The translations under genes and the position numbers were made by a program. Shown in pieces: positions 1 to 64,000 of a stretch of 64,000 bases of DNA. The stretch's first letter is position 1, and every line of letters begins with the position of its first letter. The stretch comes from Sphingomonas crusticola (lineage in GTDB: Bacteria > Pseudomonadota > Alphaproteobacteria > Sphingomonadales > Sphingomonadaceae), in contig NZ_QTJP01000001.1 of the NCBI RefSeq assembly GCF_003391115.1, positions 3,122,501-3,186,500 on the forward strand, written 5' to 3'. The notes under the pieces were generated by a model that did no database searches, was not told the DNA's origin, and saw only the letters and a list, made by a program, of their open reading frames with translations.

Positions 1-17
1 CAAGTAGCGCGCTCGGC

Positions 18-878
18 ATGCTTGGGTTGCTGGTTTTGGCGGGACTGTTCGGGACGCTGCAAAGCGCCGATGGTCGCGTCGCAGCGGTCGCCTGGCGGCT
101 GCAGACGGCCAATGCGGCCTTATGCCGCGATATTGTGCCGTTGGCTGGCTTTTCCGTTCAGACGCTCGATCAATTCAGCCCCGCGTTGCGCGCGCAGGCG
201 TCGTCGGAACTGGGGCTCGGCGATCTGCCGCAGGTGAGCGCCGTCGTTCCAGGGAGCGCTGCGGCCCGTGCCGGCATCAAGCCGGGGGATAATCTTCGCG
301 CGATCGACGGGGTGGCCATGCCTCGACCGCGGGGCGGGCCTGCTAATTATGCCGCGAGCGAAGCGGTCGAACGGGCGTTGGCGAAAGCCCTGGAGCATCC
401 GCCCGCGCGGCTCGAATTTGGATCGCGCACCATCGAACTGGCTGGAGATCCAGGCTGCGCTTCACAGGTCCAGCTGGTGCCCGAACCAAAGTTCGATGCG
501 AGCGCAGACGGGCATTATGTGCAGATATCGGGGCCGATGTACGAATTCGCGGCTGCGGATGAGGAGCTGGCGTTCATCATCGCGCACGAACTCGCCCATA
601 ATATATTTCCGGAGGCGAAGCGCGTGCCTGGGGGCGGGGCAGGCCAGCGGGCGGCCGAACTCGCCGCGGATCGGATGGCGATCTGGATGATGGCGCGAGC
701 GGGCTACGAGGTCAGCCAGACGCCCGCATTCGTCGCTCGGCTCGGTCGAAAGCGGGCATTGTCGTGGCTGGATGGCACCCATCCGCGCTGGAAACTGCGC
801 ATATCAGCAGTCTCCGCCGCTGCCACGGCCGTGCGTGCAAGGCGGGAATCGGGGCAGGCGCTGTCGGCACCCTTTTAG
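18..878 (+). CDS. PDZ-containing M48-like zinc metalloprotease, 5' end possibly outside the window
   Basis: Predicted membrane-anchored or exported zinc peptidase of 286 residues. The N-terminus is hydrophobic (signal or anchor). A PDZ-like segment spans about residues 65-110 (AARAGIKPGDNLRAIDG), the typical PDZ loop of exported proteases. The zinc motif HELAH is at about residues 190-194, and a downstream ELAAD near residues 214-218 fits the third-ligand region of M48 gluzincins. The frame is open to the left edge, so the true start may lie upstream, although the ATG at 18 gives a reasonable signal sequence. It is monocistronic relative to the polysaccharide locus. The substrate is not predictable. 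I am sure of the metalloprotease class and less sure of the exact M48 subfamily. Confidence 0.8.
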   Translation: MLGLLVLAGLFGTLQSADGRVAAVAWRLQTANAALCRDIVPLAGFSVQTLDQFSPALRAQASSELGLGDLPQVSAVVPGSAAARAGIKPGDNLRAIDGVAMPRPRGGPANYAASEAVERALAKALEHPPARLEFGSRTIELAGDPGCASQVQLVPEPKFDASADGHYVQISGPMYEFAAADEELAFIIAHELAHNIFPEAKRVPGGGAGQRAAELAADRMAIWMMARAGYEVSQTPAFVARLGRKRALSWLDGTHPRWKLRISAVSAAATAVRARRESGQALSAPF

Positions 879-999
879 CGTGAGGAACATGAGCCAATAC
901 GGATCGTTGAGAGAGAAAATAGGACCGGTTTGGGCTTGTCCGCCAAAAGAAAATGTGCGAACGGCCCCGTTAAGTATCAGATAACAAGGATGTCGTTCC

Positions 1000-1296
1000 A
1001 TGCGCGTATCGAAAGCATTGCTGGGTGGGGTAATGGCGCTGACGCTCGTTCCATCCGTCGCTCAGGCCGCTACGTCGGCAAAGGGTGCGGGCGTTGCACC
1101 GGCGGCACAGTCGCTTTCGTTGGGGTCTTCCGCGAGCCCGCTGGCGCTGTCCCATTCGGTTCGCGCCGGAGCGCAGACCAACAAGGGAAGCCATGTGCTG
1201 GGTCTCGGCCTGCTCGCGTCGCTGCTGATCGCGGGCGCGGCAATCGCCGCTGTTGTGGTAGTGGCCGATGCGGTCGATAACGGTTCGAGCGGCTGA
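1000..1296 (+). CDS. Small secreted or membrane protein of unknown function
   Basis: A 98-residue protein with a clear signal peptide (about residues 1-24, cleavage after AQA), an Ala/Ser/Gly-rich middle, and one strong C-terminal membrane helix at about residues 67-88 followed by a short polar tail. An AAGGA-type ribosome site lies about 8 bases before the ATG. An intrinsic terminator follows within 40 bases, so the gene is its own transcription unit at the head of the polysaccharide locus. I recognise no domain. A post-cleavage mature form with one C-terminal anchor in the inner membrane is an inference from hydropathy. Confidence 0.75.
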   Translation: MRVSKALLGGVMALTLVPSVAQAATSAKGAGVAPAAQSLSLGSSASPLALSHSVRAGAQTNKGSHVLGLGLLASLLIAGAAIAAVVVVADAVDNGSSG

Positions 1297-1329
1297 ACTC
1301 GCACTGTCCAGTTCCAGGCATGAAGTTAG

Positions 1330-1360
1330 AATAGCCGTCCCTCGGGGCGGCTATTTTCTT
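1330..1360 (+). terminator. Intrinsic terminator after the small membrane protein
   Basis: Arms 1330-1341 (AATAGCCGTCCC) and 1344-1355 (GGGGCGGCTATT) pair with one G-T wobble and a tight loop, followed by TTTTCTT. It separates the small membrane protein from the polysaccharide operon. Confidence 0.85.
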
Positions 1361-1437
1361 ATGGGTCAATCGTGGGTCGAAGGATCGGCGGTGCGGTCCC
1401 GCCGGGACCTGCCGCCGGCCTCCCCTTCCAGGTGACA

Positions 1438-2805
1438 ATGGCGGAAGTCCACAAATCGGGCCGAGTGGCGATCGCCGCCTATATCGCCTTTCTGGGTTGC
1501 GCGGCATTGACCGGGGGATCGTCCCAGCTGGGTGCCGCCAGCCAGCCGGTGATCCGCCTGGCTTCGATTGGCCTGATCGCAATCCTGGTGGCCTATCCCG
1601 GCGTGGGCGACCCCAGGATCACCCGCCGCGGCTTGGGGTTTCTCGCGTTGGTCGCTGCGGTTGTCGCCATTCAATTGGTGCCGCTGCCGCCTGGACTCTG
1701 GTCGATGCTACCGGGACGCGCACATTATCTCGATGCCGCGGCCGCAGCGGGGCAATCACAGCCCTGGCGCCCGATCAACCTTACCCCGGATCGCGGTTGG
1801 AACAGTTTGTTCGCATTGCTGCCTCCTGTCGCCACCTTGGCTGCGGTCAGCCGGTTACGTGCACAGCATCAGGTGACAATTCTTGCGGCGATGGTGCTCA
1901 TCATACTCGCCAGCGCCATGGTCGGCCTCGGTCAGGTCTCGGGCGGCGGCGACGACATGCTGCGTTTCTACGCCGCCCCGCCGACCGGCTCGGCTGTCGG
2001 CCTGTTCGCCAACCGCAACCATCAGGCGCTTTTGCTCTGTTGCGGCATCCCGATGCTCGCGCTGTGGGCCGAGTTCGGCGCCGGCGGCCTGTCGAATGTC
2101 CGGATGCGGGCGCTGCTCGCGGCAGCCGCCGGGGCGTTCCTGATCCTGATGATCCCAACCACCGGATCGCGCGCGGGTCTGGCGCTGGGCGGGCTGGCGC
2201 TCGCGCTCGCCATTCCGCTGGCATGGCCGGCGGGTCGCCATGCGATCCGATCCCTGTCACGCAGGCAGCGGAGCATACTTGGCCTTGGCGGCATCGTCCT
2301 GCTGATGTTGCTGATCGGTGCGGCCCTTACCTTCGCGCGTGCCGAAGCGGTCCGCCGGCTGTTCGAGGCGGACCCCGTCGCAGACGCGCGTATCCGCTTG
2401 CTGCCGTCACTGCTGCGCATGATCCGGGACTTCTTCCCTTTCGGTAGTGGGTTCGGCTCGTTCGATGCGGTCTATCGCGGTTACGAGCCGTTCGAAAATC
2501 TGGCCGTGACTTTCATGAACCAGGCGCATGACGATTATCTGCAGGTCGTGATGGAAGCGGGCCTGCCGGGGCTGATCCTGATCGTCTGCTTCGTCGCCTG
2601 GTGGGCGGTCAAGTCGCTGCAATTGTGGACCCGGCGGGGCGGGGAGGGCACCGCGTTCGGCCGCCTCGGCACGGTTCTGCTGCTGCTCATCATGCTCGCA
2701 AGCATCGCCGATTATCCGCTAAGGACGCCGTTGATGATGATCGTCGCGGCGCAGGCGGCCGCGTGGATGCTTATGGCCAGCCGGCGGCGGCATGACCGGG
2801 CCTAA
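1438..2805 (+). CDS. O-antigen ligase / Wzy polymerase-like membrane protein
   Basis: A polytopic inner-membrane protein of 455 residues with around ten or more hydrophobic segments and a large periplasmic loop near residues 300-370 (FFPFGSGFGSFDAVYRGYEP), as in the O-antigen ligase/polymerase family (PF04932). Such proteins polymerise lipid-linked repeat units or ligate glycan to an acceptor in the periplasm. I chose the ATG at 1438 because the extra 22 residues from a GTG at 1372 are not membrane-like and overlap the terminator region. It opens a plus-strand operon with the exporter and the kinase. Polymerase and ligase cannot be told apart from sequence alone, but the context (Wza, Wzc, Wzx present and no other Wzy) favours polymerase. 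Confidence 0.8.
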   Translation: MAEVHKSGRVAIAAYIAFLGCAALTGGSSQLGAASQPVIRLASIGLIAILVAYPGVGDPRITRRGLGFLALVAAVVAIQLVPLPPGLWSMLPGRAHYLDAAAAAGQSQPWRPINLTPDRGWNSLFALLPPVATLAAVSRLRAQHQVTILAAMVLIILASAMVGLGQVSGGGDDMLRFYAAPPTGSAVGLFANRNHQALLLCCGIPMLALWAEFGAGGLSNVRMRALLAAAAGAFLILMIPTTGSRAGLALGGLALALAIPLAWPAGRHAIRSLSRRQRSILGLGGIVLLMLLIGAALTFARAEAVRRLFEADPVADARIRLLPSLLRMIRDFFPFGSGFGSFDAVYRGYEPFENLAVTFMNQAHDDYLQVVMEAGLPGLILIVCFVAWWAVKSLQLWTRRGGEGTAFGRLGTVLLLLIMLASIADYPLRTPLMMIVAAQAAAWMLMASRRRHDRA

Positions 2806-2866
2806 CCTGCTTTACGCTCCGCCCACTTCTTCCTATGAGGGCGGCGCGAGGGGATTGTTGAAAAGA

Positions 2867-3574
2867 ATGCGTTTTAGCTTTGTCTTTTTCGCTGCCGCAT
2901 TGCTCGGCGGCTGCGGTGGCCGGGTGCCGTTGCAGAGCACCTCTCAGCTGACTGTAATCCACGACACGTCGCTCCCCGCGCCAGTACGGACGGATCTTGT
3001 CGCGCCGGATCGGGAAAGCTTGATCGGGCCGCTCGACACGATCGGCATCGACGTCTTCAACGTGCCCGAGCTGAGCCGCGAAGTGCAGGTCGATTCAGGC
3101 GGCCGCATCGCGATGCCGCTGATCGGTACGCTGGATGCGCGCGGCAAGACATCGGTGGAATTGGCCAACGCGATCGAAGCGGCGTTGCGCGGCCGCTACG
3201 TCCGCAATCCCGAGGTGACGGTGAATGTCAAAAGCTCGGTCAGCCAGGTCGTAACCGTCGATGGGCAGGTGGCGGAGCCGGGCCTTTATCCGGTAACCAA
3301 CCAGATGACCCTGGGCCGTGCGATCGCGTCCGCCAAAGGGGTGAGCGAATTTGCCAAGCTCGACGATGTCGTGATCATGCGCACGGTCAACGGCCAGCGG
3401 ATGGCGGGCCTTTACAACCTCACCGCGATCCGGCGCGGCATCTATGCCGATCCGGCGGTCTATCCCAACGACGTCATCGTGGTCGGCGATTCGCCCGCGC
3501 GCCGCCTGTTCAGGGATTTCGTGTCGGTGACGCCATTGCTCGCCGCGCCGCTGATCGCGCTGATCCAGAATTGA
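2867..3574 (+). CDS. Outer-membrane polysaccharide export lipoprotein (Wza/GumB-like)
   Basis: A 235-residue exporter. The signal peptide ends in a lipobox (LLGGC, Cys16), predicting an outer-membrane lipoprotein. A Poly_export domain (about residues 55-135, beginning IGPLDTIGIDVFNVPELS) is followed by an SLBB-like domain (about 137-205, VTVDGQVAEPGLYPV). Family members form the periplasm-spanning export channel and pair with a Wzc-type co-polymerase, which is encoded 10 bases downstream. The start could also be TTG at 2858, which has a better-spaced GAGGGG; ATG 2867 gives a standard signal peptide. At 235 residues it is shorter than E. coli Wza (about 380) and nearer to GumB/BexD-like short forms. 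Confidence 0.9.
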   Translation: MRFSFVFFAAALLGGCGGRVPLQSTSQLTVIHDTSLPAPVRTDLVAPDRESLIGPLDTIGIDVFNVPELSREVQVDSGGRIAMPLIGTLDARGKTSVELANAIEAALRGRYVRNPEVTVNVKSSVSQVVTVDGQVAEPGLYPVTNQMTLGRAIASAKGVSEFAKLDDVVIMRTVNGQRMAGLYNLTAIRRGIYADPAVYPNDVIVVGDSPARRLFRDFVSVTPLLAAPLIALIQN

Positions 3575-3584
3575 GGCCGCGGAC

Positions 3585-5792
3585 GTGAACACCTCCCAGC
3601 CCCTGCGCCTGACCAGCCAAACCCGCGAGATCGGCGCACGCCCTGTCAACGACGACGGAAAGATTCCGCTCTTCCGCCAATATCTGCGCATCGCGACGCG
3701 GTGGCGCATGGTGTTCGCCGGCTTCGTGCTGGGCGGCCTCGTGCTCGCGCTGATCGCCACCTTGCTGATGACGCCGAAATATACGGCGACGACCACGATC
3801 GAGATCACGCGCGATTCCAACAAGATCGTGAACATCCAGGACGTGCAGCAGGAAACCAGCGTCGCCGATCAGGAATTCTATCAGACCCAATATGGGCTGT
3901 TGCGGGCGCGCTCGCTGGCCGATCGCGTGGCGCAGCAGCTCGGCTTTGCCGACGATCCAGCCTTCTTCAAGATGTTCCGGGTCAAGCTGCCCACCCAGCT
4001 CGCGCAGCTCGGCCGCGACGGCCGTTACGCGCCGGCAGGGCATGGCGAGCGGCAACGGCGCGCGGCGGAGACGCTGCTTAAGCATCTCGACGTGACGCCG
4101 ACGCGCCTTTCGCGGCTGGCGGACGTCAGCTTCACCGGGCCCGACGCGGCGCTGGCGGCACGGATCGTCAACACCTGGGCGAGCAGCTTCATCCAGATGA
4201 CGCTGGAGCGCCGTTACCAGGCGACGGCCTATGCCCGCACCTTCCTGGAAAGCCGTCTCGATCAATTGCGCCGTCGGCTGGAGGAATCCGAGCGGCAATT
4301 GGTGTCCTATGCGTCGGCCCAGCAGATCATCAACCTGCCGGCCGCATCCGGCCAGGGCGAGAACCGCACCGTCGAGCGTTCGATCGTCGCCGACGATCTG
4401 GCGGCGCTCAACGCCCAATTGTCGCAGGCCACCGCCGACCGGGTGCAGGCGGAGGCACGCTTCGACCAGTCGCGCGCGACCGGCGGCGAGCAGACCGAAG
4501 CGCTGACCAACGTCGCGATCAACCAGTTGCGCGAAAAGCGGGCGGAACTCGCCGCCGAATATCAGCGGCTGATGGTGCAGTTCGAGCCCGGCTATCCCAC
4601 CGCCAAGGCGATCGCATCGCAGATCGCGCAGCTGGACCGCAGCATCGCACGCGAAGAGGGGCGCGTCTCATCGTCGCTCGCCTCCGATTATCGCGCGGCG
4701 CTGCAGCGCCAGCAGGGGCTCGCCAGCCGTGTCGACCGGCTCAAGTCCGGCCTGCTCGATCTGCGCCGACGCAGCATCCAATATGCGATCTTCCAGCGGG
4801 AGGTCGATACCAACCGCGAGCTGTATGACGGCCTGTTGCAGCGCTACAAGGAGATTGGCGTCGCCGGCGGCGTCGGCGTCAACAACGTTTCCGTGGTCGA
4901 CACGGCCGACGTTCCCGAGCGCCCGTCGTCGCCGCGGCTGGGCTTGAACCTCGCGCTCGGCATCCTCGCGGGCATCGTGTTTGGCGTGTTGGTTGTGATC
5001 ATCCTCGAGCAGAGCGACGAGTCGATCGCGGACCCCGGCGAGGTGGAGCGTCTGTTGAGCGTGCCGCTGATCGGCTCGGTGCCGATGACGGTCGGGCAGA
5101 CGCCGATCGACGCGCTGCACGATCGCAAATCCGAGCTGATCGATGCCTATCTGGCGGTGCAAACCAATCTGGAATTCTCAACCGAGCACGGGGTGCCACG
5201 CTCGATCTCGATCACCAGCACGCGGCCGGGCGAGGGTAAATCGACGACCGCCTTTGCGCTCGCATTGATGCTGGCGCGCTCGCGCAAGAAGGTGGTGTTG
5301 ATCGATGGCGATATGCGCTCGCCGTCGGTGCACACCATGATCGGGACGACGCACACAAAGGGTCTGAGCAATTATCTCGCCGGCAATGACGATCTCGAAA
5401 GTCTGCTGGAGAAAACGGACGATGGCCTGACGGTGATGACCGCAGGGCCGATCCCGCCGAACGCGGCCGAACTGCTGACGGGCGAGCGGCTGCCGAAGCT
5501 GATCGAACGACTGCTCCAATCCTACGATCATGTCGTGATCGATACGCCGCCCGTGATGGGCCTGGCCGATGCGCCGTTGATCGGTAGCCGCGTCGAGGCG
5601 GTCGTGTTCGCCGTAGAAGCGCATGGCATTCGCGCCAGCCTTGCCCGCACCGCGCTCGGCCGCCTCGCCAGCGCCAGCGCGCGCGTGATCGGCGGCGTCC
5701 TGGTCAAGTTCGAGTCGCAGCGTGCGCATTTCGGCTACGGCTATGATTATGGCTATGGTTATGGCCATGAACCCAAATCCCGAGGCCGCTAA
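3585..5792 (+). CDS. wzc: Polysaccharide co-polymerase and tyrosine autokinase (Wzc/ExoP/GumC type)
   Basis: A 735-residue fused Wzz domain and BY-kinase. There are transmembrane helices near residues 43-65 and 446-470, with a long periplasmic coiled-coil region between them. The cytoplasmic kinase has Walker A PGEGKST (about 545-551), Walker A' VVLIDGDMR (about 568-576) and Walker B VVIDTPP (about 648-654). The C-terminus has a tyrosine-glycine cluster (YGYDYGYGYG, about 717-727), the usual autophosphorylation tail. It controls chain length and export of the polysaccharide together with the upstream Wza-like channel. The start is a GTG 10 bases after the exporter stop with GAGG upstream. No separate phosphatase gene is seen in the locus. 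Confidence 0.95.
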   Translation: MNTSQPLRLTSQTREIGARPVNDDGKIPLFRQYLRIATRWRMVFAGFVLGGLVLALIATLLMTPKYTATTTIEITRDSNKIVNIQDVQQETSVADQEFYQTQYGLLRARSLADRVAQQLGFADDPAFFKMFRVKLPTQLAQLGRDGRYAPAGHGERQRRAAETLLKHLDVTPTRLSRLADVSFTGPDAALAARIVNTWASSFIQMTLERRYQATAYARTFLESRLDQLRRRLEESERQLVSYASAQQIINLPAASGQGENRTVERSIVADDLAALNAQLSQATADRVQAEARFDQSRATGGEQTEALTNVAINQLREKRAELAAEYQRLMVQFEPGYPTAKAIASQIAQLDRSIAREEGRVSSSLASDYRAALQRQQGLASRVDRLKSGLLDLRRRSIQYAIFQREVDTNRELYDGLLQRYKEIGVAGGVGVNNVSVVDTADVPERPSSPRLGLNLALGILAGIVFGVLVVIILEQSDESIADPGEVERLLSVPLIGSVPMTVGQTPIDALHDRKSELIDAYLAVQTNLEFSTEHGVPRSISITSTRPGEGKSTTAFALALMLARSRKKVVLIDGDMRSPSVHTMIGTTHTKGLSNYLAGNDDLESLLEKTDDGLTVMTAGPIPPNAAELLTGERLPKLIERLLQSYDHVVIDTPPVMGLADAPLIGSRVEAVVFAVEAHGIRASLARTALGRLASASARVIGGVLVKFESQRAHFGYGYDYGYGYGHEPKSRGR

Positions 5793-5805
5793 GGGCGTGA
5801 TCGGG

Positions 5806-7014
5806 ATGAGCGGCGCTATCGGGCGCCCGCGTGCGGCCTTGCTTCTGATCGGGCTGGCGCTGCTGGCGGTGGCCATGCTGCGCAACAGCCTAGCCTTCAT
5901 CGTCCGGCCGATCGATCCGGCACTCGCCCTGCGGATCGATCCGACCAACGCCGAAGTGGCGGCGTCGCGCTCGGAGCAATTGCTCCGCACCGATCCTTCG
6001 CCCGCGAACCGCACCTTGTCCGAGCAGCTGGCCCGGCGGGCGCTGGACCGCTCACCCACATCCGCGGCCGCCGCGCGCATGCTGGCCACGACCCGCGACC
6101 TCGCCGGCGACCCGAGCTCCGCCCGGCGGTTGATGCGTTATTCCGAGAGCCTGTCGCGTCGCGACCTGCCGACGCAATTGTGGTTCATCGAGGATGCGGT
6201 GCGACGCAATGACGTGCCCCAGGCGCTGCACCATTACGATATCGCCCTGCGCGGATCGGTGACGACGGCGCCGTTGCTCTTCCCGGTGCTGGTGGCAGCG
6301 CTTGCCCAGCCCCCGGTGGTGGAGGGACTGATCGACACGCTGCGGGCGAAACCGCGCTGGGCCGACGCGTTCCTGAATCAGGCCAGCCATGACGCCCGGG
6401 ATTTCGATGGGCTGGCGCGGTTGCTCGTCGGACTGGCGCGCCATGGCTATCCGTTGCCGGACACGACGATCGCGCTTGCGACCGCGCGCATGGCCGATGC
6501 GGGGCGTTACGATCGCGCATGGGAGACCTATAGCGCGTCGCGTCATGGCGCGGTCCGCAGCGGCCTGCGCGATCCCGATTTTGCCCGGCTCGGCGAAAAC
6601 GCCACCCCGTTCGATTGGGCGATCCTGCCGGGGAGCGGCATCGCCGCGGAACCGCGCCTGGAGGGTCCGGCCAGCCGCCTTGCCTATCATGCGGCGACGG
6701 GAGCGGGCGGGGTGGTCGCACGCCAATTGCTGCTATTGCCGCGCGCGAGCTATATCGTCGGCGGCCGTGCCTTCAACGCTGCCAGCGCCGCGCAATTGCG
6801 GCTGACCTGTGCCGGTGGCGGTGCGGTGATCGCCACGATCCCGATCGAGAACGGTGGCGAGCATGGGGCGGCTTTTGCCAGCCGCGTCACCGTGCCCGCG
6901 GGCTGCACGGCGCAATGGCTGGAAGTGGTGGTCGACGGCGGTGACGACCCGGCGGGCAGTTCCGGCGAGATCAGCCAGCTGCGCGTGTTGCCTGTTCCGG
7001 AGGGCCGGCGATGA
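5806..7014 (+). CDS. Membrane-anchored TPR-like protein of the polysaccharide operon
   Basis: A 402-residue protein with one N-terminal membrane helix (about residues 8-27). An alpha-helical repeat-like region follows (about 45-270; LARRALDRSPTSAAAARML resembles TPR units). The C-terminal region, about 275-400, is beta-rich with two cysteines and resembles a carbohydrate-binding or jelly-roll fold only in general character. It starts 13 bases after the kinase gene and overlaps the next gene by 4 bases (ATGA), so it is translationally coupled. It is probably a periplasmic scaffold for polysaccharide assembly, which is inferred from position. ATG 5767 is an alternative start overlapping the kinase gene. 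Confidence 0.75.
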   Translation: MSGAIGRPRAALLLIGLALLAVAMLRNSLAFIVRPIDPALALRIDPTNAEVAASRSEQLLRTDPSPANRTLSEQLARRALDRSPTSAAAARMLATTRDLAGDPSSARRLMRYSESLSRRDLPTQLWFIEDAVRRNDVPQALHHYDIALRGSVTTAPLLFPVLVAALAQPPVVEGLIDTLRAKPRWADAFLNQASHDARDFDGLARLLVGLARHGYPLPDTTIALATARMADAGRYDRAWETYSASRHGAVRSGLRDPDFARLGENATPFDWAILPGSGIAAEPRLEGPASRLAYHAATGAGGVVARQLLLLPRASYIVGGRAFNAASAAQLRLTCAGGGAVIATIPIENGGEHGAAFASRVTVPAGCTAQWLEVVVDGGDDPAGSSGEISQLRVLPVPEGRR

Positions 7015-7303
7015 TATGGCGTCCGATCCTGGGAGCCTTGCTGGCGATCGTGCCGGCCGTGTCGCTGGTTGCCCAGCCGGCGCCACGCCAGCGTCTCCCT
7101 GGCGACCGCATCGGCGGCGATTATCACGATGCGCGTGCTACCAAGCGGATCGATACGCGACTGCCGACGCGCCTGCAGACGCGGATCGAGCGTGAGGGCG
7201 CGCTCAAGCCGCTGGCTGCGACCGCTTCACCGATCACGACCGGTCCCGCCAACGCCTGTGTGCCGACGCCGGGAACCGCGGCGGCGTTCGGATGCCCGCA
7301 GTC

Positions 7304-7307
<4 letters not shown>
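7011..7307 (+). CDS. Small secreted protein of the polysaccharide operon, function unknown
   Basis: A 98-residue product with an N-terminal signal sequence (about residues 1-21, ending SLVAQP) and a mature region rich in Arg, Pro and Thr with two cysteines near the C-terminus (NACVPTPGTAAAFGCPQS). It overlaps the gene before it by ATGA (7011-7014), and its stop overlaps the start of the aminotransferase by ATGA (7304-7307), so it is locked into the operon by coupling on both sides. No known domain is visible. The two-cysteine tail could form a disulphide in the periplasm. Confidence 0.7.
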
Positions 7308-8428
<1,121 letters not shown>

Positions 8429-8442
8429 GCCGCCGTCGGCGG

Positions 8443-9203
8443 TCAGGGCTCGACCGCCAGAACCATGCGGTATGACGATCTCAGCAGCGCCTCGTCCCGC
8501 AGCCGGCCGCCGCGCAGCTCGGCGGGGCGAATCAGGAAAGCGGTGCGAGCAGGCGGCAGGACGGCGGCAGCCGCCGCCAGCAGCGCGTCATCCTGGAAAA
8601 TCTCGGCTGACGAACAGCGCAGAACGGCGGCGCCGATCCGTCCTATGCGTAGGGGGCCGCGTGCGAAGTCGAGCGTCAGTTCGCAGAAGCCGTACCGGTA
8701 GAAGGCCGCAAGGGGTGTCGAGTTGGCGACGAGACAGTGGCCCGGTGCGTCCGGCCCGGCCGCCGGGATCGGCCGTATGCACCAGTCGCTTTGTCCGCTG
8801 CGGACGAAGCCGCGCTTGCCATAAAGGGTGATCGCCGCGTCATTGGTCGCGAATACGTCCAGCCCAAGCGTTGCAAGGCCAGCATTATCGGCGAGGAAAG
8901 TATCGATCATCGCGGTGGCCACGCCATGCCGGCGGGCGGCGGGCGACACGCAGATATAATAGAGAAAGCCTTCGGTCCGGCTGGAAATACGGAATTCCGC
9001 GAAGCCTATCACCGTCCCGTCGCTCGCCCGGCAGACCAGCAGATGGCGATCGGCGAACAGCAGTGGATTAACCAGGATGTCGCTCAGGAAGGCCGCGACG
9101 CCATGCTGGGCATAAGCGAGGAAGGGCCGCAGCTCCGGGTCAAAGGAGAGCTGCAACAGCTCCGCAATTGCGCCGGTATCCGCAACCAGGGCGCGCTCGA
9201 TTA

Positions 9204-9207
<4 letters not shown>
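8443..9207 (-). CDS. GNAT-family N-acetyltransferase, polysaccharide locus
   Basis: A 254-residue protein. The N-terminal half is a GNAT fold, with the acetyl-CoA pyrophosphate loop in VSPAARRHGVATAMI near residues 92-106. The C-terminal half (about 150-254) looks like a second, degenerate GNAT-like unit. The start overlaps the stop of the glycosyltransferase fusion by 4 bases. Sitting between a sugar aminotransferase and an initiating sugar transferase, it may acetylate the 4-amino group of a UDP-amino-sugar, the role of PglD in Campylobacter, which is a left-handed beta-helix enzyme and not a GNAT. That role is inferred from context; an amino-acid substrate is also possible. Confidence 0.75.
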
Positions 9208-11042
<1,835 letters not shown>

Positions 11043-11048
11043 GCCTGC

Positions 11049-12110
11049 TCAGATCTCGAGCGGAGCGCGATATTGCGGGAAGAAATGTTCGCTTTCGACC
11101 GGTTCGCGCCCGGTCGCGGCGGACCAACGCTCGACCAGGCGATCGTACAATGCCCGGTCCGGGATGACGCGCCAGGTGTGGAAATCGGCCGACAAGGGCG
11201 AAAAGCCTGCCTTGAACAGGTGCAGCGTGTCGCGCAGCGCGCCGACACCGCCGCCGACATGGTAAATGCGGTTGCCGCGCGCCTTCAGCCAAAAGCGCAA
11301 ATGGTGCAGCATCAGCTTGGAGGGATGGTCCTGAAAGTGCGGATCGGCGGTAGCGGAGAGATGGTATTGGCATAGGCCGTCCATCTCGGTGACCAGGCCG
11401 GCGCAGGCGATCTCGCCGTCGAGATGCAGGAGGCACAGGTGGATGCGGTCGCCCAGACAGGCGCGCAGGCGATCGAAATAATCGCGCGAAAAGAAGTAGA
11501 AGTCGCCCGCGCCGAGCCGCTTCATGCTGTCATAATAGCAGGTGAGGAAATCGTCGAAGCGCGACCAATCGTCCATCGTGATTTCGTAACCGCGCCGCTC
11601 GAGCACCGCGAGGTCGCGCTTATGACCGCGGCGCGTTTGTGCCCATAGCTCTTCCGGCGAAAGGGTCAGGTCGATGAAGACCGAGGGGCCATGGTTCACG
11701 ATCTCGCCGATCCCGGCGAACAAGGCCGGATCGTTGAGCAAGGTGTGCAGGCGGACGAAGCCCGCGATCAGACCCCCTTCGCGGAGCTTGGGGCCGAAAG
11801 GGGCGAGCGCCTCCATGACGAACTCGGTCGGCGCTCCGCGCGTCCGGATCGGTCCGGGGTAACCATAAGGCGATGCGGCGTCGAACAAGAGCTCGTCGCC
11901 GCAGATGGCGGCGGGAAGCGGACGGCGCAGGAAGGGGATCAGCAGGCGATGTTCGCCCGCCGTCGCCAGATAGGCGAGCGGGGTTTCGCCCGGCGCGGCG
12001 GACAGTTCGAGATAGCAGGGCAGGTGATAGAAATCATGCTCTGCCCGGCCGAGCATGTCCGCCCACGCCGGCGAGGAACTCGTAATCAATTCAAGGCTGA
12101 TCAAGAACAC
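11049..12110 (-). CDS. FemAB/GNAT-like acyltransferase of the polysaccharide locus
   Basis: A 353-residue protein that resembles the FemAB-like GNAT group (PF13480-type), with the signature-like stretch RRGHKRDLAVLERRGYE near residues 178-194 and a C-terminal GNAT lobe (CAGLVTEMDGLCQYHL; YHVGGGVGALRDTLHLFKAGF). Members transfer acyl or aminoacyl groups, often in cell-wall or exopolysaccharide loci. It is the first gene of a minus-strand operon with the GT4-PglC fusion and the GNAT protein. The annotated start is a GTG; an internal TTG or GTG may be used instead. The substrate is unknown; modification of an amino sugar is the simplest idea. Confidence 0.7.
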   Translation of the reverse strand: MFLISLELITSSSPAWADMLGRAEHDFYHLPCYLELSAAPGETPLAYLATAGEHRLLIPFLRRPLPAAICGDELLFDAASPYGYPGPIRTRGAPTEFVMEALAPFGPKLREGGLIAGFVRLHTLLNDPALFAGIGEIVNHGPSVFIDLTLSPEELWAQTRRGHKRDLAVLERRGYEITMDDWSRFDDFLTCYYDSMKRLGAGDFYFFSRDYFDRLRACLGDRIHLCLLHLDGEIACAGLVTEMDGLCQYHLSATADPHFQDHPSKLMLHHLRFWLKARGNRIYHVGGGVGALRDTLHLFKAGFSPLSADFHTWRVIPDRALYDRLVERWSAATGREPVESEHFFPQYRAPLEI

Positions 12111-12293
12111 TCACCCGAGACGCTCGCAAGCCCTGCCGCGGGCCCGCCTGCTTGACGCCTGCGCACCCCCCGGCCAAGCCTACCGAGTGTCGGGCCAGAC
12201 GTGGAGCGCCCAAATCATTCACGCTATCCGGTTTCGCCCGTCAAGGCGGCATCGGCCGATTTTCGTCGGAAATGGTAAAGGGAGCTGCGGCGA

Positions 12294-13586
12294 ATGCCGG
12301 GGGAGAGGGAGGGAAAGCGGCGCTGGACGATCCTCGCTCTGCCAGCATTCTTCGCTCTGAAGGTCCTGTCGGGGCTGGCTTTGCTGAAGATTTCAGCGGC
12401 GTTCCTACCGGTGGCGAGCTTCTCGGTCTTCTCCCAATTCCTATTATTTTCTGCCCTGCTCAATATGCTCTCGGTCGGCGGCGCGCAGACCGGGCTGATC
12501 CGCCAGATCGCCGCGGCGGGTGACGACAGCGACCGTGCGCGGGTGCGTAATGCCGGCCTAGCCATCTGGACGGGCGCGGTGGTGTTGCTCGGCGTGCCGA
12601 GCGTGGCCTTCGCCAGCCTGATCGCCGATTTCCTGACCGGCGATCCTGGTGCCTGGTGGGTCGTGCCGGCGATCGCGCTGCCAATCCTGGCGGCGGGACC
12701 GGGCCAGATCTATTGCTCGATGCTGACCGGTCTCGGCCGCACGCCGGCAAGCCTTGCCGCGCAGTCGGTCGGGCTCTTGGCCAGCACGGCAGGCGCGGTC
12801 TTCGGTCTGGCGCGGGGAGACGCGGCCTTGGCCGTGATCGCCTTCAGCGCCGGCTCGCTCGCGACGTTGCTGGTGAGCGGACTGATGGTACGGCAACATC
12901 GCCTGCCGCGCGGCACGCTTGGCCATGTCTTTGCCGAGGTGCGGATCCTCTTCGGCTATTCGGGCGCATTCGCGGTGCTGGCCATTCTCAATGCCGGCAT
13001 ACCGTTCGCCCTGCGCTACGGCTATCGCGAGGCGTTCGGGGCAGAGCAGCTCGGCTATTGGATGGCGGCGAGCCGGGTGTCCGACACCACCACCCAGCTG
13101 ATGGCGCTCTACCTGATCCAGATATTCATGCCGCGCTACACCGCCGCTCACGTGCAGGACGGGCGCAAGGTGTTGCGCGAAAGCTGGCTGGCGGCAACCG
13201 GCATCATGGTCGGTTTCCTAATCCTGTTCTACGCCGCATCCGGATTGCTGGTGCCGCTGTTCCTGTCGCAAAAGTTCACCCCCGCTGTTCCTTTCATCCT
13301 CGGCTATATGACCGGAGACCTGTTCCGGGCGACAGTGTCGGTAGCGATGTATGCCGCCTTCGCGCGGGCGAAATTGATCAGATATGTCGGACTGGAGGCC
13401 GGAACGCTGGGTCTGTTCGCGGCGATCATGCTGCTGCTCATCCATTTCGGGCGGAGCGACGCGCCGATGATCGCTTATCCTGCGGCCTATGGCGCCTGCG
13501 CACTGGCCGTCTGGATCGCTTATGCGGTCGGGAGCGTCAGGCGGCGTACTCTTCGGGAAAGCTCTGCGCCACCAGCCGGCGGCTGA
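12294..13586 (+). CDS. wzx: Wzx-type lipid-linked repeat unit flippase
   Basis: A 430-residue polytopic protein of the PST/MATE-like flippase superfamily with about 12 hydrophobic segments. The N-terminal stretch ALKVLSGLALLKISAAFLP is like WzxE/O-antigen translocases. It would move undecaprenyl-linked repeat units to the periplasmic face for polymerisation. GGGAG lies 10 bases before the ATG. The gene is divergent from the FemAB-like gene (183 bases of intergenic DNA with no other feature seen). Its last 50 bases overlap the 3' end of the GT4 gene on the other strand. Confidence 0.88.
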   Translation: MPGEREGKRRWTILALPAFFALKVLSGLALLKISAAFLPVASFSVFSQFLLFSALLNMLSVGGAQTGLIRQIAAAGDDSDRARVRNAGLAIWTGAVVLLGVPSVAFASLIADFLTGDPGAWWVVPAIALPILAAGPGQIYCSMLTGLGRTPASLAAQSVGLLASTAGAVFGLARGDAALAVIAFSAGSLATLLVSGLMVRQHRLPRGTLGHVFAEVRILFGYSGAFAVLAILNAGIPFALRYGYREAFGAEQLGYWMAASRVSDTTTQLMALYLIQIFMPRYTAAHVQDGRKVLRESWLAATGIMVGFLILFYAASGLLVPLFLSQKFTPAVPFILGYMTGDLFRATVSVAMYAAFARAKLIRYVGLEAGTLGLFAAIMLLLIHFGRSDAPMIAYPAAYGACALAVWIAYAVGSVRRRTLRESSAPPAGG

Positions 13587-14769
13587 CCTTGGCGACGTCG
13601 AACACGCGCTCGAGCGTCGCGCGCCCGGCCGCCGCCATCCTCGCCGCGGCTGCAGGGTCGTCGACGATGGTGACGATCGCCCCCAGCAGGCGCGCGCCGC
13701 TGCCGGCCTCGACCGCCACCCCGATTTCGTTGTCCCTGACGAAGTCCGCATAATCTGTCGTGCTCTCGACCGCGGCGGCGATGGGCACGCCGGCGCGTAG
13801 CATGTCGATTGTCTTCGATGGGAAGGTCGGCACGTCGACACCGGTGACGGTGCAGACCAATCCCACATCGCATGCCGCCAGTAGGGAAAGATAGGATTCG
13901 CGCGGAACGCGCGGCTTGACGGCGATGTTGCCCTGGCGGCCGGCCGCTTCCGCGATCATGCCGGCGAGTGGACCCTCGCCAATGATCAGGAAGAAAAGAT
14001 CGGGGCGGCTCTCGCTCGCCAGCCGCGCGGCCTCCAAGACCACGTCGAACCCGCGCCCGGCGCTCAGCTGGCCGCCATAAGCGACAATCGGGCGGTCCAG
14101 TGGAAGATCAAAGCGCCCCCGGACGGTGGCCTGATCTTCGGCAGGTGGGGGATCGGTGGGTCCCCACAGGGAGAGCTCCTCGACGCGCTGCGTCGGCTTC
14201 AGGCGGTAATGACTCTTGAGATAGCGGATGTTGGCCGGCGACATACAGCCGATCACGTCGAACATCCGCAGCAAGGACGCTTCGACCAGATAGGCGATCC
14301 GGGCGACGGCGCCGCCGGGCATCGCGCCGATCTGCTGGTGATGAAACGGAAAGAAATCGGTGACGTAGACATAAGAGCGGCAGGTGAAGCTGCGCTTCGC
14401 CCATTTGATCAGCGCTCGCTGCTGGGTCAGCGGGGCGATAACGATCATCAGATCGAAATCACGCCCGCGCATCGCGCGCCGGGCATCGCGCACCAGGGAT
14501 GATGCTGCCGTCAGGAAGCGGAGGCCACGTCGGAAGATCGTTCTCCGGGGCAAAGGCGGCGGTATCAGGAACAGGACTTCCGTCCCGTTCGGCTCCCGAT
14601 AATGCGCGGAGGACGTTTCGGGGCGATCGCGCCAGTCCATCGCTACCACCGTCACCTGATGGCCGTCGGTCGCCAGCTGCGCGCTGAGATCGTTGATCAG
14701 GGAGGGATCGCCGACGCTTCGGCTGTACGAACTGGTGAGAAGGATTATCCTCTTGGATCTGGCGGTCAT
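13537..14769 (-). CDS. GT4 glycosyltransferase (WbuB-like)
   Basis: A GT-B glycosyltransferase of 410 residues. The N-terminal domain starts KRIILLTSSYSRSVGDPS. The C-terminal nucleotide-binding domain has AYGGQLSAGRGFDVVLEAA and the acidic segment VPTFPSKTIDMLRAGVPIAA near residues 315-335. It lies 33 bases downstream of capG in the capE-capF-capG-GT order. The E. coli O26 locus similarly places the FucNAc transferase wbuB after fnlA-fnlB-fnlC. On that basis it is the best candidate for L-FucNAc transfer to the lipid-linked acceptor; donor specificity is an inference. It overlaps wzx by 50 bases tail to tail. Confidence 0.85.
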   Translation of the reverse strand: MTARSKRIILLTSSYSRSVGDPSLINDLSAQLATDGHQVTVVAMDWRDRPETSSAHYREPNGTEVLFLIPPPLPRRTIFRRGLRFLTAASSLVRDARRAMRGRDFDLMIVIAPLTQQRALIKWAKRSFTCRSYVYVTDFFPFHHQQIGAMPGGAVARIAYLVEASLLRMFDVIGCMSPANIRYLKSHYRLKPTQRVEELSLWGPTDPPPAEDQATVRGRFDLPLDRPIVAYGGQLSAGRGFDVVLEAARLASESRPDLFFLIIGEGPLAGMIAEAAGRQGNIAVKPRVPRESYLSLLAACDVGLVCTVTGVDVPTFPSKTIDMLRAGVPIAAAVESTTDYADFVRDNEIGVAVEAGSGARLLGAIVTIVDDPAAAARMAAAGRATLERVFDVAKVSRRLVAQSFPEEYAA

Positions 14770-14802
14770 AGCGCCCTCAGCCGCAAGCGCGGTGCGCAGG
14801 GA

Positions 14803-15933
14803 TCAATAGTCCTTCCACACCGTCCGCCTGACATAATCGGTGTAGCTCAGGATGATGCGGAGCACCTTGGCCGAAACGTTGGGGACGGCATAATCAGCCG
14901 GCAGGCGGATCAGCCGATCCGCGCCGCGCGGTTGAGCTTCAAGGACCGCGAGCGCCTGCAGGATGCGCTCCTCGCCGAGCCCCGTCATGATTACCGCAGC
15001 CTCTTCCATCGCCTCGGGCCGTTCGTGCGCCTCGCGGATATTGACGGCCGGAAAGTTGAGGATCGAGGATTCTTCGCTGATCGTTCCGCTATCGGACAAC
15101 ACCGCGCGCGCCTGCATCTGCAGCGCATTGTAATCGAGGAAGCCGAACGGTTTCAGCAGCCGTACCAGCGGATCGAACGAGAGGCCGAATTGCTCGATAC
15201 GGGCGCGGGTGCGCGGATGGGTGCTGACCAATATCGGCAGGCCGTAATGCGCGGCTACGGCGTTCAGCGAAGCGGCCAGGCGCCCGAGCTGAGCCTCGCC
15301 GTCGACATTCTCCTCCCGGTGCGCGCTGACCAGGAAATAGCCGCCGGCCGCCACACCCATTTCAGCGAGCGCCTGCGACGCCTCGATCCCCGCGCGGTGG
15401 TGCGCCAGCACCTCGAACATCGGGCTGCCGGTCTTGATGACCCGATCCGGCGGCAGTCCCTCCGCCAGGAGATAATCGCGCGCGATCGTCGAGTAAGGCA
15501 GGTTGATGTCGGCGGTGTGATCGACGATGCGCCGGTTGATCTCTTCGGGTACGCGATCATCGAAGCAGCGATTGCCCGCTTCCATGTGGAAGATCGGAAC
15601 GCGCCGACGCTTGGCCGGAATGACTGCCAGGCAGCTATTGGTGTCGCCCAGGACCAGCATCGCATCCGGCTGAACCTCGGCAAGAACCTTGTCGGTGGCC
15701 ATGATGACGCGACCGATGGTCTCGGCGGCGCTTCCGCCGGCCGCCTCCAGAAAATGGTCCGGCGCGCGCAGGCCAAGATCGCGAAAGAACACTTCGTTGA
15801 GTTCGTAATCGTAATTCTGGCCGGTGTGCACAAGAACGTGGTCGGTATGCGCGTCGAGTACGGGGATCACGCGCGACAGGCGGATGATCTCCGGCCGGGT
15901 GCCTACCACGGTCATGACCTTCAAACGGCGCAT
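14803..15933 (-). CDS. capG: UDP-N-acetylglucosamine 2-epimerase family, UDP-L-FucNAc synthesis
   Basis: A 376-residue nonhydrolysing 2-epimerase of the CapG/FnlC/WbjD type, with MTVVGTRPEIIRLSRV at the N-terminus, LVLGDTNS near 95-102, HMEAGNRCFDDRVPEEINR near 119-137 and SAHREEN near 207-213. It catalyses the last epimerisation giving UDP-N-acetyl-L-fucosamine. The start codon shares one base with the capF stop (TAATG arrangement), indicating coupling. The FnlC type is supported by the adjacent CapE and CapF homologues; on its own it could be read as WecB. Confidence 0.93.
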   Translation of the reverse strand: MRRLKVMTVVGTRPEIIRLSRVIPVLDAHTDHVLVHTGQNYDYELNEVFFRDLGLRAPDHFLEAAGGSAAETIGRVIMATDKVLAEVQPDAMLVLGDTNSCLAVIPAKRRRVPIFHMEAGNRCFDDRVPEEINRRIVDHTADINLPYSTIARDYLLAEGLPPDRVIKTGSPMFEVLAHHRAGIEASQALAEMGVAAGGYFLVSAHREENVDGEAQLGRLAASLNAVAAHYGLPILVSTHPRTRARIEQFGLSFDPLVRLLKPFGFLDYNALQMQARAVLSDSGTISEESSILNFPAVNIREAHERPEAMEEAAVIMTGLGEERILQALAVLEAQPRGADRLIRLPADYAVPNVSAKVLRIILSYTDYVRRTVWKDY

Positions 15934-17039
15934 TAGACGGGTGCTCCGATCGTGTCCGGCCTGGTCCGATCGAACACTTCATTCGCCCATAACAGCGACA
16001 CCATCACATCGTCCCCCACGTTGGTAACGTCGTGCGTCCAGCCGGGTATCGTCTCCACCACCACCGGTTCGTCCGCCGACGTTTCGAGCTCGTGGCGCTC
16101 ATCGGTGAGGATGTGACGAAAGCGGAAGCGGGCGCGACCGTGCACGATCAGGAATTTCTCAACCTTGCTGTGGTGATAATGGCCACCCCGGGTCACGCCC
16201 GGCAGCGCGTTGAAATAGGAAAACTGCCCTGCCGAACTCGTTTTGAGCATTTCGGAGAAGGCGCCGCGCAGATCGCGATGGCTCACTATGGGGTAGCTGA
16301 ACTCGTCGGGCGGCAGGAACGAGACATAGGTCGCGTAGAGAGCGCGGGTGAGACCGGTGCCGACATCTGCGATGCGGTTGTCGCTGCGATCCGCATGAAA
16401 ATCGCGGATCATGTCGGCGACCGCGCCGACGGTCGTTTGATAGACCGGCGCTACGTTATGGACACCACCCGCAGCGGCAGGATTGGCCAGCAGCGTCGCA
16501 AACGCCTGAACCACATCGTCGATATAAACGAGCTTCAGAGGTGTCGCCGGATCATGGATCTCGATCGGCAGCCCACGCGGGATGTTGTGGCAGAAGGTGG
16601 CGATCGCGCTGTTATAATTAGGGCGCGACCATTTGCCGAAAACGTTGGGCAGCCGGAAGACGTGGACCTGTGCTCCGGCGGTAGCGCCTGCCTTTGCAAG
16701 AGTCTGTTCGCCGGCAAGTTTGCTGCGGCCATATTCCGTGTCGTCGAGCGCCTTCTGGGTCGATGCGACGATCAGCGGCAGGGGACGCCCGGACGCGATG
16801 ATCGCGTCACCCAGCCGCTGCGAGAAATCGCGGTTGATCGCCATGAAATCGGCAGGATCGGAAGGGCGATTGGCGCCAGCGAGATGGACCACCGCGTCAG
16901 CGCCGGCCAAGGCTGCAGCCAGGTCGCTGGTCTGGCGCGTTACCGGTACGATCTCAAATCCGCGCTCGCGCAAACCGACGATGAGATTGCGGCCGATAAA
17001 GCCGTCGGCGCCCGTGACCAGGATGCGGCGCGTGCTCAT
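15933..17039 (-). CDS. capF: Bifunctional SDR-cupin reductase of UDP-L-FucNAc synthesis
   Basis: A 368-residue CapF/FnlB/WbjC homologue. The N-terminal Rossmann SDR domain begins RRILVTGADGFIGRNLI. The C-terminal cupin (about residues 255-365) contains RGGHYHHSKVEKFLIVHGRA, with the histidines that bind zinc in staphylococcal CapF. The family epimerises C3 and reduces C4 of the intermediate made by CapE. It overlaps capE by ATGA and abuts capG. Length matches the family (about 369 residues), so both domains are complete. Confidence 0.95.
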   Translation of the reverse strand: MSTRRILVTGADGFIGRNLIVGLRERGFEIVPVTRQTSDLAAALAGADAVVHLAGANRPSDPADFMAINRDFSQRLGDAIIASGRPLPLIVASTQKALDDTEYGRSKLAGEQTLAKAGATAGAQVHVFRLPNVFGKWSRPNYNSAIATFCHNIPRGLPIEIHDPATPLKLVYIDDVVQAFATLLANPAAAGGVHNVAPVYQTTVGAVADMIRDFHADRSDNRIADVGTGLTRALYATYVSFLPPDEFSYPIVSHRDLRGAFSEMLKTSSAGQFSYFNALPGVTRGGHYHHSKVEKFLIVHGRARFRFRHILTDERHELETSADEPVVVETIPGWTHDVTNVGDDVMVSLLWANEVFDRTRPDTIGAPV

Positions 17040-18058
17040 TCTTCGATACCGGCCGAACTGCCCTGAAAATAATCGAGTTTGCGCAGGATCGCGCTCATCT
17101 CGGTCTGGTCGAGCTGGCGCGTATTGTGCGACGTGAAGTCGTCATATTGAGAGATGGTCCGCTCGCCTTTTTCGACGAAGACCGAATAATTGAGGTCGCG
17201 ATTGTCGGCGGGCACGCGATAATAATCGCCGAGGTCATGAGCGACCGCCATCTCTTCCCGGCTGAGCAGGGTTTCGTATAGCTTCTCGCCATGGCGCGTG
17301 CCGATGATGCGGCTTTCATGATCGGGCACGCCGAGTATTTCCAAGACCGCGCGCGCGAGCGTCTCAATCGTCGCCGCCGGCGCTTTCTGGACGAACAGGT
17401 CGCCATTCTCGCCATGCTTGAAGGCGTAGAGCACCAGATCCACGGCTTCGGCGAGCGTCATCACGAAGCGCGTCATGCTCGGATCGGTTATGGTGATCGG
17501 CTTGCCGCTGCGCACCTGATTGGCGAACAGCGGCACGACAGATCCGCGCGAGGCGAGGACGTTACCATAGCGCGTGCCGGTGATGGTGGTGGCGGTCCCC
17601 ACGGCGAGCCGCGACTTGGCGATCATCACCTTTTCCATCAGCGCCTTGGAGATGCCCATGGCGTTGATCGGATAAACCGCCTTGTCGGTCGAAAGGCACA
17701 CGACGCGCGACACGCCGGCCGCGATCGCGGCTTCGAGCAGATTGTCGGTGCCAAGAACGTTGGTCTTGACCGCCTCCATCGGATGGAATTCGCACGAGGG
17801 AACCTGCTTCAGCGCCGCGGCGTGGAAAATATAGTCGACACCGCTGACCGCGTTGGCGATCGAGCGATAATCGCGCACGTCTCCGAGATAATAACGCAGC
17901 CTTTTGTCGCGATAATGTAGCCGCTGGTCTTCCTGCTTCTTCTCGTCGCGGCTGAAGATGCGTATTTCCGCGAAAGGCTCGCTCATGAGCAGGCGTAACA
18001 CCGTCGATCCGAAGGAACCCGTGCCGCCGCTGATCAGGAGCGTCTTACCGTCGAACAT
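17036..18058 (-). CDS. capE: UDP-GlcNAc 4,6-dehydratase/5-epimerase
   Basis: A 340-residue CapE/FnlA/WbjB homologue. A Rossmann motif (LLISGGTGSFGSTVLR) is at residues 6-21, VRDYRSIANAVSGVDYIFH near 65-83, and the catalytic region STDKAVYPINAMGISKALME near 121-140 has the Met-Lys arrangement of this subgroup. It begins the path from UDP-GlcNAc to UDP-L-FucNAc. I chose ATG at 18058, which gives the family N-terminus MFDGKTLL; a longer frame adds 28 unrelated residues. It is first in the minus-strand operon capE-capF-capG-GT4 and is divergent from the PglF-like gene. Confidence 0.95.
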   Translation of the reverse strand: MFDGKTLLISGGTGSFGSTVLRLLMSEPFAEIRIFSRDEKKQEDQRLHYRDKRLRYYLGDVRDYRSIANAVSGVDYIFHAAALKQVPSCEFHPMEAVKTNVLGTDNLLEAAIAAGVSRVVCLSTDKAVYPINAMGISKALMEKVMIAKSRLAVGTATTITGTRYGNVLASRGSVVPLFANQVRSGKPITITDPSMTRFVMTLAEAVDLVLYAFKHGENGDLFVQKAPAATIETLARAVLEILGVPDHESRIIGTRHGEKLYETLLSREEMAVAHDLGDYYRVPADNRDLNYSVFVEKGERTISQYDDFTSHNTRQLDQTEMSAILRKLDYFQGSSAGIEE

Positions 18059-18248
18059 CGAATATCCATGATTGGCGCCACGGCTTTGGATCTTGCCCGG
18101 CTGAGACCTCGCCCGTCTAGGAGCAAGCAACGATGCGATCAAGCAGTCGAGTCCGAAGCGGCCCTTCCTTGGGATGCGGCTAAGCCTATGCTAAGCTTGA
18201 AGTTACCTGATGCAATGGCCATCGGGTGGGTGGATGTGATGTAAAGGT

Positions 18249-20285
18249 ATGAGTTCGATGTTCGTAAAGTCGTGGGCAGAGGCGGCCTTGGCCATCCCAC
18301 GGCCGCTAAAGCGCGCTATAGCGCTCGCGGTCGACGCCGTGCTGTGCCTGCTTTCGGTCTGGGTCGCTTATTATCTGCGCCTCGGCACCTGGATCGACCT
18401 ATCGACCGATGCAAAGGTGCCGACGATCGCCGCGGTCGTCATCGCTCTGCCGATTTTCGTTTCCACCGGCCTGTACCGCATGATCTTTCGTCATGCCGGT
18501 ACCAGCGCATTTCTGGCCATTCTTCGTGCGAGCCTGCTGTACGGCGTCGCTTACGCGACCTTGTTCACGCTCCATGGCTTCAGTGGGGTGCCACGCACCG
18601 TCGGCCTTATCCAGCCGCTGCTGCTCTTCCTGAGCGTGGCCGGCGTGCGGGCGCTCGCCGGACTTTGGCTCGGCCGACCTTATCAGAAAGCCCTGCGGCG
18701 CGACGCTTCTTCCAACGTGCTGATCTACGGGGCCGGCTCGTCGGGACGGCAATTGGCCGGCGTCGTCGCCACCAGCCGACAGATGCATATCGTGGGCTTC
18801 CTGGACGATGACGCTTCGCTGCAGGGCGGGCATCTGCTTGGGCTGCCCGTGTTTTCGCCGGGCGAGCTGGAGACGCTCATACCCAAATTGTCCGTGTCGG
18901 ATATCGTCGTGGCAATGCCGTCGGTGACGCGCCGCCGTCGCAAGGAGGTGCTGGAACGGCTCCGTTCAGCGGGCGTGGCGGTGCGGACATTGCCCGGCTT
19001 GATGGATCTGGCGGAGGGCAAGGTCCACGCGAGCGACGTCAAGGAACTGGAAATCGAGGATCTGTTGGGTCGCGATAGCGTGGCCGGCGACGAGGATCAT
19101 TTGCGCCACCTCTTTACCGGCGCTGCCGTTCTCGTAACGGGCGCGGGCGGATCGATTGGCAGCGAATTGTGCCGTCAGATCCTGGCGGGTTCGCCCGCAA
19201 TGCTGTTGCTGGTCGATTCTTCCGAATTCGCGCTCTACGCGATCCACCGCGAGCTCGAAGATCGAATGCGGCCCGAGGATCGCTGTCGCATCATTCCGCT
19301 GCTGGGCTCCGTTACCGATCGCGCGCGGATGCATGAGATCATCGCGACGTGGCGTCCTTCCACCATCTACCATGCGGCTGCCTACAAGCATGTGCCGCTG
19401 GTGGAGCATAATCCGGTCGAGGGCGCGCGCAACAACGTGCTCGGCACGCTGGTCATGGCGCAACTCGCCGAGCAATTGGGAGTAGCGCGGTTCGTACTCG
19501 TCAGCACCGACAAGGCGGTGCGGCCCACCAATGTCATGGGTGCGACCAAGCGGCTGGCAGAGCTGATCCTCCAGGCGTTGGCGGCGGACGCCGGCGGGAC
19601 CTGCTATGCGATCGTGCGGTTCGGCAACGTATTGGGATCGAGCGGGTCGGTCGTTCCCCTGTTCCGCCAGCAAATCCGCGATGGTGGTCCGGTGACGATC
19701 ACCCACCGCGATATCACGCGCTATTTCATGACGATTCCCGAGGCCGCTCAGCTGGTGCTTCAGGCCGGAATCATGGCCCGGGGCGGCGAGGTGTTCGTGC
19801 TCGACATGGGCGAGCCGGTTCGTGTGTACGACCTGGCGCGCAATATGATCGAGCTTTCCGGTCTTTCAATCCGTTCGGCCGACCACCCCGACGGCGATAT
19901 CGAGATCGAGGTCGTCGGATTGCGGCCCGGCGAGAAGCTGTTCGAGGAATTGCTGATCGGGAATGACCCGATCCGTACGGCGCACCCGAGGATCATGATG
20001 GCGAACGAGGCCTATCTGTCCTGGGACAAGCTTGGCGATCGGCTCGCCCAGCTTGGCGATGTGATCGCAGCGCAGGACGCAGCCGCCGTCCGTACTCTAT
20101 TGCGCGAGCTGGTTCCTGAATTCGCACCTGTCGACGACCTCAGCGATTGGGTGGCAGCCGCGAAGGAGGAGAAGCCTGCGCGGGATCGGGGAGAGATGCG
20201 TAATGTCGAGCCTAGCCGCGAAGGCGAGGTGGCTCGGGCCGCGCATGCAGTCGCCAAGCAGGCAAGCGCGCGGGCCTTACCCTAG
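18249..20285 (+). CDS. Membrane-anchored nucleotide-sugar 4,6-dehydratase (PglF/WbpM/FlaA1-like)
   Basis: A 678-residue protein. About four N-terminal membrane helices span residues 20-140. A first CoA-binding-like Rossmann domain starts at LIYGAGSSGRQLAG (about 158-171). The catalytic SDR domain has VTGAGGSIGSELCRQI (about 296-311) and STDKAVRPTNVMGATKR (about 418-434). PglF/WbpM enzymes make UDP-4-keto-6-deoxy-GlcNAc, the substrate for a PglE-type aminotransferase (here 7304-8428) or for reduction to QuiNAc. AAAGG at 18242 sits 2 bases from ATG 18249 and 11 from ATG 18258, so the true start may be the latter. The extended acidic/Arg-rich C-terminal tail (about 630-678) looks non-catalytic. 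Confidence 0.92.
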   Translation: MSSMFVKSWAEAALAIPRPLKRAIALAVDAVLCLLSVWVAYYLRLGTWIDLSTDAKVPTIAAVVIALPIFVSTGLYRMIFRHAGTSAFLAILRASLLYGVAYATLFTLHGFSGVPRTVGLIQPLLLFLSVAGVRALAGLWLGRPYQKALRRDASSNVLIYGAGSSGRQLAGVVATSRQMHIVGFLDDDASLQGGHLLGLPVFSPGELETLIPKLSVSDIVVAMPSVTRRRRKEVLERLRSAGVAVRTLPGLMDLAEGKVHASDVKELEIEDLLGRDSVAGDEDHLRHLFTGAAVLVTGAGGSIGSELCRQILAGSPAMLLLVDSSEFALYAIHRELEDRMRPEDRCRIIPLLGSVTDRARMHEIIATWRPSTIYHAAAYKHVPLVEHNPVEGARNNVLGTLVMAQLAEQLGVARFVLVSTDKAVRPTNVMGATKRLAELILQALAADAGGTCYAIVRFGNVLGSSGSVVPLFRQQIRDGGPVTITHRDITRYFMTIPEAAQLVLQAGIMARGGEVFVLDMGEPVRVYDLARNMIELSGLSIRSADHPDGDIEIEVVGLRPGEKLFEELLIGNDPIRTAHPRIMMANEAYLSWDKLGDRLAQLGDVIAAQDAAAVRTLLRELVPEFAPVDDLSDWVAAAKEEKPARDRGEMRNVEPSREGEVARAAHAVAKQASARALP

Positions 20286-20312
20286 GCAAGAAAGCGAGCG
20301 CTGCGCGTGGGG

Positions 20313-21359
20313 CTATTCGGCGGGTACTGGGCCGCACGATTCCCGCACGATCAATTCATAGGGCATCAGCCGATGCTCGGGCGCGCGATGAGAGCCTTCC
20401 AATATCTTGACGAGAGCATCGGTGGCAGCCTGGGCCATGGCCCGGATCGGCTGACGGATGGTGGTAATGCGCGGCCACACGGTGCTGGCAATCTGGCTAT
20501 CGTCGAAGCCGACGACGGACAATTGCGTCGGGACCGCAATCCCGAGCTCCCCGGCGGCCACGATCGCGCCCGCCGCCATGTCGTCATTCTGGGCGAAGAT
20601 CGCGGTCGGGCGATCCGGCCGGTTCAGCAATAAGCGGGCGGCCTCGAGCCCGCTCTCGAAAGTGTAGAGGCCGCGGCCGACAAGGCTCGGCTCGACCTGC
20701 AGGCCGGCCAGGTCCATCGCGCGATTGAACCCGGCCCAGCGCTCCTGATTCGAAGAATGGGTCGGGTCGCCGAGGATGATCGCGATCCTACGATGGCCGA
20801 GCGCGATGAGATGCTGGGTGATGTCGGCCGCAGCCGAACAATCGTCCATCCCGACCGACGGGGCGATCGCGTCGATATTGGCATCGCCTGCGGGCGCAAT
20901 CCGAACCAACGGTATCCGCGCGGTGATCAGTTCGTTCAAAATTTCAGGATTGTCGCAAATCGGCGACGTCAGGATCACGCCCCCTACGCCCGCCGAGCGT
21001 ACCATCGAAACCGTCTTGCCGCCGAGCCGCCCGGAATCCTCGCAGGGCACCACCAGCAGCCGCCACTTGTCGCCGCGCAACCGATCCAGGCTGCCGCTCT
21101 GCAGCCCGAGAATATAATTGGCGCACGGATTATCGTAGAGCAGGCCGATTAGGTAGGATTTGCGGCCTGCGAGGCTGCGCGCCGCCATGTTTGGATGGTA
21201 GTCCAGCTCCGCCACGATCTGCAGCACATGCCGGCGCGTCTCTTCGCGCACATTCGGCTCTTCGTTGAAGACGCGCGAAACGGTCTTGATCGATACGCCG
21301 GCGGCCTCCGCTACATCGGATATCGTCGCAGGCGGACGCGGCGGGGTCATTTCATTCAT
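20313..21359 (-). CDS. LacI/GalR-family transcriptional regulator
   Basis: A 348-residue repressor. The N-terminal helix-turn-helix and hinge (ATISDVAEAAGVSIKTVSRV, about residues 11-30; NMAARSLAGRKSYLIGLL, about 57-74) are followed by a periplasmic-binding-protein-like effector domain (VVGFDDSQIASTVWPRITTI near 286-305). It stands alone and converges on the PglF-like gene with 27 bases between stop codons. No sugar-catabolic gene is adjacent, so its effector and targets are unknown. No TGnAAnCGnTTnCA-type operator was seen in the 80 bases upstream of its start. Confidence 0.93.
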   Translation of the reverse strand: MNEMTPPRPPATISDVAEAAGVSIKTVSRVFNEEPNVREETRRHVLQIVAELDYHPNMAARSLAGRKSYLIGLLYDNPCANYILGLQSGSLDRLRGDKWRLLVVPCEDSGRLGGKTVSMVRSAGVGGVILTSPICDNPEILNELITARIPLVRIAPAGDANIDAIAPSVGMDDCSAAADITQHLIALGHRRIAIILGDPTHSSNQERWAGFNRAMDLAGLQVEPSLVGRGLYTFESGLEAARLLLNRPDRPTAIFAQNDDMAAGAIVAAGELGIAVPTQLSVVGFDDSQIASTVWPRITTIRQPIRAMAQAATDALVKILEGSHRAPEHRLMPYELIVRESCGPVPAE

Positions 21360-21440
21360 GATGCGCTATGACCTGATGGCCGCTCCCCGGGGGACGTACG
21401 CCCGATTACCCCCGGACCATAGTAGCGAATATGCCGAAAT

Positions 21441-21472
21441 AAAAAAGCCGCCCGGACGTGGTCCGGACGGCC
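21441..21472 (-). terminator. Intrinsic terminator of the rpsF-rpsR-rplI operon
   Basis: Read on the minus strand, GCCGTCCGGAC-CAC-GTCCGGGCGGC is followed by six T. It lies 24 bases past the rplI stop. Confidence 0.9.
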
Positions 21473-21495
21473 TTTTCGTTCCAGATCGGATCGGA

Positions 21496-22101
21496 TCAGG
21501 CCGCGGCAGACCGATCGTCAGCCGCTTCAGCAGGTGCATCGACGGCGATTTCACCTGGCTCCGCGTTCGGATCGTAATCCTCGGTGAAGCCGGCTTCGTC
21601 ACGCTCGAACATCTGCGCCATGACGTCGACGCCCTGCGCCTGCAGTTCTGCCTCTTCCGGCGAACGGGCGACATTGACCTTGATCGCCACCGTCACTTCC
21701 GGGTGAAGCGCGATCTTGATCGTGCTGACGCCGATCGCCTTGATCGGCTTGTCGAGGACGATCTGGTTCCGGGCGACCCGGGTACCGTCCTCTTCGAGCA
21801 GCTCGGCCAGATCGCGCGCCGAAACCGAACCGTAAAGCTGGCCGGTGTTCGACGCCTGACGGATCAGAGTCAGCGTCTTGCCGTCGATGCCCTTCGATGC
21901 CTTCTCGGCATCCGCGCGGCGCGAAGCGTTATCGGCCTCGATCTGCGCGCGGTTGCTTTCGAAGACCTTCTTGTTGGCTTCGTTGGCGCGGAGCGCCTTC
22001 TTGTTGGGCAGAAGATAGTTACGTGCGAAGCCGTTCTTGACAGAAACGACGTCGCCGATGGCGCCGAGCTTCTCGACGCGCTCAAGCAGGATCACGTCCA
22101 T
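21496..22101 (-). CDS. rplI: 50S ribosomal protein bL9
   Basis: A 201-residue bL9 of the large ribosomal subunit. The N-terminal RNA-binding domain starts MDVILLERVEKLGAIGDVV and continues with GFARNYLLPNKKALRA. A long central helix leads to the C-terminal domain (SVSARDLAELL, GVSTIKIALHPEV). An acidic Ala-rich tail of about 50 residues extends beyond the usual 150-residue core, as in many alphaproteobacteria. It is third in rpsF-rpsR-rplI, 12 bases after rpsR. Confidence 0.98.
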   Translation of the reverse strand: MDVILLERVEKLGAIGDVVSVKNGFARNYLLPNKKALRANEANKKVFESNRAQIEADNASRRADAEKASKGIDGKTLTLIRQASNTGQLYGSVSARDLAELLEEDGTRVARNQIVLDKPIKAIGVSTIKIALHPEVTVAIKVNVARSPEEAELQAQGVDVMAQMFERDEAGFTEDYDPNAEPGEIAVDAPAEAADDRSAAA

Positions 22102-22113
22102 GCGTGTCGCTCC

Positions 22114-22338
22114 TTACTTAACGATGTACGGAAGCAGCCCGATATGACGGGCACGCTTGATCGCCTGGGCGAGCTCGCGCTGCTTCTTTGCGGAAACCGC
22201 GGTGATGCGGCTGGGAACGATCTTGCCACGCTCGGACACGAAGCCCTGGAGCAGCCGGACGTCCTTATAGTCGATCCGGGGCGCGTCCTTCGCGGAGAAG
22301 GGGCAGCTCTTGCGGCGGCGGAAAAATGCACGGGCCAT
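22114..22338 (-). CDS. rpsR: 30S ribosomal protein bS18
   Basis: A 74-residue small-subunit protein with the family core [19 protein letters not shown] and [20 protein letters not shown]. It binds 16S rRNA as a heterodimer with bS6, whose gene lies 13 bases upstream. Full length. Confidence 0.98.
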
Positions 22339-22351
22339 TTGCTATACTCCC

Positions 22352-22795
22352 TTACGCGGCCACATCGTCGCGGTCGTCGCGACGCGGACGGTCGCCACGA
22401 TCACCACGGTCAGGCCGGTCGCCGCGATCGCCACGATCCGGACGGTCGCCACGGCCACGCTCGCGATCACGCTCGCCACGGCGCATCATCGCCGACGGGC
22501 CATTCTCATGCTCGTCGACGCGGACGGTCATGAAGCGGACGATATCTTCGTTGATACCAAGCTGGCGCTCAAGCTCGGCGACGACGCCCGTCGGCGCATC
22601 GATTTCGAGCATCACATAATGCGCCTTGCGATTCTTGGCGATGCGATAGGCGAGCGAGCGCAAGCCCCAGGTCTCGGTCTTGACGACCTTGCCTTGCCCA
22701 TCGGTAACAATCTTGGTGGCGGCTTCCGCCAGTGCGTCCACTTGCGCCTGCGCCAGATCCTGGCGCGCAAGGAAGACGTGCTCGTAAAGAGCCAT
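22352..22795 (-). CDS. rpsF: 30S ribosomal protein bS6 with Arg-Gly-Asp-rich tail
   Basis: A 147-residue bS6. The core (residues 1-95; [39 protein letters not shown]) is complete. The C-terminal 45 residues are a low-complexity basic/acidic repeat built on RGDR and RPDRGDRGD units, encoded by a tandem DNA repeat at about 22365-22475. Extended charged tails are known on alphaproteobacterial S6, but this one is strikingly periodic. It begins the rpsF operon; the leader carries a hairpin with a T-run at 22856-22895. Confidence 0.98.
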
Positions 22796-23087
22796 GCTTC
22801 ATATCTCCTGCCGATCGCTGACGCCGCCCCATGCGACGCCCCTCCGGCTGTCTTGCAAAAATCAAACCGGGCGAAAGGCATGAGCCTTCGCCCGGGTGCA
22901 GGCCCTATCGCGCATGGGGCGCAAAAAGGCAAGCCGGTTCGCGGAGCGGTGTACCACGCCAATCGGGTTGCGTGGATGCCGAGCTTTCCTCTACCTGCGC
23001 CTCCGATATCGTGAGCCTTTGCCGGCTTGCGCTGATTGAGACCCACCTTGTCCGTTTCCGGTGAGGGCAGGGCAATGGGAGAGTTAG
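22796..23087. other. Divergent intergenic region between rpsF and fabD
   Basis: These 292 bases must hold the promoters of both the rpsF operon (leftward) and the fab operon (rightward). Apart from the leader hairpin at 22856-22895 and the fabD ribosome site (GGGAGAG at about 23074-23080), I could not assign convincing -35/-10 pairs. Confidence 0.5.
22856..22895 (-). promoter_or_regulatory. Terminator-like hairpin in the rpsF leader, possible attenuator
   Basis: On the minus strand, arms at 22895-22884 and 22879-22867 (CCGGGCGAAGGC against GCCTTTCGCCCGG, one bulged A, loop TCAT) are followed by TTTGATTTTT, 60 bases before the rpsF start. No gene is transcribed leftward upstream of it, so it lies within the rpsF leader if the promoter is between 22896 and 23087. 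This fits a transcription attenuator for the ribosomal protein operon; that function is an inference. Confidence 0.55.
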
Positions 23088-24023
23088 ATGCGGGCGTTTC
23101 TTTTCCCCGGCCAGGGTAGCCAGGCCGTCGGCATGGGCGCCGATCTGGCTGCGGCCAGCGTGCACGCCCGCGCGGTGTTCGAGGAAGTCGATGAGGCGCT
23201 CAGCCAAAAGCTCTCGCGGCTCATGGCGGAAGGGCCGGCGGAAGACCTGACGCTCACCGAAAACGCACAGCCCGCGATCATGGCGAATGCGCTCGCAACG
23301 TTAAGGGTGCTGGAGCAGGAAGGCGGGGTGCGGCTGGCCGACAAGGCGGAGTTCGTCGCCGGCCATAGCCTAGGCGAATATAGTGCGCTCTGCGCTGCGC
23401 AGGCGTTGGACCTGTCGACCACCGCCCGGCTGCTGAGGCTGCGGGGCGAGGCGATGCAGGCCGCGGTTCCGATCGGTGCAGGGGCGATGGCTGCGTTGCT
23501 CGGCGCCGATTTTGCGCTGGCGGAGGCGATCTGCGCCGATGCCGCGCAAGGGGAGGTGTGCCAGGCGGCCAATGACAATGGCGGCGGCCAGGTGGTGATT
23601 TCGGGGAACAAGGCGGCCGTCGAGCGGGCGATGGTGTTGTCGAAGGAGCGTGGCGTCAAACGGGCGGTCTTGCTGGCCGTGTCGGCACCCTTCCACTGCG
23701 CATTGATGCAGCCCGCCGCCGAGGCAATGGCCAAGGCGCTGGCCGAGGCGGATGTGCGCTCGCCGCTGGTTCCGGTCTACGCAAACGTCACCGCTGCCCC
23801 CGCGGCGGATCCGGATGTCATTCGCGACTTGCTCGTGCGCCAGGTGACCGGGACGGTGCGTTGGCGTGAGAGTGTCGAGGCGATGTGGGATGCGGGGGTG
23901 ACCGATTTTGTCGAGTTCGGCGCCAAGGTGCTCGGTCCGATGGTCAAGCGCATCGCGCCCGATGCGAACGTCGTCAGCATCGTGACGATGAACGAAATCG
24001 AGGCGCTGGCGGCAGCACTTTAG
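23088..24023 (+). CDS. fabD: Malonyl-CoA:ACP transacylase
   Basis: 311 residues. It transfers malonate from CoA to ACP for fatty acid elongation in the cytosol. The start is MRAFLFPGQGSQAVGMG; the catalytic serine is in GHSLGEYS (Ser94) and the catalytic histidine in APFHCALM (His203). It is first in fabD-fabG-acpP-fabF, with fabG 9 bases downstream. Length and motifs are standard. Confidence 0.97.
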   Translation: MRAFLFPGQGSQAVGMGADLAAASVHARAVFEEVDEALSQKLSRLMAEGPAEDLTLTENAQPAIMANALATLRVLEQEGGVRLADKAEFVAGHSLGEYSALCAAQALDLSTTARLLRLRGEAMQAAVPIGAGAMAALLGADFALAEAICADAAQGEVCQAANDNGGGQVVISGNKAAVERAMVLSKERGVKRAVLLAVSAPFHCALMQPAAEAMAKALAEADVRSPLVPVYANVTAAPAADPDVIRDLLVRQVTGTVRWRESVEAMWDAGVTDFVEFGAKVLGPMVKRIAPDANVVSIVTMNEIEALAAAL

Positions 24024-24032
24024 GAGAGAAGA

Positions 24033-24773
24033 ATGTTCGACCTTACAGGCATGACGGCGCTCGTCACCGGCGCTTCGGGGGGGATCGGTTCGGCCATCGC
24101 CAGGGCGCTGGCGGCGCAGGGGGCGACGGTGGCGCTGTCCGGCACCCGTCAGGAGGCGCTCGATGCGGTCAAGGCCGACATCGGCGGCGATGCCGTGACT
24201 GTACCGGCCAATCTTGCGGACCCGCAGTCCGTGGAGGCACTGATCCCGTCAGCGTTGGAAGCGCTTGGCGGCAAGCTCGACATCCTCGTCAACAATGCCG
24301 GCGTCACGCGCGACAATCTGGCGATGCGAATGAAGGACGATGAATGGGCACAGGTGCTGTCGGTCAATCTGGAGGCCGCATTCCGGCTGATCCGCGCCGC
24401 CAGCCGCCCGATGATGAAGGCGCGCTTCGGACGAATCGTTTCGATCACGTCGGTCGTCGGCTGGACGGGCAACCCGGGCCAGGCCAATTATGCGGCGTCC
24501 AAGGGCGGTCTCACCGCGATGAGCAAGGCTCTCGCGCAGGAATTCGCCAGCCGCGGCATTACCGTCAACTGCGTGGCGCCCGGCTTCATCGCCAGCGCGA
24601 TGACCGACGCGCTCAACGAACAGCAGCGCGCGACCATCCTCACGCGCATCCCGGCGGGGGATCTCGGCAAGGGTGAGGACATCGGCACGGCGGTCGCTTA
24701 TCTCGCCAGCCGGGAGGCCGGTTATGTGACCGGGCAGACAATCCATGTTAATGGCGGCATGGCGATGCTCTGA
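24033..24773 (+). CDS. fabG: 3-oxoacyl-ACP reductase
   Basis: A 246-residue SDR enzyme that reduces 3-oxoacyl-ACP with NADPH. TGASGGIGSAIARAL is the cofactor loop (about residues 12-26), VNNAGVTRDN follows, and the catalytic triad includes Tyr153 and Lys157 in NYAASKGGL. The C-terminus GYVTGQTIHVNGGMAML is the FabG signature. It lies between fabD and acpP; AGGAGAG is placed just upstream. Confidence 0.97.
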   Translation: MFDLTGMTALVTGASGGIGSAIARALAAQGATVALSGTRQEALDAVKADIGGDAVTVPANLADPQSVEALIPSALEALGGKLDILVNNAGVTRDNLAMRMKDDEWAQVLSVNLEAAFRLIRAASRPMMKARFGRIVSITSVVGWTGNPGQANYAASKGGLTAMSKALAQEFASRGITVNCVAPGFIASAMTDALNEQQRATILTRIPAGDLGKGEDIGTAVAYLASREAGYVTGQTIHVNGGMAML

Positions 24774-24844
24774 CGGCCTCTTGCGGGACCCTTCCCGCGA
24801 TTGTAGGGCAGCGCCAAATCAAGACCTAGGGAAGGCACAAAGAT

Positions 24845-25081
24845 ATGAGCGACACCCCCGATCGCGTGAAGAAGATTGTCGTCGAGCATCTCGGCGTCGA
24901 GCCTGAGAAGGTCACGGAGGATGCGAGCTTCATCGACGATCTCGGCGCCGACAGCCTCGACATCGTCGAGCTGGTGATGGCTTTCGAGGAAGAGTTTGGG
25001 GTCGAAATCCCCGACGATGCCGCTGAGAAGATCACGACCGTCAAGGATGCGATCAGCTACATCGACGCGCATAAGGGCTGA
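24845..25081 (+). CDS. acpP: Acyl carrier protein
   Basis: A 78-residue acidic carrier of fatty acyl chains. The phosphopantetheine serine is Ser37 in [10 protein letters not shown]. The sequence [19 protein letters not shown] is typical of alphaproteobacterial AcpP. GGGAAGG precedes the ATG by about 8 bases, as expected for a highly expressed gene. A strong terminator follows it before fabF. Confidence 0.98.
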
Positions 25082-25114
25082 TCTGCGAGGGGCTGAGCCC
25101 TTCGCCTGATGGCC

Positions 25115-25156
25115 AAGCGGCTCTCCGACCCGGTGTCGGGGGGCCGCTTTCGTTTT
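25115..25156 (+). terminator. Intrinsic terminator between acpP and fabF
   Basis: AAGCGGC-TCTCCGAC pairs with GTCGGGGG-GCCGCTT (two G-T wobbles) and is followed by TTTCGTTTT. It lies 33 bases past acpP and 23 bases before fabF, so it would lower fabF transcription relative to acpP. Confidence 0.85.
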
Positions 25157-25178
25157 GAGAGATGAATAGGAGAAGGCC

Positions 25179-26438
25179 ATGCGCCGCGTGGTTGTGACCG
25201 GACTGGGGCTCGTGACGCCGGTAGGCGCCGAGGTCGAGCTTGCCTGGGCGAACATCAAGGCAGGCAAGTCGGGTGCGGCGCGGATCACGCGTTTTGATCC
25301 GTCGGACCAGAAGTGCACGATCGCATGCGAGGTCAAGCCGGCAGACCATCCGTGGGGATTCGATCCGGGCAAGCGCGTCGATCACAAGGTCCAGCGTCAG
25401 GTCGATCCATTCATCGTCTATGGCATCGATGCCGCGGGCCAGGCCTATGAAGATGCCGGTCTGGGCGAGCTGAGCTATGAGCAGAGCTGCCGTGTCGGCT
25501 GCATGATCGGCTCGGGCATTGGCGGCCTGCCGGGAATCGAGAGCGAATCGATCGTGCGCTTCGAGAAGGGGCCAAGCCGCGTCAGCCCGCATTTCGTGCA
25601 CGGACGCCTGATCAACCTCATCTCGGGTCAGGTTTCGATCAAATACGGCCTGCGCGGTCCGAATCATGCGGTGGTGACCGCCTGTTCGACCGGTGCCCAC
25701 GCGATCGGGGACGCCGCGCGGATCATCGCCGCGGACGATGCCGACGTCATGCTGGCAGGCGGGGCCGAGGGCGCGATCTGCCCGCTCGGCATTGCGGGTT
25801 TCGCCCAGGCGCGCGCGCTTTCGACCAACTTCAACGACACGCCCGAAAAAGGCAGCCGGCCCTATGACAAGGACCGCGACGGCTTCGTCATGGGTGAGGG
25901 CGCGGGCATCGTCGTGCTCGAGGAATATGAGCATGCCAAGGCACGCGGCGCCAAAATCTATGCCGAGGTGATCGGCTACGGGCTGACGGGCGATGCCTAT
26001 CACGTGACCGCGCCGCACCCCGAAGGCGATGGCGCCTTCCGTTCGATGCAGATGGCGCTCCGCAAAGCCGGGCTGGAACCCAAGGACATCGATTATATCA
26101 ACGCGCATGGCACCTCGACCCCGCTCGGTGACGAGCTGGAACTGGGGGCGGTGCGCCGCCTGTTCGGCGATGCCATGCAGACCGTGTCGATGTCGTCGAC
26201 CAAGTCGATGATCGGGCATCTGCTCGGCGGCGCGGGCGCGGTCGAATCGATCTTCTGCATCCTGGCGATGCGCGACCAGATCGTGCCACCGACGATCAAT
26301 CTGGAAAATCCGAGCGAAGGATGCGCCGGCGTGGATCTGGTGCCCAACGTCGCCAGGCAGCGGAAGGTCAAGGCGGTACTCAACAACAGCTTCGGCTTTG
26401 GCGGGACCAACGCCAGCCTGGTGATGCGCGCCATTTGA
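25179..26438 (+). CDS. fabF: 3-oxoacyl-ACP synthase II
   Basis: A 419-residue condensing enzyme of fatty acid elongation with the Cys-His-His triad: Cys169 in VTACSTGAHA, His310 in NAHGTST and His347 in MIGHLLGGAG. It starts MRRVVVTGLGLVTPVG and ends in the FGFGGTNASLV signature. AGGAG is placed upstream. It follows acpP after a terminator and precedes mltG by 29 bases. Confidence 0.98.
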   Translation: MRRVVVTGLGLVTPVGAEVELAWANIKAGKSGAARITRFDPSDQKCTIACEVKPADHPWGFDPGKRVDHKVQRQVDPFIVYGIDAAGQAYEDAGLGELSYEQSCRVGCMIGSGIGGLPGIESESIVRFEKGPSRVSPHFVHGRLINLISGQVSIKYGLRGPNHAVVTACSTGAHAIGDAARIIAADDADVMLAGGAEGAICPLGIAGFAQARALSTNFNDTPEKGSRPYDKDRDGFVMGEGAGIVVLEEYEHAKARGAKIYAEVIGYGLTGDAYHVTAPHPEGDGAFRSMQMALRKAGLEPKDIDYINAHGTSTPLGDELELGAVRRLFGDAMQTVSMSSTKSMIGHLLGGAGAVESIFCILAMRDQIVPPTINLENPSEGCAGVDLVPNVARQRKVKAVLNNSFGFGGTNASLVMRAI

Positions 26439-26467
26439 TCCGGATCGCAGGAGCGCTAGGATAGGCC

Positions 26468-27463
26468 GTGGCCAAACGTCGTTCCTCCTCAACCCGCGGC
26501 GGCCTTGGCTGTCTGGTCCTGATCGTGCTGATCGTCATCGGGGCGGGGTGGCTCACCATCCATCGCAATTGGACCGGGCCTGGCCCGGCGCAGCATGCCA
26601 CCGCGGTGGTAGTGCCGCCGGGCTCGACTTTGGCCGCCGCCGCGCGCGAGCTGGAGAAGGTCGGTGCGGTGCGTTCCACCACCGGCTTCCTGCGTTTCGC
26701 GCGCCGCTTCGGCTCGTCCGCGCCGATCAAGGCGGGCGAATATGAGATCGCGCCGCATATGAGCGCGCGTGAAATCCTCGCACTGCTGCAGAGCGGCCGA
26801 ACCGTGCAGCGCCTGATCACGATCCCCGAAGGTATGCCATCGATCGAAGTGTTCGAGCGGCTGGCCAAGGAGAAGCTGCTCACCGGCAAATTGCCGGTGC
26901 CGCCCGAGGGCTCGGTGCTGCCCGGAACCTATAGCTTCCAGCGGGGCGAGCCGCGCAGGGCGGTGCTCAAGCGCATGCAGGATGCCATGACGCAGACGCT
27001 CAACCAATTGTGGATGACGCGCAAGGCGAACAGCGTCGTCAGCTCCAAGCACGACGCGCTGACGCTTGCCTCGATCGTCGAGAAGGAGACCGGCGTTCCC
27101 GAGGAGCGGACGATGGTGGCGGGCGTCTATTCGAACCGGCTGCGGACGGGAATGCGGCTTCAGGCCGATCCGACGATCATCTACCCGCTCACCAAGGGCA
27201 AACCGCTCGGGCGGCGGATCAAGCTGAGCGAGGTACGCGCGCAAAACGATTATAACACCTATTCGATGGCGGGGCTGCCGATCGGGCCGATCACCAATCC
27301 AGGTCGCGATGCGATCGCGGCAGTGCTCGCGCCGGCCAATACCCAGGCGCTATATTTCGTCGCCGACGGTAAGGGCGGCCACGTTTTCGCCAATGATCTC
27401 AAGGATCATAACGCCAACGTTCAGCGCTATTACAATCTGCGCAAGGCGCAGGGCAGCCGCTAG
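26468..27463 (+). CDS. mltG: Endolytic murein transglycosylase
   Basis: A 331-residue inner-membrane protein of the YceG/MltG family that cleaves nascent glycan strands. There is one N-terminal helix (about residues 14-33), a LysM-like part, and the catalytic domain with the conserved glutamate in ASIVEKETGVPEER (about 200-213), LQADPTIIYPL and YNTYSMAGLPIGPITNPG. The start is GTG with AGGATAGG upstream. Placement behind fabF is common in alphaproteobacteria. Its stop shares the palindrome CTAG with the stop of argC on the other strand. Confidence 0.96.
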   Translation: MAKRRSSSTRGGLGCLVLIVLIVIGAGWLTIHRNWTGPGPAQHATAVVVPPGSTLAAAARELEKVGAVRSTTGFLRFARRFGSSAPIKAGEYEIAPHMSAREILALLQSGRTVQRLITIPEGMPSIEVFERLAKEKLLTGKLPVPPEGSVLPGTYSFQRGEPRRAVLKRMQDAMTQTLNQLWMTRKANSVVSSKHDALTLASIVEKETGVPEERTMVAGVYSNRLRTGMRLQADPTIIYPLTKGKPLGRRIKLSEVRAQNDYNTYSMAGLPIGPITNPGRDAIAAVLAPANTQALYFVADGKGGHVFANDLKDHNANVQRYYNLRKAQGSR

Positions 27464-28392
27464 AGGCGCAGGCCCGCTGCTTCCGGCAAGCCGGCCGCGA
27501 GGTTGAGGTTTTGCACGGCCGCACCGGCAGCACCCTTGCCAAGATTATCGAGCGCCGCGACCAGCCGCGCCTGGCCGAAATCGTCGCTGCCGAACACGAA
27601 CAATTCCAGCCGGTCCGTATTGGCCTGACGTTCGATCGGCAGGTCGCCGTGATGATCCTGGCTGACTGTTACGACCGCGCTGTGGCGGTAGGCTTCGGTC
27701 AGCGCCTCGCGCAGCTGTGCGATCCGTCCACGGGCAAGATCGAGATGGATCGGCACCTCGACCAGCATCCCGCGATAGGTACGCGCCACCGACGGCATGA
27801 AAATTGGCGGATGTGCGAGGCCGGCATGATGCTGCATCTCCGGCACATGCTTGTGGCCCAGCGTCAGGCCGTAAGCGTGGAAGGCGGTCGGCGTGGCATC
27901 CGTCAGCGATGCGTCCTCGAACCGCGCGATCAGCGATTTGCCGCCCCCGGAATAGCCGGAAACCGCGCTGACGCTGAGCCGGGTGTCGGCAGGCAGCAAG
28001 CCTGTACGGACCAGCGGGCGGACGAGCGCGAGAAAACCGGTTGGATAGCAGCCGGGATTGGATATGCGCTTGGCCGCCGCCACCGCCTCGCGCGCGCCGG
28101 CTTCCAATTCGGGGAAGCCATAGGTCCACGTTGGATCGGTGCGATACGCGGTTGAGGCGTCGATCACCCGCGTCGTGTCATTGTCGATCAACGACACGGC
28201 TTCCCGCGCCGCATCGTCCGGCAGGCACAGGATCACGATGTCGGCCTGGTTGAGGGCGTCGCGCCGGGCTGACGCATCCTTGCGCCTGTCCTCCGGCAGG
28301 ACAAGCAGTTCGACATCACGCCGGCCGGTCAGCCGTTCGCGTATTTCCAGCCCGGTGGTACCGGCCGCGCCGTCGACGAAGACCTTGATCAT
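27460..28392 (-). CDS. argC: N-acetyl-gamma-glutamyl-phosphate reductase, type 2
   Basis: A 310-residue reductase of arginine synthesis. The N-terminus MIKVFVDGAAGTTGLEIRERL and the catalytic cysteine in ISNPGCYPTGFLAL (Cys115) mark the short type-2 ArgC. It overlaps the NlpC/P60 gene by ATGA at its start. The other arginine genes in the window, argD and argF, are 14 kb away, so arginine genes are dispersed. Confidence 0.95.
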   Translation of the reverse strand: MIKVFVDGAAGTTGLEIRERLTGRRDVELLVLPEDRRKDASARRDALNQADIVILCLPDDAAREAVSLIDNDTTRVIDASTAYRTDPTWTYGFPELEAGAREAVAAAKRISNPGCYPTGFLALVRPLVRTGLLPADTRLSVSAVSGYSGGGKSLIARFEDASLTDATPTAFHAYGLTLGHKHVPEMQHHAGLAHPPIFMPSVARTYRGMLVEVPIHLDLARGRIAQLREALTEAYRHSAVVTVSQDHHGDLPIERQANTDRLELFVFGSDDFGQARLVAALDNLGKGAAGAAVQNLNLAAGLPEAAGLRL

Positions 28393-29327
28393 CGGGCGAT
28401 CCGCTTGCGCGCGATAATCGGCTTGTCGTGCAGCGGCGCGAGCCGAGCGACGACATCCGCCAGCGGCTCAATCACCGTCGCCATCCAATAGGCGTTGGCG
28501 TGGATCAGGCGTTCGGCATCGACCATCAGGCCAACATGGCCGGGGAAGAAGACGAGATCGCCGCGCCCGAGCGCCGTATCCTCGCCGAGCGCTTCGCCCA
28601 GCTGCTCGCGCTGCATGTCGCTGTCGCGCGGTGCGGCGATCCCGGCCAACTCCAACGCGCGCTGCACCAATCCGGAGCAATCGATACCGTCGGCACCCCT
28701 TCCACCCCAGCGATAAGGTGCGCCCAGCATGCTTTCGGCGACCGCCACCGCGTCACCCGCCACTTCGTCCAGCAGCGCGAGATGGCGCGGGTGAATATAG
28801 CCTTCCGCAACCCGCAAAAACCCGTCCTCCGGCTCGCCCGCAACCCGCGCTCCGATTGGCAGCGCCTTGATCACCGGGGCCTTGATGTCGGCATTGGCAA
28901 AGACCAGGGCAAGCGGCGCGACGATGCGATGGGTGGCGGCCGGTAGCGCGCCTAGAGCGGCAGCCGGGAGATAGCCGACATAATTGTCATGGGCACAGCG
29001 CCCCCATGCCCATTCGCCGGCTTGGTCGATCAGGGCAAAGCCCTCGCCATAGACCAGCTGCGAGATCGCCGGCGCCTGTTCGGACGGACGTGCCCGGATC
29101 GTCACGGCGTCGGCGATGCAGCGGCAGGGCTGCGCGCGCGCATAATGCGGCGCGAACAGCATGCCGGCGAGTTCGACATCGGCGATGTCCGGTCGGTAAG
29201 CGTGCGTACGGGGATCGAGCCGGCGCGAAGGCCCTTCCAGCCGAAACCCTTCAGGCCGCGGCGTGACGAACCTGTCGCGAGAGGTGCGCGGGCGTATCGC
29301 CGTCGATGAGTCCGCCGAAACCTTCAA
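28389..29327 (-). CDS. NlpC/P60-family cell-wall peptidase with SH3-like domains
   Basis: A predicted peptidoglycan endopeptidase of about 312 residues. Two bacterial SH3-like segments (about residues 70-190; GEWAWGRCAHDNYVGYLP is one signature) precede the catalytic NlpC/P60 domain with the cysteine in GIDCSGLVQRAL and the histidine in PGHVGLMVDAE. The start is uncertain. Family-like sequence begins near 29270, but no ATG lies there; TTG 29325-29327 is my choice, and it overlaps the 3' end of the MarR gene by about 75 bases. No signal peptide is visible, so it may act on recycled peptides in the cytosol. It is co-transcribed with argC. Confidence 0.85.
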   Translation of the reverse strand: MKVSADSSTAIRPRTSRDRFVTPRPEGFRLEGPSRRLDPRTHAYRPDIADVELAGMLFAPHYARAQPCRCIADAVTIRARPSEQAPAISQLVYGEGFALIDQAGEWAWGRCAHDNYVGYLPAAALGALPAATHRIVAPLALVFANADIKAPVIKALPIGARVAGEPEDGFLRVAEGYIHPRHLALLDEVAGDAVAVAESMLGAPYRWGGRGADGIDCSGLVQRALELAGIAAPRDSDMQREQLGEALGEDTALGRGDLVFFPGHVGLMVDAERLIHANAYWMATVIEPLADVVARLAPLHDKPIIARKRIAR

Positions 29328-29613
29328 GGAATTTATGCCCCATTTCCGTTGGCGCGATGAAGATGTTGCGCCGATCGGCCTCGTCACGCTCCCGGCGCAG
29401 ATAGCCGAGCGCCCCAAGCGTGTTCAAGGCGCGCGTGACGACGGGCTTCGAAACGCCCAGCGCCTGGGCAAGCCCGCGCACGGTATGCGGCCCGGACGTC
29501 AGATAGACCAAGAGCAGCAACGCCATCTGGCGATTGGTAAGATCGGGCTGACCCGAGCGGACATAACCGACCAGCGTCTGCATCCATCCCGCCAGGGTTG
29601 TGTCGTGCATCAT
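29251..29613 (-). CDS. MarR-family transcriptional regulator
   Basis: A 120-residue winged-helix protein, short for the family. LTNRQMALLLLVYLTSG, the recognition-helix region VRGLAQALGVSKPVVTRALN (about residues 44-63) and the wing YLRRERDEADRRNIFI are present. Its 3' end overlaps the 5' end of the NlpC/P60 gene in another frame. The target is unknown; coupling to the cell-wall hydrolase suggests a shared operon. Confidence 0.85.
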   Translation of the reverse strand: MMHDTTLAGWMQTLVGYVRSGQPDLTNRQMALLLLVYLTSGPHTVRGLAQALGVSKPVVTRALNTLGALGYLRRERDEADRRNIFIAPTEMGHKFLEGFGGLIDGDTPAHLSRQVRHAAA

Positions 29614-29715
29614 GCCAACGTCTCACTCGATGCTTAATTGCCTCGTCGGCAGGAAAACACGCGGGCGCGCCGTTTCGTTTCATTCGCGGTCACTATTTTG
29701 GACTTTGTCGCGCGA

Positions 29716-31101
29716 TCAACCGGCGAATCGGCGCTGCAGCATCTCCCAGGCGGCGCGCAGACCGAGCGCGTCGCCACCTTTCGGGCGACCTGGCTTTGCC
29801 GTTGGGCGCCAGGCGAACGTATCGAAATGCGCCCATGGCACCGACGATTCAACGAACCGCTCCAGGAACAGCGCAGCGGTGATCGTACCGGCAAAGCCGC
29901 CGCCGGGGGCGTTGTTGATGTCTGCGACGTCAGACTTCAGCATCTCATTATAAGGCTGCCACAAAGGCAGGCGCCAAACCGGGTCGGAAACCTGCGTCGC
30001 CGCCTCCGCCAGCTCCGCCGCCAGGGCCTCATCATTAGCGAACAAGGCGGGCAGATCGGGGCCGAGCGCGACGCGTGCGGCGCCGGTGAGCGTCGCAAAG
30101 TCGAGCAACAGGGCGGGTTGCAGCTCGCACGCACGGGCGAGAGCGTCGCCGAGGATGAGGCGTCCCTCGGCGTCGGTGTTGCCGATCTCGACATGAAGTC
30201 CCTTGCGACTCTTGAGGATGTCGCCCGGGCGGAAGGCATCCGCCGAAATCGCATTTTCCACCGCGGGGACGAGCAGATGGAGATGAACCGGCAACCGCGC
30301 GTCCATGATCAGTCCAGCCAGCGCGATCGCGTGAGCGGCTCCCCCCATATCCTTCTTCATCAGCAGCATGCCGGCGGCGGGTTTGATGTCGAGCCCGCCG
30401 GAATCGAAACATACGCCCTTGCCGACCAAGGCGATGCGGGGATGGGCGGGGTTGCCCCATTCGATCTCGATCAGGCGCGGGCTACGCGCTTTGCTGGCGG
30501 CGCGGCCGACGGCATGGACCATCGGATACGCTTCGAGCAGGGCATCGCCCTGAACGACCGAGAATCTGGCGCCGTGCTTGTCCGCCACCGCTTTGGCGGC
30601 CGCTGCCAGTTCGGCGGGCCCGAGGTCGCCCGCGCCGGTGTCGACCAGATCGCGGACAAGCGCGGTGGCGTGCGCGAGGCGTAGCATCTGTTCGATCCGG
30701 GCTGGTTCCGAGGTCAGCAGGACACGCGGGCCCAGCAACTCGGGCGACTCGCGATACCGATCGAAGCGATGCTGCGCGAGCAGCCAACCAAGCGCCGCGT
30801 CACCGGGGACGCCGTCCGCCAGGCGATAGCTTCCTTCGGGCAGCTTGGCGGCGGCGGCGGCGAGTGTCCATGGGCCGCCCGCGGGGTCGACGCCGATCGC
30901 CACGCTCCATTCTTCGGCGGTTTCGCCGGGCAGGATCACGAACGTGTCGGCTTTGCCTTCGAACCGGGCGGCCTCCACCGCCGCGCGTGCTCGCGGGGGC
31001 TGGCGGTTGAGCCACTCCGCAAAGTCCGCCTTGCCCACGAGCGAAAGGGAGCGGGCAGGCTGCCCACGGTCGGCGGTGATCAGGGATGTGAAATCAGTCA
31101 T
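29716..31101 (-). CDS. Leucyl aminopeptidase family protein (M17)
   Basis: A 461-residue cytosolic aminopeptidase. The metal and active-site motifs of M17 are present: VGKGVCFDSGGLDIKP, LLMKKDMGGAAHAIAL and the signature NTDAEGRLIL. The C-terminal catalytic domain is complete; the N-terminal domain is divergent from PepA. It removes N-terminal residues in peptide turnover. It sits 66 bases downstream of the GH3 gene on the same strand. Confidence 0.93.
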   Translation of the reverse strand: MTDFTSLITADRGQPARSLSLVGKADFAEWLNRQPPRARAAVEAARFEGKADTFVILPGETAEEWSVAIGVDPAGGPWTLAAAAAKLPEGSYRLADGVPGDAALGWLLAQHRFDRYRESPELLGPRVLLTSEPARIEQMLRLAHATALVRDLVDTGAGDLGPAELAAAAKAVADKHGARFSVVQGDALLEAYPMVHAVGRAASKARSPRLIEIEWGNPAHPRIALVGKGVCFDSGGLDIKPAAGMLLMKKDMGGAAHAIALAGLIMDARLPVHLHLLVPAVENAISADAFRPGDILKSRKGLHVEIGNTDAEGRLILGDALARACELQPALLLDFATLTGAARVALGPDLPALFANDEALAAELAEAATQVSDPVWRLPLWQPYNEMLKSDVADINNAPGGGFAGTITAALFLERFVESSVPWAHFDTFAWRPTAKPGRPKGGDALGLRAAWEMLQRRFAG

Positions 31102-31167
31102 CGGGTGGCGCTGCCAGAGATGAGCCCGTCCCTCAAGCGGTAGACCACCTGCGACGCCGAGCGGAAA

Positions 31168-33378
31168 TCACGGTTCGAGCGAGGAGGCGACAATCGTGGC
31201 GCTGGCACGGGCGGCTAGCGCCGCCGACGATGTGCCAAGCCCGACCTCGTACCGGCCAGCCGGCACGCGCCAGCCATGCGCCTTCGCATCATATCGGCCG
31301 ATCAGGCGGCGGTCGGCGGCCAGAGTAACCCGCCGGCTCTCTCCCGGCGCGAGCCCGATCTTTTCCCAGCCGATAAGCCGCAGCTCCGGCGCGCCGGCCA
31401 GGGATGTCAGATAAACTTGTGGTACGTCGGCGCCGGCGACTTTCCCAGTATTGCGGACGTTGAAGGAAACGGAAAGCGTGGTTCCGCCGGTGACGGCCAG
31501 ATCCGAATAGTCAAATTGGCTGTAGCTGAGGCCGTAGCCGAACGGGAACAGCGGCTTCAGCTTCTGACGCGCATACCAGCGATAGCCCACGTCTGGGCCC
31601 TCACGATAGGGCAGGGGCAGCGGCTTGGTCCCGAGCGGAGGCCGCTCGCCATTGGCGCCGGCGCCGACGATCTCGGGGCGCGGCAATTGTTCAAGCGCCG
31701 CCGGGAAGGAAACCGGCAGACGCCCGGAAGGATTGACCCGTCCGGTCAACACATTGGCAATGGCAGGGCCACCGCGCCCGCCGGGATACCAAGCCTCCAG
31801 CACGGCGCCGACCTTGTCGAGCCAGGGCATCAACACGGGGCCCCCGGTTTCCAGTACGACGATCGTGCGGGGATTGGCAGCGGCGACCGCCGCAATCAGT
31901 GCGTCCTGGCCATTGGGCAGCGAGATATCGGGAATGTCGTAGCTCTCGGTTGCCCATTGCGTCGCGAAGACGATCGCGACGTCGGCCTTGCGTGCGGCCG
32001 CCGCGGCGCTGCCGGGGTAACGGCCATCATCGACCAGGAGCTCCGCTTCCGGCAAGAGCTCGTGGATTGCATCGAGCGGCGCGGACGGATGGTAGATCAT
32101 CAGCCGCGGCGAGCCGAGCACGCCGGTGCCCATCACCGGAATTTGCAGGCCCGGACCTTCGATGGCGATGGTGGAGGACGACCCTCCGCCCGATGGCACG
32201 CCGAATTGCGCTTCGCCGCCGATGATCGCAATGCGTTTGACGGCCTTGAGCGGCAACAGCCCGCCATCATTCTTAAGCAGGACGATGCCACCTTCGGCTA
32301 CGGCCTGCGAGGCTTTGGCGTTGGCCGCATAATCAATCGCGGCGAGCTTGGCCGGTCGGTCCATCACGCCGACGGCAAATAGGGTCCGCAAAATGCGGTG
32401 GACCATGTCGTCGAGCCGCGCTCGATAGGCGGGATCCCTGCGCACGGCCTCGGTCAGCGGGGCGCCGAAATAGACCTCGCGATCGAGCTGCTCGCCCGAT
32501 TCCTGATCGAGCCCGTGCAGCGCGCTGTCGGTGCTGTGGACCGCGCCCCAGTCCGACATGACCCAACCAGGATAGCGCCAATCGCGCTTGAGCACCTGAT
32601 TGAGCAGCCAATCGCTGTCACAGGCCTGGCGGCCGTTGACGAGGTTATAAGCGCACATCACGGACCCGGGCTTGCCGGTCTCGATCGCGATCTGGAAAGC
32701 GAGCAGGTCGCTTTCGCGCGCGGCCGCATCGCCGATGGTGGCATCGACAAAGAAGCGCCCCGTCTCCTGATTGTTGAACGCGAAATGCTTGATCGTCGAG
32801 ACGACATTCTGGCTCTGGATGCCGCGGATCGCATCGCCGGTGAGGATACCCGCCAGCAGCGGATCCTCGCCGGCATATTCGAAGGTCCGGCCGTTGCGCG
32901 GCTCGCGCATCAGGTTGATGCCGCCGGCGAGCAGGACGTTGAAGCCCTTGCTCCACGATTCGTTGCCGAGCGCGACACCGGACTGATACGCCAGGGCGCG
33001 GCTCCACGTCGCCGCGGTCGCCATGATCGAGGGGAATGCGGTGGCGCCGTCGCCTGGGCGGATGTTGCCGGGATTGGTGACGCCGACACTGGCGTCCGCC
33101 TCCTGCAGATCGGGGATGCCCAGACGCGGGATGCCGGGGATGAAACCGGCCGAGCCGAGCGCGCGCTCCGGCTTGGGGATGCCCATCCGCGAACGGCCCA
33201 TCGGGCCGTGGACGATGGTGAGCTTTTCCTCGGTCGTCATCTGCGCCTCGAGCAGCGAGGCACGCTGATCCGGGTCCAGCGCTTTATTCATCCACGGCGG
33301 CGGCGGGGCCGATACAGCCATTGTCGATGCGAGCAATGCAGTGACGATCGCGATCTTCGCCCGGTGTGCCGTCGCCAT
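31168..33378 (-). CDS. Secreted glycoside hydrolase family 3 (beta-glucosidase type)
   Basis: A 736-residue exported GH3 enzyme. A signal peptide (about residues 1-25) is followed by the (beta/alpha)8 domain, with KHFAFNNQETGR and the nucleophile aspartate in GWVMSDWGAVHS. The GH3 C-terminal domain contains the glycine-rich PSGGGSSS segment and a fibronectin-like end (VSFNVRNTGKVAGADVPQVYL). GGGAG stands 5 bases before ATG 33378; a longer frame upstream is non-coding in character. It releases terminal beta-linked sugars in the periplasm or outside the cell; the exact linkage is unknown. Confidence 0.93.
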   Translation of the reverse strand: MATAHRAKIAIVTALLASTMAVSAPPPPWMNKALDPDQRASLLEAQMTTEEKLTIVHGPMGRSRMGIPKPERALGSAGFIPGIPRLGIPDLQEADASVGVTNPGNIRPGDGATAFPSIMATAATWSRALAYQSGVALGNESWSKGFNVLLAGGINLMREPRNGRTFEYAGEDPLLAGILTGDAIRGIQSQNVVSTIKHFAFNNQETGRFFVDATIGDAAARESDLLAFQIAIETGKPGSVMCAYNLVNGRQACDSDWLLNQVLKRDWRYPGWVMSDWGAVHSTDSALHGLDQESGEQLDREVYFGAPLTEAVRRDPAYRARLDDMVHRILRTLFAVGVMDRPAKLAAIDYAANAKASQAVAEGGIVLLKNDGGLLPLKAVKRIAIIGGEAQFGVPSGGGSSSTIAIEGPGLQIPVMGTGVLGSPRLMIYHPSAPLDAIHELLPEAELLVDDGRYPGSAAAAARKADVAIVFATQWATESYDIPDISLPNGQDALIAAVAAANPRTIVVLETGGPVLMPWLDKVGAVLEAWYPGGRGGPAIANVLTGRVNPSGRLPVSFPAALEQLPRPEIVGAGANGERPPLGTKPLPLPYREGPDVGYRWYARQKLKPLFPFGYGLSYSQFDYSDLAVTGGTTLSVSFNVRNTGKVAGADVPQVYLTSLAGAPELRLIGWEKIGLAPGESRRVTLAADRRLIGRYDAKAHGWRVPAGRYEVGLGTSSAALAARASATIVASSLEP

Positions 33379-33507
33379 CCCCATCTCCCGTTTTGGAGAA
33401 CCTCGCACGTGTCGGCAGCGCCCGCAATACGACCTTGGCATCATGGCAATGCGCGGTTCAGGCCCGCGGCCGTAGCCGGGCGTCTTCCGCCGGTTGAAGA
33501 TCCGATT

Positions 33508-34575
33508 TTGGCAAGCAATCTGAAACACGATCCCATCGAACTTCCGGGGCGCTGGCTCGCCGCGGCCGTCGGCATGAGCCTGCTGATCGTGCTTGTGCTG
33601 ATGGCGCGCGCGCAGGTGGAGATCGATCCGCGCAACATTGCCGACCGCCTGTTCGCACTGCTCACGGTCATTGCGATCGCCGTGCGGTTCATTCTCCGGC
33701 CCGCGCAATCCCGTGCGCAGCGGATCGCGCGCGACGCGATCGATCATGTCGGGCTGTTCGCGCTGATCGTGCTGGTCGGCGCATTGGCAAGCTATCCGGT
33801 CGCCGCAGATACGCGTGGGTTCGATGATTTCGCGCTCGAACGGGCCGACCGGTTGCTGCGCTTCGATTGGCTATCCTGGTACGAATTCGTGGCGGCGCAC
33901 CCGCTGCTGCAGCTGGCGGAAAGCATCGCCTATCAGAGCATCTTCGCGACGCCCTTCATCCTGCTGGCCTATTTCGCCTACAGCGGGCGGAGAGCGGAAG
34001 CGCGGCTATTCATCGCCTCCTTCTGGCTCGCTGCCTTGTTCACGCTCGTGCTGTTCACGCTGGCGCCGGCGGAGGGGCCGCTGGCCTATCTGTGGCACGG
34101 CCGCATTCCCTATATGCCGGAGAGCGCGCTCTATCAGGCGCAGATCATTCCGATGTTGCGGCTGCATGCCGTACACAGCGTCGCGGTGACTTCGCTGCAC
34201 GGCCTAGTGTGTGCGCCCAGTTTCCACACGGTGAGCGCCATCCTCTACATTATCGCGGCCTGGCCGATCCGGCGGCTGCGCTGGCCCCTGCTGGCGCTCA
34301 ATCTGGCGATGCTGCTGGCGACGCCGGTCGAAGGCACGCATTACCTGACCGACATGATCGCGGGGACATTGGTGGCGGTGGTTGCGAGCCTCGCGGTCCG
34401 TCGGGGATTGCTGAGCCTTCTCGAAGAGCGCGCGGCCGTTGGCCAAGACCCCGGCTATGCCTTCCTGCGGCGAACGCGGAGCGGTGAGCTCATCCACCTG
34501 CTGGCACGCGAAAACAGCAACGGGCCGCGCGCGGTGGCGATCTTCCGCGAAATCGAGCGGCGCCATCTCGACTGA
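33508..34575 (+). CDS. PAP2-family membrane phosphatase / phosphotransferase
   Basis: A 355-residue membrane protein with about six helices. The PAP2 active-site motifs are CAPSFHTVSAILY (the S-x-H motif, about residues 236-248) and GTHYLTDMIAG (the H-x-x-x-D motif, about 278-288), as in the inositol-phosphoceramide-synthase-like group (PF14378). It probably acts on lipid phosphates at the inner membrane. No in-frame ATG is near; TTG 33508 gives a plausible N-terminus. It is divergent from GH3 and convergent with rimO, with stop codons adjacent. Confidence 0.82.
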   Translation: MASNLKHDPIELPGRWLAAAVGMSLLIVLVLMARAQVEIDPRNIADRLFALLTVIAIAVRFILRPAQSRAQRIARDAIDHVGLFALIVLVGALASYPVAADTRGFDDFALERADRLLRFDWLSWYEFVAAHPLLQLAESIAYQSIFATPFILLAYFAYSGRRAEARLFIASFWLAALFTLVLFTLAPAEGPLAYLWHGRIPYMPESALYQAQIIPMLRLHAVHSVAVTSLHGLVCAPSFHTVSAILYIIAAWPIRRLRWPLLALNLAMLLATPVEGTHYLTDMIAGTLVAVVASLAVRRGLLSLLEERAAVGQDPGYAFLRRTRSGELIHLLARENSNGPRAVAIFREIERRHLD

Positions 34576-35922
34576 TCAGGCGGCGACGGCTCCGAACAGG
34601 TCATGTTCGTCGGCATCCTCGATGTGAACGCGGACGATGTCGCCGGGGGTCAGCCCGTGCGTGTCGCGGAGATGCACTTCGCCGTCGATTTCCGGCGCAT
34701 CCGCCTGCGAACGGCCTGAAGCGCCGCCTTCCTCGTCGACCGCGTCGATGATGACCTCAAGCGTCCGGCCGATCTTGGCCTGGAGCTTGGCGGTGGAGAT
34801 GGCGGCGGTGCGCTCCATCAGTCGTGCGTAGCGCTCTTCCTTGACCTCCTCGGCGACCTGTCCGGGCAGGTCGTTCGCGGCGGCGCCCGCGACCGGCTCG
34901 AACCGGAACGCGCCGACGCGGTCGAGCTGCGCTTCGTCGAGCCATTGCAGCAGATATTCGAAGTCGGCCTCCGTCTCGCCCGGGAAGCCGACGACGAAAG
35001 TGGAACGGATCGTGATGTCCGGCGCGATGCTGCGCCAGTTGCGCAGCCGTTCGAGCACCTTGGCGTCGTTGGCGGGGCGCTTCATCGCGCGCAGTACGGA
35101 CGGCGCGGCATGCTGGAAGGGGATGTCGAGATAGGGGAGCACTAAGCCCTCAGCCATCAGCGGGATGACGCGGTCCACGTGCGGATAGGGATAGACATAG
35201 TGCAGCCGCACCCATGCACCCAGCTGGCCAAGGTGGCGGGCGAGATCGGTCATGTCGGCGCGGACTTCGCCGCCGCCTTTCAGCGGATAGGAAGCGTGGC
35301 GCAGATCGAGGCCATAGGCGGACGTATCCTGGCTGATCACCAGCAATTCGCGCGTTCCGGCGGCGACCAGTTTTTCGGCCTCGCGCAGTATCGCATCCGG
35401 GCGGCGGCTGACGAGATCGCCGCGCAGTGCCGGAATGATGCAGAAGGAGCAGCGGTGATTGCAGCCCTCCGAAATCTTGAGATAGCTGTAATGTTTGGGC
35501 GTAAGCTTGAGGTCGCCGCCGAACGAAGCTTGCGGGACGAGATCGAGGTAAGCGGATGGCGGCACGGGCGCCGCCTCGTGGACCGCGCCGACGACCTGCT
35601 CATATTGATGCGCGCCGGTGACGGCGAGGACCTGGGGGAAGCGCGCACGGATGATTTCGGCGTCCTTGCCCATGCAGCCGGTGACGATGACGCGGCCATT
35701 CTCCGCGATCGCCTCGCCGATCGCATCGAGGCTTTCCTCCTTGGCGGAATCAAGGAAGCCGCACGTGTTGACGAGCACGATGTCCGCCCCCGCATAATCG
35801 GGCGACATGCGATAGCCGTCGGCGCGCAGCTTGGTCAGGATGCGCTCGCTGTCGACCAAGTTCTTGGGACAGCCGAGCGACACCATGCCGACCTTGGGCG
35901 GGGAGGGAAGGGTGGTTGCCAT
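34576..35922 (-). CDS. rimO: Ribosomal protein S12 methylthiotransferase
   Basis: A 448-residue radical-SAM enzyme that methylthiolates an aspartate of ribosomal protein uS12. The UPF0004 cysteines are Cys18, Cys54 and Cys83; the radical-SAM cluster is C-x3-C-x2-C at Cys154, Cys158 and Cys161 ([14 protein letters not shown]); a TRAM domain ends the protein. Starting [20 protein letters not shown] gives the normal family length. It is divergent from the DUF3089 gene, with 53 bases between starts. Confidence 0.97.
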
Positions 35923-35975
35923 GGGGAAGCGGGCCACATAGCGTGACATGGAGGAAATTACGAGGGGTGTGCTGC

Positions 35976-37100
35976 ATGCGATTGTCGGTTTCGGTGCTGG
36001 CGGGTCTGATCGCCTCCGCTCCCCTCGCGGCCCAGATGCCGGTGGTGCCGGTACCCGCGAGCCTGCCCGCGCATGGCGATACGCCCACGGTCGACTATGC
36101 CCAGCCCGGCAACTGGATCTGCCGGCCCGGCGTCGACGACGGCACCTGCTCGGCCAATCTCGATGCGATGAGGATCGATGCGGCGGGGGCACGGACGCTG
36201 GCGCCCTATGTTGCCGCCAAGGATCCGCCGATCGACTGCTTCTATGTCTATCCGACCGCCTCGACCGACAAGACGCTGTACAGCGATCTCGTGCCGGATG
36301 CGGAGGAGAAGCGCTCGGTCCATGGACAGGCCGCGCGGCTGGGCGCCCAGTGCCGGGTGTTCGTACCGGCCTATCATCAGCTGACCATCACCGCCTTGCG
36401 CTATTCGATGGCGCAGTCGGCGGTGGGCAAGGCTGCCCCCAATTTCGATTTCGGCATTCCCTATCGCGACGTGCTGGCGGCATGGCGCAGCTATATGGCG
36501 CGCGACAATCATGGCCGCGGGGTCGTGCTGGTTGGGCACAGCCAGGGCGCGATCCTGCTCAAGCAGCTCATCGCTGAGGAGATTGACGGCAAGCCCGCGC
36601 AGAAATTGTTGGTGGCGGCCTATCTCGCCGGCAACGTCGGGCTCGACCAGGCGAGCTTCAAGGCGATCCTCCCGTGTACGGCGGCGAACCAAGCGGGCTG
36701 CGTGGTCGCCTGGTCGACTTATTTCGAGGGTTATGACGGGCCGCGTGTTTTCGGCGCAACCGCGGGTGGGGCTGCGTTATGCGTGAGCCCGGCGGCGATC
36801 GGGGGCGGGCGCGGCACGCTCGATGGCTTCCTGGGCAAGCCCAGCTTTGCCCCAGCGGGCGATCCGCCGTTGATCGAGATGGCGGGCCAGCTGAGCGGCG
36901 AATGCGTGACTGATGCGCAGGGCGCGGTGCTGCGGGTGCGGGTCGAGCCGGGCCCGAATGCGGAATTGCTGCGGCTTGGTTTGCAGCGTTACAGCCCGGC
37001 GCCACCGTGGGGGCTGCATCCGCTCGATATCAGCCTGGTTCAGGGCAATATGATCGAATTGATCGGGCAGCAGAGCCGGTCCTGGCTCACGAAGCGGTAG
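35976..37100 (+). CDS. Secreted DUF3089 alpha/beta-hydrolase
   Basis: A 374-residue protein with a signal peptide (about residues 1-19, ending PLAAQ). DUF3089 features are visible: [25 protein letters not shown] and the nucleophile elbow [15 protein letters not shown] (Ser near residue 189). CGAGGGG lies 8 bases before ATG 35976. The family is lysophospholipase-like by fold, but its physiological substrate is not known. Six or more cysteines in the mature part suggest disulphides. Confidence 0.88.
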
Positions 37101-37155
37101 ATGCCTTTCCCTGCTTAATCGCGGCGGCGTGTTGCGCGCCTCGCAATGACGAGGT
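37100..37155. repeat. Intergenic repeat fragment (GCAATGACG type)
   Basis: CTTAATCGCGGC...TGCGCGCCTCGCAATGACGAGG shares its right end with longer copies at 42299-42410 and 45850-45966 and with the shorter copy at 47498-47555. It lies between convergent genes. Confidence 0.5.
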
Positions 37156-38259
37156 CTAGTTGTCGGGAGTGTCGCTGTCGTCGCCGCTGCCGCCGCGCCG
37201 GGGGAGCAGGCGCATTGGATTGACCGGTTTGCGGCCTTGCAGGACCTCGAAGAAAAGCTGCGGGCGGTCGGCGCTGGTGCCGCTCATGCCGACCTTGGCG
37301 ATGGTCTGGCCGATCTTCACGGACTGGCCGCGCTTGACCAGCAATTTATCGGCATTGCCGTAGATCGTGACCCAGCCGCTGCCGTGCCGGACGAGCACGA
37401 CGTTGCCGAAAGCCGGATGCTGGCCGACCCACAGCACCACGCCGTCGGCGGCGGCGGCAATCGCAGTGCCGAGGGGGGCGGCGACATTGATGCCGTCGTT
37501 GCGGCCGCCATTGGCCATCGGCCCGTACGGGCGAATCATCCTGCCCTCGAGCGGCCAGGCGAAGCGGCCGCCAAATTGCACCACCGGCTCCGCCACCGCT
37601 GTGGTCGGCGGGAGGGTACGCACGGGCGAGGGGGTCGGCGCGGCGGGCTGGGCGGTGGGCGCGAGCGCGGGCTCGCTGCCGGTCGCGATATCGGTGAGGT
37701 CGATGGTGAAGGCGGCGGCACGCTGCTCGAGCGTCATCTTCGCCACTTCCTTCGTCGCGGGGATCATCAGCCGCTCGCCCGCGCGCAGCGTGAAGGGTTC
37801 GTTGAGATGATTGATTTCTACGATGCGTGACCATTCCACGCCGTAAGCGCGGGCGATGGCGATACCGCTCTGGCCCTTGCGGACCGTGTGATAACGCCCG
37901 GCCGGGATTTTGAGCTTTTGGCCGGGCCGCAATGTGTAGGGCGGGTCGAGATCGTTTTCGTGCGCGATCACCGCGTTGCCCGCGCCAGTCTTGCGCACGA
38001 CCGCGGACAGGGTGTCGCCGGGCTGCACGACATAGGTGGATTTGGCGACATCGGCCGCGTCTGGCGCAACCTTGGCAACATCCCACACCGGTTTTTGTCC
38101 GCCCGCAGGCTTGGGATCGACGAACAGAAGGTTGGGCGTGGGGGCGAAGGTGCCCTTGATCACTCCCGGCCTTGCCGCAGAGGGTTTGGCGGGAGGCGCC
38201 TTGTCGGACGCCGCGGCCGATGCAAGGCTCAACGCAAGCAAGGCCGCCGCGATCGTCAT
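37156..38259 (-). CDS. NlpD/DipM-like LysM protein with degenerate LytM domain
   Basis: 367 residues. A signal-like N-terminus is followed by LysM 1 (about 76-119), LysM 2 (about 123-168), a Pro/Ala linker, and a C-terminal M23-like domain (about 232-350). The zinc ligands of active M23 peptidases are replaced: the H-x-x-x-D position reads [10 protein letters not shown] (His to Asn, Asp to Asn), and the H-x-H position reads PQLFFEV. It is therefore predicted to be a catalytically dead LytM activator of an amidase, as E. coli NlpD and EnvC are. The start overlaps the serS stop by ATGA. Confidence 0.88.
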
Positions 38260-39545
38260 GCCGGCAGCAAGCGCTCCAACCCGCCCATATAGGGCTTGAG
38301 CACGTCGGGCACCGCGACCGACCCGTCGGCTTGCTGGTAATTCTCAATCACCGCCACAAGCGTGCGGCCAACCGCGAGACCGGAGCCATTGAGCGTATGG
38401 ACGAACGCGGTGGCGCCCTTGCCGCTCGCGGCCTCGGCCGGGCGATAACGCGCGTCCATGCGGCGCGCCTGGAAGTCGCCGCAATTCGAGCAGCTGGAAA
38501 TCTCGCGATAGGTCTGCTGCCCCGGCAGCCACACCTCCAGATCGAACGTCTTGCGCGCGGTGAAGCCCATGTCGCCCGCGCAGAGCAGCATGCGGCGATA
38601 GGGGAGTTCCAGCGCCTCCAATATGCCCTCGGCGGCGCGGGTCATGCGTTCATGCTCATCGTCCGAGCATTCGGGCGCGGCGATGGCGACAAGCTCGACC
38701 TTTTCGAACTGATGCTGGCGGATGAGGCCGCGCGTGTCGCGCCCGGCCGCTCCTGCTTCCGAGCGGAAGCAGGCCGTCAGCGCGGTGAAGCGCAACGGCA
38801 GATCCGCTTCGGCAAGGATCTGGCCGGCCGCCAGGTTGGTAAGGCTGACTTCTGCGGTGGGGATCAGCCAACGGCCATCGGTCGTCCTGAACGAATCGTC
38901 GGCGAATTTGGGAAGCTGGCCGGTGCCGAACATCGCTTCGTCGCGCACCAGCAGAGGCGGCGCAACCTCCTGATAGCCGTTGGCCATGGTCTGCACGTCG
39001 AGCATGAACTGCCCAAGCGCACGGTGAAGGCGCGCCGCTTGCCCGCGCAGGACGGTGAAGCGGGCGCCGGAAAGGCGCGCGCCCGCCTCGAAATCCAGGC
39101 CCAGGGCCGGGCCGATATCGGCGTGATCGCGCGCTGTGAAATCCAGCGCGCGGGGTTCACCCCATCTCTTTTGCTCGACATTGCCGGCCTCGTCGGCGCC
39201 TTCGGGTACGTCGGCGGCAGGAATATTGGGGATAGCGGCAAGCGCCTCGTCCAGCCCGCGGGCGGCCTGTGCCGCCTCGCCTTCAAGCGCCGCCATGCGG
39301 TCCTTGATGCCTGCCACCTCGGCCATCAGCGCTTCCGCCGCCGCCTCGTCGCGCGCAGCCTTGGCTTTGCCGATCCCCTTGGAAACCTCGTTGCGGCGCG
39401 TCTGCAATTCCTGCGCCTCGGTCACGCGGGCGCGGCGCTCCAGATCGAGCTGCAGCAGCCCGGCCGACTGCGGACCGAGGCCTCGCTTTTGCAGCCCGGC
39501 GTCGAAGGTGGCGGCGTCTTCGCGGATGGCGCGGATGTCGTGCAT
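38256..39545 (-). CDS. serS: Seryl-tRNA synthetase
   Basis: A 429-residue class II synthetase charging tRNA-Ser. The N-terminal coiled-coil arm (about residues 30-105) is present, with motif 2 in [20 protein letters not shown] and motif 3 in [18 protein letters not shown]. Full length. It is coupled to the NlpD-like gene by a 4-base overlap. A tRNA-Ser gene lies at 48799-48886. Confidence 0.98.
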
Positions 39546-39640
39546 GGCGGGCTAATGACCGTGCGGCGCGGCGCGTGCAAGCCTGCAACCGCCCCGCGCA
39601 AATGCGCGTTAGGGGTCCGAAACGACATGGAGACGAAGCA

Positions 39641-40096
39641 ATGCGCATTCCCCACGACAGCTATGTTCTGGTCGCCGACGGTGCCAAGATGCTGTTCTTC
39701 CGGAATGAAGGCGATGCGGACAATATCAGCCTGACCGTTGTTGCGGCCGAGCAGCAGGCCGATCAGGCGGATCGCGATATCAAGACCGATATGGCGGGGC
39801 AGAAGCCCGCAGGTTCCGGTGCCGGCGGATCGACCGCGGGCGAGGCCGATTTCCACCAGCAAGCGGAGGATCGCTTTGCCGCCGAGGCGGCCGAGCGCAT
39901 CAATCGCGCGGCGCTGGCCAATCAGTTCGAGAAGCTGATCATCGTCGCACCGCCCAAGACACTGGGCGAGCTACGCAAACATTACCACAAACAGGTAGAG
40001 GGCAAGATCGCGGCGGAAATCGCGAAGGATCTCACCGGTCATCCGGTGGACAAGATCGAGTCGATCCTCCAGAAACATGAAGAAAAGAACGCCTGA
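39641..40096 (+). CDS. Host-attachment-protein family (eRF1/pelota-like fold)
   Basis: A 151-residue protein of the family named after the Agrobacterium host-attachment protein (PF10116/PF18854-like). RIPHDSYVLVADGAKMLFFR opens the domain and FEKLIIVAPPKTLGELRKHY and PVDKIESILQKHE close it. There is no signal peptide, so it is cytosolic. The family resembles eRF1/pelota domain 2-3 elements and its function is unknown despite the name. It starts at ATG 39641; upstream codons of the longer frame are not family-like. Confidence 0.85.
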   Translation: MRIPHDSYVLVADGAKMLFFRNEGDADNISLTVVAAEQQADQADRDIKTDMAGQKPAGSGAGGSTAGEADFHQQAEDRFAAEAAERINRAALANQFEKLIIVAPPKTLGELRKHYHKQVEGKIAAEIAKDLTGHPVDKIESILQKHEEKNA

Positions 40097-40195
40097 ACCC
40101 GGCAGCGCCACGCTTTATCCCGCGCAATGCTGCCTGACCGTCTACACTTCTTATGTTGGTGCAGTGTGATCGAGATTTCGTTCAAGGAGAGTGCA

Positions 40196-40744
40196 ATGAA
40201 ATATCTGGTTTTTGCATTGGCTGGTTCGGCGATGCTTGCCGGTCCTGCTTTCGCCCAGGCAACGCAGCCGGCGCCCGCAGCAAGTGCGGCGGCATCGGCG
40301 GCGGCGCCTAACGTGACGGTCGGTGCGACCGTCAGCGATACGACGGGCGCACCCGTCGGCACGATCGAGTCCGTTGCCAACGGCAGCGCGGTCCTGTCGA
40401 CCGGTACCGCCAAGGCGGCGATCCCCGTCACTTCATTTGCGAAGGGCGCCAACGGTCTGGTGGTCGCCATCACCAAGGCGCAGCTGGAGGCGCAGGTCGC
40501 CCAGGCGACGACGCCGACGGAGATAACGGTCGGCACCGCGGTCAACGACGCCAAGGGCGGCGTGGTCGGCAAGGTCGACGCGGTATCGGGGGATCTGGTG
40601 ACGGTGGCCACCGCCAACACCAAGGCGCAGCTCCCGAAGACGGCCTTCGCGAAAGGTCCGAACGGGCTGGTGATTGCGATGACGGCATCGGAACTGGATG
40701 CAGCCGCCAAGGCCGCGGCCCCAGCCGCCAAGACGCCGGGCTAA
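40196..40744 (+). CDS. Secreted protein with two PRC-barrel-like repeats
   Basis: 182 residues. A signal peptide (about 1-21, ending AFAQ) and an Ala/Pro linker precede two similar units of about 60 residues: VTVGATVSDTTGAPVG...FAKGANGLVVAIT and ITVGTAVNDAKGGVVG...FAKGPNGLVIAMT. Each looks like a small beta-barrel (PRC-barrel-like). GGAGAG lies 5 bases before the ATG. It is probably periplasmic. Function unknown. A GC-rich hairpin at 40772-40802 follows. Confidence 0.8.
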   Translation: MKYLVFALAGSAMLAGPAFAQATQPAPAASAAASAAAPNVTVGATVSDTTGAPVGTIESVANGSAVLSTGTAKAAIPVTSFAKGANGLVVAITKAQLEAQVAQATTPTEITVGTAVNDAKGGVVGKVDAVSGDLVTVATANTKAQLPKTAFAKGPNGLVIAMTASELDAAAKAAAPAAKTPG

Positions 40745-40771
40745 GGATATCCACAACTAATTTAGGTTTAA

Positions 40772-40802
40772 GGCGGCGCGCGACATTTTGTTGTGCGCCG
40801 CC
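40772..40802 (+). terminator. Hairpin after the duplicated-domain protein, likely terminator
   Basis: GGCGGCGCGCGACA and TGTTGTGCGCCGCC pair with two wobbles. The downstream tract (CGCTTGTT) is only weakly T-rich. Confidence 0.55.
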
Positions 40803-40899
40803 CGCTTGTTAGGCCCATCGCTCCCGCGTATAGGCGCGCCCAGGGCAGACGGGGCGGGGGCCACGGCCAACGTTCCGCAAGGGTCGGGTGATTACTCAC

Positions 40900-41352
40900 A
40901 TGGCTACGGCGGCGAAACGTATCGACGAGCAGGACGACATCGCGGACATTGATCAGGACTATCGACCGACGGCGGGCGAAGAGTTCATGAATCCCCGCCA
41001 GCAGGAATATTTTCGGCGCAAATTGCTGGACTGGAAGGATTCGATCCTTCGTGAGTCGCGCGATACGCTCGCCCAGCTTCAGGTCGATTCGCTGCGCGAA
41101 CCGGACGTGACCGATCGTGCTTCTTCGGAAACCGATTGGAGCCTTGAGCTGCGCACCCGCGATCGCCAGCGCAAGCTGATCACCAAGATCGAGGCGGCCA
41201 TTCGCCGCATCGACGAGGGCGAATATGGTTATTGCGAAGTGACCGGCGAGCCGATCTCGCTCGCGCGGCTCGAAGCGCGTCCGGTCGCGACGATGACGGT
41301 CGAGGCGCAGGAGCGCCACGAGCGCAACGAGAAAGTCTCACGCGACGAATAG
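40900..41352 (+). CDS. dksA: RNA polymerase-binding transcription factor DksA
   Basis: A 150-residue DksA/TraR protein that binds in the RNA polymerase secondary channel and works with ppGpp. The coiled-coil segment (about residues 35-100) includes RDTLAQLQVDSLREPDVTDRASSE, carrying the acidic tip residues. The zinc finger is reduced: GEYGYCEVTGEPI keeps one cysteine, and the later Cys pair is replaced in ATMTVEAQERHE. Single-cysteine DksA is common in alphaproteobacteria. ATG 40900 is preferred over GTG 40888. Confidence 0.95.
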   Translation: MATAAKRIDEQDDIADIDQDYRPTAGEEFMNPRQQEYFRRKLLDWKDSILRESRDTLAQLQVDSLREPDVTDRASSETDWSLELRTRDRQRKLITKIEAAIRRIDEGEYGYCEVTGEPISLARLEARPVATMTVEAQERHERNEKVSRDE

Positions 41353-41412
41353 GCTTCATGCGTGGTTAAGTCTTTTCCAACGATCATCGACAGATAAGCG
41401 GGGAAACTGCGT

Positions 41413-41757
41413 TTGGGGATGACGGTGGAGCGGCCTTTCAAGCACCTGAAGGTGGCAGTAGCCGACCAGCGCGTCGGTTCGTCGCGGGCCGACGCCCGCG
41501 AAAGCGTGCTGTTGATGGCGATGTTGCGCGGTCCGCGCGCTCCCCATGTCCCGGTGCGGGTCCGCAATCTCTCCGCAGGGGGGATGATGGTCGTCAGTCA
41601 GGTGCTGGTTTGCCCCGACGATGCCGTCAAAGTCGAACTGGCAGGCGTCGGCACGATCGAGGGCAAGGTTGCCTGGGTGTTCAGCGGCCGTATCGGCATT
41701 CAGTTCGACAAGCCGATCGATCCACTTCTGGCCGAAACGACCGTGAGATCGCGATAA
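41413..41757 (+). CDS. PilZ-domain protein
   Basis: A small 114-residue protein with a PilZ-like core: an N-terminal Arg-containing stretch (SSRADARESVLLM), VRVRNLSAGGMMVVS (the N/D-x-S-x-x-G motif) and GKVAWVFSGRIGIQF. PilZ domains usually bind cyclic di-GMP; the full R-x-x-x-R motif is not clear here, so binding is uncertain. TTG 41413 has AGCGGGGA upstream at suitable spacing; ATG 41419 is the alternative. It lies downstream of dksA on the same strand. Confidence 0.78.
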   Translation: MGMTVERPFKHLKVAVADQRVGSSRADARESVLLMAMLRGPRAPHVPVRVRNLSAGGMMVVSQVLVCPDDAVKVELAGVGTIEGKVAWVFSGRIGIQFDKPIDPLLAETTVRSR

Positions 41758-41828
41758 TCGAGCCGGCCAGCGGCAAGCGCTGCGCGGGCTAGCCGGAACC
41801 TGCCGCCGCCGCGAACGGTTTGGCGCGG

Positions 41829-42293
41829 ATGGATAAAAGCACCCCTACTCGCTCAGCGAAACTTGCCGGCTTGGGGCTGGCGGCGGGCTTTGTCGGCAGC
41901 CTTTTCATGATGGCGAGCCAGAAAACCGAGATGCGGCTGACCGGGCGTGCGGCGTCCGACACGCCTGCCGAAGCGGTCGAGACGATCACGGGCAGCGAAG
42001 CGGCCGACAAAGCTTCGCAACAGCGGCTTACGACGGCCGCGCATTTCGCGTTCGGAAGCGGCCTGGGGGTGGGGTTGGCGGCGCTCGGCAAGGTGCCCGA
42101 GCCGACGCGTGGCGCGGTGTTCTTCGTGGGAGCATGGGGTGCCGGTACGGCGCTGATCACGGTGCTGGGCCTGTCCGATCCGCCGACCAAGTGGGACGCG
42201 CAGCAGCTTGCGACCGATATCGGCCATCATGCGGTTTATGCGGCAAGCGCGGCGGCGGCGTTCGTGGCGTTGCGGCGGCTGGCGCGGGTTTAG
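41829..42293 (+). CDS. Hypothetical membrane protein
   Basis: A 154-residue protein with three or four membrane segments (about residues 10-28, 72-90, 95-115 and 130-150). An Ala/Thr/Glu-rich polar stretch lies between the first two. No known domain is recognised with confidence. ATG 41829 is preferred to TTG 41820. It is followed at once by an intergenic repeat. Confidence 0.7.
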   Translation: MDKSTPTRSAKLAGLGLAAGFVGSLFMMASQKTEMRLTGRAASDTPAEAVETITGSEAADKASQQRLTTAAHFAFGSGLGVGLAALGKVPEPTRGAVFFVGAWGAGTALITVLGLSDPPTKWDAQQLATDIGHHAVYAASAAAAFVALRRLARV

Positions 42294-42298
42294 ATTTT

Positions 42299-42410
42299 CG
42301 TTCGCCGGTCGTTGCGAGGAGCATAGCGACGACGCGCTCCAGCGATCGTTTGAACTGGATTGCTTGCCTTCCGCGACCCTCGGTTCGCTGTGCCCGCAAT
42401 GACGGTCTGC
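42299..42410. repeat. Intergenic repeat element (GCAATGACG type)
   Basis: A run starting GTTGCGAGGAGCATAGCG and ending GCCCGCAATGACGG. Compare 45850-45966, which starts ATTGCGAGGCGCGGAACG and ends GCTCGCAATGACAATG; both share TCGCTTGC/TTGCTTGC and CGACCxTCGGTT blocks near the right third. The ends form an imperfect inverted repeat (TTGCGAG / CGCAATGAC). Confidence 0.65.
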
Positions 42411-42547
42411 CGCGGCCGGCCTCAACGATTGACGCTCCTTAGGGCGCGGCGATATAGGCGCGCTTCAGGCGGCCCGCTTGGGTCGCCTTTTTCTTTTCCG
42501 GAGCTTTCCGAACGACATTTCGTCGAATGATCAAGGAGTCCGTTTCG

Positions 42548-43738
42548 ATGCCGATCACGCCTCTCATGCCCGTCTACCCACGGTGTGGCGTGCGTCCGGT
42601 ACGCGGCGAGGGCGCCTATCTGATCGGCGAGCAGGGCGAACGCTATCTCGACATGGCCGCCGGCATCGCGGTCAATATCCTCGGCCACGGCCACCCCGTT
42701 CTGGTGAAGGCGATTGCCGACCAGGCGGCGACCTTGATGCACGTTTCCAATTTGTACGGTAGCCCTCAAGGCGAGCATTTCGCGCAGCGGCTGGTCGACA
42801 AGACGTTCGCCGATACGGTCTTCTTCACCAATTCCGGCGCCGAGGCGATCGAGTGCGCGATCAAGACGGCGCGCCGCTATCATTATGTCAACGGTACGCC
42901 CGAGAAGAACCGCATCATCAGCTTCTCCAACGCCTTTCACGGGCGGACGATGGGCGCCATCTCGGCGACCAATCAGGCCAAGATGCGCGACGGATTCGAG
43001 CCGCTGCTGCCGGGCTTCACCGTCGTCCTGTTCAACGACCTTGGCGCGGCCGAAGCAGCGATCGGGCCGGACGCCGCGGCCTTCCTGATCGAGCCGATCC
43101 AGGGCGAGGGCGGCATCTTGCCGGCGACGCAGGAGTTCCTCGCCGGGCTGCGCAGACTGGCGAACGAGAATGGCATGCTGCTGATCCTGGACGAGATTCA
43201 GTGCGGCTATGCGCGTACCGGCACCTTCTTCGCCTATGAGCAATATGGCATCACGCCGGATATCATGACGGTCGCCAAGGGCATTGCCGGCGGCTTCCCG
43301 CTCGGTGCCTGCCTCGCGACCGAGGAAGCGGCCAAGGGGATGGTGATCGGCACGCACGGTTCGACCTATGGCGGTAACCCGCTGGCGATGGCGGCGGGCG
43401 AGGCGGTGCTCGACATCGTCGGCGAGCAGGACTTTCTGGAGAATGTCCAGCGGATGGGCGACCGCTTGCGCCAGGCGCTGGAGCAATTGCTGCCCAATCA
43501 CGATCATCTGTTCGACAGCGTGCGCGGCGTCGGGCTGATGCTTGGCATCAAGCTCAAGAGCGACAGCCGCGCGTTCGTGGCGCATCTGCGCGACAATCAC
43601 GGGCTGCTGACGGTGGCGGGCGGCGACAATGTCGTGCGCGTCCTGCCGCCGCTCAATATCGACGAAAGCCACATCGCCGAATGTATCGAGAAATTGTCGG
43701 CGGGTGCGCGCAGCTATCGGGTGCCGGAGGCGGCTTAA
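42548..43738 (+). CDS. argD: Acetylornithine aminotransferase
   Basis: A 396-residue class-III PLP aminotransferase of arginine synthesis. NSGAEAIECAIKTARRY, AFHGRTMGAISAT, LILDEIQCGYARTG and the PLP lysine in TVAKGIAGGFPLGA are all present. AAGGAG at 42533-42538 stands 9 bases before ATG 42548, which decides this start over the ATG at 42527. It pairs with argF downstream, separated by an inverted-repeat element. Confidence 0.96.
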   Translation: MPITPLMPVYPRCGVRPVRGEGAYLIGEQGERYLDMAAGIAVNILGHGHPVLVKAIADQAATLMHVSNLYGSPQGEHFAQRLVDKTFADTVFFTNSGAEAIECAIKTARRYHYVNGTPEKNRIISFSNAFHGRTMGAISATNQAKMRDGFEPLLPGFTVVLFNDLGAAEAAIGPDAAAFLIEPIQGEGGILPATQEFLAGLRRLANENGMLLILDEIQCGYARTGTFFAYEQYGITPDIMTVAKGIAGGFPLGACLATEEAAKGMVIGTHGSTYGGNPLAMAAGEAVLDIVGEQDFLENVQRMGDRLRQALEQLLPNHDHLFDSVRGVGLMLGIKLKSDSRAFVAHLRDNHGLLTVAGGDNVVRVLPPLNIDESHIAECIEKLSAGARSYRVPEAA

Positions 43739-43745
43739 CAATATC

Positions 43746-43842
43746 CCGCTCATCCTGAGGAGGCATTGAGCTTGACGAAATGCTGTCTCGACCATTCTTC
43801 GAGACAAGCTTCGGCAAGCTCGGCTCTCCTCAGGATGAGCGG
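43746..43842. repeat. Inverted-repeat element between argD and argF
   Basis: A perfect 17-base inverted repeat: CCGCTCATCCTGAGGAG at 43746-43762 and CTCCTCAGGATGAGCGG at 43826-43842. Nested arms inside it (GTCTCGA/TCGAGAC and GAGCTTG/CAAGCTC) allow a long, branched hairpin. Elements with TCATCCTGAGGA ends are a recurrent intergenic type in sphingomonads. It could act on mRNA stability between the two cistrons. Confidence 0.85.
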
Positions 43843-43858
43843 AAGGGGATTGGAAGTT

Positions 43859-44791
43859 ATGACCCGTCACTTCATCGACCTTGCCGATGCAGGCAGCGAT
43901 GGCATCCGTGCGATGCTGGACGATGCGCGGCGCCGCAAGCTGACGCGCGCGGGCTGGCCCAAGGGCAAGGCGGACGTCGACCGGCCGCTCGACGGCCATG
44001 TGCTGGCGATGATCTTCGAGAAGAATTCGACCCGCACGCGGGTGTCGTTCGACATGGCGATGCGGCAATTGGGCGGCACGACCATCGTGATGGATGCGGG
44101 GTCGATGCAGCTCGGCCGCGGCGAGAGCATCGCCGATACGGCACGGGTATTATCGCGCTATGTCGATGCGATCGTGATCCGTACCGACGATCACAACAAG
44201 GTCGTCGAGATGGCGCGCCATGCGACCGTGCCGGTGATCAACGGCCTGACCGATCATAGCCATCCCTGCCAGATCATGGCCGACCTGCTCACCGTGATCG
44301 AGCGGCGCGGCAGCGTTGAGGGCTCGCGCTGGGCATGGCTGGGCGACGGCAACAATGTGCTGCATTCGATCATCGAGGCAGGGAGCCTGCTCGGTTTCGA
44401 CGTCACCGCCGCTTGCCCGGAGGGCTATGATCCCGATCCGGCGGTGGTGGATGCCGCCAAGGCGCGGTCGGGCAATCATCCGTTCGTGCTGACCCGCGAT
44501 CCCGAACTTGCCGGTGCGGGCGCGGATATCGTGGTGACGGACACATGGGTGTCGATGGGCCAGGCGCATGCCGACGAAAAGCTCGCGGCGCTGGCGCCCT
44601 ATCAAGTGACCGAGGAGTTGATGGCAGGCGCCGCAGCGGACGGGCTGTTTCTCCACTGCCTGCCCGCGCACCGCGGCGAAGAAGTGGCCGATGCGGTCAT
44701 CGACGGCCCTCAATCAGCGATCTGGGACGAAGCCGAAAATCGGCTGCATGCGCAGAAAGCGGTATTGTTATGGTGTCTGGCGAGGCTTTAG
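43859..44791 (+). CDS. argF: Ornithine carbamoyltransferase
   Basis: A 310-residue enzyme making citrulline from ornithine and carbamoyl phosphate. Motifs are [13 protein letters not shown] (carbamoyl phosphate), [12 protein letters not shown], and [11 protein letters not shown] (ornithine side). ATG 43859 gives the family N-terminus MTRHFIDL; the longer frame reads through the upstream repeat. It belongs with argD. Confidence 0.97.
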
Positions 44792-44799
44792 GCAGCACT

Positions 44800-44876
44800 G
44801 TCACCCTAGCGGAAGCTGGGTCTCGGGAGAGAGCGTGCGCCAGCCTCGCAGTCTCAGCTTTCGCGGGGATGGCGAC
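44800..44876. repeat. Imperfect inverted-repeat element after argF
   Basis: GTCACCCTAGCGGAAGCTGG at the left matches the complement of CAGCTTTCGCGGGGATGGCGAC at the right, with several mismatches. It is a different family from the elements at 42299 and 43746. Confidence 0.6.
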
Positions 44877-44924
44877 GTCGAGCCCGGATCGATGGGTGTC
44901 GCAAAAACCCGAAACGCTTCCTAA

Positions 44925-45827
44925 ATGGCCGGCATGATCTCCGAAAATCTCGATACCGCCCTCGCTTTCACTATTCCCGATCGCCACGCCCGCGGGCGCC
45001 TGGTGCGGCTGGGGCCGGCGCTCAACGCCATCCTCTCCGCGCATGGCTATCCGCCGGCGATCGAGAAGGTGCTGGCCGAGGCGATCGTGCTGGCCGCTTT
45101 GCTGGGAGCCACCCTCAAGGAGGTTGAGGGCCAGCTCACGCTGCAGGCGCAGACCGAGAATGGCGTGATTGACCTGCTCGTCGCCGATTATCGCGGCGGC
45201 GAGATGCGCGGCTATGTGCGCCACGATGCCGAGCGATTGGGGGAGTTGCCGGCCGATCCGTCGCTATTCGGCCTGTTCGGCAAGGGTTATCTCGCGATCA
45301 CCTTCGATCAGGCGACGTCGGGGGAACGCTATCAGGGGATCGTCCCGCTTGAGGGCGCCAGTCTGGCCGAGGCGGCGGAATCCTATTTCGCCCAGTCCGA
45401 ACAGATACCGAGCCTGGTGCGGATCGGGATCGGCCGCGCCGACGACGGCAGCGTGGTGGCGGGCGGACTGATGCTGCAGCATCTGCCGGAAGGCGAAGAA
45501 GGGCGCGATCGCATCCACACAAGGCTCGATCACCCCGAATGGGATCATGTCGCGGCCCTCGGCGGCAGCGTACGCGACGCCGAGCTCGCCGACGGCGAGC
45601 TGCCGCTCGAGACGTTGCTGTGGCGGTTGTTCAACGAGGATCAGGTGCGGGTCAGCCCCAGCATTGCGCCACGGCGCGGCTGCCGCTGCGACCCGGATCA
45701 CGTGGCGCGCGTGATCGCGCGCTTCCCGGAAGAGGAGCGCGCGGCGATGGCGGGCCCGGACGGGCTGATCGAAGTGAATTGCGAATTTTGCGCGCGTGGC
45801 TTCAAGATCGAGCCGCTGGCGGCGTAG
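44925..45827 (+). CDS. hslO: Redox-regulated chaperone Hsp33
   Basis: A 300-residue cytosolic holdase activated by oxidation. The N-terminal domain has GQLTLQAQTENGVIDLLVAD and GYLAITFDQ. The C-terminal redox switch holds the zinc cysteines as C-x-C (GCRCD) and C-x-x-C (CEFCARGF). Length is typical. It follows argF after a repeat; co-transcription is possible. Confidence 0.96.
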   Translation: MAGMISENLDTALAFTIPDRHARGRLVRLGPALNAILSAHGYPPAIEKVLAEAIVLAALLGATLKEVEGQLTLQAQTENGVIDLLVADYRGGEMRGYVRHDAERLGELPADPSLFGLFGKGYLAITFDQATSGERYQGIVPLEGASLAEAAESYFAQSEQIPSLVRIGIGRADDGSVVAGGLMLQHLPEGEEGRDRIHTRLDHPEWDHVAALGGSVRDAELADGELPLETLLWRLFNEDQVRVSPSIAPRRGCRCDPDHVARVIARFPEEERAAMAGPDGLIEVNCEFCARGFKIEPLAA

Positions 45828-45849
45828 CAGCTATTAGCCAGCCATCGGA

Positions 45850-45966
45850 TGCACGTTATTGCGAGGCGCGGAACGCGCCGCGGCAATCCAGGCCGACGGG
45901 CTCGTTGCGCTACCAGACTGAATCGCTTGCTTGTGGCGACCTTCGGTTTGCTGCGCTCGCAATGAC
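45850..45966. repeat. Intergenic repeat element (GCAATGACG type)
   Basis: The second long copy of the element at 42299-42410: TTATTGCGAGGCGCGGAACG at the left, GCTGCGCTCGCAATGAC at the right. It lies just downstream of hslO. Confidence 0.65.
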
Positions 45967-46071
45967 AATGGTGTGCCCGGGTCTGTTAACCCGGCGTTTA
46001 GTTGACCCATGTTAGCCGCCGAGCGTGCCATTCGGGCACTGTCCTCCCTAGACAGCCCTAACAGGCATACT

Positions 46072-46102
46072 GGGCCGCTCCTTACCGGGCGGCCCTTCTT
46101 TT
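46072..46102 (+). terminator. Intrinsic terminator upstream of queC
   Basis: GGGCCGC and GCGGCCC with a 10-base loop, then TTCTTTT. It probably ends hslO-side transcription, making queC depend on its own promoter. Confidence 0.75.
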
Positions 46103-46127
46103 GCACTGCGGCAATCGATCCTATATC
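46101..46127 (+). promoter_or_regulatory. Candidate queC promoter giving a leaderless message
   Basis: TTGCAC (46101-46106), 15 bases, TATATC (46122-46127), then 8 bases to the queC ATG at 46136. There is no Shine-Dalgarno sequence in that space. A start site about 7-9 bases past the -10 falls on the ATG, so translation would be leaderless. The -35 match is poor. Confidence 0.4.
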
Positions 46128-46135
46128 CGGCGCCG

Positions 46136-46837
46136 ATGCTGACGAATGACGATAAACAGACGGCGGTGGTGCTCGTCTCGGGCGGGCTCGACTCGATGGT
46201 GGTGGCCGCGCTGGCGGTGGAGGCCGGGCACAGGCTGGTCGCGCTGACGATCGATTATAATCAGCGCCACCGCATTGAGCTGGAGGCCGCGGCGCGCATT
46301 GCTACCCACTTGGGGGCGATCCGTCACATCGTGCTGCCGCTCGATCTGACGCGGTTTGGCGGGTCGTCGCTGACCGACACTGCCATGAACGTGCCCAAGG
46401 AGGGCGTGCAGCCGGGCATTCCCAGCACCTACGTGCCCGCGCGCAACACGATCTTCCTGAGCCTGGCGCTCGGGCTGGCTGAAGCGACCGGTGCGCGCGC
46501 CATCCATATCGGCGTCAATGCGCTGGATTATTCGGGCTATCCCGATTGCCGGCCGGAATTCGTGGCGGCGTTCGAGACGCTCGCCAACCTTGCTACCAAG
46601 GCGGGGGTGGAGGGCGACAGCTTCAAGGTCCACACGCCTCTGCTGCATATGACCAAAGCCGATATCGCCGCGGAGGCGGCACGGTTGGGGCTCGATGCCG
46701 GCATGAGCTGGTCATGCTACGATCCGCAGCCGGGCGACCTGCATTGCGGCCGCTGCGACTCGTGCCGGCTGCGCAGCAAGGGGTTCGAGGAAGCCGGGCT
46801 GGCTGATCCGACCCGTTACGCGGTGCCGCCGGCGTGA
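46136..46837 (+). CDS. queC: 7-cyano-7-deazaguanine synthase
   Basis: A 233-residue ATP-dependent enzyme of queuosine synthesis making preQ0. The PP-loop LVSGGLDSMVVAAL is at residues about 12-25. The C-terminal zinc site lies in LHCGRCDSCRLRSKGFEEAG, together with the cysteine of SWSCYDP. It overlaps queE by 4 bases (GTGA). No ribosome site precedes the ATG. Confidence 0.97.
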   Translation: MLTNDDKQTAVVLVSGGLDSMVVAALAVEAGHRLVALTIDYNQRHRIELEAAARIATHLGAIRHIVLPLDLTRFGGSSLTDTAMNVPKEGVQPGIPSTYVPARNTIFLSLALGLAEATGARAIHIGVNALDYSGYPDCRPEFVAAFETLANLATKAGVEGDSFKVHTPLLHMTKADIAAEAARLGLDAGMSWSCYDPQPGDLHCGRCDSCRLRSKGFEEAGLADPTRYAVPPA

Positions 46838-47481
46838 GCTACGCCGTCAAGGAGATGTTCCTGACATTGCAGGGGGAGGGGCTGCAGGCGGGCATGCGTG
46901 CGGTGTTCCTGCGCTTCGCCGGCTGCAATCTGTGGTCGGGGCGCGAACAGGATCGCGCTGATGCGCAATGCAGCTTCTGTGATACCGATTTCGTCGGCAT
47001 GGACGGCGACGGCGGCGGGCGTTTCGCCGATGCGGCGGCGGTGACGGAGGCGGCGTGGACCTTGTGGAGCGGGGGGCTCGAAGGAAGCGGCGGAGGTACG
47101 CCGCTGATCGTGATCACCGGCGGCGAGCCCATGTTGCAGCTGGATGATGCGCTGGTGGCTGCGCTCAAGGGGCGCAGCTTTCGCGTCGCGATCGAAACCA
47201 ATGGCACATTGCCGGTGGCGGACGGGGTTGACTGGATCTGCGTCAGCCCCAAAGCCGGCACCGAGATCGTCCAGCGAAGCGGCGACGAGCTCAAACTGGT
47301 GTGGCCGCAGCAGGGGCTGGATCCGCGCGAACTGGAAAGCTGGGACTTCCGGCATCTGCTCGTCCAGCCGATGGACGGCGTCGATGCCGCGGCAGCGCGC
47401 GGGGCGGCGATCGATTTCGTGATTGCAAACCCGCGCTGGCGACTGTCGGTACAGACGCACAAACTGCTCGGGCTGCGCTAG
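46834..47481 (+). CDS. queE: 7-carboxy-7-deazaguanine synthase
   Basis: A 215-residue radical-SAM enzyme acting one step before QueC. The cluster cysteines are arranged with a long insertion: CNLWSGREQDRADAQCSFCD, as in proteobacterial QueE. ITGGEPMLQLDDAL follows. It starts with GTG overlapping the queC stop. The rest of the queuosine path (queD and others) is not in the window. Confidence 0.96.
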   Translation: MSYAVKEMFLTLQGEGLQAGMRAVFLRFAGCNLWSGREQDRADAQCSFCDTDFVGMDGDGGGRFADAAAVTEAAWTLWSGGLEGSGGGTPLIVITGGEPMLQLDDALVAALKGRSFRVAIETNGTLPVADGVDWICVSPKAGTEIVQRSGDELKLVWPQQGLDPRELESWDFRHLLVQPMDGVDAAAARGAAIDFVIANPRWRLSVQTHKLLGLR

Positions 47482-47497
47482 TTGTTACCGACCGGCG

Positions 47498-47555
47498 TTA
47501 TTGCAAGCGGAGCGAACCGAGGCCGCCAAAGGCAAGCGCGTGCCCTCGCGATGAC
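47498..47555. repeat. Short copy of the intergenic repeat
   Basis: GTTATTGCAAGCGGAGCG...GTGCCCTCGCGATGACGA resembles the ends of the 42299 and 45850 copies. It lies between convergent genes. Confidence 0.45.
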
Positions 47556-47570
47556 GACTATCGGCCGCGC

Positions 47571-48221
47571 TCAATTCTTGCAGCGGACTTCCTTGCCCTT
47601 CTTGTTGTAGCAGCGTGGATCGGCGATCGGATCGAATGGCACGCGCGCATTCTGGACGGCGAATGCCCGGTCACCGGCAGGGATCAGGCTATTGCGGAAT
47701 TCGCGCATCCGCTTGATCGCGATTTCGGCGAGGTGGCCACGCGATTCTTCGAGCGTCTGCTGGCCGATCGACGCGGCCGTCTCGCAGAAGATCAACTGCG
47801 CCTGAAGCGTCGAGAAGCTATTGTAAGTGCGCGTCGTATATTGATCGAGCGCATTCTGCCACGTCTTGCCGCCGACGCGCTTGAAGTAGGCCGTCAGCGT
47901 CGCATAGGTCGCCTGTAGCTCACCCGAATGCTGGTGCAGCATGTTGTTGTAATTCTCGACGGTGCGCAAAGTCGGCGCGAATTGGCATTGCAGCGCCGCC
48001 ACATTGAGGCCGGCGCGCAGCGTCCACACCAGATTGGCCTCGAGCTCCTTGGGCTGGGCGCCGGGCATGGGCAGGGTGATGCCGTTTTCGCCTCCGCTGG
48101 CGGGAGCCCCGGCCAGCGTCGGGCGCGACCAGAAGAGATAGGCATCGGCCGGTGCGGCCAAGCCGAGCAAAGTGCCCCCCAACGCGATCAGGCCAAACGA
48201 ACGATACCAACGAGCCGTCAT
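47571..48221 (-). CDS. Hypothetical secreted protein
   Basis: A 216-residue protein with a signal peptide (about 1-28, ending APADA) and a helical mature part with Gln- and Thr-rich segments and four cysteines (NVAALQCQFAP, LIFCETAASIG, DPRCYNK and VRCKN). CGGAGA stands 8 bases before ATG 48221, which favours it over ATG 48227. No known domain is recognised. Predicted periplasmic. Confidence 0.75.
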   Translation of the reverse strand: MTARWYRSFGLIALGGTLLGLAAPADAYLFWSRPTLAGAPASGGENGITLPMPGAQPKELEANLVWTLRAGLNVAALQCQFAPTLRTVENYNNMLHQHSGELQATYATLTAYFKRVGGKTWQNALDQYTTRTYNSFSTLQAQLIFCETAASIGQQTLEESRGHLAEIAIKRMREFRNSLIPAGDRAFAVQNARVPFDPIADPRCYNKKGKEVRCKN

Positions 48222-48318
48222 GCACATATTCTCCGATCGCCAGACCTTAAGCGGCTTTGGCGGCAGGGAAAAGCATTTACGGCCCGCAGCATGAACCGCC
48301 GGGCGCATCGCGTGGCGA

Positions 48319-48699
48319 TTAGTGGCGATGCTCCCGCCGCAGCGCGTAGCGGCCGTCGAGGAACGGCTCGAACAGGCCGGAGATGGCCGGATGGTCGATC
48401 GGCTCCTCGGTCTCGTCATGCTCGAGGTTCTGCTGGCTGACGTAGGCGATATAGCTGCTCTCGGCATTTTCGGCGAGCAGGTGGTAGAATGGCTGGTCGC
48501 GGTTGGGCCGGACGTCCTCCGGGATGGCGGCATACCATTCTTCGCTGTTGGCGAAGACTGGGTCGACGTCGAAGATCACGCCGCGGAACGCGAACAGGCG
48601 GTGGCGGACGACATCGCCGATCGTGAAGCGCGCTTCCGAAACGGGCGGCATCGTGTCCAGACCGATTGGCGGGGTAATCGTACTGCGGGAAGGAATCAT
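48319..48699 (-). CDS. hspQ: Heat-shock protein HspQ
   Basis: A 126-residue YccV-like hemimethylated-DNA-binding-fold protein. ARFTIGDVVRHRLFAFRGVI, DVDPVFANSEEWYAAIPED and QPFYHLLAEN match HspQ, which in enterobacteria is a specificity factor for Lon. The N-terminus has about 22 extra residues before the family start, so a later start (at MPPVSEARF) is possible. Confidence 0.93.
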   Translation of the reverse strand: MIPSRSTITPPIGLDTMPPVSEARFTIGDVVRHRLFAFRGVIFDVDPVFANSEEWYAAIPEDVRPNRDQPFYHLLAENAESSYIAYVSQQNLEHDETEEPIDHPAISGLFEPFLDGRYALRREHRH

Positions 48700-48798
48700 A
48701 TCTGTAATCTAATGTCGCATCGATCCTGTGCAACCCATGCTTGGCAAGTGCGGTTCGCTGCGTTAGGGGCACCGCTCCTTCGGCCGGACCCCCTTTGC

Positions 48799-48886
<88 letters not shown>

Positions 48887-48897
48887 TTGGGGGTTCG

Positions 48898-48920
48898 CCG
48901 GAGCGTCCTGAACGCTCCGG
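48898..48920 (+). terminator. Hairpin just after tRNA-Ser
   Basis: A perfect 9-base stem, CCGGAGCGT and ACGCTCCGG, with a 5-base loop, 12 bases past the tRNA. There is no T-run after it, so it may be a processing or weak termination signal. Confidence 0.4.
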
Positions 48921-48975
48921 GCAAGCTGGTGATGGGCGCAGGTCCAGCGTCTCGCGTGATCAGGACCGCGCGTCG

Positions 48976-49791
48976 TCAGCCGGTGGTGTGACCGGCCAGA
49001 CCGTCCAACGCAGCAGCGACATGTTCGCGCATGGTGGGATCGCGCGTCACTTCGAGGATGGCGCTGAGGCTGGCGCGGGCGGCGGTGACGTCGCCGCGAG
49101 TGAGTTCCAGCCGTGCCCGCGCCCACCAGCCATGCGCTCCCGTGGGATCGATCGCAGTGATACGCTGCAGCAAGGAGAGCGTGCGTGCGGTGTCGCCGGA
49201 CGCCTCCGCCCGGCCCGCCTGGTTCATCAGCAGCCGCACCAGCGCGGCACGGTTGGTCATCGGTGCAAGATGCTCGGCGAGCGGCTGGACCTCACGTCCC
49301 AATATGCCGGACAGCAATTGGGCGAGCTCCTGCCCGCCCAGGATCGCACCGTTGTTGAACGGATCGATCAGGGTGGGTGCGGTGGTGGGCCCGAGCCGGA
49401 CGAGGACATGCCCGGGCGTGTTGAGCGGGTCTGCGGTCCAGCCGACACGGCGCGCGGCGCCGACATAGAGGATCGACAGGCTCACCGGCAGGCCGCGCCG
49501 GCGATCGATTACGCGGATCATATCGGCATTGGCCGGGTCGTCATACTGCTCCCGGTCGCCGTGGAAGCCATATTCGGCGGCCATGACGCGGGCCAGCACG
49601 TGCGCCTGCGCCTCGGCTGTCTCCGCCCCCTCGGCCAATATCGCCAGGCGGTTGGTGAGGCTGTTCAAAAGTTGGAGATAGGGATTGAGGTCGGTGCCGG
49701 CATGATCCAGCCGCGCCAGCTCCAAGGCGGCGGCGTCAGGCATGATCGCCTCGTCGTCGAGCAGCCCGAGGTAGGAGATGTCGTCAGCCAT
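48976..49791 (-). CDS. SirB1-family transglutaminase-like protein
   Basis: 271 residues. The N-terminal and central part carries the SirB1 transglutaminase-like core (FHGDREQYDDPANADMIRVI, RRGLPVSLSILYVGAARRVG, PGHVLVRLG, LIDPFNNG). The C-terminal third is TPR-like (ALVRLLMNQAGRAEASGDTA). The core lacks a clear catalytic cysteine, as SirB1 proteins do. Start ATG 49791 gives MADDISYLGLLDD. Function unknown. Confidence 0.85.
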   Translation of the reverse strand: MADDISYLGLLDDEAIMPDAAALELARLDHAGTDLNPYLQLLNSLTNRLAILAEGAETAEAQAHVLARVMAAEYGFHGDREQYDDPANADMIRVIDRRRGLPVSLSILYVGAARRVGWTADPLNTPGHVLVRLGPTTAPTLIDPFNNGAILGGQELAQLLSGILGREVQPLAEHLAPMTNRAALVRLLMNQAGRAEASGDTARTLSLLQRITAIDPTGAHGWWARARLELTRGDVTAARASLSAILEVTRDPTMREHVAAALDGLAGHTTG

Positions 49792-49824
49792 GGTGGGTGA
49801 GCACGGGTGCAAGGGGCAAGGAGT

Positions 49825-49935
49825 TCATGCCTGTTCAGCCTGCCCTTCAATGCGGCGGCCGCGATGGCGATCCGGTAACGGGCCTTGGTACATCTGGCCC
49901 TGCCCCGCGATCGATAACGGCACTTGCGCTTCCAT
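49825..49935 (-). CDS. Possible 36-residue small protein upstream of the SirB1 gene
   Basis: A short frame starting MEAQVPLSIAGQGQMYQGPL and ending in a charged RHRGRRIEGQAEQA tail. GAGGAG lies exactly 6 bases before its ATG (49942-49947), an ideal ribosome site. It ends 33 bases before the SirB1-family start, so it could be the first cistron of that unit. No known family. The evidence is the ribosome site, spacing and position only. Confidence 0.4.
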   Translation of the reverse strand: MEAQVPLSIAGQGQMYQGPLPDRHRGRRIEGQAEQA

Positions 49936-50301
49936 CACGCACTCCTCGCAATCGTTCAACGTCATGATCGGAACGACGTTGCCGCCGGAAAGTTGCGATT
50001 TCGAACTGCCTGCAACTCAGGTTAAAATATTGAAATAGCGTGAGCATTTCAAATGGGTGCAAGGAGGGGCGGGGACGGAAATCAGGCCTGATATGTTGCC
50101 GCCCGGTTGAAGGCTGCATAAGGCGGTTTCGAAGGCCTTTGGTTGCATTGCCCGTAACCATTTGATCCGATCCTGAATGGTTCCCGATGGCGCGCTCCCC
50201 CAGATTGTAGCAGCGGAGATCGAAGCCGTAGAACGGAAACAGATAAAAATGAACGCGCGCGCCTAATGCGCGTTCAGTTGGATGTGGGGATGGAGCTTAG
50301 C
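49936..50301. other. Intergenic region before a small membrane protein
   Basis: 366 bases without a convincing gene. Visible features are a perfect 7-base inverted repeat TTGAAAT/ATTTCAA (50030-50052), AGTTGC/GCAACT (49991-50017), and a leader hairpin AACGCGC/GCGCGTT (50251-50273). Promoters for both flanking units must be here. Confidence 0.5.
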
Positions 50302-50532
50302 ATGTATCTGATAGCGTTGCTTAGCTTCGTCATGGCGGCGTTTGCGGGATCCCTGGCTTATATCTGGCACCGTGCGCCGGAGCCTGCCGGCGAGCATTGG
50401 GTGGCTCGGCGCAAGCGCGTGGCACGGGTGCGGATGGCCCGGGTGAGCGCGCTCTATCTGGGCCTCGCCACCATAGTGTCCGGCGGCGTCGGCACATTGC
50501 TGTCGGGTGACCTTGCCGCGATGTTGAAATAA
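50302..50532 (+). CDS. Small two-helix membrane protein
   Basis: 76 residues with two membrane helices (about 1-19 and 51-70) joined by a basic loop rich in Arg (RRKRVARVRMARVS). GGAG stands 6 bases before ATG 50302, which decides this start over upstream ATGs. The leader has a GC hairpin. No known family is recognised. Confidence 0.7.
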   Translation: MYLIALLSFVMAAFAGSLAYIWHRAPEPAGEHWVARRKRVARVRMARVSALYLGLATIVSGGVGTLLSGDLAAMLK

Positions 50533-50690
50533 GGCTCGTGCCGCCTCAGCTCCGATAATTTCGGCAATTATGCATTATCGACCCTTCGCTCCCGCGCAAC
50601 TCGGTCCATTTCCGAGCTATTAGTCGTGTTGATCCTTGGTCATTTCGCCTAGCATCGGTGGGGATAACTGATCGCTAACGGGGGTTTTGC

Positions 50691-50975
50691 ATGCGGCGGG
50701 CACGATCCCGGACATCCGCACTTGCGTGTTATCTTGGTATACACAAACGCGGAAAGATCATCAAAGTTGAGCGAAAGCTCTTTTCTGAATGCAGGCGCTG
50801 TGGCGATGACCTCATCAGGACCAGGAGGCGGTGGCGCTCGCCACAACCAGATGAGTTGCCGCGCAATTGGAAAACGCAGCGCTGGCGACATTCCGGTACG
50901 ATCATTTCGCCCTTACTTGTCGTGGCGACCGCGGTCAGCCTGACCGCGGTTTGGTTCTTTGTCTTGACGCTTTAG
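50691..50975 (+). CDS. Uncertain small ORF with C-terminal membrane helix
   Basis: 94 codons from ATG 50691 with GGGGG 6 bases upstream. The product is Arg-rich with a C-x-x-C (ECRRCGDDLIR) and one hydrophobic C-terminal segment (about residues 70-93). Codon use is less GC-rich at third positions than in the neighbours, which suggests a young or non-coding frame. A terminator-like hairpin (50928-50965) lies inside its last codons, which argues against it. Reported because nothing else explains this stretch. Confidence 0.3.
   Translation: MRRARSRTSALACYLGIHKRGKIIKVERKLFSECRRCGDDLIRTRRRWRSPQPDELPRNWKTQRWRHSGTIISPLLVVATAVSLTAVWFFVLTL
50928..50965 (+). terminator. Intrinsic terminator-like hairpin
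   Basis: ACCGCGGTC (50928-50936) and GACCGCGGT (50942-50950) pair perfectly, followed by TTGGTTCTTTGTCTT. It points rightward and would end transcripts coming from the small genes at 50302-50975. Confidence 0.65.
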
Positions 50976-51294
50976 CGGAGCGAACAAGGGTCTCGATCGT
51001 CGGCAATTGAAGCTGGATCGGGCATTCAACGCCAGCACGTGCGCTGCGCTCACCACGCTCGGCAATCTTTTGCGCAAAATCAGGACGTGCAGGTAACAAA
51101 ATTGCAATAATTGCAATTGCACGCCGCCAGCGATTGCGTTTGTCTGCGATTCCCGAGGTCACGGGGCGGACAAGCACATGCCAGCCGCCGACAGATGGCC
51201 GATCCCAGGGAGACGATGCTCCGAACGGCGCGCCGCTTAGCCGCGGCAGTGCTTCGGAGGGCAAAATGCCCCCGTTGAAATTGGGGGTCGCATA
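50976..51294. other. Upstream region of the amine oxidase gene
   Basis: 319 bases with no gene seen. It contains the palindrome at 51100-51118 and a G-rich ribosome site (TTGGGGGTCG) just before the GTG start at 51295. It is the likely control region for the amine oxidase unit. Confidence 0.5.
51100..51118. promoter_or_regulatory. 19-base palindrome, candidate operator
   Basis: AATTGCAAT-A-ATTGCAATT: perfect 9-base arms around one base. It also reads as two ATTGCAAT octamers 9 bases apart, each self-complementary, followed by a third TTGCA. It lies 177 bases before the amine oxidase start. The binding protein is unknown. Confidence 0.5.
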
Positions 51295-52899
51295 GTGATT
51301 ACACGACGCAAGTTGCTCGAACGGCTGGGCCATCTTGGTGGATTGGGGGCGACCTTCAGCGCGATGCAGGCGCTGGGACTGATGAGTAAGGCGCGCGCGG
51401 CGGGGATGCCGGCGCTGCCGCCGACGCTCGGCAAGGGCAAGCATGTAATCGTGTTGGGTGCGGGCATTTCCGGGCTCGTATCCGCCTACGAACTGGAGCA
51501 GGCGGGTTTCCTCGTCACCTTGCTCGAGGCGCGCGAGCGCGTCGGCGGACGTGCCTGGACGGTGCGTGACGGCGATAAGATCGAAATGAACGGGGAAGAG
51601 ACGCAGACCGCGCGTTTCTCGGACGGCGCCTATTTCAATGCCGGTCCGGCGCGTATCCCGAGCTTCCACACCGGCCTGCTCGGCTATGCGGACAAATTCG
51701 GTGTGCCGCTCGAAGTCGAAGTCAATTCCAGCCGCTCCGCTTACGTCGTCGCCGACGACGGCACCAAGATGCGCCAGCGCACGGCCGTGAACGACATGCG
51801 CGGCCACATTGCCGAATTGCTCTCCAAAGCAGTCAGCCAAGGCGCGCTCGACCAGCAGCTCACGCCCGCCGACAAGGAGAAGTTGCTGCCGTTCCTGCGC
51901 TTCTATGGCGATCTCGACGAGAAAGGCTCGTTCGCCGGAACGGCGCGGTCCGGCTTCGACGCGCTACCCGGTGCCGGGCCGACTTTCGCGACCAGCTATC
52001 CCCCACGGCCGCTGTCCGCGTTGCTCGCCAACCAGCAGCTGCCGATGACCCTTTTCGACGACGTGTTCTACATGCAGGCAACCATGGTCGAGCCGGTCGG
52101 CGGCATGGATCGGATTCACGCCGGCTTCGACCGCAACCTCAAGCATCCCGCGGTACGGGGCGCGGAAGTTACGCGTATCCGCGACACCGCGAAGGGTGTC
52201 GAAGTCGTCTATCGCGACAAGGGGTCCGGCGTGATGAACACGGTTTCGGGCGATTATCTGATCTGCACCATCCCGTTCCCGGTGCTGACCTCGATCGACA
52301 CCAATTTCTCCAAGCCGGTGAAGCAGGCGATTGCGGGCGTGGTCTACGATTATTCCAACAAGATCGCTTTCGACGCGCCGCGCTTCTGGGAGAAGGAGGA
52401 CCAGATTTACGGAGGCATCACTTTCGTCGGCGGGCCGACCAGCCTGATCTGGTATCCATCCGCCGCGATCCATTCGGCACGCGGCATGCTGCTTGCCTGC
52501 TATGCCTCCGGCCCGATCGCCGCCGATTTCCAGAAGCGTCCGATCGCCGAGCAGATCGAATATGCGCGCGGCGTGGTGGAGAAGGTCCATCCCGGCCATG
52601 GCAAGGACCTCGCCAACGGCATCGCGGTCAACTGGCACAAGATCCCCTACAGCCTTGGGCCATGGCCGGCCTGGAATCCGGCGCAGGCGGGGCGGCAGGA
52701 AGGCAATATCGATACGCCGGCCTTCCGCCTGCTGCAGAAACCTGACGGGCGGATCTACTTCGCCAGTGCCGCCCTCAGTCAGACACCGGGCTGGCAGGAA
52801 GGGGGCATCGCGTCCGCCCATTATCAGGTGACTGCGCTCGCGGCGCGCGTCACTGCCCAGGCGATGGTCGAGCCTCGATATGCGCGGGTTGCAGCCTGA
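51295..52899 (+). CDS. Flavin-dependent amine oxidase with twin-arginine signal
   Basis: A 534-residue FAD enzyme of the monoamine/L-amino-acid oxidase family. The N-terminus MITRRKLLERLGHLGGLGAT has an Arg-Arg pair, a hydrophobic stretch and ARAAG, fitting a Tat signal (about 1-37). The FAD dinucleotide motif VIVLGAGISGLVSAYELEQA (about 51-70) continues with EARERVGGRAW. The C-terminus has the second FAD motif IYFASAALSQTPGWQEGGIASA. It would oxidise an amine or amino acid to an imine with peroxide release, probably outside the cytosol. The next gene starts 1 base after its stop. Confidence 0.88.
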   Translation: MITRRKLLERLGHLGGLGATFSAMQALGLMSKARAAGMPALPPTLGKGKHVIVLGAGISGLVSAYELEQAGFLVTLLEARERVGGRAWTVRDGDKIEMNGEETQTARFSDGAYFNAGPARIPSFHTGLLGYADKFGVPLEVEVNSSRSAYVVADDGTKMRQRTAVNDMRGHIAELLSKAVSQGALDQQLTPADKEKLLPFLRFYGDLDEKGSFAGTARSGFDALPGAGPTFATSYPPRPLSALLANQQLPMTLFDDVFYMQATMVEPVGGMDRIHAGFDRNLKHPAVRGAEVTRIRDTAKGVEVVYRDKGSGVMNTVSGDYLICTIPFPVLTSIDTNFSKPVKQAIAGVVYDYSNKIAFDAPRFWEKEDQIYGGITFVGGPTSLIWYPSAAIHSARGMLLACYASGPIAADFQKRPIAEQIEYARGVVEKVHPGHGKDLANGIAVNWHKIPYSLGPWPAWNPAQAGRQEGNIDTPAFRLLQKPDGRIYFASAALSQTPGWQEGGIASAHYQVTALAARVTAQAMVEPRYARVAA

Positions 52900-52900
52900 C

Positions 52901-53467
52901 ATGTCCGACGCCGGCCGAACCATCCGGGCCGGCGTCATCATCCGGCCGGCGCGCGCGCCGGACATCCCGGTCCTCGAGCCGTTGATCACCGCATCGGCAC
53001 GCGCGCTGAGTGCAGGCTTTTACAGTGCACGCGAGATCGAGGCGGCAATTGAGCACGTCTTCGGCGTCGATTCCGACCTTGTCGCCGACGGAACCTACTT
53101 CGTCGCCGAGGAGGAGGGAGAGATTGTCGGCTGCGGCGGCTGGAGCCGACAGCGGACCTTGTTCGGCGGCGATCGCTTTGCTGCCCGCGAGCCCGGCTAT
53201 CTCGATCCGGCCAGCGAGGCCGCACGCATGAGGGCGTTCTTCGTGGCGCCGGGTCATGCCCGCAAGGGGGTCGCCACAAAGCTGTTGGCGGCATGCGAGG
53301 CCGCCGCCATCGCCGCCGGCTTCACGCGCGGTGCCCTGATGGCGACCTTGCCCGGCGTGCCGTTCTACGCGGCGCATGGCTACCGGCCAGGGGAGGCGGT
53401 TAGCTATCAATGCGGAGATACGGCTGTCCGCTTCGTCGCCATGGTAAAAGAATTGTTGCCGAAATGA
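52901..53467 (+). CDS. GNAT-family acetyltransferase
   Basis: A 188-residue GNAT protein. VIIRPARAPDIPVLEPLI opens the fold, RAFFVAPGHARKGVATKLL holds the acetyl-CoA loop (about residues 112-130), and PFYAAHGYRPGEAV closes it. ATG 52901 lies one base after the amine oxidase stop (TGAcATG), so the two are coupled. The likely role is acetylation of an amine related to the oxidase substrate or product; this is inferred from coupling. Confidence 0.85.
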   Translation: MSDAGRTIRAGVIIRPARAPDIPVLEPLITASARALSAGFYSAREIEAAIEHVFGVDSDLVADGTYFVAEEEGEIVGCGGWSRQRTLFGGDRFAAREPGYLDPASEAARMRAFFVAPGHARKGVATKLLAACEAAAIAAGFTRGALMATLPGVPFYAAHGYRPGEAVSYQCGDTAVRFVAMVKELLPK

Positions 53468-53559
53468 TACAGGCACGCTCCGTATTAGCCGCTAAATCTT
53501 CGGGAGCGTCGGAGCACTTGCAGCACCTGATCATTAAGATAGCTTCTTGAACGTAGTTG

Positions 53560-53571
53560 ATTCGCGCGAAT
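53560..53571. promoter_or_regulatory. 12-base palindrome upstream of the TonB-dependent receptor gene
   Basis: ATTCGCGCGAAT, perfectly self-complementary, in an otherwise AT-rich leader 163 bases before the receptor start. Candidate regulator site only. Confidence 0.3.
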
Positions 53572-53734
53572 GAGGAGAAATGATTCGCTGTAAACTTAAC
53601 AGGCTCATTCGGGGGATGAAAAACAACTTTCCGCTTCGCGGAGGGTTGGCGCTTGTACAAAATTAAAAAAGCGACAGATCATAGTCGTGTTCGGTGAGAG
53701 GCTCCTGAGGCTTAGGTTTCATTTAGGGGGCTAT

Positions 53735-56254
53735 ATGAATACGAACATTGGCATGATTTCGCGCGTGGCGATCGCCGCGGCGCTGATCGCTGGCGCGCAG
53801 GCAGCAAAAGCTGCGGATCCGGCACCTGCACCAGCCAGCCCGGCGGGGGTATCCGCAGATGATGAGGTGATCGTCACCGGCACGCGCTCAGTCGGCATCA
53901 CCGCGGCGGAAAGCGCGGCACCGATCAAGTTGCTGGGGGCCGAGGCGATCGAGCATGTCGGCCAACCCAACCTCAACCAGGTGCTGACCCAGCTCATTCC
54001 TTCGTTCAACGCTGCAGCGTTCGGCGGCGACACCGCCCAGCTAACATTGTCGGCCCGTCTGCGCGGCCTCAGCCCCAACCACACGCTGGTCCTCGTCAAC
54101 GGCAAGCGCCGCCACGGCACGGCCAACCTGGCAGTGTTGTCGGGCGTCAGCCAGGGCGGCGCCGCTCCCGATCTCGATTTCATCACGCCTTCCTCGATCA
54201 AGCGCATCGAAGTGCTGGAGGACGGCGCCGCGGCCCAATATGGCTCCGACGCCATCGCCGGCGTTATCAACATCATCCTCAAGGACAGCGATAACGGTGG
54301 TTCCGCCAGCGCGACGGCGGGGCAATATTACAAGAGCGATGGCAAGATCGTCTCGGGCAACGTCAATCTCGGCACCAAATTGGGCGAGGGCGGGTTCATC
54401 AACCTGACCGGCATGTACCGCTACCACCAGCGCAGCCAGGTCGGCGGCATCGATCGTCGTGTCTACCTGCCCGACGGCACCGTCCGTTCGACCGCCACCG
54501 GCCTCTCGCCGCAGCAGGTCGCGCTCTACCAGAATCTGCCGGGGGCACCCTACGTCAACCGCATCTTCGGCGATCCACAATCCAAGCTGGCACAAGGCGG
54601 GTTCAACGCCGGTTACGATTTTGGCGACGTTCAGCTCTACAGCTTCGGCACGTACAGCCACCGCACCGCCGCCGCTTATGAGAATTATCGCGTGCCCGAC
54701 CGCGTGCGTTACTCGCCGGTGCTGGGCGTCCAGGGATCGCTTACCACGCCCGGCGAAGTGCTGTTCAACCCACTCGGCTTCAACCCGCAGGAAGCGTTCC
54801 GCGAGGACGACGCCGCGATCACCGGCGGCGCCAAGGGCGATCTGGCCGGTTTCCACTGGGATGTGAGCGCCACCTATGGCCGCGACCAGGACAAGATCTA
54901 CACCAAGAATTCAGCCAATGCCGCGCTGTATGTCGACACCCATTTCACGCCGACGACGATGTATGACGGCAAGTTCATCAACGATGAACTGACGCTCAAC
55001 GCGGACTTTTCCAAGGAGATCGACGTCGGGCTTGCCGGGCCGCTCAACGTCGCCTTCGGCGCCGAATATCGCAAGAATGGCTACACGATCGGCAGCGGCG
55101 ACCCCGCGTCGATCTACAAGGAAGGCGGCCAATCCTATCCGGGCTTCCAGCCGACCGACGCCGGGCATCATACGCGCAAGAATGAAAGCGCCTATATCGA
55201 CATCGCGCTCAATCCATTCGAAGGTCTCAAGCTCGACGCAGCGGGCCGCTACGAACATTATTCCGATTTCGGGAGCGAAGTCATTGGCAAGCTGACGGCG
55301 CGCTATGATTTCACTCCGGAGGTCGCCATCCGCGGCACTATTTCGAACGGCTTCCGCGCTCCGACGCTGGCGGAGGAGTTCTACTCTGCGACCAACGTGT
55401 CGCCGACGTCGGCGACGGTGCAGCTACCGGCCAATTCGGCGGCGGCCAAGCTGATCGGCTTCGACAATCTCCGCCCGGAAAAGTCGTTCAACATCAGCGC
55501 CGGCGCGGTCTTCCGGCCGATCGATCGGGCCACGCTGACGATCGATTATTATCATATCCGCATCAAGGATCGTGTCGTCGGCTCCGGCACGCTGTTCGGC
55601 CTCGGCGGCGCGACCAACGATCCACGGGTGCTGCTGGCCATCGCCGCGCACGGCAACGTGCTGGATCCAACGGTGACGCAGGTCGGGGTGGCGGCGTTCA
55701 CCAACGGGCTCAACACCAACACCAACGGCGTCGACGTGGTCGGCAGCTATATGATCCCGTCCGATTATGGCAGCTTCAACCTGACGTTGTCGGGCAATTA
55801 TAACGACATCAAGATTTCCAAGATCGACCCGGTCGCGGCGACCTTGCTGGACAGGACATCGACGAGCACGCTCGAACACTCGTCGCCGAAGTTCAAGGTC
55901 ATCGGCGGGCTCAACTGGTCGCTGGACCGCTTCTCGCTGACGGCGCGCGAAACGCTCTATGGCAAGTCCTACATCCTCTACAGCCCCAACGGGGGGACCT
56001 ATTACAAGAACCAGGTCAAAACGGCCGCTATCACCGATCTTGAGGTAGGGGTCGATCTCACCAAAAGCCTCAAATTCTCCGTGGGTTCGAACAATCTGTT
56101 CAACAAGAAGCCCTCCAAGGTGGTGGCCGTCCCCGGCAGCGGTCCGGTGCTGACGCTTTCCACCGCCGGCAACGTCTACGACGCTCCCAACACGTTCTCC
56201 GCCTACGGTATCAATGGCGGCTATTATTACGCGCGGATCGACTTCAGCTTCTAG
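53735..56254 (+). CDS. TonB-dependent outer-membrane receptor
   Basis: An 839-residue receptor. The signal peptide spans about residues 1-27 (ending AKAAD). The TonB-box-like DDEVIVTGTR and the plug domain (about 40-165; LRGLSPNHTLVLVNGKRRHG, IKRIEVLEDGAAAQYGSDAI) precede a 22-strand-type barrel ending in aromatic FSF. GGGGG precedes ATG 53735. It imports a bulky or scarce solute; the neighbours (amine oxidase, GNAT, RidA) suggest an amine, peptide or amino-acid-derived compound, but the ligand cannot be read from sequence. Confidence 0.95.
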   Translation: MNTNIGMISRVAIAAALIAGAQAAKAADPAPAPASPAGVSADDEVIVTGTRSVGITAAESAAPIKLLGAEAIEHVGQPNLNQVLTQLIPSFNAAAFGGDTAQLTLSARLRGLSPNHTLVLVNGKRRHGTANLAVLSGVSQGGAAPDLDFITPSSIKRIEVLEDGAAAQYGSDAIAGVINIILKDSDNGGSASATAGQYYKSDGKIVSGNVNLGTKLGEGGFINLTGMYRYHQRSQVGGIDRRVYLPDGTVRSTATGLSPQQVALYQNLPGAPYVNRIFGDPQSKLAQGGFNAGYDFGDVQLYSFGTYSHRTAAAYENYRVPDRVRYSPVLGVQGSLTTPGEVLFNPLGFNPQEAFREDDAAITGGAKGDLAGFHWDVSATYGRDQDKIYTKNSANAALYVDTHFTPTTMYDGKFINDELTLNADFSKEIDVGLAGPLNVAFGAEYRKNGYTIGSGDPASIYKEGGQSYPGFQPTDAGHHTRKNESAYIDIALNPFEGLKLDAAGRYEHYSDFGSEVIGKLTARYDFTPEVAIRGTISNGFRAPTLAEEFYSATNVSPTSATVQLPANSAAAKLIGFDNLRPEKSFNISAGAVFRPIDRATLTIDYYHIRIKDRVVGSGTLFGLGGATNDPRVLLAIAAHGNVLDPTVTQVGVAAFTNGLNTNTNGVDVVGSYMIPSDYGSFNLTLSGNYNDIKISKIDPVAATLLDRTSTSTLEHSSPKFKVIGGLNWSLDRFSLTARETLYGKSYILYSPNGGTYYKNQVKTAAITDLEVGVDLTKSLKFSVGSNNLFNKKPSKVVAVPGSGPVLTLSTAGNVYDAPNTFSAYGINGGYYYARIDFSF

Positions 56255-56274
56255 ATCGTAGCGCGGGTACAACC

Positions 56275-56309
56275 GGAGGCGGCGTCCGCGCGACGTCGCC
56301 TCCTTCTTC
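56275..56309 (+). terminator. Terminator-like hairpin between the receptor and RidA genes
   Basis: GGAGGCGGCGTC (56275-56286) and GACGTCGCCTCC (56292-56303) pair with one wobble, followed by TTCTTC. It lies between the receptor stop and the RidA-family start and would reduce, not abolish, read-through. Confidence 0.65.
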
Positions 56310-56321
56310 GCACAGGGGAAG

Positions 56322-56831
56322 ATGATGAAAGCCTATTGTCTTATCGCCGCTGCAGGACTGCTCGCGACAGCAGCGCCGGCCGCCGAGATCACGCGCTTCA
56401 AAACAGTCGGCCCGACGCCGGCATTGATCCTGCAGGGGGTGCTGGTGCCGCCCGGTGCCGAGACGCTCTATTTGTCCGGGCAACTCGCCGCACCAATCCA
56501 TCCTGCCAAGCCGACGTCGCCACCGCTGACGATGGCCGACTATGGCGATACCAAGACGCAGACGGTGAGCACGCTCACCAAGATCAAGGGGATATTGGCG
56601 AGTCACGGCTACGCCATGTCGGACATCATCAAGATGACGGTGTTCCTCGCCGGCGACCCGGCGCTTGGCGGCAAGATGGATTTTGCCGGCATGAACGACG
56701 GTTTCAAGATGTTCTTTGGGACGGCCGACAACCCGAATACGGTCGCGCGTTCCACCATCCAGGTGGCGGCCCTGGCCGGTCCCGCTTTCCTGGTCGAGAT
56801 CGAGGTTACCGCAGCCAAGATGCCCAGATGA
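56322..56831 (+). CDS. RidA/YjgF-family protein with a signal peptide
   Basis: A 169-residue RidA-superfamily protein. The N-terminus MMKAYCLIAAAGLLATAAPAA is a typical signal peptide, so it should be periplasmic. The core includes TLYLSGQLA, TLTKIKGILASHGYAMSDII, KMTVFLAG and ARSTIQVAALAGPAFLVEIE, with the conserved Arg near residue 143 that binds the carboxylate of 2-iminoacids in active RidA proteins. Cytosolic RidA hydrolyses reactive imines; an exported version next to a probably exported amine oxidase suggests the same job in the envelope. Confidence 0.88.
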   Translation: MMKAYCLIAAAGLLATAAPAAEITRFKTVGPTPALILQGVLVPPGAETLYLSGQLAAPIHPAKPTSPPLTMADYGDTKTQTVSTLTKIKGILASHGYAMSDIIKMTVFLAGDPALGGKMDFAGMNDGFKMFFGTADNPNTVARSTIQVAALAGPAFLVEIEVTAAKMPR

Positions 56832-56957
56832 ACTGACCGCGCCGGAAGCCGTCAGCTTGTACCTGATTTGGCAACGGGTTACGTTCTCGATCCGCGAATA
56901 GTTGGTATCCGGAGTGAATCCGGCGCATGATATCGCGGTTGAGGATGTGGGGGTTGC

Positions 56958-57968
56958 ATGACGGAGGCCACGATACGCGACGTCGCGCGGGAAGCGCAGC
57001 TGTCGGTCGCCTCGGTATCGCGCGCGCTCAACGGCCATAAGAGCGTTCGCCCCGAAACACGGGCGCGGATCGTCGCGGTGGCGGACGAACTCGGCTATGT
57101 TCCGCATGCCGGCGCGCGCAGCCTGAGCATGGCGCGATCGAACGCGATCGGCGTGGTCCTGCCGGACCTCCACGGCGAATTCTTTTCCGAGATCGTGCGG
57201 GGCATGGATCGCGAGGCCACACGGCTTGGCCTGCAATTGCTGCTGTCGAACATGCACGCCGATCCGGTTCAGGCGGGCCTGGCATTGCGCGCGATGCATG
57301 GACGCGTCGACGGCCTGCTGATCATGTGCCCGCAGATGCGATCCGAGGGGTGGGCCGGATCCTTGCCGCGTGGCCTGCCGGCGGTGCTGCTCAACACGTC
57401 CGAGCCGACGATGGACCGACCGTCCATGGCAATCGACAATCGCGCGGGCGCGGCTGCCATAGCGCGCCATCTGGTGAGTATCGGGCGACGTTCGATCGTG
57501 CACATTGCCGGGCCCGATCACAACGTCGATGCGCGCGAACGGCACAAAGGTTTCGAGGACGTGATCCGCGCCGAGGCGCCGGATGCGGTCATCACCGTGC
57601 TCCCCGGCGATTTCAACGAGGAGAGCGGGGAGGCTGCCGCCGCCCAAATCCTCTCGAGCGGCATGAAGGTCGATGCCATCTTCGCCGCAAACGACATGAT
57701 GGCGGTCGGCTGCCTTCAGGCGTTGCGTGCCGCCGGCGTGCGCGTGCCCGAGGAGATCGCCGTCGCCGGCTTCGATGACGTGCCGATCGCGCGCTACCTC
57801 GCGCTCACGACAGCCCGCGTGCGGATCGCGGAGATCGGTGCGCGTGCCGTGATCCGTCTGACCGAAATCATGAGCGGTCACGAGGAAGGGGCCAAAATCG
57901 AGGTGCAGATTCCGGAGCTGGTCGTGCGTGGCACCACCCAGATGCCGGACCCGAGCGACGCTCCTTAA
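56958..57968 (+). CDS. LacI/GalR-family transcriptional regulator
   Basis: A 336-residue repressor. The helix-turn-helix and hinge (ATIRDVAREAQLSVASVSRA, residues 4-23; HAGARSLSMARSNAIGVVLP) are followed by the effector-binding domain ending in VAGFDDVPIARYLALTTARV. It starts 126 bases after RidA and is followed 136 bases later by the GH144-like gene, which carries a consensus operator (58055-58068). The probable effector is a glucan-derived sugar. Confidence 0.95.
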   Translation: MTEATIRDVAREAQLSVASVSRALNGHKSVRPETRARIVAVADELGYVPHAGARSLSMARSNAIGVVLPDLHGEFFSEIVRGMDREATRLGLQLLLSNMHADPVQAGLALRAMHGRVDGLLIMCPQMRSEGWAGSLPRGLPAVLLNTSEPTMDRPSMAIDNRAGAAAIARHLVSIGRRSIVHIAGPDHNVDARERHKGFEDVIRAEAPDAVITVLPGDFNEESGEAAAAQILSSGMKVDAIFAANDMMAVGCLQALRAAGVRVPEEIAVAGFDDVPIARYLALTTARVRIAEIGARAVIRLTEIMSGHEEGAKIEVQIPELVVRGTTQMPDPSDAP

Positions 57969-58054
57969 GCGCAGCTACGCCGCGGCTGTAACCGCCGGCA
58001 AACGTCGTCCAGCCCGTTCCGTCAAACCCCCCGCCAATGGTTCCCCTCTTTGTT

Positions 58055-58068
58055 TGGAACCGATTACA
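58055..58068 (+). promoter_or_regulatory. LacI-family operator upstream of the glucanase gene
   Basis: TGGAACCGATTACA matches the LacI/GalR consensus TGnAAnCGnTTnCA at every fixed position. It lies 35 bases before the glucanase ATG and just past the gene of a LacI regulator, so local control by that regulator is likely. Confidence 0.75.
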
Positions 58069-58103
58069 TGCCAATGAGGCGGTAACAGACCGGAGAGGGG
58101 AAG

Positions 58104-60302
58104 ATGATGGCGCGAGAGAGGCTTGCAGCAGGCCTGGGGATGCTCACGTGCGGCGCGCTCGCGCTCGCGATGGCCTGCCCGGCATCCGCCCAATTGTATG
58201 ATCGTCACGTCGTGTTCGACAATGCGCGCGTCGCGGGTCCTTATCATTTCAGCCTCGCCAGCAAGTCCGGGCCGAGCGAGCTCGAGCTGACCGGAAATGC
58301 CATCCCGGTGGACACGCGCACGTTCCACACGCCGCCCAATAGCCTCAAGCTCCACTGGACTTCGCGTTACGGCGGGGACTGGCGGGTGGCACTCGACGCG
58401 CAGAAATATTTCCGCACCAACAATTTCGTCGGCAATCGGCTGAGCCTGTGGCTCTATGCGGAAGAGCCGCTCGATGCCGATGCCGCGCCGGGGCTGGTGC
58501 TGACCGACGCCCGCGGCAACAATACGCCGACGATGCGCCTGCTGGGCGATCTCGCTTCACTGCCGGCGCGACAATGGGTGCAGGTCAGCATCCCGCTCGA
58601 CAAGATCACCGACCTGGTCGCCTCGACCGAGGATCGCCGGCCCGATCTCAGCCATCTTGCGGGTCTCATCCTCGTCCAGCGGATCGACGACGGTAAGGCG
58701 CATACGCTCTATCTCGACGATATCCGCATCGACGATCCGGCCGCGGCGGTGGCGCCGCCGCCAAAGGCCCCGCCGATGGGCCTGGCGGCGAAGGGCTATG
58801 ACCGCCACATCGATCTTTCCTGGCAGGTGGAGCGCGCGCCAGGGGTGGAATCCTACCGCATCTATCGTTCGATCGACGACAAGCCGTTCGAGCCGATCGG
58901 CATCCAGAAAGGCCATATCGCGCGTTACGAGGACTTTCTCGGCGCGAGCGGCAAGACTGCCAGCTATCGCATCAGTGCGGTCAATGGCGCGGGCCAGGAG
59001 TCGCCGGTGTCGCAGGCCGTGACGGCAACGACCCGGACCCTTTCGGACGACGACCTGCTGACGATGGTTCAGGAGGCGCAATTCCGCTATTATTGGGAGG
59101 GCGCGCACCCCAATGCCGGAATGGCGCTGGAAGTAACGCCCGGCGACCCGGATCAGGTCGCGCTCGGAGCGTCCGGATTCGGCGCAATGGCGCTGCTGGT
59201 AGGCATCGAACGCGGGTTCATCACGCGCGAACAAGGTGCCGAACGCTTCCTCAAGATCGTGCGCTTCCTTGCCCGGGCGGATCGTTTCCACGGGGTATGG
59301 CCGCATTATCTCGACGGCCGGACCGGCAAAACCATGGCCTTTTTCGGCAAATATGACGACGGCGGCGACCTTATCGAGACCGCTTTCATGATGCAGGGGC
59401 TGCTGTCTGCCCGCCAATATTTCACGCACAACACGCCTGCAGAGCGCGAAATCCGCGATACGATCACCCGCTTCTGGCGCGATATCGACTGGAATTGGTA
59501 TCGCAACGGACCCGACAGCAAGGTGCTCTACTGGCATTGGTCGCCCGATTACGGCTTCTATATCCACCATCCGCTGATCGGCTGGAATGAATCGATGATC
59601 GCTTATGTGCTGGCAATCGCCTCGCCAACGCATGCCGTGCCGGCCAGTTTGTGGCACAGCGGCTGGGCAGGGCAGAATGCGCTGGGTGTGGAATATCGGC
59701 GCCGCTGGAGCCGCACGACGCAGGGCGACCAGTTCACCAACGGCAACAGCTATTACGGGATCAAGCTGGACGTCGGGGAAGGCAATGGCTCCGACCTGTT
59801 CTTCACCCATTTCTCGTTCATGGGCTTCGATCCGCGCGGCATGCGCGATGCCTATACCAATTATTTCACCAACAACCGCGCCATCTCGCTGATCAATCAG
59901 GCCTATGCGATCGACAATCCGCGCAAGTTCAAGGGCTATGGCGCGGATGCGTGGGGCTTCACCGCGGGGCTCCACGCCGGTGGTCGGCCGCTGCAGTCAG
60001 ACGACAATGGCACGATCACGCCGGAAGGCCCGCTCGGCTCGTTTGCCTATACGCCAGCCCAATCGATGCTTGCGCTCAAGCATTTCTACCGCGATCTCGG
60101 CGCCAAGACGTGGGGCGTATACGGCTTCGCCGACGGCTATAATGAGACCGATAATTATTTCGACGAAAGCTATATGGGGCTGAACCAGGCGCCGGCGGTG
60201 GTGATGATCGAGAACCAGCGGACGGGGCTGATCTGGAAATTGTTCATGTCCAATCCCGAGATCGCGCCGGCGCTCAAGAAGATCGGCTTCCGGAAGGATT
60301 GA
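58104..60302 (+). CDS. GH144-like secreted glucanase (glycoamylase-domain family)
   Basis: 732 residues. A signal peptide (about 1-29, ending ASAQ) precedes an N-terminal beta-sandwich (about 32-215), a fibronectin-III-like domain (about 225-315) and a C-terminal (alpha/alpha)6 domain (about 325-730) of the PF10091 type, with VTPGDPDQVALGASGFGAMA, GFYIHHPLIGWNESMIAYVL and ADAWGFTAGLHAGGRP. Members include endo-beta-1,2-glucanases of GH144; some are labelled glucoamylase. GGAGAGGGG precedes the ATG. Probably periplasmic or outer-membrane, cleaving a beta-glucan. Confidence 0.88.
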   Translation: MMARERLAAGLGMLTCGALALAMACPASAQLYDRHVVFDNARVAGPYHFSLASKSGPSELELTGNAIPVDTRTFHTPPNSLKLHWTSRYGGDWRVALDAQKYFRTNNFVGNRLSLWLYAEEPLDADAAPGLVLTDARGNNTPTMRLLGDLASLPARQWVQVSIPLDKITDLVASTEDRRPDLSHLAGLILVQRIDDGKAHTLYLDDIRIDDPAAAVAPPPKAPPMGLAAKGYDRHIDLSWQVERAPGVESYRIYRSIDDKPFEPIGIQKGHIARYEDFLGASGKTASYRISAVNGAGQESPVSQAVTATTRTLSDDDLLTMVQEAQFRYYWEGAHPNAGMALEVTPGDPDQVALGASGFGAMALLVGIERGFITREQGAERFLKIVRFLARADRFHGVWPHYLDGRTGKTMAFFGKYDDGGDLIETAFMMQGLLSARQYFTHNTPAEREIRDTITRFWRDIDWNWYRNGPDSKVLYWHWSPDYGFYIHHPLIGWNESMIAYVLAIASPTHAVPASLWHSGWAGQNALGVEYRRRWSRTTQGDQFTNGNSYYGIKLDVGEGNGSDLFFTHFSFMGFDPRGMRDAYTNYFTNNRAISLINQAYAIDNPRKFKGYGADAWGFTAGLHAGGRPLQSDDNGTITPEGPLGSFAYTPAQSMLALKHFYRDLGAKTWGVYGFADGYNETDNYFDESYMGLNQAPAVVMIENQRTGLIWKLFMSNPEIAPALKKIGFRKD

Positions 60303-60691
60303 GGCAGGGCCTGACGCGGGGCGGTGAGGGGCAATCCGCCACCGCGAAACGTCACCATCGCCGCGGAAATGGCCGAGCCGCCGATGACGAAAATAAAAAA
60401 ACACCAGAAACGAACTTGATGATTTCGGGCTTCCGGGCGTGCCGGGGTCACCTTCCCGACCATGCGACCTATGAGAAAGAGCCGGGCAGGCACGCGATCA
60501 CCGCTCGGGAGGTTGGCGGACCTCGCGCGCATGTATGCATAATGCGTACAGTTGTCAAGGCTCCAACGACAGCGGGGTCAGGCGGGCACCGGTTGCATTT
60601 CGGAGCGATCTGCACCGGCTGACTAGCTCTTGCCGGCGGCGTCGGGCTCGGCGCGATTTGAGCTACGCCAGACCCTAAAGCCATCCTTAAC
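60303..60691. other. Convergent intergenic region with an operator-like palindrome
   Basis: 389 bases between two genes that both end here. No convincing gene. Visible features are an A-rich stretch (AAAATAAAAAAACACC, about 60389-60404) and a 19-base near-palindrome at 60532-60550. Confidence 0.55.
60532..60550. promoter_or_regulatory. 19-base near-palindrome, operator-like
   Basis: TGTATGCAT-A-ATGCGTACA: 8 of 9 bases in each arm are complementary. TGTA...TACA ends resemble GntR-type operators in general form. No start codon of a recognised gene is near. Confidence 0.35.
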
Positions 60692-62218
60692 TCAGCCGCC
60701 CGGCGCCGCGCAGCAGCGCGCGATGAACTGTTCGTGCGCGGGCATCAGCGAGACGTTCGATGCAACCACCTTCTCGACGTGATCGACCAAGGCGTGCAGA
60801 TCATGGTCCGCGATCCAATCGACCGCCGGGTGATAGGTGCGGGGATGCAGCCCTTGGCCGAGCATAACCTGGACCCAGCTCGTTAGGCCGAACATCTCCG
60901 TGCCGTTGCGGAAGAACTGACCGTTGGCCACGAACAGGTCGATATAGGATTGTAGGGTATCCGGAATCCGCATCGTCCGGACGTAATTCCAGAATTCCGA
61001 ATCCGTCCGTTGCGTGACGTGGTAATGGAGGATCAGGAAATCCCGGATCCTTTCATATTCGAAGTCCGTCTGCTCGTTATAGACATTCTGCAGCGCGATA
61101 TCGCAGTCGGCATTGGGGAACAGGCTCATCACGCGGTTAATGCCCGCCTGCACCAGATAGATGGCGGTCGATTCCAGCGGTTCGAGAAAGCCGCCGGCGA
61201 GGCCAATCGCGATGACGTTGCGATCCCATAATTTGCGGCGCTTGCCGGTCGTGAAACGGAGCGGCCTGGGATCGGCCTGCGCCTTTCCGTCGAGGTTTGC
61301 GAGCAGGATATCGGCCGCGCGATCGTCGGTCATGAACTGGCTGCTATAGACGTGGCCGTTACCCGTCCGATGCTGGAGCGGGATGCGCCACTGCCAGCCC
61401 GCTTCGCGCGCGGTGGAGCGCGTATAGGGGGCGGGCGGGCCGACCTTTTCGCACGGCACCGCCAGCGCGCGGTCGCAAGGCAACCAGTGCGTCCAGTCGT
61501 CGAAGTCCACGCCTAAGGCATTCCCGATCAGCAGCGAGCGGAAGCCGGTGCAATCGAGGAAAAGATCTGCCTCGACATGATCGCCATTCTCGAGCTGGAC
61601 GCTCTCGACGAACCCGTTGTCGGTGTGGCGATGGACGGCGATGACCTTGCCTTCGATCCGCCGAGCGCCCTGTGCTTCGGCGCGCCGCCGCAGGAAGCGC
61701 GCATAGAGCGTCGCGTCGAAATGATAGGCATAGGCGATCTCGGCCAAGGGTGAGTTGGGCGGCGCGTCGCTCGGCGGGGCCGTGAATTTGTCGAGCGGCG
61801 CTGCCACCGTATTGATCGAGTAGCGACCGATATCCTTGCCGCGGCCGTGGGCGCGCGCTTTCAGCCAATATTGGTGGAAGGGCAGGAGGCCGACATCGCG
61901 CCCGATCGTGCCAAAACCATGGACGTAGCTGTCGCCAATCCGCCCCCAGTCGTTGAACTGGATACCGAGCTTGAAACTGCCCTGGGTCTGGCGAACGAAC
62001 TCTGCCTCGTCGATCCCAAGCAGGCGGTTGAATGCGGAGAGGTGGGGCACCGTCGCTTCGCCGACACCGATGATGCCGATCTCGTCGGATTCGACCAAAG
62101 TGACGTCGATCTGGCGGCCGAAGACCTTCGAGATTGCGGCTGCGGCCATCCAGCCGGCCGATCCACCGCCGATTATAGCGATTGAACGGATCGGGCGCCC
62201 GGTTTGCTGCTGCGTCAT
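60692..62218 (-). CDS. Flavin-dependent tryptophan-halogenase-family protein
   Basis: 508 residues. The FAD motif IAIIGGGSAGWMAAAAI is at about residues 13-29. The catalytic lysine of the family is present (Lys83 in SFKLGIQF). The halogenase signature W-x-W-x-I-P is present as WQWRIP (about 274-279), and the LAGGFLEPLESTAIYL segment (about 338-353) carries the conserved glutamate. These motifs place it with PrnA/RebH-type enzymes that make hypohalous acid and halogenate indoles or phenols. No biosynthetic cluster is adjacent; the neighbour is a TonB-dependent receptor, a setting known for many Xanthomonas, Caulobacter and Sphingomonas members. A separate flavin reductase is not in the window. 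Confidence 0.93.
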   Translation of the reverse strand: MTQQQTGRPIRSIAIIGGGSAGWMAAAAISKVFGRQIDVTLVESDEIGIIGVGEATVPHLSAFNRLLGIDEAEFVRQTQGSFKLGIQFNDWGRIGDSYVHGFGTIGRDVGLLPFHQYWLKARAHGRGKDIGRYSINTVAAPLDKFTAPPSDAPPNSPLAEIAYAYHFDATLYARFLRRRAEAQGARRIEGKVIAVHRHTDNGFVESVQLENGDHVEADLFLDCTGFRSLLIGNALGVDFDDWTHWLPCDRALAVPCEKVGPPAPYTRSTAREAGWQWRIPLQHRTGNGHVYSSQFMTDDRAADILLANLDGKAQADPRPLRFTTGKRRKLWDRNVIAIGLAGGFLEPLESTAIYLVQAGINRVMSLFPNADCDIALQNVYNEQTDFEYERIRDFLILHYHVTQRTDSEFWNYVRTMRIPDTLQSYIDLFVANGQFFRNGTEMFGLTSWVQVMLGQGLHPRTYHPAVDWIADHDLHALVDHVEKVVASNVSLMPAHEQFIARCCAAPGG

Positions 62219-62303
62219 CGAACACCGGAAAAGAGGAAGGTCACGGCTTTATGCGCTCGCCGCAAGCCGAGCTCAAGCAAGCCGGGGAGGCCTGTGCGAG
62301 CGG

Positions 62304-62351
62304 TCAAAAAGTGAAATGGCCCCGGCGCGAGCGTCGCGCACGCCAGGGCCA
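62304..62351 (-). terminator. Terminator between the receptor and halogenase genes
   Basis: On the minus strand, TGGCCCTGGCG... pairs with ...CGCCGGGGCCA (about 62351-62317), followed by TTTCACTTTTT. It is 16 bases past the receptor stop and about 85 bases before the halogenase start. Confidence 0.7.
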
Positions 62352-62366
62352 AAGGCTGGCTGGTCG

Positions 62367-64000
62367 TTAGAAACGCAGACCGGCGGACAGCTTAATCAGC
62401 CGTGGCGTCCCAGTGATATTGCCCTGCTTGTTATACGTTGCCCGGAACGTGGAATCGGCAACGGCAATGTCGCCCGGATTGAAGTTGTGCCAGTTGAACA
62501 GGTTCAGCACGTCGACCCGGAAATAGCCGCTCACCCCGCCGAAGAAGGTGATATCCTTCGACAGCTGCACGTCGATATCCTTGTAGCCAAGGGTGTTGTG
62601 CGGCCGGCTGCTGCCGAAGATCGTGCCGCCGCCAAAGTCGTTGCAGACAGATTGTCCAGCCGGACAGCCCTTGATCCAGGCCGCCGCGGTCGGGGTCGCC
62701 AGCTCTACTCGGGCGGCGCCCGAAATGCCCCAGAACAGGTCGCGTGTGTAGGTTGCGACGATGCGATGGCGGGGAACCGCCGTCGCCTGGATCGTGGGAT
62801 AGTCGCTCGCATAGGGCAGATCGAAGAGATATTGATTATTGTTGATCTGGTAAGGGTTCGACCCCCCGGCGATGTTGTTCTGTTTGCCGATCGAGAGGGT
62901 GTAAGAGAAAGTCGCACTCCAGCCGGACGCCTTTGTATAGGGCTTCTGCGTGCCGACGCCGAGCTGCCAGAGATGGTCCTTGGTGCCATTATCCCACAGA
63001 ATCAGACCGCCGACGCCGGGAACGCCCTGTCCGCCCCACTGCGACCCGTTGTGGAAATAGGCGCCGTCCGAATACCGATTGCCCAGGCGGCCGACAATAT
63101 TGTCAAAGCTCTCGATATAGGATGCTGAGACCTGGGTATTCCAGTCGCCGATCTTGTTGCGCATGCCGAGGCTGAACTGATCGGAATAAGGCGTTTTGAT
63201 ATTGTTGTGCAGCAGATCGACCTCGTGCGAGGTTGGATCGGTCTGGAAGGCCGCCAGCCCCGCCGGCGTGAGATAGGCCGGGTTAAAGGCGTAACAGTGA
63301 TTGGCCGGGTTGACGTCCGCCGCCGTCGCGCAGGGGCCGAAAGAATCCTGCGTCTGGGCGGACGGGAAGTAGACTTCCGGGTTGCCGTTCAGCGCGATCT
63401 TGGTCGTCTCCAGCGCCAGCGTGGCAAACTGGTTGCGATTGTAGGCGCGGGCATAGCCGCCGAAGAAGACGTGCTTGTTGTCGCTGAACAGATCATAGGA
63501 GAAGCCCAGGCGCGGCGAGAAGTTCTTGGGCGCCTTACGGTTGCTGCCGGTGCTGACATAATCGTTGATATCATAGCCGGGCAGCGAGCCATTGCCCATC
63601 GCCAGTACCGCGGCGTAGGATTGCGTGGTTCCCGGGAAATTCGAATTCAGCCCCGCCACGACGTTGGCGGGCGTCTTGAAGTCCAGATAGGCTGGCACGA
63701 CTTCGTAATCCAGACGGACGCCGAGGTTGATCGTCAGGTGCCGATTGACGTTCCAGTCGTCCTGAACATAGGCGCTATACTGCTTGTCCCGGGTCGTGAT
63801 GCCCGCCTGGTCGAAACCGGCGGTGAGATTGGGGAATTGCAGCTTGTACGGCGTCGACGAGAGGCCGTTCGGCGTCACGGCATAATAATAGGTCGCGTTC
63901 GCCGCATCGGAGCTCGCATTCTGCGATGTCAGCTTGACCGAGCCGAAGCTGAAGCCGGCATGAAACGTATGGTCGCCGGCAAGGCGGACATTGGGCAGCG
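62367..64000 (-). CDS. TonB-dependent receptor, 5' part beyond the window
   Basis: The C-terminal 540 or so residues of an outer-membrane receptor of the Oar-like type. The frame is open to the right edge (GDHTFHAGFSFGSVKL is readable before 63878), so the plug domain lies outside. Barrel features include YSAYVQDDWNVNRHLTINLG, GVRLDYEVVPAYLDF and the C-terminal LIKLSAGLRF ending in Phe. FNWHNFNPGDIAVADSTFRA near the end is typical of Oar/carboxypeptidase-regulatory-domain receptors. It precedes the halogenase gene on the same strand and may import its substrate. Confidence 0.92.
   Translation of the reverse strand, partial: LPNVRLAGDHTFHAGFSFGSVKLTSQNASSDAANATYYYAVTPNGLSSTPYKLQFPNLTAGFDQAGITTRDKQYSAYVQDDWNVNRHLTINLGVRLDYEVVPAYLDFKTPANVVAGLNSNFPGTTQSYAAVLAMGNGSLPGYDINDYVSTGSNRKAPKNFSPRLGFSYDLFSDNKHVFFGGYARAYNRNQFATLALETTKIALNGNPEVYFPSAQTQDSFGPCATAADVNPANHCYAFNPAYLTPAGLAAFQTDPTSHEVDLLHNNIKTPYSDQFSLGMRNKIGDWNTQVSASYIESFDNIVGRLGNRYSDGAYFHNGSQWGGQGVPGVGGLILWDNGTKDHLWQLGVGTQKPYTKASGWSATFSYTLSIGKQNNIAGGSNPYQINNNQYLFDLPYASDYPTIQATAVPRHRIVATYTRDLFWGISGAARVELATPTAAAWIKGCPAGQSVCNDFGGGTIFGSSRPHNTLGYKDIDVQLSKDITFFGGVSGYFRVDVLNLFNWHNFNPGDIAVADSTFRATYNKQGNITGTPRLIKLSAGLRF

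Follow-up and report, generated by a model that had tools for sequence, protein, structure and literature searches.

The stretch of DNA analyzed here (the window, 64,000 nucleotides of Sphingomonas crusticola) carries, between positions 51295 and 56831, four intact open reading frames (ORFs), all on the + strand: a predicted L-amino-acid oxidase (LAAO), a GNAT acetyltransferase, a TonB-dependent receptor (TBDR), and a protein of the Rid family (Table 1). The ORF listing and Pfam confirm the gene content read in the initial annotation, i.e., an Arg-Arg amine oxidase, a GNAT gene one base after its stop (TGA at 52897-52899, ATG at 52901), a TBDR, and a signal-bearing RidA-family protein on one strand. 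All Pfam matches are above cut-off: Amino_oxidase for the LAAO (2.8e-41), GNAT (1.9e-12), the TonB barrel (2.7e-33) and plug (1.5e-18) for the TBDR, and Ribonuc_L-PSP (5.8e-15) for the Rid; in NCBIfam, no listed match was above cut-off for seven proteins (for the LAAO, among the best 25 of 35 matches).

Table 1. Features of the locus, in window coordinates
Feature	Position	Strand	Evidence
LAAO (L-amino-acid oxidase, predicted)	51295..52899	+	ORF; PF01593 2.8e-41; 2JAE 8e-83; tree
Probable Tat signal of LAAO, MITRRKLL...ARA	51295..51399	+	cleavage site a by-eye guess; RR in 88/96 relatives
Ala119-Arg120 of LAAO	51649..51654	+	alignment of 96 LAAOs
GNAT acetyltransferase, 188 aa	52901..53467	+	ORF; Pfam; model (pLDDT 93.9) with GNAT fold
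TonB-dependent receptor (TBDR), 839 aa	53735..56254	+	ORF; Pfam plug and barrel; model; by-eye signal 1-26
Exported-type Rid, 169 aa	56322..56831	+	ORF; Pfam; nearest solved relatives PFL1385/PSPTO3006
Probable Sec signal of Rid, APA-AE	56322..56381	+	cleavage site a by-eye guess; N-terminal hydrophobicity

A promoter scan returned four sites, every one on the minus strand (1.8 in shuffles), and a terminator scan three (5.4 in shuffles), with none on the + strand between the four genes. The 267 bases that separate GNAT and TBDR may contain a promoter. A Trp halogenase, a LacI, and a glucoamylase-like gene nearby were considered as parts of the system and rejected, because their window copies had no match at 1e-20 in 129 related loci.

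The oxidase and its electron acceptor

The oxidase gene starts with GTG, and several relatives of its product open with M-I/V-T-R-R. Its N-terminus, MITRRKLLERLG...ARA-A, reads by eye as a Tat signal; an Arg-Arg pair stands ahead of the GxGxxG motif in 88 of 96 related LAAOs, the other eight either having KR (four) or being truncated or misparsed (four). The match to the R. opacus LAAO (2JAE, 8e-83) spans query residues 47-522, the catalytic length, and takes in the FAD and substrate domains. Arg120 is invariant (96/96) and aligns with the Arg of the 2JAE RIP motif, which we take to be Arg84, the substrate-carboxylate Arg of that enzyme; a literature search for the R. opacus LAAO residues found none. 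On these grounds we infer that the window enzyme is an R. opacus-type LAAO, predicted to oxidize L-amino acids. Such LAAOs generally accept a broad range of substrates.

Where would the electrons go? On a tree, the 96 LAAOs split cleanly into a cytochrome-free group, which includes the window enzyme, and a cytochrome-linked group. Residue 119, beside the invariant Arg, is Trp in 66/66 members of the cytochrome-linked group; among the 30 others it is Ala or Gly in 29, the lone exception being a member of a tandem LAAO pair with a cytochrome gene at the pair's other end. Sphingobium xanthum (L112) provides an example of a cytochrome-linked enzyme with a cytochrome of its own. Lys356 and Trp500, in turn, are present in 90/90 rows of the two groups compared. 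At the window locus no cytochrome c gene lies between the genes, and one query for a cytochrome c elsewhere in the genome gave a sole match of 22.8 bits. Because the LAAOs of its group have no cytochrome c gene beside them, the reduced flavin of the window enzyme would most likely pass its electrons to O2, giving H2O2; in the sister group, the small cytochrome c encoded alongside would accept them instead. The missing cytochrome is, however, not proof of an oxidase. In the available part of PMC12224317, Tat flavoprotein amine oxidoreductases with no nearby cytochrome c react fast with O2, and those with one generally do not.

The choice between O2 and cytochrome c is called an open question in the same portion of that work (PMC12224317), and the LAAO family offers a clean natural contrast for it. 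The split into cytochrome-linked and cytochrome-free LAAOs was not found described in the literature searched. We rejected residue 119 as the causal position: cytochrome adjacency changes only twice on the tree of 96 LAAOs; five more alignment columns also separate the two groups, as any change on the few branches between them would; two Rheinheimera LAAOs (L153 and L154) have Ala at 119 despite another cytochrome alongside; and, in the part of PMC12224317 available, near-flavin residues are often common to dehydrogenases and oxidases, with no simple residue rule. Given these few events and that lack of a rule, the contrast is a lead, e.g., for a residue swap, and not a proof.

The signal-bearing Rid protein

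Rid proteins are mostly treated as cytosolic damage control. The N-terminus of the window protein, MMKAYCLIAAAGLLATAAPA-AE, nevertheless reads by eye as a Sec signal, and a crude test of N-terminal hydrophobicity was passed by 103 of 110 scorable exported-type Rids. The test is a weak one (threshold 1.4; window Rid 2.19; 1.07 and 1.29 for two further Rids from this genome); some of its seven failures come from a misplaced anchor, and eight further Rids were not anchorable. With the signals of both proteins judged by eye, the exported oxidase and exported Rid proposed in the initial annotation are upheld.

By similarity search, the closest solved relatives of the window Rid are PFL1385 (6.8e-30) and PSPTO3006 (3.8e-26), the next standing at 1.4e-8. 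Alignment to solved Rids makes Arg143, present in 29/29 sequences, the equivalent of RidA Arg105, which is the catalytic Arg in the text available of PMC5619798; the Rid core residues are thus intact. Both relatives (PFL_1385 and PSPTO_3006; PDB 9bkc and 9bka), which share this Arg, are assigned to Rid3 in that text and deaminate the imines that venom LAAO makes from Leu, Gln, Phe, Met, and His (PMC5619798). They were assayed there as purified proteins with venom LAAO or DauA, not with an LAAO of their own, and the words "signal" and "periplasm" are absent from PMC5619798; yet the PFL1385 chain, like the window Rid, opens with a signal-like stretch, as judged by eye. By this kinship, the window Rid probably hydrolyzes the imino product of the LAAO.

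Conservation of the neighborhood

In a family sample of 119 genomes, the exported-type Rid occurs in 26, and in 21 of the 21 that have the LAAO (Fisher p 6e-19, with each genome taken as an independent observation); five Rid genomes have no LAAO, which counts against the reading preferred below. These counts are partly circular, because the models for LAAO, Rid, TBDR, GNAT, and cytochrome c were built from loci of the same sample; the part of a 240-genome class sample that lies outside the family is independent. There, LAAO is found in 5/6 Rid genomes (p 1e-7), and Rid, LAAO, and cytochrome c share one cluster in 5/5 loci, one of which also has TBDR and GNAT. Over the class sample, 7/11 LAAO genomes have the exported-type Rid and 4/11, counting against the preferred reading, do not.

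As for how presence was scored, LAAO required E < 1e-40, so that one genome at 7.9e-29 (G023, also without Rid) is absent, and a broken LAAO (G090) and a broken Rid (G029) are both scored present. Rid matches at 0.001 occurred in 33/119 family genomes, seven of them weaker than 1e-30 and uncounted; in the class sample Rid meant >130 bits, and seven genomes at 60-63 bits were uncounted. The TBDR threshold was 400 bits. In a scan for relatives, 348 were confirmed and the 80 best of them retained, which favors close relatives; of its 79 loci, nine were dropped as duplicates because they matched a contig of the family sample in length, and L152, near-identical to L057, was kept.

Around 103 Rid loci, the window itself excluded, the partners within 6 kb are LAAO (72), TBDR (58), a cytochrome c of ∼145 aa (49), and GNAT (23). 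The small cytochrome c is thus a fifth part of the system in 49/103 Rid loci, absent in the window. Adjacent pairs lie on one strand throughout: LAAO-Rid 24/24, LAAO-cytochrome c 69/69, and GNAT-TBDR 17/17. Against this stand 31/103 Rid loci with no LAAO within 6 kb, 12/103 with none of the four partners, and 16/96 LAAO copies with no Rid within 6 kb. Record titles place the signal-bearing Rid with the exported LAAO in Proteobacteria, in Acidobacteriaceae, and in many MAGs. The LAAO-GNAT-TBDR-Rid neighborhood is beyond chance. Absent signals, a neighborhood not conserved among relatives, and loss of the Rid core had been named in the initial annotation as outcomes that would tell against it; none of the three occurred (the signals again by eye), and the neighborhood is conserved in sphingomonads and beyond.

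The two remaining partners are tied in less uniformly. Counting the window's own, 15/16 TBDRs that share 46% identity or more with it sit at loci that hold Rid or LAAO, and 8/8 GNATs that share 54% identity or more with the window's, which is again counted, adjoin the TBDR of a module locus. The TBDRs of module loci form one group at 46-63% and another at 33-38% identity to the window's, with a few at 42-43%, and the 33-38% group is no nearer the window TBDR than many unlinked receptors. Within the same genome one unlinked paralogue (38% identity; all others <75 bits) scores 613 on the TBDR model, over the 400 threshold, which counts against that threshold being specific for the module; no other module gene lies in the 19.5-kb stretch around it. 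Further, a TBDR 50% identical to the window's occurs in a genome (G008) with neither Rid nor LAAO, which again counts against the preferred reading. The AlphaFold model of the TBDR (pLDDT 71.9) is most alike to siderophore (catecholate) and B12 receptors, plus other receptors, in a ranking that does not tell ligand classes apart. What is shown for the TBDR is its linkage to the module. In the GNAT no export signal was seen by eye, and a fold search matched its model to numerous acetyltransferases of small molecules, including PaiA, phosphinothricin, and ArsN enzymes; among the matches listed, identities are 12-23% and no substrate is indicated.

Related systems and competing readings

The combination of oxidase and Rid is already known from other microbes, and RidA/Rid3 genes are reported to cluster with FAD amine oxidases (PMC4433059). 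The earlier remark that no such described system was known fails for the LAAO-Rid core, of which versions are published in Gluconacetobacter diazotrophicus (PMC5053998) and Chlamydomonas (PMC10805672). In the former, strain PAL5, the lao-cccA-ridA cluster has a Tat LAAO, related to that of R. opacus, beside a RidA gene; its authors propose a periplasmic LAAO and note that the cluster is conserved in Caulobacter and Xanthomonas (PMC5053998). The presence of a cytochrome c gene sets it apart from the window, and in the part of PMC5053998 available neither a TBDR nor a GNAT appears, nor any comment on RidA export; in the window, GNAT and TBDR sit between the Tat LAAO and the Rid. In Chlamydomonas reinhardtii a periplasmic LAO1, drawn with an LAO2/RIDA partner, deaminates external amino acids, but this is a eukaryote, and TBDR, GNAT, and cytochrome partners were not found in the text available (PMC10805672).

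Two other systems touch on the window. The NicA2-type amine dehydrogenases that use cytochrome c are Tat flavoproteins, many paired with a cytochrome c gene and some not, according to the part of PMC12224317 available; the window LAAO has the Tat signal (by eye) and no adjacent cytochrome c. That set was found by BLAST from NicA2, and "L-amino acid", "Rid", and "TonB" are absent from PMC12224317. The Pseudoalteromonas ong chitin-oxidation cluster likewise groups a TBDR with a gene of the RidA family and one for an enzyme that handles an amine; unlike the window, its catabolism is cytoplasmic, its substrate is an oxidized amino sugar, and no LAAO was found in the portion available (PMC9537276). 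The association of TBDR and GNAT with the LAAO-Rid core was not found described in the literature searched.

We consider it reasonably probable that the window cluster represents, in sphingomonads, an envelope module of wide distribution that deaminates amino acids oxidatively. As predicted from sequence, the Tat-exported, FAD-loaded LAAO would turn L-amino acids into imino acids in the periplasm, and the Sec-exported Rid would hydrolyze these to 2-oxo acids and ammonium; by such hydrolysis, reactive imines would be kept from building up in a compartment beyond the cytosolic Rids. Across the outer membrane, the TBDR probably takes in a compound that bears an amino acid; the GNAT, in the cytosol, probably transfers an acetyl group to an amine belonging to this pathway.

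Might the receptor instead be the center of the locus, importing an amino-acid-derived chelate (a metallophore or other TonB ligand) that LAAO, Rid, and GNAT then process, in place of using amino acids as food? TBDR and Rid are adjacent in 58 pairs, 19/103 Rid loci have a TBDR (11 also a GNAT) with no LAAO within 6 kb, GNAT-TBDR neighbors share their strand without exception, and the modeled TBDR comes nearest to catecholate and B12 receptors. That ranking, however, does not separate ligand classes; LAAO, cytochrome c, and Rid occur with neither TBDR nor GNAT in 22 Rid loci, including Xanthomonas, Comamonas, and Mesorhizobium, and no iron or siderophore gene appears among the annotated recurring neighbors, most clusters being unannotated, which leaves this account unlikely. 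A main role in auxin-type signaling, from extracellular L-tryptophan via indole-3-pyruvate to indole-3-acetic acid (IAA), with nutrient gain secondary, would agree with the G. diazotrophicus work, in which two Tn5 insertions in the LAAO gene GDI2456 lower indolic compounds by ∼96% and one mutant has reduced lao, cccA, and ridA transcripts (PMC5053998, in part), and with the formation of IAA from Trp by LAO1 (PMC10805672, in part). We find it distinctly unlikely for the window: the module extends to Acidobacteriaceae and many MAGs, no IAA gene stands among the annotated recurring neighbor families (again with most clusters unannotated), and the usual breadth of R. opacus-type LAAOs speaks against a dedication to Trp.

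It is known that secreted LAAOs can be toxic, and with no adjacent cytochrome in the window's group peroxide is the expected product; an O2-using LAAO could thus yield H2O2 and ammonium against competitors, the Rid merely shielding the producer. Such a weapon is highly improbable here, as the cytochrome-linked sister form, expected to make little peroxide, retains the same Rid and TBDR partners, and no feature was seen that predicts release from the cell. That four unrelated neighbors came together by chance in this lineage is hardly credible. The GNAT is linked in just 23/103 Rid loci and the window's four-gene order recurs in only three nonduplicate loci (L043, L048, and L077; Sphingomonas ursincola KR-99, L086, also shows it), but the LAAO-Rid co-occurrence inside (21/21) and outside (5/6) the family, and the linkage of the close GNATs (8/8) and TBDRs (15/16), argue to the contrary.

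The preferred reading, that of an envelope deamination module, can be taken a step further, to an unnamed module of TBDR, exported LAAO, exported Rid, and GNAT, with cytochrome-c- and O2-coupled forms marked, perhaps set, by residue 119; this we regard as a tentative and rather doubtful extension. Some of its loci would add a Tat-lipoprotein: 11/120 nonduplicate loci encode a protein resembling D-amino-acid oxidases, in most cases with RR and a lipobox, which also speaks for the preferred reading. In the extended reading, the Rid turns imine hydrolysis into a step of the periplasm. Such hydrolysis is open to test, given a signal-bearing Rid branch that accompanies an exported enzyme predicted to produce imines.

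The four genes and their neighborhood

The four genes singled out in the initial annotation, encoding an L-amino-acid oxidase (LAAO), a GNAT acetyltransferase, a TonB-dependent receptor (TBDR) and an exported RidA-type protein (Rid), are real and intact, as their open reading frames and Pfam matches attest. There are 267 free bases 5' of the receptor gene and 67 bases between it and the Rid gene, and the LacI and glucoamylase-like genes look like a separate unit. Neither these two nor the Trp halogenase had any match at 1e-20 in 129 loci related to the module, i.e., the cluster of LAAO, Rid, TBDR and GNAT genes together with that of a ∼145-residue cytochrome c (CytC). Elsewhere in the window, at 46136-47481 (+), two overlapping ORFs are queC- and queE-like by eye.

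Features of the cluster and its 3' flank
Feature	Coordinates	Strand	Remarks
LAAO	51295-52899	+	GTG start; Pfam over cut-off
GNAT		+	starts one base past the LAAO stop; Pfam over cut-off
TBDR	53735-56254	+	Pfam over cut-off
Rid	56322-56831	+	Pfam over cut-off
LacI regulator	56958-57968	+	3' of Rid
Glucoamylase-like protein	58104-60302	+	PF10091; beyond the LacI gene
Trp halogenase	60692-62218	-	PF04820, 3e-191

The co-occurrence of these genes is conserved in sphingomonads. Among 119 genomes of the window's family, an exported-type Rid occurs in 26 and the LAAO in 21, and all 21 LAAO genomes also carry Rid (Fisher p 6e-19, shared descent being ignored). A sample of the class (240 genomes) gave Rid in 8, LAAO in 11 and both in 7, with four LAAO genomes having no Rid. 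Outside the family, the LAAO is present in 5/6 Rid genomes (p 1e-7), and in each of these five loci Rid, LAAO and CytC are clustered together; L163, one of the five and from a different family, is ordered Rid-TBDR-LAAO-CytC-GNAT.

When neighbors were clustered in 35 family-sample loci, picked around Rid or LAAO, the families recurring besides these two were TBDR (21 loci), an unlabelled family of ∼145 residues (12 loci), which is cytochrome c by the annotation of one member, and GNAT (8 loci); the remaining families reached at most five loci each. Pooling the family, class and named samples (the last being the best 80 of 348 relatives) gave 103 non-duplicate Rid loci, where the partners within 6 kb of Rid are LAAO in 72, TBDR in 58, CytC in 49, GNAT in 23 and none in 12. 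Adjacent genes share a strand in 69/69 CytC-LAAO, 24/24 LAAO-Rid, 17/17 GNAT-TBDR, 17/18 LAAO-TBDR and 42/58 Rid-TBDR pairs. The LAAO-GNAT-TBDR-Rid order of the window is found again in L043, L048 (Sphingomonas ursincola KR-99, on a contig shared with L086) and L077 (Sphingomonas sp. 37zxx); LAAO-CytC-Rid occurs in Xanthomonas, Comamonas, Mesorhizobium and Dokdonella, and LAAO-Rid in Granulicella. Seven loci have GNAT-TBDR-Rid without LAAO (L061, L063, L126, L134, L137, L141, L148), an Amidohydro_3-type enzyme (Pfam on L063) being encoded close by in four, and in genomes G020 and G106 LAAO-CytC is located away from the GNAT-TBDR-Rid locus.

As for the receptor, 15 of the 16 family-sample proteins at least 46% identical to it, its own locus counted, lie in Rid or LAAO loci, the lone exception belonging to a genome (G008) with neither gene. 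Many other module receptors are 33-38% identical to it, no nearer than many unlinked receptors. The window's genome has one paralogue (38%, 318 bits; others below 75 bits), near which no other module genes were found. The best fold matches of the predicted model (pLDDT 71.9) are catecholate-siderophore and B12 receptors. The GNAT (ACETYLTRANSFERASE) and its family-sample relatives at least 54% identical all adjoin a module-locus TBDR (8/8, the window's counted), and two of the 23 weaker relatives are in module loci (G094, G036). The receptor's ligand would be an amino-acid-bearing compound (an amine-bearing one in the initial annotation), and the acetyltransferase would act on an amine of that pathway.

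Oxidase, Rid protein and their predicted export

The closest solved relative of the oxidase is 2JAE, the Rhodococcus opacus L-amino-acid oxidase (8e-83, residues 47-522), followed by reconstructed tetrapod LAAOs at ∼1e-33. Arg120, kept in 96/96 family members, aligns with the R. opacus Arg that we take to bind the substrate carboxylate. Lys356, by position presumably the flavin-N5 lysine, and Trp500 are present in 90/90 LAAOs of two groups compared; Tyr403 and Trp457, also checked as active-site positions, are variable, the latter strongly so in the cytochrome-linked group. Given this match and these conserved residues, the gene product is, by sequence, an L-amino-acid oxidase, and is predicted to be active on L-amino acids.

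The top solved relatives of Rid are PFL1385 (6.8e-30) and PSPTO3006 (3.8e-26), the next one falling to 1.4e-8. A published study assigns both to Rid3 and shows them to deaminate venom-LAAO imines of Leu, Gln, Phe, Met and His, as well as iminoarginine (PMC5619798). The exported protein has not lost the RidA core: the activity-essential Arg143 is conserved in 29/29 aligned sequences, as are Ser52, Gly53 and Glu159. The genome has two further Rid-family genes, one adjoining an alpha/beta-hydrolase-like ORF; no signal peptide was seen by eye on either product, and the exported Rid is therefore an extra copy.

The proposed Tat signal of the LAAO and Sec-type signal of Rid both appear clear by eye and are conserved in relatives. 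Close LAAO relatives begin M-I/V-T-R-R, and RR precedes the FAD motif in 88/96 LAAOs, the eight exceptions being four with KR and four truncated or misparsed; by a crude test, 103/110 scorable Rids have a hydrophobic N-terminal stretch (8 more were unscorable). The LAAO would thus oxidize amino acids to imino acids in the periplasm, where Rid would clear these imines by hydrolysis.

A DAO-family protein, kin of D-amino-acid oxidases (Pfam on two members and solved relatives), lies within the ∼10 kb fetched in 11/120 non-duplicate loci. It shows RR and then a lipobox in 9/11, with a CXXCH-motif ORF at most 600 bases away in 8/11, and in one Sphingomonas genome (L060) its gene stands with a cytochrome, a GNAT, two TBDRs and Rid. 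Since this is a second flavoenzyme expected to produce imino acids, of a different family in the same setting, it supports the imine role of Rid.

Two proposed redox forms of the oxidase

On a tree of 96 LAAOs, whose deepest forks are weak, two changes suffice for a label that marks a cytochrome c gene at most 300 bases away. The window LAAO falls in a group of 24 with no cytochrome-adjacent member; of the 67 rows in the second large group, 66 carry the label, and the exception (L111) belongs to a tandem LAAO pair with the cytochrome gene at the pair's other end. The TBDR, GNAT and Rid labels take 17, 9 and 9 changes, and because they switch more often, these partners are common to both LAAO forms. 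When the window's genome was searched with a single query, the small cytochrome had no close relative there. In a study of NicA2-type enzymes, Tat flavoprotein amine oxidoreductases without a nearby CytC react fast with O2, whereas CytC-paired ones generally do not (PMC12224317). By this rule the window LAAO, having no adjacent cytochrome, should be an oxidase, with O2 as the probable acceptor; "L-amino acid" and "Rid" have zero matches in that study.

Six alignment columns separate the two groups, the most striking being residue 119, directly before the invariant Arg. It is Trp in 66/66 cytochrome-linked LAAOs, whereas 27 of the 30 others have Ala, two have Gly and one, the tandem partner, has Trp; its equivalent is Thr in R. 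opacus LAAO and Met in a reconstructed tetrapod LAAO. A causal role of this residue in acceptor choice was considered and rejected: few tree events separate the groups, Rheinheimera has a two-haem cytochrome yet Ala, and near-flavin residues are often common to both enzyme kinds according to PMC12224317.

Other possible electron carriers were seen. In Rheinheimera, a two-CXXCH protein (L153, 9372-10004) replaces the single-haem cytochrome between LAAO and Rid, and L154 has a protein of equal length at the same place. In Comamonas and Xanthomonas, an azurin/plastocyanin-type copper protein (L133, 10526-11032; Pfam on L133), with family members in L129, L135, L139, L149 and L151, is repeatedly encoded close to LAAO-CytC-Rid and may be an additional carrier.

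Precedents and further neighbors

The initial annotation knew of no described system, a claim that does not hold for the LAAO-Rid core, already known from three papers. In the lao-cccA-ridA cluster of G. diazotrophicus the LAAO is required for indole-3-acetic acid formation, and its authors propose a periplasmic LAAO aided by RidA and a cytochrome (PMC5053998); Chlamydomonas LAO1 is depicted working with LAO2/RIDA in the periplasm (PMC10805672); and RidA/Rid3 genes are clustered with FAD amine oxidases (PMC4433059). Among the openly licensed papers searched, none joining LAAO, RidA and a TonB receptor was found; one co-mentions them in unconnected list entries, and another describes the ong chitin-oxidation cluster of Pseudoalteromonas (PMC9537276), where a TBDR goes with a RidA-family gene and an amine-handling enzyme but the genes listed include no LAAO. 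The window's cluster is therefore a variant of a known core: a cytochrome-free LAAO-Rid pair plus receptor plus acetyltransferase.

Several other families recur near the module. In Xanthomonas, a class I/II aminotransferase with an apparent Tat signal directly follows the exported Rid (L129, 10499-11701; Pfam on L129; family also in L131, L135, L139, L149 and L151); a PLP aminotransferase, if exported, would be unusual. A TPR-sulfotransferase lies beside TBDR in Novosphingobium (L107, 10444-12444; L109, L113, L116; Pfam on L107 and L116), with CytC on its other side in three of these loci. A family of hybrid histidine kinases (L054, L058, L071, L079, L090, L101, L102 and 11 more loci) and a LuxR-type response regulator (13 loci, 11 in common with the kinase), with one member of each annotated, are candidates for control of the module. 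An AcrB-type efflux transporter is found in nine loci, including L058 (1154-4276; Pfam on L058).
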